From positions 1 through 25,096 of IMG/VR virus record IMGVR_UViG_3300040770_000053: DNA of 25,096 nucleotides; one strand, 5' to 3'. Position 1 is the stretch's first letter. Every line of letters begins with the position of its first letter. A program made the translations under genes and the position numbers. Under the pieces are notes generated by a model. It saw only the letters and a list, made by a program, of their open reading frames with translations, was not told where the DNA came from and made no database searches. This DNA comes from a virus. This document shows positions 1-25,096 of the stretch, piece by piece.

Positions 1-737
1 TGAAAGATGTTTTAGAAAGTGAAGTTGATGAAAAGTATTTTTTGAGTGATAAAATGCTTAATTATTTTGATTCAAGAGCTTCTAATTTTAATAATGGAAA
101 CATCAATTTTAAAGATGAAGAAAGTGTTGCGTCTACAATAACATCAAGTTCAAAATCATTAGATATTTCAGATAACATCATAAGATTAGCAAATGTAAAT
201 CCTTCTGGTAATGGAATGAACGGAAATGTTTATGGAGATGAAGGAGTTTCTCCAACACTATCAACAAATAAAGGCGAAGGAATAAAGATTGGAGCAATAC
301 GAGGTCGCAACCCGACAAATACATTAAGTAGAGTTTCAGGATTACCAACAGAGCAAATGCTTGAAATAAACGAAAACGGAACTTCAAACGCATTGATAAC
401 GGTTCAAAAAGACAATGTGGTTGTGATTCCTGCAAATAATTCAAAAGGTTATGATATAGCCACCGAAAACGATTCAATAAACTTTAGTGTACCAACTTCT
501 GAAACAAGGAGAGGAAGAATTGGTAAAGGAGTGGCTCAAACATTGGACACGGCTTGCAATCAAGGAATATTGACACAACAAAGAATAAGAAGGCTAACTC
601 CTGCTGAATGTTTCCGATTAATGGATTTTAACGATGATTTTAAATGGAATGTAAGCGACTCACAAGCGTATAAGCAAGCGGGTAATAGTATTGTGGTTGC
701 GTGCCTTGTAGAAATAATTATAAAACTTAAATTATGA
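1..737 (+). CDS. DNA (cytosine-5) methyltransferase, C-terminal part (5' truncated by window)
   Basis: The frame is open from the first bases of the window (codons from position 3), so the gene starts upstream. Only the C-terminal half is present. It would methylate C5 of cytosine in a specific DNA context. What shows this: a segment reading GRIGKGVAQTLDTACNQGIL (target-recognition/motif VIII-IX area), then RRLTPAECFRLMDF (motif IX) and QAYKQAGNSIVV (motif X), the classic order at the end of Dcm-type enzymes. The catalytic PC and ENV motifs must lie upstream. A TTG at 42 could be mistaken for a start, but the upstream codons read like the same family (DEKYFLSDKML). No restriction endonuclease for the same site is visible, so a self-protection or orphan phage methylase is likely. 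Its TGA overlaps the next ATG (ATGA). Confidence 0.9.
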   Translation, partial: KDVLESEVDEKYFLSDKMLNYFDSRASNFNNGNINFKDEESVASTITSSSKSLDISDNIIRLANVNPSGNGMNGNVYGDEGVSPTLSTNKGEGIKIGAIRGRNPTNTLSRVSGLPTEQMLEINENGTSNALITVQKDNVVVIPANNSKGYDIATENDSINFSVPTSETRRGRIGKGVAQTLDTACNQGILTQQRIRRLTPAECFRLMDFNDDFKWNVSDSQAYKQAGNSIVVACLVEIIIKLKL

Positions 738-1069
738 AAAAACAAACAGAAGCATACATTCAAAATCAAATTTTCATTTGGTTTCATAATACATACAAAG
801 ATTATATTATTCACGCTTGTCCTAACGGTGGCAAACGTGATACCGCTGAAGCTGTAGCGATGAAGAATACCGGAACAGTTGCAGGAATATCAGACCTCAT
901 TATCTGGCTGCCAAATCAAAAAGCAATCATGGTAGAAGTGAAAGACTATAAAGGAAAACAATCACCCGCACAAATAAAAATTCAAAAGAAATTAGAAAAT
1001 ATTGGTGGCGTGTATTTATTAGTACGTTCTTTGTCTGAATTTCAACAACAAATTAAAAATTATTTATGA
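734..1069 (+). CDS. VRR-NUC domain nuclease
   Basis: A 111-residue stand-alone VRR-NUC protein, a PD-(D/E)XK-fold nuclease family common in phages and thought to act on branched or replication-intermediate DNA. Visible motifs: PNGG (residues 30-33) with KRDTAEA; the conserved glycine and acidic residue in GISDLII (D54); VEVK with E68 and K70 as the E-x-K of the active site; and SPAQ (Q80) followed by a helix, the usual QxxxxK-type ending. The whole domain is present and nothing else is fused. It overlaps the methyltransferase stop by 4 nt and the next gene by 4 nt (ATGA at both junctions), so the three are probably translated from one message. The family assignment is strong; the precise substrate is not known. 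Confidence 0.88.
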   Translation: MKKQTEAYIQNQIFIWFHNTYKDYIIHACPNGGKRDTAEAVAMKNTGTVAGISDLIIWLPNQKAIMVEVKDYKGKQSPAQIKIQKKLENIGGVYLLVRSLSEFQQQIKNYL

Positions 1070-1275
1070 AAAAACACTGTCAAGATTGCACATTCAATAC
1101 ACCAACAGGATGCTCTAAAAATTCAAAGAACGGCTATAATAATTGCGCAAAATACAGAGCGATACCAATATATGAACTAGAAAAAGAAAGAACTGATTTA
1201 TTAATTTCTGGCGATAATTCAGAGCGTTTAAAAATTTTAACACAAAAAATTCAAGATTTAAACGGATGGAGTTAG
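1066..1275 (+). CDS. Small cysteine-containing protein, unknown function
   Basis: A 69-residue protein not recognised by family. The N-terminal third carries cysteines at 5, 8, 16 and 27 (C-x2-C-x7-C-x10-C), a spacing compatible with one bound zinc ion, followed by a charged helical half (YELEKERTDLL … ILTQKIQDLNGW). It overlaps the VRR-NUC gene by 4 nt in an ATGA junction and is followed by a hairpin terminator, so it closes the first operon. The coupling supports a real gene. Zinc binding is an inference from spacing only. Confidence 0.65.
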   Translation: MKKHCQDCTFNTPTGCSKNSKNGYNNCAKYRAIPIYELEKERTDLLISGDNSERLKILTQKIQDLNGWS

Positions 1276-1284
1276 ATTTTATCC

Positions 1285-1292
1285 TATATTTG
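1285..1292 (+). promoter_or_regulatory. Bacteroidetes-type -7 element (TATATTTG), weak promoter candidate
   Basis: TATATTTG fits the TAnnTTTG -7 consensus of Bacteroidetes. No TTG is seen 17-23 nt upstream, so the -33 part is missing. The predicted start of transcription would fall at or in the hairpin that follows at 1294-1322. Confidence 0.4.
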
Positions 1293-1293
1293 T

Positions 1294-1324
1294 CAAACCG
1301 TTACAAAGCGTAACGGTTTTTTAT
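1294..1324 (+). terminator. Intrinsic terminator hairpin
   Basis: Perfect inverted repeat AAACCGTTAC (1295-1304) and GTAACGGTTT (1310-1319) with a 5-nt loop, followed by T residues to 1322. It separates the first three genes from the next operon. Confidence 0.75.
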
Positions 1325-1353
1325 TAATTAGAAACGTAAAAAATTATACAAAA

Positions 1354-1614
1354 ATGAGTGAGCAAGAAAAAAACGCATTAAAATTTATTAAAAGTTTGAA
1401 GCGAAGAAAATCGGTAACAGAACTAGATGTTTATTCAAAAAATGACGACCCTTTTTGGTTTTATTATTTTAATATAATTGGGTATTTTAAAAACAAATAT
1501 TTTCATGTAGCTATACGTTCTTGCTCATACGAAATAAAAAGAGTAGAAATAGTTAATACAACAGATTGCAAAGAAGAAATTGAAAAAATATTAACAAAAT
1601 ATAAGTTACTGTAA
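1354..1614 (+). CDS. Hypothetical protein, 86 aa
   Basis: No family is recognised. The protein is basic at the N-terminus (KFIKSLKRRK) and has an aromatic-rich middle (DPFWFYYFNIIGYF), with a helical C-terminal end (CKEEIEKILTKYKLL). It begins with ATG after an A-rich leader and its TAA overlaps the ATG of the next gene (TAATG), so it is the first cistron of the operon leading to the DUF3987 ATPase. A role in early functions or replication is inferred only from position. Confidence 0.6.
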   Translation: MSEQEKNALKFIKSLKRRKSVTELDVYSKNDDPFWFYYFNIIGYFKNKYFHVAIRSCSYEIKRVEIVNTTDCKEEIEKILTKYKLL

Positions 1615-1781
1615 TGAGCAAAGAATACGACACAACACAAAAAGTACTTAGATTACTTTTGAGCGACACAAAGGAAAATATAGCCAAAAGAATCGGAATC
1701 ACAAGACCAACTTTAAATGGTCGCATAACTTTTCATAGTTGGAAAGAATCGGAAATTACACATATAAAAACTTTGAAGTAA
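1614..1781 (+). CDS. Small helix-turn-helix DNA-binding protein, 55 aa
   Basis: A short gene running ATG at 1614 to TAA at 1781. The sequence KVLRLLLSDTKENIAKRIGI, followed by TRPTLNGRITFHSW, reads as helix, helix (ENIAKRIGI), turn, recognition helix (TRPTLNGRI), the layout of a compact HTH such as those of Cro-like or Fis-like small phage regulators. The start overlaps the upstream stop (TAATG) and its own stop overlaps the next ATG (TAATG at 1779-1783), which is strong evidence that the reading frame is used. Likely role: a regulator of, or accessory to, the replication operon; the GGTTGC array about 2 kb downstream is one possible target. Function is inferred from the motif. Confidence 0.65.
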   Translation: MSKEYDTTQKVLRLLLSDTKENIAKRIGITRPTLNGRITFHSWKESEITHIKTLK

Positions 1782-2281
1782 TGATGCCGATAGACGCAGC
1801 TCTTTTTCATTTACATCAAAAAGTAGCTAACGATCCAAAAAGTACCGCAAACGAAATAGAATCCATTAATTCCCTAGTACACTGGATATCTGATTATAAA
1901 AAAACAACATACAAGGAAAACGTTTTGTTCTCTAAATTATATGTTGTTTATTTGGGCGCTCTTTTAGATCATTATAAAGATTTAGACTATGCGCAAAAAT
2001 CGATACACAAAGATTTATCAGAGCCTATTGATTTTCATTATGAATTTTTTAAACTAAAACTAAATTCATTAGAACTTCAAAAATTCTACAAAGAAAAAGG
2101 AATTTCAGAGCAAAGATGGTTTGAAATGTCAGATAAGGAATGGAGTGAAGAAAATGATTTAGCTATATTGAATCAAAATGAATTTTTAGAAAAATCAAAC
2201 AAATGGAGTTCAGAGCAAGTAACAGAAGCTTTTCAGAATCAAATTACTGAAGCTATAAATAGATTTAAACATTATGATTAA
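1781..2281 (+). CDS. Hypothetical protein preceding DUF3987 ATPase, 166 aa
   Basis: No family is recognised. I chose ATG 1781 (MMPIDAALFHLHQKV) over an upstream in-frame TTG at 1739 because 1781 makes a TAATG junction with the upstream HTH gene, whereas the TTG would overlap it by 43 nt. The protein is predicted to be almost all helix, acidic, with no membrane segment or cysteine cluster. Its last 8 nt overlap the start of the DUF3987 gene, so the two are translationally coupled, suggesting a partner or loader of that ATPase. That role is inference. Confidence 0.65.
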   Translation: MMPIDAALFHLHQKVANDPKSTANEIESINSLVHWISDYKKTTYKENVLFSKLYVVYLGALLDHYKDLDYAQKSIHKDLSEPIDFHYEFFKLKLNSLELQKFYKEKGISEQRWFEMSDKEWSEENDLAILNQNEFLEKSNKWSSEQVTEAFQNQITEAINRFKHYD

Positions 2282-3596
2282 ACTACCAAAATTAATTAAT
2301 CCGAATGAGAATTTTGATAATAAACAAGACATAGAAAATTTTCCTTTAGAAGTTTTTCCTACTGAAGTAACTAATTACATTTACGAACTACGTGACAAAA
2401 TGGGTTGTAATCCAAATTTTATGGGTGCTGCTTTTCTTTCCGTTTGTTCAATGTCAATCGGTCGATCAAAGGCGATAGTGTTGAAAAATTCATGGCGTGA
2501 ATGGTGCATGCTATGGAATGTAATAATTGGTGATGCGGGTTCAAAAAAATCGCCGTCAACATCGCCAATGTTTGCGCCACTGAAGAAAATTGAGCGTGAA
2601 AACTACAAACTATTCAAACAACAATCTGAAGCATTTTCAGAGGACGTAACAACCACAAAAAAGAAATGCAAACGTATCTATACATCTGATTCAACTATTG
2701 AAAAATACATTCAGATGGGTTCAGAAAATCCAGCAGGAATGGGTATCATAATGGGTGAGATTGCTGGACTTATTAATTCTTCTGGAAAATATTCTGGTGG
2801 TAAAGGTTCCGATATTGAAAAGTATCTGCAAGCCTTTTCGTATGAGGATTTATCCTATGATAGAAAAGTTGCAGAAAGCGCAAGACTACCAAATGCACAC
2901 TTAACAATTTTCGGTGGAATACAACCTACAGTGTTAACGCAACACATGACGCAGCACATGCAGGATAATGGATTTTGGGATAGGTTTCTATTCACTAACG
3001 GAAACTCAAAGACTGGATATATCACAAAATCAGATATTTCGGAAGATGTATCAAACACATATGATTCTTACGTTACCGGACTATACGAAACAATACAATC
3101 CAGCTACACACAATTCGATGATGAAGAAACGCCAGTCGATTTTTATCGTATGAATAGAGAGGCGTTCGATTGTTGGTTTGATTATAATCATGAAATTGAA
3201 AAAATGATTTCTTCAGAGTCTGACTTGATAAGCCGTGAGAAGTCCGCATACTCGAAAATGGCTACCTATTTCGGACGTTTTATACTTTTGTTTCATATCC
3301 TAGATGATTGCTATAATCATCACGCAGGAACGTTAAAAAGCAGCACAAACGAGGTGCGAATAGAATCAGTTGAAAAAGCAATTAAGTTGTTGAAGTATTT
3401 CATTCATCAATATGAATTGGTGAGTAGGGAGGTTGCGTCAAGCAAAGAGAGCTTGTCTGTTTTATCTGACACAAAAGGAATGAGCAACAAAGAAAAAGCG
3501 ATCATGCTTAAAGACAAATATCCAGATTGGAGTAGTTCAGATGTAGGAAAAGCACTCGGCGTGAGTAGGCAGGCAGTAGACAAATATTTCAAGTAA
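2274..3596 (+). CDS. DUF3987-type P-loop ATPase, putative replicative helicase/primase-like protein
   Basis: A 440-residue protein of the DUF3987 family, found in phages and mobile elements of Bacteroidetes and others and generally taken to be a RecA-like replication ATPase. A P-loop GDAGSKKS is at residues 86-93, preceded by the family hallmark of a tryptophan-rich strand (SWREWCMLWNVII). The middle holds YTSDSTIEKYIQ, a GIIMGEIAGL segment that may be the Walker B strand, and LTIFGGIQPTVL. The last 45 residues (NKEKAIMLKDKYPDWSSSDV, then GKALGVSRQAVDKYFK) form a helix-turn-helix, so the protein can probably bind DNA itself. No primase or Toprim domain is fused. It ends just before a terminator and the GGTTGC array, as expected for an initiator or helicase next to its origin. 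Confidence 0.8.
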   Translation: MIKLPKLINPNENFDNKQDIENFPLEVFPTEVTNYIYELRDKMGCNPNFMGAAFLSVCSMSIGRSKAIVLKNSWREWCMLWNVIIGDAGSKKSPSTSPMFAPLKKIERENYKLFKQQSEAFSEDVTTTKKKCKRIYTSDSTIEKYIQMGSENPAGMGIIMGEIAGLINSSGKYSGGKGSDIEKYLQAFSYEDLSYDRKVAESARLPNAHLTIFGGIQPTVLTQHMTQHMQDNGFWDRFLFTNGNSKTGYITKSDISEDVSNTYDSYVTGLYETIQSSYTQFDDEETPVDFYRMNREAFDCWFDYNHEIEKMISSESDLISREKSAYSKMATYFGRFILLFHILDDCYNHHAGTLKSSTNEVRIESVEKAIKLLKYFIHQYELVSREVASSKESLSVLSDTKGMSNKEKAIMLKDKYPDWSSSDVGKALGVSRQAVDKYFK

Positions 3597-3603
3597 TTCT
3601 TAC

Positions 3604-3630
3604 AAAACCGCTATTTAGGCGGTTTTTTTG
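3604..3630 (+). terminator. Intrinsic terminator after the DUF3987 gene
   Basis: Stem AAAACCGC (3604-3611) with GCGGTTTT (3619-3626), 7-nt loop, and a run of T to 3629. It lies directly after the DUF3987 stop codon. Confidence 0.85.
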
Positions 3631-3631
3631 T

Positions 3632-3995
3632 GCAACCAAAAAGCAACCCCGAAACCTATTCGGCAACCTAAAAATTTAACGTAACTATTTGATAATCAAT
3701 TGATTAAGTATGTAAAAATGAATTTGGTTGCAGGTTGCGGGGTAGTTATTTAGGTAGCTAATTGTTTTGTAAGAATGAGCCTCGCATATACATGTAATAT
3801 ATGTAAGAAATATATTGTTAATATTATTATAATATATACACGTGAGGATATTTTATTATAAATACAAATCTAAAAATAATCTGTTTTGCAACCAAATGGT
3901 TGCTTTTTTAGTTAACTAACTATAAATCAATTAGTTAAGTCGAAAAAGTGGTTGCTTTTTGGTTGCCGAGGTTGCTTTTTGGTTGCGGAGGTTGC
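3632..3995. repeat. GGTTGC/GCAACC iteron-like array with AT-rich core; candidate origin of replication or operator array
   Basis: This stretch between two genes has no credible reading frame. It holds twelve copies of one hexamer: GCAACC at 3632, 3643, 3663 and 3888, and GGTTGC at 3726, 3733, 3898, 3950, 3961, 3970, 3981 and 3990. GCAACCAAAAAGCAACC (3632-3648) is the exact reverse complement of 3950-3966 and 3970-3986. Positions 3950-4000 are 2.5 tandem copies of a 20-bp unit. Between the arms lie a 14-bp palindrome (3693-3706), an imperfect inverted repeat CCTC…GAGG (3780-3847) around about 60 nt of nearly pure A/T, and TTAACTAA…TTAGTTAA (3912-3938). Iterons with an AT-rich unwinding region, between a replication ATPase and a DNA-binding protein, fit a phage origin. 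An operator array or packaging site are alternatives. Confidence 0.6.
3888..3909 (+). terminator. Hairpin with T-tract inside the GGTTGC array
   Basis: GCAACC (3888-3893), 4-nt loop AAAT, GGTTGC (3898-3903) and six T residues: the shape of a short intrinsic terminator built from two opposed copies of the array hexamer. It may equally be a protein-binding palindrome. Confidence 0.45.
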
Positions 3996-4011
3996 TTTTT
4001 ATGCTACAAAG

Positions 4012-4042
4012 TTGTTATTTGTATTATTTAGTTGTATCTTTG
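4012..4042 (+). promoter_or_regulatory. Bacteroidetes promoter TTG-N20-TATCTTTG for the HTH gene at 4070
   Basis: TTG at 4012-4014 and TATCTTTG at 4035-4042 with a 20-nt spacer match the TTG/TAnnTTTG promoter type. It lies 12 nt after the last GGTTGCTTTTT repeat, so a protein bound to the array could control it. Confidence 0.7.
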
Positions 4043-4069
4043 CTAAAAAAAAATACTAAATAAAACGAA

Positions 4070-4369
4070 ATGAAAAGTTATTCAAGAAAAGAATTATCAG
4101 AGCTATTGTCTGTTTCATTGGCTGCCATTTACAAATGGGAAAAAAAAGGGCTTATAAAATCTTTTAAAAACGAAAGAGGTTTGATAAGATATAGCCAAGA
4201 AGAAGTTAGTAAGTTTTCTGGTGGATCTATCACTAAATATAAAATAGATGTCCTAGATTTAGATAACTTATCTGGAATGGTTGAGTTATTGGGTGTTGAA
4301 GTTTTAAACCTTAGAGATAAACTAGCGGAATTGAAAGAAGAAAAAGAAAAAATTATTAATAAGCAGTAA
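4070..4369 (+). CDS. MerR-like/excisionase-type helix-turn-helix protein
   Basis: A 99-residue DNA-binding protein. Residues 1-50 (YSRKELSELLSVSLAAIYKW, then EKKGLIKSFKNERGLIRYS) read as a winged HTH of the MerR/excisionase (HTH_17) type: helix, recognition helix ending in the typical IYKWEKKGLI, then a β-hairpin wing with RYSQEEV. Residues 63-99 form an acidic/basic amphipathic helix with heptad leucines (LLGVEVLNLRDKLAELKEEK), probably a dimerising coiled coil. It has its own promoter at 4012-4042 and is immediately downstream of the GGTTGC array, so it could bind that array as an origin-binding or autoregulatory protein. An excisionase role is less likely because no integrase is nearby. 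The fold is well supported; the role is inferred. Confidence 0.75.
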   Translation: MKSYSRKELSELLSVSLAAIYKWEKKGLIKSFKNERGLIRYSQEEVSKFSGGSITKYKIDVLDLDNLSGMVELLGVEVLNLRDKLAELKEEKEKIINKQ

Positions 4370-4387
4370 TAATTAGTAAAAAATAAC

Positions 4388-4395
4388 TATATTTG
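4388..4395 (+). promoter_or_regulatory. Promoter -7 element TATATTTG upstream of 4418 gene
   Basis: TATATTTG followed by CTTAAATTAAA. The 19-nt string at 4388-4406 is repeated exactly at 10257-10275 before another gene. No clear TTG is present at -33. Confidence 0.5.
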
Positions 4396-4417
4396 CTTAA
4401 ATTAAATCTATAAAATT

Positions 4418-5221
4418 ATGAAAGCAATTGCAATGAGATGCACGAAAGAACAGTTTGAAGCGGTTAAACCGAAGTTGGAGAAAGCTGGTAGAATAGGTCA
4501 ATTACTTGGTGCTTTCAAAGAGTTTCAATATTTAACAAATGATTACAACGGAAAAGAAGATTTGGTTTTTGATTTTATTTCTTCTGGAGCTATTTGGAGA
4601 AATGAACACCAAGAAAATATCCACGAAACATGGAACGAAAAAGTTTTCTTAGAGGCTTGTGGTATTGAAACAGAACAAACCTACACCCTAACAAAAGAAA
4701 TGCTTTTAAAACTAACAGATCCGATTGCAAAGGAATGGTTTCCAGAAGCGTTTGATGTTGAGTTGGAAGTTGGGAAGTGGTATAAAGTTTTTGCTAATAA
4801 TTCTAATTATATTATAAATATTAAAACAATAGAAGGAAAAATGTCTATAGGTTATGGATTGGATATTGTTTCTCTTGATTTTTATGAAGATTTAAGATTG
4901 CATTGTAATGCTTATATTTGGGAAGAAGCAACACCCGAAGAATGGCAAAGCGCATTGATTACTGAAGCTGAAAAGAAAGGTTTTAAAGAAGGAGTTTATA
5001 TCAAGGATTTATTAGGGTTTAACTCAGGAACACATAAAAACGGATACGATAGAAACCAATGTTCTGATGAAGATTTTAGTTTTGGGATACACGATGATGA
5101 TGAAGATGTTTTTTTGTTTATCGGTAATCTAATGATATTTTGTAACGGCAAATGGGCAGAAATAGTTGAAACAATAACGAAAAAAGAAGCTGAGAAGCTT
5201 TTAAATAAAAAAATAGTATAG
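4418..5221 (+). CDS. Conserved-type phage hypothetical protein, 267 aa
   Basis: No functional domain is recognised. The N-terminus (MKAIAMRCTKEQFEAVKPKL) looks like a small α/β unit. The middle contains LTKEMLLKL … WFPEAFDVELEVGKWYKVF and the C-terminal half WEEATPEEWQSALITEAEKK, then GFKEGV, a phrasing I associate with modular early proteins of Flavobacterium phages. A run of acidic residues (HDDDEDVF) lies near residue 225. The last residues (ITKKEAEKLLNKKIV) form a helix. It has its own -7 element, and its TAG abuts the small terminase start. It could be an accessory or host-takeover protein; nothing in the sequence decides this. Confidence 0.7.
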   Translation: MKAIAMRCTKEQFEAVKPKLEKAGRIGQLLGAFKEFQYLTNDYNGKEDLVFDFISSGAIWRNEHQENIHETWNEKVFLEACGIETEQTYTLTKEMLLKLTDPIAKEWFPEAFDVELEVGKWYKVFANNSNYIINIKTIEGKMSIGYGLDIVSLDFYEDLRLHCNAYIWEEATPEEWQSALITEAEKKGFKEGVYIKDLLGFNSGTHKNGYDRNQCSDEDFSFGIHDDDEDVFLFIGNLMIFCNGKWAEIVETITKKEAEKLLNKKIV

Positions 5222-5650
5222 ATGCACCCAACACGAATTTTTAAGTCACCAGACGAGTTAGAAATAGCTTGGAAACTTTATAAAGAAGATTTATTGGTGC
5301 AAGCGAAAGATTGGCAAAAAGTACAGTATGTAGGCAAAGAAGGACAAAGAATGTCAGATGATTTGAAATTGCCTTACATCATGGAGGGTTTTGAAGTGTT
5401 CTGCTATAATAATTACGGTTGTGTTGAACAATATTTTAAAAACTCAGGTGGTTATTACGATGACTTCATTCCTATCTGTTCACATATAAAAAAAGAAATT
5501 AAAGCAAATCAGATTAACGGCGGTATGCTCGGAGTGTATAACCCTAGCATTACACAACGTTTGAATAACTTAGTTGAAAAGACTGAAGATGTTACACCAG
5601 TAGCTGCAAAGAAAATGGTTATTAAAATTAAAAGAAAAGACGATGAGTAA
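5222..5650 (+). CDS. terS: Terminase small subunit (gp3-like DNA-packaging protein)
   Basis: A 142-residue protein resembling the GP3-package/terminase small-subunit family. The N-terminus (RIFKSPDELEIAWKLYKEDL) is the typical opening helix. It is followed by YIMEGFEVFCYNNYGCVEQY, which resembles the DNA-binding helices of these proteins, and a region (YYDDFIPICSHIKKEIKANQ, INGGMLGVYNPSITQRLNNL) that in relatives forms the oligomerisation core. The C-terminal tail is basic (KKMVIKIKRKDDE). It recognises the packaging site and delivers DNA to the large subunit. The large terminase gene lies about 420 nt downstream with two small frames between. The start at ATG 5222 directly follows the upstream stop. 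The assignment rests on family look and position. Confidence 0.75.
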   Translation: MHPTRIFKSPDELEIAWKLYKEDLLVQAKDWQKVQYVGKEGQRMSDDLKLPYIMEGFEVFCYNNYGCVEQYFKNSGGYYDDFIPICSHIKKEIKANQINGGMLGVYNPSITQRLNNLVEKTEDVTPVAAKKMVIKIKRKDDE

Positions 5651-5876
5651 GATAAAAAGAATCGCAGTATTAACTTCTTATTTTAGAGATGCTAATCAAT
5701 TCATGAAGGATAATGAAAATAAAGGAATAGTGTATTACCACGTTACTGATATTGAAGAAACTTCTGGAATGCAATACGACGGATTGATTAAACTGTACGG
5801 TTGGCGTGAAATAAGAAATGTGGACGAATTGATAGAAATGATTAAGTTTAGAACTAGAAAAGATGAAACTAATTAA
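5643..5876 (+). CDS. Hypothetical protein, 77 aa
   Basis: No family is recognised. Its start overlaps the small terminase stop by 8 nt (ATGAGTAA), supporting translation. The sequence alternates strand and helix: RIAVLTSYFRDANQFMKDNE (strand then helix), GIVYYHVTDIEETSGMQYDG (strand), LIKLYGWREIRNVDELIEMI (strand then helix), which is compatible with a small Rossmann-like or αβ sandwich. Being between small and large terminase it could be a packaging accessory, but no motif confirms this. A terminator follows 38 nt after its stop. Confidence 0.6.
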   Translation: MSKIKRIAVLTSYFRDANQFMKDNENKGIVYYHVTDIEETSGMQYDGLIKLYGWREIRNVDELIEMIKFRTRKDETN

Positions 5877-6072
5877 ATTAAAAAATTCAATTCTGATTAT
5901 AAAATACAATATAAAAACAGATAGTGCGAGCTGTCTGTTTTTGTTTTTTGTATCATGGAATTGCATTAAAATAGACAGAGCTAAGTTTGATTTTGAAACA
6001 TTATCGATGTCTCAGATAAAAGAATTTTATAAAAAATTGGCTTACGACTGGCTTAATAAATATACGGTTTGA
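5863..6072 (+). CDS. Questionable small protein between terminase genes (up to 69 aa)
   Basis: The frame from ATG 5863 to TGA 6072 overlaps the upstream gene by 14 nt and the large terminase start by 4 nt. Its first half is poor protein (KTDSASCLFLFFVSW) and is encoded by a strong terminator hairpin with T-tract at 5914-5949. The second half (IDRAKFDFETLSMSQIKEFY, KKLAYDWLNKYTV) looks like a genuine protein. Either translation starts later, for example at the in-frame TTG 5941 (43 aa) or ATG 6007, or the full frame is used and the hairpin lies inside it. No function is recognised. The 4-nt overlap with the terminase start argues that the 3' end of this frame is translated. Confidence 0.4.
   Translation: MKLIKLKNSILIIKYNIKTDSASCLFLFFVSWNCIKIDRAKFDFETLSMSQIKEFYKKLAYDWLNKYTV
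5914..5949 (+). terminator. Strong terminator-like hairpin just upstream of the large terminase
   Basis: AAAACAGATAG (5914-5924) pairs with CTGTCTGTTTT (5931-5941), 11 bp including one G-T pair, loop TGCGAG, followed by TTGTTTTTTG. No TAnnTTTG is seen between it and the terminase start at 6069, so terminase expression would need read-through or antitermination. Confidence 0.75.
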
Positions 6073-7472
6073 TTGATTTAGAAGAAATAGAATTTGACGC
6101 TGAACACTTCAATGAAATTTATCATGAAATAGATGCAGCTTTTAATAACAAGGATATTAGCTACATATTCCCTTACGGCGGTTCGTCTAGTGCTAAAACT
6201 CATTCGGTGTGCCAAAAACTATTGATATACACAATGGAGGGTCCTTTTAATAATTCAATTGTTTTTAAAAGAGTTTCTTCGCATATTGATAAAACTATTT
6301 TCGCTACATTCAAAAAGATTATTAATATTTGGGGTTTATCTGAATACTTCAAAATTCAAAAACATCACATCGAATTCAAACAAACAGGGAGTTTTATTAG
6401 TTTCTCTGGATTAGATGATGCGGATAAAGTAAAAGGATTGGAAGGTTACAAAAAGATTTTTATTGATGAATTAGATCAAGTTACTTTTGCCGATTATCAA
6501 CAATTAGAAACAAGGTTAAGAGGTGAAGAAGGGCAACAAGTTATCGGTGCATTTAACCCAGTATCTGAATTTTCATATATCAAAACTGAAATATTTGATA
6601 AAGAACAATGGATTGATATACCATCTAAAATAAATCTAAAGCAGATAAATAAAGATGGTGACATGATTATACTTAGGACCAACTACACCGAAAATATTTG
6701 GGTATCTGGTGATGGCAAAGGTGGTGGGTTCATTGATAAGAAAATGCTTAAGAAGTTCCAGAAATTCAAAGAAAGAGATATAAATCATTACAATATTTAT
6801 GCACTTGGACTTTGGGGTCACTTACGAAAAGGTGGCGAGTTCTTGAAACAATTCACTAATGAGCATATAGGGAATTATCCTTACAACCCATCGTTACCGC
6901 TGCATATTGTATTTGATGAAAATGTACTGCCTTATTTAACTTGTAACGTTTTCCAACTTGAAAACGGATTACTACGACAGATTGACGAGATAATGCTGAA
7001 AGATCCTTTGAATACATTAAAAGATACTTGCGAGGAATTTTTAAAGAGATACGGATCAAATATGAATGGATTGTTTATTTATGGTGACGCTACATCAAAG
7101 AAAAGAGATACTAAATTGCAGAAGGGTCAAAACTTTTACATGTTGATTAAAGGATATTTAGCTAAAATGAAACCTAACTTTAGGGTTCCGAAGTCTAACC
7201 CTAGCGTAATCATGTCAAAGAATTTCACTAATGATTTATTAGCTGGTGATATTAGTGGCTTGTCAATTGGCATTGATTCAAGATGTAGAAATTCAATCAA
7301 TGATTATCAATATTGTACTGAAGATGCTGAAGGAAAAGTAAATAAATCTGTCATAAAAGACAAAATAAGCGGTCAAAGTTGGCAGGAATTTGGGCATGCG
7401 TCCGACTGTTTGCGATATATTTTAACCGCAATGTTTATAAATGAGTATAAAAACTTCATGAAAGGGAAATAA
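6069..7472 (+). CDS. terL: Terminase large subunit
   Basis: A 467-residue packaging motor with ATPase and nuclease halves. ATPase: Walker A-type GGSSSAKT (residues 37-44), which lacks the usual second glycine before the lysine but is seen in Terminase_3-like proteins; Walker B KKIFIDELD with D133/E134; and GAFNP (160-164) as the coupling motif. Nuclease (RNase H fold): D283 in HIVFDENV, D340 in FIYGDATS and D446 in FGHASDCLRY, a plausible metal-binding triad. The motor cuts concatemeric DNA and pumps it through the portal. The only sensible start is TTG at 6069, since an in-frame stop lies at 6057-6059; it overlaps the upstream TGA by 4 nt, implying coupled translation. Length and motifs indicate a complete enzyme. 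Confidence 0.93.
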   Translation: MIDLEEIEFDAEHFNEIYHEIDAAFNNKDISYIFPYGGSSSAKTHSVCQKLLIYTMEGPFNNSIVFKRVSSHIDKTIFATFKKIINIWGLSEYFKIQKHHIEFKQTGSFISFSGLDDADKVKGLEGYKKIFIDELDQVTFADYQQLETRLRGEEGQQVIGAFNPVSEFSYIKTEIFDKEQWIDIPSKINLKQINKDGDMIILRTNYTENIWVSGDGKGGGFIDKKMLKKFQKFKERDINHYNIYALGLWGHLRKGGEFLKQFTNEHIGNYPYNPSLPLHIVFDENVLPYLTCNVFQLENGLLRQIDEIMLKDPLNTLKDTCEEFLKRYGSNMNGLFIYGDATSKKRDTKLQKGQNFYMLIKGYLAKMKPNFRVPKSNPSVIMSKNFTNDLLAGDISGLSIGIDSRCRNSINDYQYCTEDAEGKVNKSVIKDKISGQSWQEFGHASDCLRYILTAMFINEYKNFMKGK

Positions 7473-7477
7473 TTTTA

Positions 7478-7485
7478 TATATTTG
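7478..7485 (+). promoter_or_regulatory. Promoter -7 element TATATTTG upstream of 7512 gene
   Basis: TATATTTG lies 26 nt before the ATG of the next gene in the gap after the terminase stop. The -33 TTG is not evident. Confidence 0.45.
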
Positions 7486-7511
7486 TAGGGAATTATAAAA
7501 AAATAAAAGAG

Positions 7512-7934
7512 ATGAATAGATTAATTAAAATGAGTGATTACAACAAAGAACAAGAGTTATCACTTAGAAACAATAGTGAATATACTAACGAAGAAGCATT
7601 AGTTAGTATTTTTAAAGCTACTGACTTTATACAACAAAAACTCAATATAGGAATGTTTGTGCCATGTTATTTAGATGGTAATGTGTTAGTAAAACCAGTT
7701 TTCTATGAAATGTATATTAAAGGAAAACATGAGCTTTTTACTATGGATGAATACAATCTTTGTAAACAATACCAAAAAGCAAAAGAACGTGTTATTTTTA
7801 AAGGGTTTGTTTTGTTTGGAAAAGATGTATTGGAGTTTTCAAGCGGACGCCTTTTTGAATTGTCTTTTTTAGAAAATCACACAATTGAGGATTTAATTCC
7901 ATATAATTTGGAACTAATAAAACCGTTTCTATAA
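7512..7934 (+). CDS. Hypothetical protein, 140 aa
   Basis: No family is recognised. ATG 7512 follows an A-rich leader (TAAAAGAG); a second in-frame ATG lies six codons on (MSDYNKEQE) and could be the true start. The protein mixes helix (NEEALVSIFKATDFIQQKL) and strand (IGMFVPCYLDGNVLVKPVFY, RVIFKGFVLF), without membrane segments. It is the first gene after the terminase and its last base overlaps the next ATG, so it begins the tail/connector operon. Role unknown. Confidence 0.6.
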   Translation: MNRLIKMSDYNKEQELSLRNNSEYTNEEALVSIFKATDFIQQKLNIGMFVPCYLDGNVLVKPVFYEMYIKGKHELFTMDEYNLCKQYQKAKERVIFKGFVLFGKDVLEFSSGRLFELSFLENHTIEDLIPYNLELIKPFL

Positions 7935-8467
7935 TGCCTAGCGGAATAACCCTACGAAAGTTCGCCACGCTAAAAAGTCAAGGCGAGAATATAAAACCTA
8001 GCAAAAGACTAGAACGGCTATTAAATAAGCCAAAAGTAAATAAATTCAAAACGAAACAATTAAAAGATATTACATTTTCGGATTATGTAGATTTGAAAAG
8101 ATATTTTGAAACTGAAGATTATTACAATTTTTGCCGTATATTTGCTGTCAAGAAATGGTACCAAACTATTTACGTTCATCATATGGATGCTATTTTAATT
8201 GAATATAAAAAGCAAAGTGATGAATTGATAGCTGAGTATTATTATGTGTTCGATCCGCCAGTATATGGTGAACCGGGAAAACAGACAATCGGTTCAGATT
8301 TAAGAAATGATTTTGTACAAGAGTTTGGAAACGATGTTGTGATAATGGATGTTATTATGAGGTGGGAAAATTGCTCTTACAAAGATATTGAATCGTGGAA
8401 ATTAAGCGAGGTTTTGTTTTGGGCAAATTATTTGATAGGGCAAAGGATTGTAGAGAATGTTGAATAG
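7934..8467 (+). CDS. Hypothetical protein, possible tail assembly chaperone or connector-associated, 177 aa
   Basis: Not recognised with confidence. After a basic N-terminus (RKFATLKSQGENIKPSKRLE) it is helical and rich in aromatics (DYYNFCRIFAVKKWYQTIYV; ELIAEYYYVFDPPVYGEPGK), ending in WKLSEVLFWANYLIGQRIVE. Helical proteins with such an ending sit near tail-terminator genes in other phages and act as tail assembly chaperones, but the usual -1 slippage arrangement is not seen here. The overlap with 7512-7934 (TAATG) shows co-translation. The functional label is a guess from position. Confidence 0.5.
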   Translation: MPSGITLRKFATLKSQGENIKPSKRLERLLNKPKVNKFKTKQLKDITFSDYVDLKRYFETEDYYNFCRIFAVKKWYQTIYVHHMDAILIEYKKQSDELIAEYYYVFDPPVYGEPGKQTIGSDLRNDFVQEFGNDVVIMDVIMRWENCSYKDIESWKLSEVLFWANYLIGQRIVENVE

Positions 8468-8487
8468 AAATTAAAAATAAAAGAATT

Positions 8488-8703
8488 ATGAAAAAATACA
8501 CAGTTTATTTTGAGATTGGAGGCAGGAAAATGAGGTCAATTGTTTTGGCTAATTCAGAAATTGAAGCGAAACAAAGAATTGCTGATAAAATTACATTCCA
8601 TAAAATTGAAGAAGAAAAGATACAAAGCTTTGAAAACATAGATTTTGGAGAAATGGAAGATGTGTTTAATAGTATTTTTGGAAATTCTTTTAAAACTAAG
8701 TAA
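8488..8703 (+). CDS. Small hypothetical protein, 71 aa
   Basis: No family is assigned. The first half (KKYTVYFEIGGRKMRSIVLA, NSEIEAKQRIADKI) reads strand-strand-helix and suggests a small αβ fold; the second half is acidic (EEEKIQSFENIDFGEMEDVF). It starts with ATG in an A-rich context 20 nt after the previous gene and ends 3 nt before the tail-terminator-like gene, so it is part of the same operon. Confidence 0.6.
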   Translation: MKKYTVYFEIGGRKMRSIVLANSEIEAKQRIADKITFHKIEEEKIQSFENIDFGEMEDVFNSIFGNSFKTK

Positions 8704-8706
8704 CAA

Positions 8707-9165
8707 ATGGCAAACAAACTATCCACCTTACTAACATTCATCACAAACAACCTACAATCAAATCCTTTGGTGAACACAGTTGTGTTTAAAGATGATGATG
8801 TACTCGATGTCGAAAAAGAAAACATTTACCCACTAGTAAGTATTTTATTGCTACCATCACCAAAACCCGATCAATTATTTAGAGCGTTCAGTGTTCAGTT
8901 TGAAGTATTAAACCAACGTGATGATGCTAAGATTTCAACGCCATCTAAATTGATGCTCGATACTAATTACATCGATAATTTAGGAATTACAGATAGCATA
9001 GCAAATGACTTTATAATTGATATTTTAAAGTCTCACAACGATTTTGATATTTCTATTAATGAAGATTCAATCAGCGATTTCGAGCCAGTAAAAAAAGACG
9101 AGCGTAATAATTTGGACGGCGTTATATTTTCATGTACTTTTGAAATGCACCAAAATAGTTTGTAA
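8707..9165 (+). CDS. Putative tail terminator/tail completion protein
   Basis: A 152-residue protein resembling small αβ tail-terminator proteins that cap the tail tube and join it to the head. It opens with a helix (NKLSTLLTFITNNLQSN), then a strand-turn pattern with YPLVSILLLPSPKP, a central AFSVQFEVLNQRDD strand and a long helix (IDNLGITDSIANDFIIDILK), and ends with DGVIFSCTFEMHQN, a strand order similar to that group. It is immediately followed by a gp10-like gene, the common neighbour of a tail terminator. The label is based on pattern and context. Confidence 0.55.
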   Translation: MANKLSTLLTFITNNLQSNPLVNTVVFKDDDVLDVEKENIYPLVSILLLPSPKPDQLFRAFSVQFEVLNQRDDAKISTPSKLMLDTNYIDNLGITDSIANDFIIDILKSHNDFDISINEDSISDFEPVKKDERNNLDGVIFSCTFEMHQNSL

Positions 9166-9588
9166 ATGACCTACACCGACGGACAAATAAAGACTTACAT
9201 TCGTGACGTAGTCCGAGAAGCGAGGGCAACTGCAAATGTTGATACTGGATATTTGAAGCGATCCATTAAAGGTGATTTAATAGGGCGCAATAAATCGGTT
9301 GAGTTTAGACAAATATTTTACGGTGCGTACAATAACAACTCAGAACTTGTTAGAATTGCCGAAAGGATAATGCCGAAAAATATTCAATGGAAAGTGGTTT
9401 TTCTAGATGAAGAAGGAAACGAGCAGGAAGTAAAAGGAAAATCAAGGACAGGTCGCACTATGGTTAGAAAAGAAATAACGAGCGATAGTGCGAGTACCTC
9501 CAAAATCAAAGCATTTATTAAAACATTATCAAGTGGCAAAGCGAAAGACGACAGAACAGAAAGCGATAGAGAAAGCGATAACGAATAG
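9166..9588 (+). CDS. HK97 gp10-like head-tail connector/tail completion protein (first of an overlapping pair)
   Basis: A 140-residue protein. Residues 16-55 (EARATANVDTGYLKRSIKGD … FRQIFYGAYN) carry the DTGxLxxSI phrase followed by a Y-containing strand, characteristic of HK97 gp10-like minor head/tail-completion proteins. The C-terminal third is charged and low in complexity (SSGKAKDDRTESDRESDNE). It directly follows the tail-terminator-like gene. The next frame (9488-9889) also looks gp10-like and overlaps this gene by up to 101 nt in the +1 frame, so a split, a shifted fusion or two tandem paralogues are all possible. Confidence 0.6.
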   Translation: MTYTDGQIKTYIRDVVREARATANVDTGYLKRSIKGDLIGRNKSVEFRQIFYGAYNNNSELVRIAERIMPKNIQWKVVFLDEEGNEQEVKGKSRTGRTMVRKEITSDSASTSKIKAFIKTLSSGKAKDDRTESDRESDNE

Positions 9589-9889
9589 GCTTAATGAATT
9601 AGGGCGCAAAGTTGTTGCAGTATCATCAAGAAACTCAAAGGTAAGTAAATTGCAAAAGGACCACCTTCGGGATTCTGGAAACTATCGTGTAAAGCCTTAT
9701 AATGTTTTAGTATTGACGCAATATAAGTATGGTAAATATAACACGCCAAAAGGCAAGGCAACACCAAAAAACCGAAACAATATAAAAGATACGCCACTGT
9801 TAAATGCGATTGACGAATTTGTTGATGAAGATGTTAATTTACTAGTAAAAGATTTAATAAAAATGATTGTTAATCCAGTTGTGAAATAG
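9488..9889 (+). CDS. Second gp10-like protein, start uncertain
   Basis: A frame of up to 133 residues with no ATG anywhere near its beginning. GTG 9488 and GTG 9533 are the possible starts, overlapping the upstream gene by 101 or 56 nt. From TTEQKAIEKAITNRLNELGR onward it reads like a normal protein: a helix, then LRDSGNYRVKPYNVLVLTQY and KYGKYNTPKGKATP followed by TPLLNAIDEFV, an arrangement typical of gp10-like/minor tail completion proteins. The frame is open only from 9479, so any frameshift joining it to the upstream gene must lie at 9479-9588. Its end contains the -33 element of the next promoter. Confidence 0.55.
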   Translation: MRVPPKSKHLLKHYQVAKRKTTEQKAIEKAITNRLNELGRKVVAVSSRNSKVSKLQKDHLRDSGNYRVKPYNVLVLTQYKYGKYNTPKGKATPKNRNNIKDTPLLNAIDEFVDEDVNLLVKDLIKMIVNPVVK

Positions 9890-9908
9890 ATATTTTAGTT
9901 TATCTTTG
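9879..9908 (+). promoter_or_regulatory. Promoter TTG-N19-TATCTTTG for the 9937 gene
   Basis: TTG 9879-9881 and TATCTTTG 9901-9908, spacer 19 nt. The stretch 9893-9916 matches 15644-15667 at 22 of 24 positions, so two promoters in this phage share sequence well beyond the consensus. Confidence 0.75.
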
Positions 9909-9936
9909 TGGTTCACAATTAAAAAGAAAAAATATT

Positions 9937-10164
9937 ATGAAAGCAAAGATTAAAGAAGTAGAAGGTAAAGTTTTGCCTTTCCCTAAATTAATGAAACACC
10001 CTGATGGTTCAATTTATTTATTTTCAAGACCCGAAAGCGGAACGGTAGTTTTTATTCCAGAAGGTGATGAATCGGAAAATTACCAAGTAGGTGATGTTTG
10101 TAGCGGAGTAGGCATGACAAATTTCAAAGATTTTAATGATATATTAGAATTGTCAAACCGTTAA
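9937..10164 (+). CDS. Small hypothetical protein with its own promoter and terminator, 75 aa
   Basis: No family is recognised. It is a β-rich short protein: VEGKVLPFPKLMKHPDGSIY, LFSRPESGTVVFIPEGDESE, VGDVCSGVGMTNF, suggestive of a compact barrel. It is unusual in being an isolated cistron: a good promoter 30 nt upstream (9879-9908), and a 3' untranslated region with one hairpin and one intrinsic terminator (10183-10238), while its neighbours are co-transcribed virion genes. Independent expression suggests a role outside the strict assembly schedule. Confidence 0.65.
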   Translation: MKAKIKEVEGKVLPFPKLMKHPDGSIYLFSRPESGTVVFIPEGDESENYQVGDVCSGVGMTNFKDFNDILELSNR

Positions 10165-10182
10165 TTTTCTTTTCTCATAAAG

Positions 10183-10200
10183 GATTGAGATTCCTCAGTC
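10183..10200 (+). other. Hairpin in the 3' untranslated region of the 9937 gene
   Basis: GATTGAG (10183-10189), loop ATTC, CTCAGTC (10194-10200): 7 bp including a G-T pair, upstream of the terminator hairpin. It may stabilise the 3' end or form part of a small RNA. Confidence 0.5.
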
Positions 10201-10203
10201 GAC

Positions 10204-10238
10204 AAATCCCCATCATTAATTTGTTGGGGTTTTTGTTT
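10204..10238 (+). terminator. Intrinsic terminator, fused to the next promoter
   Basis: CCCCA (10208-10212) pairs with TGGGG (10225-10229), extended inside by CA/TG after a mismatch, followed by TTTTTGTTTTG. The TTG of this T-tract doubles as the -33 element of the promoter at 10257. Confidence 0.75.
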
Positions 10239-10264
10239 TGTTAAAGGTTTTTTGTTTATATTTG
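10233..10264 (+). promoter_or_regulatory. Promoter TTG-N21-TATATTTG for the large tail genes
   Basis: TTG 10233-10235 (inside the preceding T-tract), 21-nt spacer, TATATTTG 10257-10264. The 19 nt from 10257 are identical to 4388-4406. Confidence 0.7.
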
Positions 10265-10300
10265 CTTAAATTAAACACGTGTGATGATTCACGATACTTT

Positions 10301-11458
10301 ATGGCACTAGCAACACCTATTTTAACAAACATAAACAGTAAAGAAAATATTTTCTTTGCTCAGTCTCCAATGCACTTCAATATACAAAACGAGCTTGGCA
10401 CGACTTCATTGCAGCGGGCAACTATTGAAGTGTATATTTGGAGGGGTTTCCAAACTGCGGATTTGCCAGCGTCCCCGAGTATAGTTTTCAACAACATCGC
10501 TAAGGTATCGCCAGACGATAACTATATTGCAATTGAATTGCACAACGAAATAAAATCGTTCATAACTTCTTCAAACCTCAACGTCAACAACCCGCAATGG
10601 GCTTACAATACGACTAGCACACCAACTACTGCGGGCGAAGGGGTTTATTTTCACATAGTTTACAAAGTTGATAATGAATCAACAAAACAATTAGGTACTT
10701 ACTTCGCTACAACCGGTTACCGCTATTCATTCGAGCAGCGGGGCGGTATGTACACCGGATACGATGATATTGAAACATTCAGAAAGTATGCCTTTGGAAT
10801 CAATTACGATAGATGTACAATCAATAGGACCACATCAAAAGAAACATCTTATAGTGGTACTGGTTCAAACGGAATGATTACGCAACAATCTATTAATCCG
10901 AGTTCAAGACTAAGACAAACAGGCGTACCATGTTTAGTGGCGTATGTTAATCGCTTAGGACTTTGGGACACATTCACTCCATTTGGTAAATTTGTTGAAT
11001 CAATTGACACTACTAGAGACGAATATACTTCAAGTTTTAGAAACCCTTTGATGATTAATAGCCAAATCCAGCATTTAAAACAAGCGGGAAGCCCAAAAGG
11101 AAACCGAAAATTTACTATTAACACCGGGTTACTTGATGAAAACAACAATTATCAAGTGCGTGAGATCATTCAGAGTAGTAAAATATACTTAATTGTGTTT
11201 GGCGATGATGTTTATCAGACGCAACAAAACGGAATTACAGTCGATAGTACAGTTGTAACAGTTGATAATACCAACATTACAGTTGATAACGATGTTGTTA
11301 CTGAAGCAAATTTAGGGTTTTATAGTAAATTTACTCAGATTCCAGTTAGTAATGCAGCCACTAATTTCTTAAAAAAGACAAGGCTAAACGATAAGAGTTC
11401 GATTAGTTATACTTTTGAATTTGAAGAAACAAATAATTTTATAAATGATATAATTTAA
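10301..11458 (+). CDS. Virion structural protein, 385 aa (tail-associated)
   Basis: No named family is recognised, but sequence and position are those of a tail structural protein of Bacteroidetes phages. ATG 10301 is chosen because the predicted promoter starts RNA near 10270; a TTG at 10238 lies in the terminator/promoter region. The protein is β-rich throughout (IFFAQSPMHFNIQNELGTTS; ATIEVYIWRGFQ; GVYFHIVYKV) with no signal peptide. Residues around 325-350 contain a short repeated TVD motif (ITVDSTVVTVDNTNITVDND), encoded by near-repeats of ACAGTTGATA. It is followed after 1 nt by the 741-aa protein. Distal tail or adhesin-like roles are possible. Confidence 0.7.
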   Translation: MALATPILTNINSKENIFFAQSPMHFNIQNELGTTSLQRATIEVYIWRGFQTADLPASPSIVFNNIAKVSPDDNYIAIELHNEIKSFITSSNLNVNNPQWAYNTTSTPTTAGEGVYFHIVYKVDNESTKQLGTYFATTGYRYSFEQRGGMYTGYDDIETFRKYAFGINYDRCTINRTTSKETSYSGTGSNGMITQQSINPSSRLRQTGVPCLVAYVNRLGLWDTFTPFGKFVESIDTTRDEYTSSFRNPLMINSQIQHLKQAGSPKGNRKFTINTGLLDENNNYQVREIIQSSKIYLIVFGDDVYQTQQNGITVDSTVVTVDNTNITVDNDVVTEANLGFYSKFTQIPVSNAATNFLKKTRLNDKSSISYTFEFEETNNFINDII

Positions 11459-11459
11459 G

Positions 11460-13685
11460 ATGGTACAATTATACATCAAGCACACCGATAGCAATTATTA
11501 CATGCTAGATTTGGAGGAATCGGAATCGATTAATTACAAGTTAACCATCAAAGATTTAAGCGATATAAGCAAAATTTATTCGCCGTATACACAAACATTC
11601 AAGATAAAATCTACAGACAAAAATAAAATGTTGTTGGGTTTTATTGGAAATGAAAAAATAACACAACTAAATACTTCAGGCGTTTTTGATTCTTATTTGT
11701 ATATCTCAGGGTTTTTGTTTCAATCTGGAGTACTTACACCCGATGAACTAGAATACGAGCGAGGCGATCAGAAAACAATATCTTTGGATTTTGCCAGCAA
11801 CCTAACAAGTTTATCCGATAAATTAGGAGATTTAACAATTCAAGACTTATTTTCAAATGTTGGGGTTTACGATCCTTTAGTTAAAATTGAATGGAATAAA
11901 ACCATTTTAAAAGACCGAATGACTAGTGTTAAGAATTATACCCTAGCCAATGGAATTACTTTCAAATGGGGCGTTCCTTTTATGTCAAATAATCGTGTTT
12001 GGGTTTATAATGAAGATGATGCAAACATTGTAGATAATATTGCTTTTAATACCGTTCCGAACGTAAACGGCACAAGCTTTATTAGCTTAAATGAAGTGCG
12101 TCCAGCAATAAACTACATGTCAATAATGAATCATTTGTTATTGAAAATCGGGACGCCTGTAATTTGTCCGTTATTCTCAAAGCCAGAGTTGATGGATTTA
12201 TATGTTTGGGGTTCTTCTGAAAATTTAGTGTCTGTTGATGAATCATCAAATAAAATTATCAATTACAATCCTATTGTTGAATTAAAATACGATACAGTTA
12301 GTCAAATTGAAAGCTCACCTGCTTACCCTAAATGGGCAATTACAGGCGGTGGCACAAGTGGAATATTTAAAGCCAAACGTGCTGTTTCATTTAATACTTC
12401 TTATTGGGGTGATGGGTTCGATTTAAATTTAACCTTCAACAACCTTGAAAATTTAGAAGCTACGACAAAAATAAAAGTAGTACTAAAAAATGCTGATACC
12501 AATGTTGTAATAGATAGTCAGGAAATCACAACAAACAAATACCTTTATAGGGTAAAGGATAGTATTTTAAATAGTCAAGGTGAATTGAATTTTGCATTTG
12601 AAGTGTTGCCAGTTACTTTAGTTAAGTGGGGCTCAATTGAGTTCAAATCAATTCAAAGTTACTACCATTCTAGAAAGTCTGGTATTGGATTTGGTACAAG
12701 GGTAACACGTGCTAAATTTTCGCATACCGCACTGAATTATTCAAGTTCGGAATCTTTAGGTGGTAATAGCTTAAACCTTATTACGATCCTGCCTAAAATG
12801 AAATGCACTGATTTTTTGAAATCGTTTTTTAAGATGTTCAATATTCAAGTTGTTTCAAGTGGACTTCAGGATAATTCAATGTACTGGTTAACGTCAAGCG
12901 ATGTGAACGAAACAAACAAATCTTATTCCAAAAGGATTGTCGACTGGACTGCATATGTAGATAATGCAAGCTTAAATAAAGAGAAAGCAAATAAATATAC
13001 AGTTTACAATTTTGAACACTTTAAATCGGATTATTTCGATTCGGTTTTTGGTGATGGTACTCGTTTTGGTAGTTTGGTTTATCCTTCAGTTATTCCAGAT
13101 AAAATAACTAAATTCGATGTGCAAACAGAATATTCTATTTTGAAACAGTCGAGTGTGTTTCAGCACCCTAGTGGCGCACGAACTGCGTTTGGATTTTCAA
13201 ATGATCCGCCAGATGTTTTAGAAAATGGAGCGAATAGATACAGTCCGGTATATGATGAATTTACAATTATGTACTTGAAATCGGTTTCTTTGGGTGCAAA
13301 TCCAGTAGCTAGCCAGTACACCGAAACACTGAACAATTACCTTTATACTGTTTTAGAACCTACATTTAAGCACCCGACAACAGGCAAGACTTTAGCATTT
13401 GGAGCGGAAAACGTAAATGACACAGATAGTTTATATTTGAACTATTACAAAACGTTTATAGAAATGCTCACAAAGAAAAATACTTTTGACAGCGAGTTTG
13501 TTTTAACCTTGCCACCGAATGAAATATTTTTAAACTTCGCAAATTTAAAGCAAGGCGAGAGTAATATTCCTACTGGTTACCGTGCGCAAAATGAAATAAT
13601 TATAGGTGAGCAACGCTACATTCAATCGGACATTACAATTGATACAACTACAGGAAAAACCAAACTAAACGCAATAAATTACTAA
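11460..13685 (+). CDS. Large virion protein, 741 aa (putative baseplate/tail tip)
   Basis: No catalytic motif is recognised. The opening (MVQLYIKHTDSNYYMLDLEE, SESINYKLTIKDLSDISKIY, SPYTQTFKI) resembles an N-terminal domain common to large virion proteins of Bacteroidetes phages. The body is β-rich with repeated aromatic strands and no coiled coil, fitting a baseplate or tail-tip hub. Its stop overlaps the tape-measure start (TAATG), so the two are made from one message. In most siphophages tail-tip genes follow the tape measure; here this one precedes it. Role inferred from size, β content and neighbours. Confidence 0.65.
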   Translation: MVQLYIKHTDSNYYMLDLEESESINYKLTIKDLSDISKIYSPYTQTFKIKSTDKNKMLLGFIGNEKITQLNTSGVFDSYLYISGFLFQSGVLTPDELEYERGDQKTISLDFASNLTSLSDKLGDLTIQDLFSNVGVYDPLVKIEWNKTILKDRMTSVKNYTLANGITFKWGVPFMSNNRVWVYNEDDANIVDNIAFNTVPNVNGTSFISLNEVRPAINYMSIMNHLLLKIGTPVICPLFSKPELMDLYVWGSSENLVSVDESSNKIINYNPIVELKYDTVSQIESSPAYPKWAITGGGTSGIFKAKRAVSFNTSYWGDGFDLNLTFNNLENLEATTKIKVVLKNADTNVVIDSQEITTNKYLYRVKDSILNSQGELNFAFEVLPVTLVKWGSIEFKSIQSYYHSRKSGIGFGTRVTRAKFSHTALNYSSSESLGGNSLNLITILPKMKCTDFLKSFFKMFNIQVVSSGLQDNSMYWLTSSDVNETNKSYSKRIVDWTAYVDNASLNKEKANKYTVYNFEHFKSDYFDSVFGDGTRFGSLVYPSVIPDKITKFDVQTEYSILKQSSVFQHPSGARTAFGFSNDPPDVLENGANRYSPVYDEFTIMYLKSVSLGANPVASQYTETLNNYLYTVLEPTFKHPTTGKTLAFGAENVNDTDSLYLNYYKTFIEMLTKKNTFDSEFVLTLPPNEIFLNFANLKQGESNIPTGYRAQNEIIIGEQRYIQSDITIDTTTGKTKLNAINY

Positions 13686-15649
13686 TGGCTACAGAAGATC
13701 AAAATATTAAAATTACATTCGATACGAATGCACAACAAGTAACCAAACAAACTAATGCGTTAGGGAATTCACTTGATAATACTGAAAATTCAGCAAAAGG
13801 AGCGTCAAAATCTTTTCAGGACCTAGACAAAACATTCGAGCAGGTTTACGGCGATTTACAACCGCTTACCACTCGTATGGGTGAAGCTGAGGATAGATTG
13901 TACGAATTGGCACTTGCGGGACAAACTGCTACAACTGAATATAAGGAACTTTTAAATGTTGTAGCTAATTATCGTAAAACTCAGATTCAAACCGATCAAA
14001 CAGTTGATGCGGCGGCAACCACTTTAGGGCAAAAATTAGGTGGTGCTGCTCAAATTGCAGCTACAGGAGTGCAAGGGGTTACTGCGGGAATGGCTTTGTT
14101 TGGCGATCAATCAGAAGAAACTGAAAAAGCATTGTTAAAAGTACAAGCTGCGATGGCATTTGCTGATGCAATTAGCAATATTTCATCTTTGGGTGGGCAA
14201 TTCAGAGTGTTCCAGAACATTGTAAAAGATACATTTGCAAAGATTGTAGCAGCGAAAGCAGCAGAAAAGGCAGCAACAGACGCTGGAACGACTTCACAAT
14301 TGCGTCAGAATTTAGCAGTTTTGGCAAATCCTTATGTTATTGCAGCGGTGGCATTGACAGCACTTACGGTTGGCGTGTATGCTTGGGTAAAGTCTAGTGA
14401 TGCAGCAGCCGAGCAAGAAGAAAGAACGGCAAAAGCAGTTAAATTAAATAAATATGAAACTGATAAATTAGCCACTTCAATAAGTGAAGCAAACGCCTAC
14501 GCTAAGAGTTCAAATGATATTGAAATATTAAGAGCGAGGGCATACGGCAATACAGATGAAGAAATACAAAAGCTGATTAAAAGTCAAAAAGAATTAGCAG
14601 TTGCAACGGCTGGAACGCAAAGCAAAGACGCATATCAAAATTTACTTTCAGCAAATCGAAGCTATTGGAATGCGGTTAAATCGGGTAATCAGGATTTAAT
14701 TGATTCAGCTAAGGATAATAAAAAAGAAGCTGAGGAGTTATACAAACAATCGAATGATGCTTATAATGAGGCGATCATTGAGGACGTAAAATTTACGCTT
14801 GAAACTAGAATAGCGACTAATTCAAAAATAAAAGAGGACCAAAGCAAAGCTGATAGCGAAGCAGAAAAAGCAAGGGAGAAAGCAAAAAGCGAAGCGGACA
14901 AACGAAAAGAGGAAGAACAAAAAGACCGTGAAGATGATGCAACGGCACTAGCAGAATTTCAAGCGACAATTGTAAAATCTGAATTGCAATCTAAGATTGA
15001 TGCGGATGATTTAAGACTGGAGCAAATAAAAGAGTTTAACGATTCAGTTCTTGAAGAAGAAGAACGATCATATGAAGAACAAAAAAGAATTGACGAGGCT
15101 AGAATAGAACTAGAAAATTTCAGAGAGGGAAAACTTTACGAAATAAAATCAAAAGGGATTGAACTAATAAAATCAATCTTTGGGAGATCAAAAGAAATTC
15201 AAAAAGCGGCATTAATTGCAGAAGGTGCGGTTGATATTGCTAAAACAGTTAAGACAACCTCAGCAGGAAATCAAGCCGCACTTGCTCAGGGTATCATTCA
15301 AGCGGGACCAATTGCAGGACCAATTATCGCACAACCAGCAATAGCATTAAATACTGTATCTGGTGGTATTAGTATAGCCGCACAAATTGCAGCGACTGCA
15401 AAAGGACTGCAGGCATTAGGTGGTGGAGGTTCTACATCGTCAAGTGCGAGCGCAATTTCTGGACAGTCAAGTAGTGGAGCAGCAGCAACGCCAAGCGTAC
15501 AATTTAACAATACAAGTGAAAACCAAGTAGGGCAAAGTTTAGCAAAATCACAAGCGAACCAAGATCCTATTCGTGTGTATGTAGCCGAAAGCGATATTAC
15601 AAAGGCACAAGAAAAAGTTAAAGTTTTAGTTGACAAGAATGTTTTTTAG
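13685..15649 (+). CDS. Tail tape-measure protein
   Basis: A 654-residue protein with tape-measure composition. An N-terminal Ala/Gln/Thr-rich helical region (residues 1-140) is followed by Gly/Ala-rich segments and one hydrophobic helix NPYVIAAVALTALTVGVYAW (about 215-234). A long charged coiled coil lies at about 380-490 (EAEKAREKAKSEADKRKEEE), then a hydrophobic Gly/Ala region (AQGIIQAGPIAGPIIAQPAI) and a Ser/Gly linker (GGGGSTSSSASAISGQSSSG) near the end. Tape measures set tail length; with about 1.5 Å per residue this would predict a tail near 100 nm, a rough family rule. No lysozyme or peptidase domain is visible. The start overlaps the upstream stop. Confidence 0.85.
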   Translation: MATEDQNIKITFDTNAQQVTKQTNALGNSLDNTENSAKGASKSFQDLDKTFEQVYGDLQPLTTRMGEAEDRLYELALAGQTATTEYKELLNVVANYRKTQIQTDQTVDAAATTLGQKLGGAAQIAATGVQGVTAGMALFGDQSEETEKALLKVQAAMAFADAISNISSLGGQFRVFQNIVKDTFAKIVAAKAAEKAATDAGTTSQLRQNLAVLANPYVIAAVALTALTVGVYAWVKSSDAAAEQEERTAKAVKLNKYETDKLATSISEANAYAKSSNDIEILRARAYGNTDEEIQKLIKSQKELAVATAGTQSKDAYQNLLSANRSYWNAVKSGNQDLIDSAKDNKKEAEELYKQSNDAYNEAIIEDVKFTLETRIATNSKIKEDQSKADSEAEKAREKAKSEADKRKEEEQKDREDDATALAEFQATIVKSELQSKIDADDLRLEQIKEFNDSVLEEEERSYEEQKRIDEARIELENFREGKLYEIKSKGIELIKSIFGRSKEIQKAALIAEGAVDIAKTVKTTSAGNQAALAQGIIQAGPIAGPIIAQPAIALNTVSGGISIAAQIAATAKGLQALGGGGSTSSSASAISGQSSSGAAATPSVQFNNTSENQVGQSLAKSQANQDPIRVYVAESDITKAQEKVKVLVDKNVF

Positions 15650-15659
15650 TTTATATTTG
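15630..15659 (+). promoter_or_regulatory. Promoter TTG-N19-TATATTTG inside the end of the tape-measure gene
   Basis: TTG 15630-15632 and TATATTTG 15652-15659, spacer 19. It is a near copy of the promoter at 9879-9908 (22 of 24 identical across 15644-15667). The -33 part lies within tape-measure coding sequence. Confidence 0.75.
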
Positions 15660-15663
15660 TGGT

Positions 15664-15717
15664 TCGCTACATACAGAAAAAATAAAACGTCATCATTTGT
15701 AGCGAGTGGTGGCGTTT
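15664..15717 (+). promoter_or_regulatory. Structured leader with two interleaved helices (pseudoknot or switch)
   Basis: TCGCTAC (15664-15670) is perfectly complementary to GTAGCGA (15699-15705). AAACGTCATCA (15685-15695) pairs with TGGTGGCGTTT (15707-15717), 11 bp including three G-T pairs. The 3' arm of the first helix lies in the loop of the second, giving an A-B-A'-B' order. The predicted RNA begins at about 15664-15666, so the very 5' end takes part. The start codon of the next gene is 19 nt beyond. Confidence 0.5.
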
Positions 15718-15735
15718 ATTCTTAAATTATTTATT

Positions 15736-16050
15736 ATGAAAAATTTTGCATTGGTTTTATTGTCAATTGTTTTTGCGATTGCTAATTGTTTTTTGTTTGC
15801 TTACGTTATTTTGGACTTGGTTCATTTGTTTAAATTGGATTTTGTTCCAAATATGACCGTGTTACAAGTTGTTGGTTTTGCGGTTGCATGGAGTATATTA
15901 ACTCTCAAATCGGATAAGGATCCAAAAGATAAAAACAAAGGAAGCATTAAGGATTCAATTGAAAGGAATTATTACAATTTGTTTTTGAAGTTGTTTTGTG
16001 TATTAATGACATGGGGAACTAGTTATATAATTGTTATTATTTTCAAATAG
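15736..16050 (+). CDS. Small membrane protein with structured leader, 104 aa
   Basis: ATG 15736 is chosen; an in-frame GTG at 15706 lies inside the leader hairpin. Three hydrophobic segments are visible: residues 4-28 (FALVLLSIVFAIANCFLFAY), about 38-56 (MTVLQVVGFAVAWSILTL) and the C-terminal one (LFLKLFCVLMTWGTSYIIVI), with a charged loop KSDKDPKDKNKGSIKDSIER between the second and third. No family is recognised. It lies alone between the tape measure and the small-RNA-like array with its own promoter and leader, so it is not necessarily an assembly protein. A holin-like, superinfection-exclusion or other membrane function is possible. The leader suggests its synthesis is controlled. Confidence 0.65.
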   Translation: MKNFALVLLSIVFAIANCFLFAYVILDLVHLFKLDFVPNMTVLQVVGFAVAWSILTLKSDKDPKDKNKGSIKDSIERNYYNLFLKLFCVLMTWGTSYIIVIIFK

Positions 16051-16072
16051 TACATTATCCAAATAAAAAACG

Positions 16073-16080
16073 TATCTTTG
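16073..16080 (+). promoter_or_regulatory. -7 element (TATCTTTG) of small-RNA unit 1
   Basis: TATCTTTG matches TAnnTTTG. No TTG is seen at -33, making this the weakest of the three array promoters. Confidence 0.5.
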
Positions 16081-16085
16081 CTGCA

Positions 16086-16150
16086 TCTCATTCATAGTTT
16101 AGATTCTTTTTAATCATTAGACCCTACAAAATTTTTGTAGGGTTTTTTGT
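16086..16150 (+). ncRNA. Putative small RNA, unit 1 of a three-unit array (about 65 nt)
   Basis: The segment lies between the -7 element and a strong terminator, with no ATG. It contains GATT…AATC (16102-16105 with 16112-16115 as a small stem), TAGTTTA (shared with unit 2) and GACCC (16120-16124), the last being the start of the terminator stem. Exact ends are predicted, not measured. Confidence 0.5.
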
Positions 16151-16156
16151 TTTTAT
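16121..16156 (+). terminator. Terminator of unit 1, fused to promoter of unit 2
   Basis: CCCTACAA (16122-16129) pairs with TTGTAGGG (16135-16142), loop AATTT, then TTTTTTGTTTTTAT. The TTG at 16147-16149 is the -33 element of the next unit. Confidence 0.8.
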
Positions 16157-16178
16157 AAAATAAAAAGACTTATATTTG
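16147..16178 (+). promoter_or_regulatory. Promoter of small-RNA unit 2 (TTG-N21-TATATTTG)
   Basis: TTG 16147-16149, 21-nt spacer, TATATTTG 16171-16178. The -33 lies in the T-tract of the previous terminator. Confidence 0.7.
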
Positions 16179-16183
16179 TTCTC

Positions 16184-16320
16184 AGAGAGTCACTAACTAA
16201 AAACAAAGAAATCATGAAGTAGTTTAACATCATTTAGGATAGTATCCTTGACCCGACGCAAAAGCGTTTCATAAAATATAACCAAACCCACTATAAAAAT
16301 ATAGTGGGTTTTTTGTTTTT
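16184..16320 (+). ncRNA. Putative structured small RNA, unit 2 (about 135 nt)
   Basis: Three stems can be drawn: AGGAT-AGT-ATCCT (16236-16248), ACGC-AAAA-GCGT (16256-16267) and the terminator. GACCC lies at 16250-16254 between the first two. The only ATG begins a start-stop frame, ATG AAG TAG (16214-16222). ATGAAGTA…CATCA (16214-16232) recurs in unit 3. No protein-coding frame of useful size is present. Confidence 0.55.
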
Positions 16321-16322
16321 AT
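16284..16322 (+). terminator. Terminator of unit 2, fused to promoter of unit 3
   Basis: AAACCCACTATA (16284-16295) pairs perfectly with TATAGTGGGTTT (16300-16311), loop AAAA, followed by TTTGTTTTTAT. TTG 16313-16315 is the -33 element of the next promoter. Confidence 0.85.
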
Positions 16323-16344
16323 CCAAATTTTAATTGTATATTTG
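16313..16344 (+). promoter_or_regulatory. Promoter of small-RNA unit 3 (TTG-N21-TATATTTG)
   Basis: TTG 16313-16315, 21-nt spacer, TATATTTG 16337-16344, the same geometry as the promoters at 16147 and 10233. Confidence 0.7.
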
Positions 16345-16349
16345 CTACC

Positions 16350-16445
16350 AATAAATGTATGAAGTAATACATCACAGAAATGACCCAAATCTCAAATACC
16401 ATTTAAAAAGCTACGCAATTAATTTTGTGTAGCTTTTTTGTTTTA
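16350..16445 (+). ncRNA. Putative small RNA / leader, unit 3 (about 95 nt), upstream of the capsid operon
   Basis: It contains the hairpin ATGTAT-GAAGTA-ATACAT (16355-16372), GACCC at 16382-16386 and a terminator. A 25-codon frame runs from ATG 16355 to a TAG at 16430-16432 inside the terminator's 3' arm. A second frame reads ATG AAG TAA (16359-16367), matching the start-stop frame of unit 2. It could be a stand-alone RNA or an attenuating leader of the protease gene, whose ATG is 13 nt after the T-tract. Confidence 0.5.
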
Positions 16446-16446
16446 T
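16404..16446 (+). terminator. Terminator-like hairpin directly before the prohead protease
   Basis: AAAAAGCTACGCAA (16405-16418) pairs with TTTTGTGTAGCTTTTT (3' arm ending about 16438), including one G-T pair, then TTTTTTGTTTTAT. It ends only a few bases before ATG 16453, and no promoter is seen between. Confidence 0.8.
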
Positions 16447-16452
16447 ACTATT

Positions 16453-17364
16453 ATGAAAAAATACGAATTAAAATATACAGTTGGTGAAGATGGCGTTTTT
16501 GCAATGTCAACAGTAACAAGTCCCGCAGTACTTTCTACGCTTGTAATGTTTTCAAATGAAACAGAACTTTTGCAGTTTTCAGACGATGAAAAGAAAATTA
16601 TCTATTCAGTTGCAATGCGTCCAAATATGCTTATTCCTAGAAAAAATATAAATGGTGAACCAGCTGAGGTATTTTATTCTGAAGAAACTGTAAAGGACTT
16701 ACAACAAAACTTTTTCAAAATGAATTATCATAACGGCGGTACTGTAAATCATGGCGGTGTATTAGTCAAAGATATGTATTTCTTCGAAAGTTGGATAGTT
16801 GAGGACCCGACAAAAGATAAAGCAACTTCACTAGGATTAGACGTAAAAAAAGGTGACTGGGTTCTGGGTCAAAAAATAGATAATGCCGAAGTATGGGAAA
16901 AAGTAAAAAACAAAGAATTATTAGGTTTTTCAATTGAAGCCTTTTTAAATCCAATATTAACCAACGATAACACAATAGAAATGACAAAGGAAGAAATTGA
17001 CGCAAGGATTAAAGAAGTGATCCTTATGACAGCTGAAGAAGATGCTGCAAAGAAAAAAGAAGAAGAAGAAGCGGCTGCAAAGTTAGCGATGGCAGAAGGT
17101 GACCCGATGCCACCAGCAGAAGAACCGAAAGCAGACTTGCAAAAACAAGTTGACGACTTAACAGCTGAAAATATTTCTCTTAAAGCTAGCATTGCAGAAA
17201 TGGAAGGGAAAGCAATCGAAATGGCTAGCGAGGTTGCTGCATCTAAAAAGGTTGCAATCGAAATGGGTGAAGAAATGGCAAAAGGAATTAAGCCAAAAGC
17301 ACCAAGTAAGAATTATGAAGAAATGAGCGCATTAGAGCGTTTCAGAGATTCAAAAAACAAATAG
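16453..17364 (+). CDS. XkdF-like prohead protease with C-terminal scaffold-like region
   Basis: A 303-residue protein. ATG 16453 (MKKYELKYTV) is the start; an upstream in-frame TTG lies in the terminator T-tract. Residues 1-170 match the XkdF-like phage serine protease pattern: IIYSVAMRPNMLIPRKNING (49-68), a putative catalytic histidine H100 in VNHGG, ESWIVEDPTKDKA (112-124), LGQKIDNAEVWEKVKNKE and a putative catalytic serine S160 in GFSIEAF. Residues about 180-303 are a charged, Ala/Glu-rich coiled coil (AAKKKEEEEAAAKLAMAEGD; DLQKQVDDLTAENISLKASI), as expected of a fused scaffolding domain. It would guide procapsid assembly and then cleave scaffold and possibly capsid protein. A small gene and the major capsid protein follow, the normal order. 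Confidence 0.85.
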   Translation: MKKYELKYTVGEDGVFAMSTVTSPAVLSTLVMFSNETELLQFSDDEKKIIYSVAMRPNMLIPRKNINGEPAEVFYSEETVKDLQQNFFKMNYHNGGTVNHGGVLVKDMYFFESWIVEDPTKDKATSLGLDVKKGDWVLGQKIDNAEVWEKVKNKELLGFSIEAFLNPILTNDNTIEMTKEEIDARIKEVILMTAEEDAAKKKEEEEAAAKLAMAEGDPMPPAEEPKADLQKQVDDLTAENISLKASIAEMEGKAIEMASEVAASKKVAIEMGEEMAKGIKPKAPSKNYEEMSALERFRDSKNK

Positions 17365-17366
17365 TC

Positions 17367-17528
17367 ATGGCAAAGTACAAATTAAAAGAAGGCGTAGTTT
17401 TGAAGCCTTACGGTGACAGATCAATCATTACAGATGAAAACATTACCGATGAAATTGTAGAGTTTTTAATCTCAACAGGAAAAGCAAAAGAAAGCGATTT
17501 TGAAAAAGAAAGCAAAGACAAAAAATAA
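17367..17528 (+). CDS. Small protein between protease and capsid genes, 53 aa
   Basis: ATG 17367 to TAA 17528, starting 2 nt after the protease stop. The sequence MAKYKLKEGVVLKPYGDRSI, ITDENITDEIVEFLISTGKA and a charged tail (KESDFEKESKDKK) looks like a compact αβ unit: two strands, then a helix (DEIVEFLISTG). Small genes of this type sit between protease and capsid genes in several phages. No function is assigned. Its normal composition and tight spacing make it very likely real. Confidence 0.65.
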   Translation: MAKYKLKEGVVLKPYGDRSIITDENITDEIVEFLISTGKAKESDFEKESKDKK

Positions 17529-17558
17529 CAAATAAAAACCAATTAAACCAAATAAAAA

Positions 17559-18581
17559 ATGGCAATAGTTTACAACAAAGTAGATATTAGAGGCGTTGCA
17601 GCCGAACCGATTTTAGAAGAAATCCTTTTCGAGAATCAAACAATTGCAAAAAATTTAGTGACTTTTGAAACGGACGTAAAAGCCGAAACAATTTTTACAG
17701 AAGCTAGCGCAACCGCTACACTTCAAGAATTTGTTTGTGGTTTACCAACAAGTGCAGGAGAATTAAGCGCATTTGACACAATCGTAACACCTAAAAAAGG
17801 AATGTTCTATCAAGAATTTTGTCCAGAAAACTTGCGTTTTTCAAGATTCAAAAGAGATATGCAAGCGGGCGCATGGAATATGATGTCAAGTGAATTTGAA
17901 AGAGTTGTGATTGGTGGAATCTATGCAAACAAAATTTCTTTAGCGTTAGAGAATGAATTTTGGAACGGCGCAACGGCGGCAACAAAAACGGCAGTAGCTG
18001 CATTAACTGCTGGAACTACTCAAGCGGAAATCGGAGCAGCTGAAAAAACATTAGTAGCTTCACTTACTGCAAGTCAAATCGATGGAGTAGTTACAAAAAT
18101 GATTTACAACGCTTCAAACGCTACACAAACTGCTGGAGTAGGTGGACGTAAAAAAGTAGCGGGAGCAACTTTAACACCTGCAAACATCAAAGCAGAATTT
18201 GATAAAATCTATGCAGCAATTCCTGCTGAAGTTTTATCCGGTACTGAGCAACCAATCATCTACGCACCTAAAAATGTGAAGCAAATGATTGTTGCAGCTA
18301 ACAACGTTGTAACTGATTTCAACAAACCGTTTGATGTTGACGCTTCAGCGACTAACTTTTACTTCAATGGATTAGATATTCAATTTGTACCGATTCCTAA
18401 TAACGTAGTGATTGTAGCTTTAAAATCTCACATCTTCTGGGTAACTGATTTAATTAGCGACAGCAACACAATGAAAATTGACAAAATCGCTGAGAACCGT
18501 GAAGATATGTTTATCAAAAACGTAATCACAATCGGTGCGCACGTAGGAAACCAGAAGTTTAATGTATTATACGTAGGATAA
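17559..18581 (+). CDS. Major capsid protein (HK97-fold type)
   Basis: A 340-residue protein directly downstream of the protease. Features that fit a major capsid protein: an N-terminal helical arm; the segment FCPENLRFSRFKRDMQAGAW, in the place of the long spine helix region; VIGGIYANKISLALENEFWN; an Ala/Thr-rich variable insertion (ATKTAVAALTAGTTQAEIGA); the P-domain-like IYAAIPAEVLSGTEQPIIYA with PKNVKQMI; and a C-terminal β segment (IKNVITIGAHVGNQKFNVLY). It starts with ATG after an unusually A-rich leader (CCAAATAAAAAATGG), typical of highly expressed Bacteroidetes genes. The stop overlaps the next ATG (TAATG). No transmembrane or enzymatic motif is seen. Confidence 0.85.
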   Translation: MAIVYNKVDIRGVAAEPILEEILFENQTIAKNLVTFETDVKAETIFTEASATATLQEFVCGLPTSAGELSAFDTIVTPKKGMFYQEFCPENLRFSRFKRDMQAGAWNMMSSEFERVVIGGIYANKISLALENEFWNGATAATKTAVAALTAGTTQAEIGAAEKTLVASLTASQIDGVVTKMIYNASNATQTAGVGGRKKVAGATLTPANIKAEFDKIYAAIPAEVLSGTEQPIIYAPKNVKQMIVAANNVVTDFNKPFDVDASATNFYFNGLDIQFVPIPNNVVIVALKSHIFWVTDLISDSNTMKIDKIAENREDMFIKNVITIGAHVGNQKFNVLYVG

Positions 18582-19096
18582 TGGGATTAACAAGTAGTAG
18601 AACAATTAGCAGAAAAGCCCCCATGAAGGGGGTTAAAGCTATTGGATTTGCGCCTTTTTTGGCAAGCGATCCAGTAGTGAATACGGTTACAGGGGTAGTC
18701 ACACTACCAACTGTTATAACGACAGCACCTTCAGTCGCTAGAATTGAAGTTAAGGCAACTGGAAACAATATCGTTGATACTGGAACTTTTGACGAAGCGA
18801 CAAGAACAAACGAATATGTAGCGGTTAATACATTCTTTATACCAGGTGCAGATCAAGCGTTAAGAGCGCAAGTACAAGGTTATGCAGGAATATTGCAAAC
18901 AATTTTTATTGAGGACTACAATGGAAATATTCTAGTTCAAGGAGCTAAAAACGGTTGTGATGTCATGACGTTGGCAAACGGAACAGATACGCAAGGATGG
19001 AGTTTTACAATTCAATCACGTGAAGCCGATGCGATGTATGTTTTGACAGAAACCGCAAAAGAGGATTACAAAGATGCATTGTTACCAAATGCTTAA
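18581..19096 (+). CDS. Virion protein after the capsid gene, possible tail tube or head protein, 171 aa
   Basis: The protein is β-rich: ARIEVKATGNNIVDTGTFDE, TNEYVAVNTFFIPGADQALR, LQTIFIEDYNGNILVQGAKN, WSFTIQSREADAMYVLTETA. The pattern of GxF, a long strand pair and a closing TIQSREADAMYVL strand resembles tail-tube-like folds, but a head decoration protein is equally possible from its place after the capsid gene. ATG 18581 overlaps the capsid stop (TAATG). A second in-frame ATG at 18623 sits in the loop of a C5/G5 hairpin, so a product 14 residues shorter is conceivable. No named family is recognised with confidence. Confidence 0.6.
   Translation: MGLTSSRTISRKAPMKGVKAIGFAPFLASDPVVNTVTGVVTLPTVITTAPSVARIEVKATGNNIVDTGTFDEATRTNEYVAVNTFFIPGADQALRAQVQGYAGILQTIFIEDYNGNILVQGAKNGCDVMTLANGTDTQGWSFTIQSREADAMYVLTETAKEDYKDALLPNA
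18616..18634 (+). other. C5/G5 hairpin near the start of the 18581 gene, with ATG in the loop
   Basis: CCCCC (18618-18622), loop ATGAA, GGGGG (18628-18632), extended by G-T and A-T pairs. It stands out in A/T-rich DNA, 37 nt after the start codon, and could affect ribosome transit or the ratio of capsid to the next protein. Confidence 0.5.
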
Positions 19097-19103
19097 AAAA
19101 TAC

Positions 19104-19130
19104 ACCGCCCTTTGATTAGGGCGGTTTATA
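19104..19130 (+). terminator. Terminator-like hairpin with short T-tract
   Basis: ACCGCCCT (19104-19111) pairs perfectly with AGGGCGGT (19118-19125), loop TTGATT, followed only by TTTATAATT. The weak T-tract suggests partial termination or mRNA-end protection between capsid-type and portal-type cistrons. No promoter is visible after it. Confidence 0.6.
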
Positions 19131-19138
19131 ATTAAACT

Positions 19139-19468
19139 ATGAACATATTAAGAAAAAATACTATACCATCGTTTCAAATGGTTCCACGTGAAAAACTTAA
19201 CATCGTTAATATTTTCAAAATGGAATTGAAAAACGAAATGAGCCAAAAAAAACAAACCATCATTTGTGCAATTGATTTGCTGTCAAATGAAAACTACAAC
19301 GTTTTTCTTGAAACATTCCCTACTGGAAAAGAAGGCGATAAATTCTCATTTTCACTAATCGAAATCAATTCAAACAAACTTGTTTTGATGGGTAAATTAA
19401 TGATTGTTTCAGAAAACGAAAACATACAAGACTATTCTAAGAAATCCAATAACAAATACTATTCATAA
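19139..19468 (+). CDS. Hypothetical protein upstream of the portal, 109 aa
   Basis: No family is recognised. The N-terminal half is basic (MNILRKNTIPSFQMVPREKL), followed by a helix (IVNIFKMELKNEMSQKKQ) and strands (TIICAIDLLSNENYNVFLET; KFSFSLIEINSNKLVLMGKL). A polar tail (ENENIQDYSKKSNNKYYS) ends the protein. It begins just after the hairpin at 19104 and its TAA overlaps the portal ATG (TAATG), so it is translationally coupled to the portal. A head-assembly accessory is possible. Confidence 0.6.
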   Translation: MNILRKNTIPSFQMVPREKLNIVNIFKMELKNEMSQKKQTIICAIDLLSNENYNVFLETFPTGKEGDKFSFSLIEINSNKLVLMGKLMIVSENENIQDYSKKSNNKYYS

Positions 19469-20574
19469 TGGCGAATAAAGTTCAGCATTTCCAGTTTTCA
19501 GAGTATGAAACAGGAATTAAAAAACCCGCAATAGGAACTGATTACACTTTGAACGGTAATAATAACTTGAATTTCAAAAAATATAAAGATTCCGCAGACG
19601 ATTCACCAACCAACGCATTTATAATTAAAACTATTGTTAATTATATCGTAGGCGAGGGACTTGTGGATAAAAGTGGCTCAATCAATCCACATGATTATTT
19701 ATCAAAAGCAGATTTACGATTAATTTGTTTGGATTTTAAAACTACTGGTTCGGCTTACGATCAAGTAATTAACTACCAAAAGAAACCAATTAAAATTAAA
19801 CACGTTCCAGTTATTCGTGTTGGTTTGAATATCGATAAAGACCCAAAATCTAACGATTACATGGAGGTAAACGGTTATTGGTATTGTTGGGATTTTACAG
19901 AAAAATATCAATACCCACCGCAATTTTTCCCTAGATTCGACAAAAAAGAGAATGATGCAAAGATTGAAATTCAACACATAAGACAATTGTCTAGTGAGCC
20001 TTTTTATCCTTTTCCAGATTGGTACAGTGGACTGAAAAGCGCAAAGATTGAGAGTGCTTTAATTGATGATGCGGTTAATCATGTTACTCGAGGTTTTCAA
20101 GGAAAAACAATCATCAATGTGAACAATGGTTCAATGATGGATGAAACCGAGAAAGAAGCGATTGCTGCCAAAATCAAGAAAGATTGGACAGGGACAGAAA
20201 ATGCAGATGGCGTAACAGTTTCAATCAATGAAAGTGCTGATGAATCTATTATAGTTGATACAATCGAGCCTAGAGGGCGTAACGATCAGTTTGTAACTTA
20301 TGATGAAACTAGCGAAATTAAATTAATGGCTGCACATAGTGCAATGAATATTTTATTCCAGCGTCCGGGATCTTCTGGATTCTCAAACAATGCAGATGAA
20401 ATTGCAACGGCTACTGATTCATTATATTTAGGGGTTATTAATCCAATGCGTGAAATATTACTGGACTATTTTGATGAAATTTTCAAAAAGATAAATCCAA
20501 AAGCCGAAATAGATTTTATTAACTTTGGGCAAGAAAAAGCGATAGTTTCAGACCCTACAGAAACAAAAGTATAA
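19468..20574 (+). CDS. Portal protein
   Basis: A 368-residue protein that would form the dodecameric ring through which DNA is packaged. Visible portal-like features: an N-terminal clip/wing entry with SPTNAFIIKTIVNYIVGEGL; FPDWYSGLKSAKIESALIDD, similar to the long helix preceding the stem in SPP1/HK97-type portals; KTIINVNNGSMMDETEKEAI followed by a lysine-rich helix; and RGRNDQFVTYDETSEIKLMA leading to the crown helices (ADEIATATDSLYLGVINPMR). It is short for a portal (many have 400-500 residues) but complete. It is coupled to the upstream gene by TAATG and followed by a head-completion adaptor in the same way. Confidence 0.75.
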   Translation: MANKVQHFQFSEYETGIKKPAIGTDYTLNGNNNLNFKKYKDSADDSPTNAFIIKTIVNYIVGEGLVDKSGSINPHDYLSKADLRLICLDFKTTGSAYDQVINYQKKPIKIKHVPVIRVGLNIDKDPKSNDYMEVNGYWYCWDFTEKYQYPPQFFPRFDKKENDAKIEIQHIRQLSSEPFYPFPDWYSGLKSAKIESALIDDAVNHVTRGFQGKTIINVNNGSMMDETEKEAIAAKIKKDWTGTENADGVTVSINESADESIIVDTIEPRGRNDQFVTYDETSEIKLMAAHSAMNILFQRPGSSGFSNNADEIATATDSLYLGVINPMREILLDYFDEIFKKINPKAEIDFINFGQEKAIVSDPTETKV

Positions 20575-21053
20575 TGACAAAATTACTCATCACAATTGAC
20601 GACGTTTCCAGACTATCAAGTTTTGATGGCAACATCGACAACGACTCAATAAATCCTTTCATTTTTATGGCTCAAAACTCAGAAATAAAACGAGTTTTGG
20701 GCGATAACTTGTACGATAAAATTGTTTTGGACTACGAAAACGATGCTTTAAGCGGTAATTATCTATTAATTTACAACAATTACATTTCGACTATTTTGGC
20801 TTATTACACGTGTTCTTTTTATCTTCAATTAGCTATTCCGAAAGTTTCACAAAATGGAGTTTATTTAGTCACACCCGAAAAAACGGAACAAATTTTTAAT
20901 GAGAAAACCGATGCAATGGCTCAGAAATATGAAAAACTAGCCGTTGGATTAGAGTTGAAATTTATTGATTATTTGGATGTTCTTAATTTACCAGAGAGAC
21001 CCGCACCAAGTTCAATCAGAGCAAAATCGAATTTCAACTGGATAAAAGTATAG
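20574..21053 (+). CDS. Head completion/adaptor protein (DUF6712-like)
   Basis: A 159-residue, mostly helical protein (ITIDDVSRLSSFDGNIDNDS, FIFMAQNSEIKRVLGDNLYD, YLLIYNNYISTILAYYTCSF) with the pattern of the DUF6712 family, which in Bacteroidetes phages sits after the portal and resembles gp6-type connectors. It would bind under the portal and close the head. Its C-terminus (RAKSNFNWIKV) is extended and basic. ATG overlaps the portal stop. The family label is from pattern and context. Confidence 0.65.
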   Translation: MTKLLITIDDVSRLSSFDGNIDNDSINPFIFMAQNSEIKRVLGDNLYDKIVLDYENDALSGNYLLIYNNYISTILAYYTCSFYLQLAIPKVSQNGVYLVTPEKTEQIFNEKTDAMAQKYEKLAVGLELKFIDYLDVLNLPERPAPSSIRAKSNFNWIKV

Positions 21054-21054
21054 T

Positions 21055-21528
21055 ATGGCTAGAGTTAATATAAATATATCTCAGCCTAACGATGGGCAAG
21101 GGGATCCATTAAGAAAAGCCTTTGATGAAGTAAACAAAATGTTTATTGAATTGTATAACGGCGTAGTATTCAAAGAAAATGGCAAAGGATTATCGAGTAA
21201 TGATTTTACAACTTTATTAGCTGAAAAATTAGACGGAATTGAAAGTGAAGCACAAAAAAATGTACAAGCTGATTTAGCTGAAGAAGATACAGAAAGCGAC
21301 GCATTCGTAAGAAACAAAGACAGTTATTTTGGCGGTGGAATTGCGCCACAAGTCGAAATATATGCAGGCGTTAATACTTTTACATTACCAGTTGGTGCAA
21401 GAGTATCAAGTGTATTATTAGTTAGAACACCACTTTGGGCGGGTGATGAATACACGCAAACAGATAACACGCTCACCATCACAAAAACAATGAATACCGG
21501 AAATAGAATACAAATCAATTTTTATTAA
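21055..21528 (+). CDS. Tail fibre-associated protein, 157 aa
   Basis: The protein starts ARVNINISQPNDGQGDPLRK with AFDEVNKMFIELYNG, a helical N-terminal unit that in phages attaches fibre proteins to the tail. It then has a fibre-type hinge (LLAEKLDGIESEAQKNVQAD, DAFVRNK) and a β-rich C-terminal knob (EIYAGVNTFTLPVGARVSSV, LLVRTPLWAGDEYTQTDNTL). The KLDGIExxAQKNVQAD phrase is a recurring feature of phage fibres. It is directly followed by the larger fibre gene, so they probably form one receptor-binding apparatus. Confidence 0.65.
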   Translation: MARVNINISQPNDGQGDPLRKAFDEVNKMFIELYNGVVFKENGKGLSSNDFTTLLAEKLDGIESEAQKNVQADLAEEDTESDAFVRNKDSYFGGGIAPQVEIYAGVNTFTLPVGARVSSVLLVRTPLWAGDEYTQTDNTLTITKTMNTGNRIQINFY

Positions 21529-21529
21529 A

Positions 21530-23737
21530 ATGAAAAACAAATTATTTTTATTATTACTATTAGCGTCAAGTTCGATTTTTGCACAAGTTCCAGCAGATGC
21601 CACTCCAATTGAAAACATTCAATTGACAAACAACGTACAAGACAACACTTCAACAAAAGTTGTAACGCAAACAAATGAAGGTGTTTTAAATTGGCGTAAT
21701 GTGTCGGACATTTCAAGCGTTATTGAGGTTGCTAATTATGCAGGATTGCCAACGACTGGAAAAGTCAGCATTTTATATGTAACTAAAGATACTAATAAGT
21801 TGTACAGATGGAATGGCACTACTTATGTAGATGTTGCACCAAGTACAGTCACGAGTGTAAACGGTAAAGTTGGCGCAGTTGTTTTAAGTACCGCAGATGT
21901 AGCAGATACAACGGACAAAAGATACCAAACAGACGCACAGAAAACCAATAACGATGCTACGAGTTCTATTCAAACGCAATTGAATAGTAAAGCTACTGAC
22001 GCAAATGTATTACATAAGACAGGGGATGAAGAAAAAGTAGGTACACTAAGGATTACAAATAATTCAGCAGTAACAACTACGCCCGCAATGAGGATTTTTT
22101 CGGCTAATTCTTCTGCTTTATCGATAGAAGGACAATCTGCTACTAAAAACACAATAGATATAACACACAATGGTAATTTTGACGCTATTGCAGTTAATGT
22201 TATAGGGTCAGGCTCTACAGGTAAAGTTTTAATAGGTCAGAATCAAGGCTCTACAACTTCATCAATAGACAAACTAGGAACAATCACAGGAACATCAATC
22301 GTAAAATCAGGCGCACCTACAACGAATATAATGTTAGCGGGTGGTGGAGATATTGCTCAGAGTGCGATTTCTACTGTAGACGCAACAACAATTGTAAAAG
22401 GTAAGGTTAAGTTAGCGGGTGATTTAGGTGGGACTGCTGATTTGCCTACAGTGCCAAAATTAAATGCTGAGGGATTGTTACAATATAGGGTTGCAAACAG
22501 AACTATTTGGAATACAGGAAAAGGTAATATCAATAGCAATACGTCATTTGGGAATAATGCCCTTGATTCTAACACCACTGGTTCTAATAACACTTCTTTT
22601 GGTAGTGCTTCTTTGTTTACAAATACATCAGGAGATAGGAACACTTCGGTAGGTTCTAATTCAATGTCAAACAACACCACTGGTTCGGATAACACTTCCT
22701 TTGGTAACACTTCTTTAGCTGCAAATATATCAGGAGGCAACAACTCAGCTTTCGGTCGTGATGCCTTAGCTTATAGTGTTTTAGGAAGTCAAAATACTGC
22801 AATGGGTCGGGATTCATTTTTGAATATATCAGATGGAAGTCATAACTCAGGATACGGGTATCGTTCAGGTTCATTTTTAGCAGATGGAACGACTATAAAT
22901 AGTACGTCCAATCAATCTTTATTTTTAGGAAGTAATACAAAAGCCCTAAACAATAATGGAACAAATGAAATAGTAATAGGTTACAACGCTATAGGCTCGG
23001 GAAGCAATACCGCTACGCTTGGGAACACCTTTATAACAAAAACTGTTTTAAGAGGGCAAACTTTAGCGGATGGATTTACTTCAAATATACCTTTATCAAG
23101 TACAGAATTTGGGTTAAAAGTACAAAACGATGGCACAAACACCTACACTGTTAATAAAACAGGAGATATTGTAGGGAAGTCGGTAACGTTGACGGGTCAA
23201 ACTTCTACAAGTGCTGTTTTGGCAGGCGGTGGAGTACTATCAAACCCGATAAGCGGAACAGGCACAACAAACTACTTGCCTAAAGTAGTAGGTAGTAGGA
23301 TTGTAGGAGACAGTAGGGTATTTGACAATGGAACAAATGTAGGTATAGGAACAAATACACCATCTCAAGTATTAGAAATAAATTCTACAACATCTTCAAG
23401 CGGAATAGTTGTTAAAAACACTAATTTAGGATACGCTAATTTAGATATTGAAACAAATAGAGGTTCGGAAGGAGAAAATATAGGCGGTGTAAGATTCAAG
23501 TCCTCTACAAAAGCTTTTCCATCAGTTCAATTTAACGCAGTTGTAGGCGGGTCTTTAGACATATCAACAGGTACAGGCGCCTCAACAGCTATTAACAGAA
23601 TGACGATAAAACCTAACGGAATTATAAATTTTGCAAATGCCCCTATATACACAAATAACACAACAGCATTAGCAGGCGGGCTAGTTGTAGGAGATGTTTA
23701 CAAAACAGCTGTAGGCGTATTAATGATAACATATTAA
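21530..23737 (+). CDS. Large fibre/adhesin-like protein with Sec signal peptide and 17-residue repeats
   Basis: A 735-residue, Ser/Thr/Asn/Gly-rich β-structured protein. Residues 1-18 form a clear signal peptide (KNK, then LFLLLLLASSSIFA, cleavage before Q19). Residues about 102-150 contain the fibre phrase VTSVNGKVGAVVL…DTTDKRY. From residue 337 to about 438 there are six 17-residue repeats of the form N-T-S-F-G-x3-L-x2-N-T-x-G-x2, like the head repeats of trimeric YadA/Hep-Hag adhesins, with a degenerate seventh. The C-terminus (YTNNTTALAGGLVVGDVYKT) is typical of fibre ends; no S74 chaperone domain is visible. Most likely a trimeric receptor-binding fibre, but the signal peptide allows an exported host-surface protein. 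The start is 1 nt after the upstream stop. Confidence 0.7.
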   Translation: MKNKLFLLLLLASSSIFAQVPADATPIENIQLTNNVQDNTSTKVVTQTNEGVLNWRNVSDISSVIEVANYAGLPTTGKVSILYVTKDTNKLYRWNGTTYVDVAPSTVTSVNGKVGAVVLSTADVADTTDKRYQTDAQKTNNDATSSIQTQLNSKATDANVLHKTGDEEKVGTLRITNNSAVTTTPAMRIFSANSSALSIEGQSATKNTIDITHNGNFDAIAVNVIGSGSTGKVLIGQNQGSTTSSIDKLGTITGTSIVKSGAPTTNIMLAGGGDIAQSAISTVDATTIVKGKVKLAGDLGGTADLPTVPKLNAEGLLQYRVANRTIWNTGKGNINSNTSFGNNALDSNTTGSNNTSFGSASLFTNTSGDRNTSVGSNSMSNNTTGSDNTSFGNTSLAANISGGNNSAFGRDALAYSVLGSQNTAMGRDSFLNISDGSHNSGYGYRSGSFLADGTTINSTSNQSLFLGSNTKALNNNGTNEIVIGYNAIGSGSNTATLGNTFITKTVLRGQTLADGFTSNIPLSSTEFGLKVQNDGTNTYTVNKTGDIVGKSVTLTGQTSTSAVLAGGGVLSNPISGTGTTNYLPKVVGSRIVGDSRVFDNGTNVGIGTNTPSQVLEINSTTSSSGIVVKNTNLGYANLDIETNRGSEGENIGGVRFKSSTKAFPSVQFNAVVGGSLDISTGTGASTAINRMTIKPNGIINFANAPIYTNNTTALAGGLVVGDVYKTAVGVLMITY
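22538..22843 (+). repeat. Six 51-bp (17-codon) repeats within the fibre gene
   Basis: In-frame repeats encode NTSFG…-type units. Nearest copies at DNA level are units two apart: AACACCACTGGTTC recurs at 22571 and about 22673, followed by TAACACTTC-TTTGGTA. This pattern suggests expansion by duplication of a two-unit (102-bp) block. Confidence 0.75.
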
Positions 23738-23758
23738 ACAATTAAATATAAATAACAA

Positions 23759-24022
23759 ATGGAATTAAACAAATCTCAAGTAATTAGTTGGCTTATAACA
23801 ATAGGAGCTACTTTTAGTACCGTGTATGGATTTATTCAAGGTAATATGGGTATATTAACTGATTTCGGAATCGATCAAAAATGGGCGCAGTTAATAATGT
23901 TAATTGGACTTATTGCAACTGCTTTAAGCTCTAGTTTAGCTAAAGATACTAAGCCGAAAGAAAATATAGAAGCACAGAGCATAATTGCGCCACGTCCACC
24001 AAAAAGACCAAGCAATGATTAA
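23759..24022 (+). CDS. Putative holin, two transmembrane segments, 87 aa
   Basis: A short protein with segments VISWLITIGATFSTVYGFIQ (about 8-27) and WAQLIMLIGLIATALSSSLA (about 42-61), separated by a short loop, and a charged/proline-rich cytoplasmic tail (KDTKPKENIEAQSIIAPRPP). Size and topology fit class II holins, which form membrane lesions that release the endolysin. The endolysin is three genes downstream. Its end overlaps the next membrane protein start by 8 nt. The identification rests on topology and position. Confidence 0.65.
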   Translation: MELNKSQVISWLITIGATFSTVYGFIQGNMGILTDFGIDQKWAQLIMLIGLIATALSSSLAKDTKPKENIEAQSIIAPRPPKRPSND

Positions 24023-24368
24023 TAAATGGCTTACTAACCTACCACAAGCAATTGTCTTGTGGTTAGGTTTTTTATTGCTGATTTATCATAGTGATTTTTA
24101 TTATAATAATTACGTATTGATAAATAAAATTGACACATTTGTAGTTGGTTTGTCTATTTTACACTTTTTAATTTTCAGTAAGCATTATAAACCTGAAAAA
24201 ATTGCGTATATTGTTTGTATATTTGTATTGTTATTGCTGGAATTATACTATGACTTTTTAGGAGAAAACTTATATTACAAAATTTACATAACCACAATAT
24301 CAACCACATTATTTTTTACCTATGTCAGTGGAATCAGAAAGACTTACAAGAATAGAAGAACATCTTAA
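24015..24368 (+). CDS. Membrane protein with four transmembrane segments, possible lysis accessory, 117 aa
   Basis: ATG 24015 is chosen (8-nt overlap with the holin-like gene, ATGATTAA); an in-frame TTG at 23985 would overlap by 38 nt. Four hydrophobic stretches: AIVLWLGFLLLIYHSDFYY, IDTFVVGLSILHFLIFS, IAYIVCIFVLLLLELYYDF and YITTISTTLFFTYVSGI, with the basic tail RKTYKNRRTS. No family is recognised. Its place between a holin-like gene and an XhlA-like gene suggests an antiholin or second holin; a superinfection-exclusion membrane protein cannot be excluded. Confidence 0.6.
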   Translation: MINKWLTNLPQAIVLWLGFLLLIYHSDFYYNNYVLINKIDTFVVGLSILHFLIFSKHYKPEKIAYIVCIFVLLLLELYYDFLGENLYYKIYITTISTTLFFTYVSGIRKTYKNRRTS

Positions 24369-24618
24369 ATTTTTAAAAAAAGACGGCACACAACAGCAAG
24401 ATACTTTGAACGACATTAAATCAGCACTAGTTGGGAATCCTTTTAATGACAATAAAGGCTTGACACACGATGTTGCAGAAAACAAAGTAAGATTAAATAA
24501 ATTAGAATTAGAGTACAGTATTACAAAAGATAACATGAATCAGTTGAAATGGTTTTGCAGGGCTATAGCTTCGCTTATATTCGGTTATATAGTTTGGCTA
24601 ATTCAATCAAATAAATAA
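24322..24618 (+). CDS. XhlA-like haemolysin/holin-associated protein, 98 aa
   Basis: Residues 1-75 form a charged amphipathic coiled coil (ERLTRIEEHLKFLKKDGTQQ; HDVAENKVRLNKLELEYSIT), followed by one C-terminal membrane segment (WFCRAIASLIFGYIVWLIQ). This layout matches XhlA-type cell-surface associated lysis proteins of phages, which work with a holin. It overlaps the upstream gene by 47 nt and is followed after 1 nt by the endolysin, so it belongs to the lysis cassette. Confidence 0.7.
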   Translation: MSVESERLTRIEEHLKFLKKDGTQQQDTLNDIKSALVGNPFNDNKGLTHDVAENKVRLNKLELEYSITKDNMNQLKWFCRAIASLIFGYIVWLIQSNK

Positions 24619-24619
24619 T

Positions 24620-25096
24620 ATGGAAAGACTAGACTTAAAATACAAAACATTACTCAGCTGCAATTATATCAACACACCTATGAGAATAGCACATTTCATG
24701 GCTCAAATTCAGCATGAAAGCGGAGATTTTAAATACTTGACTGAATTAGGAGGCAAGAGTTACTTTGAAAAATACGAAGGTAGAAAAGACTTAGGAAACA
24801 CAGTTAAAGGCGATGGTTACAAGTTCAGAGGGCGTGGATATATTCAAGTGACCGGACGCTATAATTATACAAAGTTATCAAAAGATGTAGGTATTGATTT
24901 TTTAAACAATCCAGATTTACTATCACAAGAAGCAAATGCGATGGTTTCAGCTTGTTGGTATTGGAACAAAAAGAAATTAAATAAATACGCTGATTCGGAT
25001 GATGTAAAAAAAATAACAAAAATCATAAACGGTGGTTATAATGGTTTTGAAGAACGAAAAGAAAACTTAAAACAATGGAAAGATATTTTACAATAG
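24620..25096 (+). CDS. Endolysin, glycoside hydrolase family 19 (chitinase-like lysozyme)
   Basis: A complete 158-residue enzyme ending at the last base of the window. GH19 hallmarks: AHFMAQIQHESGDF with the putative general acid E33; YLTELGG (E42 as the likely second acid); the motif GYKFRGRGYIQVTGRYNYTK (66-85), which matches the GH19 substrate-groove signature (FRGRGxIQxTxxxNY); and CWYWNKKKLNKYAD and ITKIINGGYNGFEERKE near the end. It would cleave the glycan strands of peptidoglycan. It has no signal peptide, so it depends on a holin, consistent with the upstream membrane proteins. Confidence 0.9.
   Translation: MERLDLKYKTLLSCNYINTPMRIAHFMAQIQHESGDFKYLTELGGKSYFEKYEGRKDLGNTVKGDGYKFRGRGYIQVTGRYNYTKLSKDVGIDFLNNPDLLSQEANAMVSACWYWNKKKLNKYADSDDVKKITKIINGGYNGFEERKENLKQWKDILQ

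Follow-up and report, generated by a model that had tools for sequence, protein, structure and literature searches.

Background

Late gene control in phage lambda works through the promoter pR', a short terminated leader RNA, the terminator tR' and the Q protein, and the late structural genes need read-through. In HK022 the put leader RNA acts on RNA polymerase in cis and no dedicated phage protein is involved. A different use of a small RNA structure is found in T4, where the gp43 translational operator consists of a 5-bp stem and an 8-nt loop just upstream of the start codon. The nut and rrn antitermination elements have been summarised elsewhere (PMC10250234). Promoters of the Bacteroidota primary sigma factor have a published consensus of TAnnTTTG at -7 and TTTG near -33 (PMC7366714, PMC6847099). 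Literature searches, in which the coverage of subscription papers was thin, turned up no publication on antitermination leaders from Bacteroidota phages and, as far as they show, late-gene timing in these phages is undescribed.

Here we describe a 402-nt intergenic gap in a phage genome and a hairpin that it shares with dozens of other phages. The window, by which we mean the whole stretch of DNA analysed, is an entire IMG/VR virus record of 25,096 bases. A sequence-only reading had proposed that the gap holds three small-RNA-like transcription units in tandem. We interpret the third unit as, on balance, probably an attenuated leader that acts in cis on the head operon, in which a hairpin would govern read-through into the late genes in the manner of nut or put.

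Results and discussion

The intergenic gap and its surroundings

The window contains the gene set of a tailed phage (terminase, tail genes, a head-protease-like gene at 16453, portal and endolysin). Its promoters are of the Bacteroidota style (TAnnTTTG), and the source is an uncultured phage of the Bacteroidota type. Sigma-70 promoters are the wrong type and matched at chance level only. A tRNA/tmRNA search of the window returned none.

The gap begins after the gene ending at 16050. The three units of TAnnTTTG followed by a hairpin and T-tract that had been read in 16051-16452 are indeed there (Table 1), and a TTG lies upstream in units 2 and 3 only, 24 nt from TATATTTG. Dinucleotide shuffles of the gap contain a mean of 0.03 such terminators, and two ordered promoter-terminator units were found in none of 1000. 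The RNA sizes predicted earlier are roughly correct. The promoter and terminator segments of the units are alike, both as 28- and 25-nt families and in local alignments; the likeness may reflect duplication or merely common promoter and terminator words. The promoter word of units 1 and 3 recurs in another phage, L317, at 6945-6970 and 10809-10837 (minus strand) as TTATCCAAAT...TATATTTG/TACATTTG, which suggests a common upstream promoter element.

Two other sites in the window are of note. At 15652-15735 the leader downstream of TATATTTG contains two helices that interleave (CGCTACA/TGTAGCG and AAACGTCATCA/TGGTGGCGTTT; fold -17.3 kcal/mol), directly ahead of gene 15736. These helices could be a pair resembling a terminator and antiterminator, or a pseudoknot. 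At 1285-1319 TATATTTG directly abuts a terminator-like hairpin (1295-1319, -11.6 kcal/mol) and the next gene is at 1354, a possible minimal promoter-terminator leader.

Table 1. Coordinates of the features discussed, in window positions
Feature	Position	Strand	Details
Second leader-hairpin copy	10257..10300	+	TATATTTG 10257-10264; hairpin 10278-10293, loop TGATGATT; no terminator; R1 match 10272-10305, 26.8 bits (in training set)
Unit 1	16073..16154	+	TATCTTTG 16073-16080; terminator 16115-16149 (-15.6 kcal/mol); no TTG at -33, no conserved hairpin
Unit 2	16171..16320	+	TATATTTG 16171-16178; TTG 24 nt upstream; body of ~105 nt; terminator 16284-16311 (-14.9 kcal/mol)
Unit 3, promoter -7 element	16337..16344	+	TATATTTG, sigma-ABfr type; TTG 24 nt upstream
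Unit 3, conserved leader hairpin	16355..16372	+	Stem ATGTA/TACAT, loop TGAAGTAA; covariation; R1 match 16350-16383, 30.1 bits (in training set)
Unit 3, possible 8-codon leader ORF	16380..16406	+	MTQISNTI*; ATG 16380, TAA 16404-16406; predicted only
Unit 3, terminator 3 and T-tract	16405..16446	+	Hairpin 16405-16438 (-16.9 kcal/mol), its end 14 nt ahead of the head gene ATG; equivalents in relatives
Head gene, head maturation protease-like	16453..17364	+	PHROG 3017 head maturation protease and others; downstream of the leader

Unit 3 contains a conserved RNA hairpin

Unit 3 (16337-16446) is the sole conserved unit of the three. For comparison, viral contigs supplied homologues of the head gene and of the major-capsid-like protein. 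About a dozen relatives have one promoter-hairpin-terminator unit upstream of the head gene and other relatives have none. The hairpin is unselected in the head-gene relatives because these were obtained by protein homology. Their loop is TGAAGATG or TGAAGTTG, and the terminator ends ~16 nt ahead of the start codon. The stems vary yet stay paired (AAACGTG/CACGTTT, CTGTA/TACAG and AATATG/CATATT, compared with ATGTA/TACAT in the window).

The same leader hairpin is common to dozens of other phages. A pattern scan (TTTG, 5-30 nt, GTGTGAAGWTGCAC), in which the two outer stem pairs were left unspecified, matched 109 stretches of viral sequence and, in the genomes of cellular organisms, at least 118. 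The full TAnnTTTG is present in 61 of the viral matches analysed, and in these the two outer pairs are formed in 59/61 and 57/61, against shuffle maxima of 44 and 38. No comparable outer-pair formation was seen in the 24 viral and 106 genome matches that lack the promoter. Across 42 distinct sequences 99% of the cells are paired, and covariation is 0.594 versus 0.14 in shuffles and at most 0.16 when the structure is slid. It is the outer pairs that carry the evidence, because the query fixed the inner pairs in the rows derived from the pattern. Judged by these counts, the leader hairpin is a real RNA structure. The compensatory changes in homologues that the earlier reading named as a test are present only for the hairpin of unit 3. 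A DNA operator in place of an RNA is disfavoured, as the loop is asymmetric and the outer pairs swap among A-U, U-A, G-C, C-G and G-U.

The leader is built of TAnnTTTG, a spacer of 5-22 nt (in most relatives), a 5-bp stem with a UGAAGWUG loop, a linker, a terminator and the start of a late gene. An AC dinucleotide directly follows the stem in most members. The linker is rich in AARRAC words (28/56 versus 6.7), a feature that is not general. In relatives TTG peaks 22-24 nt upstream of the leader promoter, and the promoter is thereby supported.

A covariance model, R1, was built and 81 matches were catalogued with it; its scores are not independent support because the training set holds the window and many of these sequences. 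Rfam 15 gave no match at the gathering score and no credible match below it. A search of two large structured-RNA surveys for Bacteroidetes motifs linked to phages found no passage on this hairpin (PMC8040213, PMC2864571), and an unnamed entry may be present in their supplements. Credible matches in the phage collection were restricted to two uncultured gut records. Among cultured relatives, the hairpin is missing from the whole records of phi46:1, P12024S and EMB2 and from the first 50 kb of BS-TP2. A host regulon was rejected because 197 other Bacteroidota genomes gave no match, in a search at E 0.003 whose filters were stricter and so lose weak matches.

A terminator separates the hairpin from the late genes

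A hairpin with a T-tract, at -10 kcal/mol or lower and within 120 nt, follows 85% of the 59 promoter-bearing viral matches, compared with 1% of shuffles and 0/24 viral controls. Of the 81 catalogued matches 57 have a terminator, and TAnnTTTG is found in 55 of those 57. The distance from terminator to start codon in the catalogue clusters at 14-20 nt with a peak at 16-18 nt. Sampled downstream genes gave matches to head maturation protease, portal, tape measure, large terminase and anti-repressor. No separate promoter is evident between the hairpin and the gene, because TAnnTTTG occurs there at chance (4/51, expected 3.4). Where relatives of the same head gene have the hairpin, their terminator lies 12-18 nt from the ATG, and where they lack it, 46-57 nt; the P value of this contrast, 0.0003, is nominal since the sequences are related. 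The longer distance leaves room for a promoter.

An intrinsic terminator between a promoter and the first gene, with no other promoter, is the arrangement of an attenuator at the level of sequence; in the window there is one reservation, TAATTTTG. This fourth TAnnTTTG match (16420-16427) lies within terminator 3, 25 nt ahead of the head gene ATG, a spacing that resembles other promoters of the window. It may be a second promoter, for the head gene itself, in this phage only. A head-gene promoter in the terminator loop was rejected as a general arrangement on the count of 4/51.

Hairpins without a terminator and a possible role in translation

About eleven hairpins lack a terminator and lie 6-23 nt (mostly 6-13) ahead of start codons, sometimes with no promoter nearby. 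One is the second copy in the window, which stands directly ahead of ATG 10301, the start of the gene that opens the tail block. Homologues of this gene in L004, L007, L315, L151 and L113 have it as well, and others precede terminase (L077), tape-measure genes (L079, L150) and more. This class identifies the hairpin as a cis element of late mRNAs. It also suggests a translational role, since such positions near start codons would be superfluous for a pure antitermination site. At about 664-790 of L085, and in a near-copy in L128, the hairpin is 10 nt ahead of an ORF that reads like the start of a GIY-YIG nuclease, and a -17.8 kcal/mol terminator falls within the start of that ORF.

The hairpin might be a translational operator, on which a phage or host protein bound to UGAAGWUG would control initiation 6-16 nt downstream, directly where the gene has no terminator and, where a terminator follows, via a short leader ORF whose translation would affect it. 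The terminator-less hairpins ahead of real start codons fit this. In terminator-type leaders an ATG is found 6-16 nt after the hairpin (counted at 2-20 nt) in 28/56, versus 13.4 +/- 2.9 and a maximum of 24 in shuffles, and stops inside the terminator are also in excess (11, expected 4.3 +/- 1.9). Unit 3 itself had been described as free of a useful reading frame, which needs qualification because of its predicted 8-codon ORF, whose stop touches the terminator base. However, the leader ORF is confined to some lineages. Linkers of 14-22 nt and leaders of the L070 type leave little or no room for one or have none, the L105 ORF stops early, and the linker motif is retained in L164 (GGACGAAAGGACC) though the ATG is lost. 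Moreover, related leaders are non-independent observations. A universal leader peptide is unsupported, the ORF being absent from whole lineages. Control of translation is, in our estimate, a serious candidate but an unlikely one.

A leader in cis or small RNAs in trans

The units could instead encode discrete trans-acting small RNAs, which would serve as regulators or, by titrating a protein that binds the hairpin, as decoys. Each unit would give a discrete RNA of ~65-135 nt and, as the hairpin also stands ahead of other genes, a leader once released could compete with those copies for their factor. Against this, the position is tied to that of the late gene that follows, the hairpin alone is conserved while linkers and terminators vary freely, and units 1 and 2 have no hairpin. 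Beyond the hairpin only a short linker word is conserved, and the terminator-to-ORF distance is near-constant, which is not the pattern of a stand-alone small RNA. A cis leader is favoured over three trans-acting RNAs because the terminator abuts the late-gene start codon, because promoter-like elements are not enriched between hairpin and gene, and because the hairpin also precedes start codons where there is no terminator. We consider the trans-acting alternative improbable. The three promoter-terminator units of the original proposal stand, and the comparative evidence favours a cis-acting leader of the head operon over three small RNAs. Neither a packaging RNA nor a decoy against host defence gained any support here.

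Units 1 and 2

The array is rare: an extra promoter-terminator pair between the last long ORF and the leader was seen in 3 of 55 comparable leaders, and two successive extras in the window only. R1 gave no match on unit 1, and a weak hairpin match in unit 2 (16205-16236, 9.2 bits) is at chance level. Outside the terminators the bodies of both units fold no better than shuffled sequence. In the search for homologues, matches were limited to terminator and promoter words, and no relatives of gene 15736 were found. By this comparison, units 1 and 2 are without relatives that would justify calling them RNA genes. The simplest account of unit 1 is a weak promoter match together with the terminator of gene 15736-16050; its terminator is directly behind that gene, much as in L031. 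An ordinary operon boundary, made of terminators of the tail block and accessory gene, chance or weak promoters and leaky read-through to the head genes, is likely for unit 1 and may fit unit 2, given that the bodies of these units lack structure and homologues and that extra units are rare in relatives. It is very improbable as an account of the whole gap, as it leaves unexplained the joint conservation of promoter, covarying hairpin and terminator in unit 3.

Proposed mechanism

Sequence-level evidence covers the promoter motif, the covarying hairpin, the terminator, the spacing and the genomic position of the attenuated leader; a working terminator, regulated read-through and control by the hairpin are what we infer. 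Host RNA polymerase carrying the primary sigma factor of Bacteroidota would start ~5-7 nt past TATATTTG and transcribe a short 5' segment, the 5-bp hairpin with its UGAAGWUG-type loop and a linker of 30-45 nt. By default it would stop at the terminator ~14 nt ahead of the head gene start codon and leave an RNA of 75-110 nt. Recognition of the hairpin by a putative phage or host factor, or by the polymerase itself, would suppress termination and allow the head genes to be transcribed. The copy at the tail genes would have the same effect on transcription that enters the head genes from the tail genes. Units 1 and 2 would be extra barriers, the first being the terminator of the upstream gene and the second another promoter-terminator pair. 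With them in place, head expression driven from upstream would depend more on read-through.

The hairpin is taken as the recognition element because it stays constant while the linkers and terminators beside it vary freely. Its most likely action is to suppress termination, by analogy with nut, put and Q-dependent leaders. A BLASTP comparison of nine hairpin-positive phages, which a short divergent peptide could escape, found no common non-structural gene that is missing from the negatives; because no such specific gene emerged, no candidate factor is named.

The leader has the look of a switch, not catalogued before, that would turn on virion assembly. Its RNA signature is compact, can be searched for and stands where head, tail and packaging genes begin; it marks late operons in uncultured phage genomes and predicts a read-through switch. 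The hairpin model would let others seek the binding factor.

Comparison with known systems

The present hairpin resembles the lambdoid nut site (boxA/boxB/boxC, protein N) and the boxB-boxA leader of rrn operons in its GAAGA-containing purine-rich loop and its place early in phage operons, before terminators. It differs from nut in its 8-nt UGAAGWUG loop and nearly fixed inner stem (GUG/CAC), so that stem and loop are unlike those of lambda; it can also stand directly before a start codon, and an N-like protein was not found in the BLASTP comparison. A boxA-like GCTCT follows the hairpin, in the rrn order, in a lineage comprising L070, L072, L100, L114, L120, L165 and L168. It is found in 6/56 leaders, all of this one lineage, and is missing from the window leader. 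In L070, L114, L165 and L168 the boxA-like (A)TTGCTCTTA after the hairpin lies ahead of a PHROG 5824 gene.

The lambda Q system shares with the phage leader described here a late promoter and a short terminated leader RNA before the late genes. However, Q acts via a DNA site at the promoter, whereas the element conserved in our leaders is an RNA hairpin that covaries and the terminator is ~16 nt from the gene. Like HK022 put, the leader could act on polymerase in cis and need no dedicated phage protein, but put has two stems of unrelated sequence and the leader a single 5-bp hairpin. The T4 gp43 operator has the same stem and loop sizes and the same proximity to the start codon. Its loop sequence is different, and in our phages a terminator usually follows and many different late genes lie downstream. 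We tentatively suggest, as a possibility that goes further than the leader itself, that the UGAAGWUG hairpin belongs to an antitermination or attenuation system specific to Bacteroidota phages, one that is shared by many otherwise different phages, switches on head and tail genes, and uses a factor or contact unlike N, Q, put, LoaP and UpxY.
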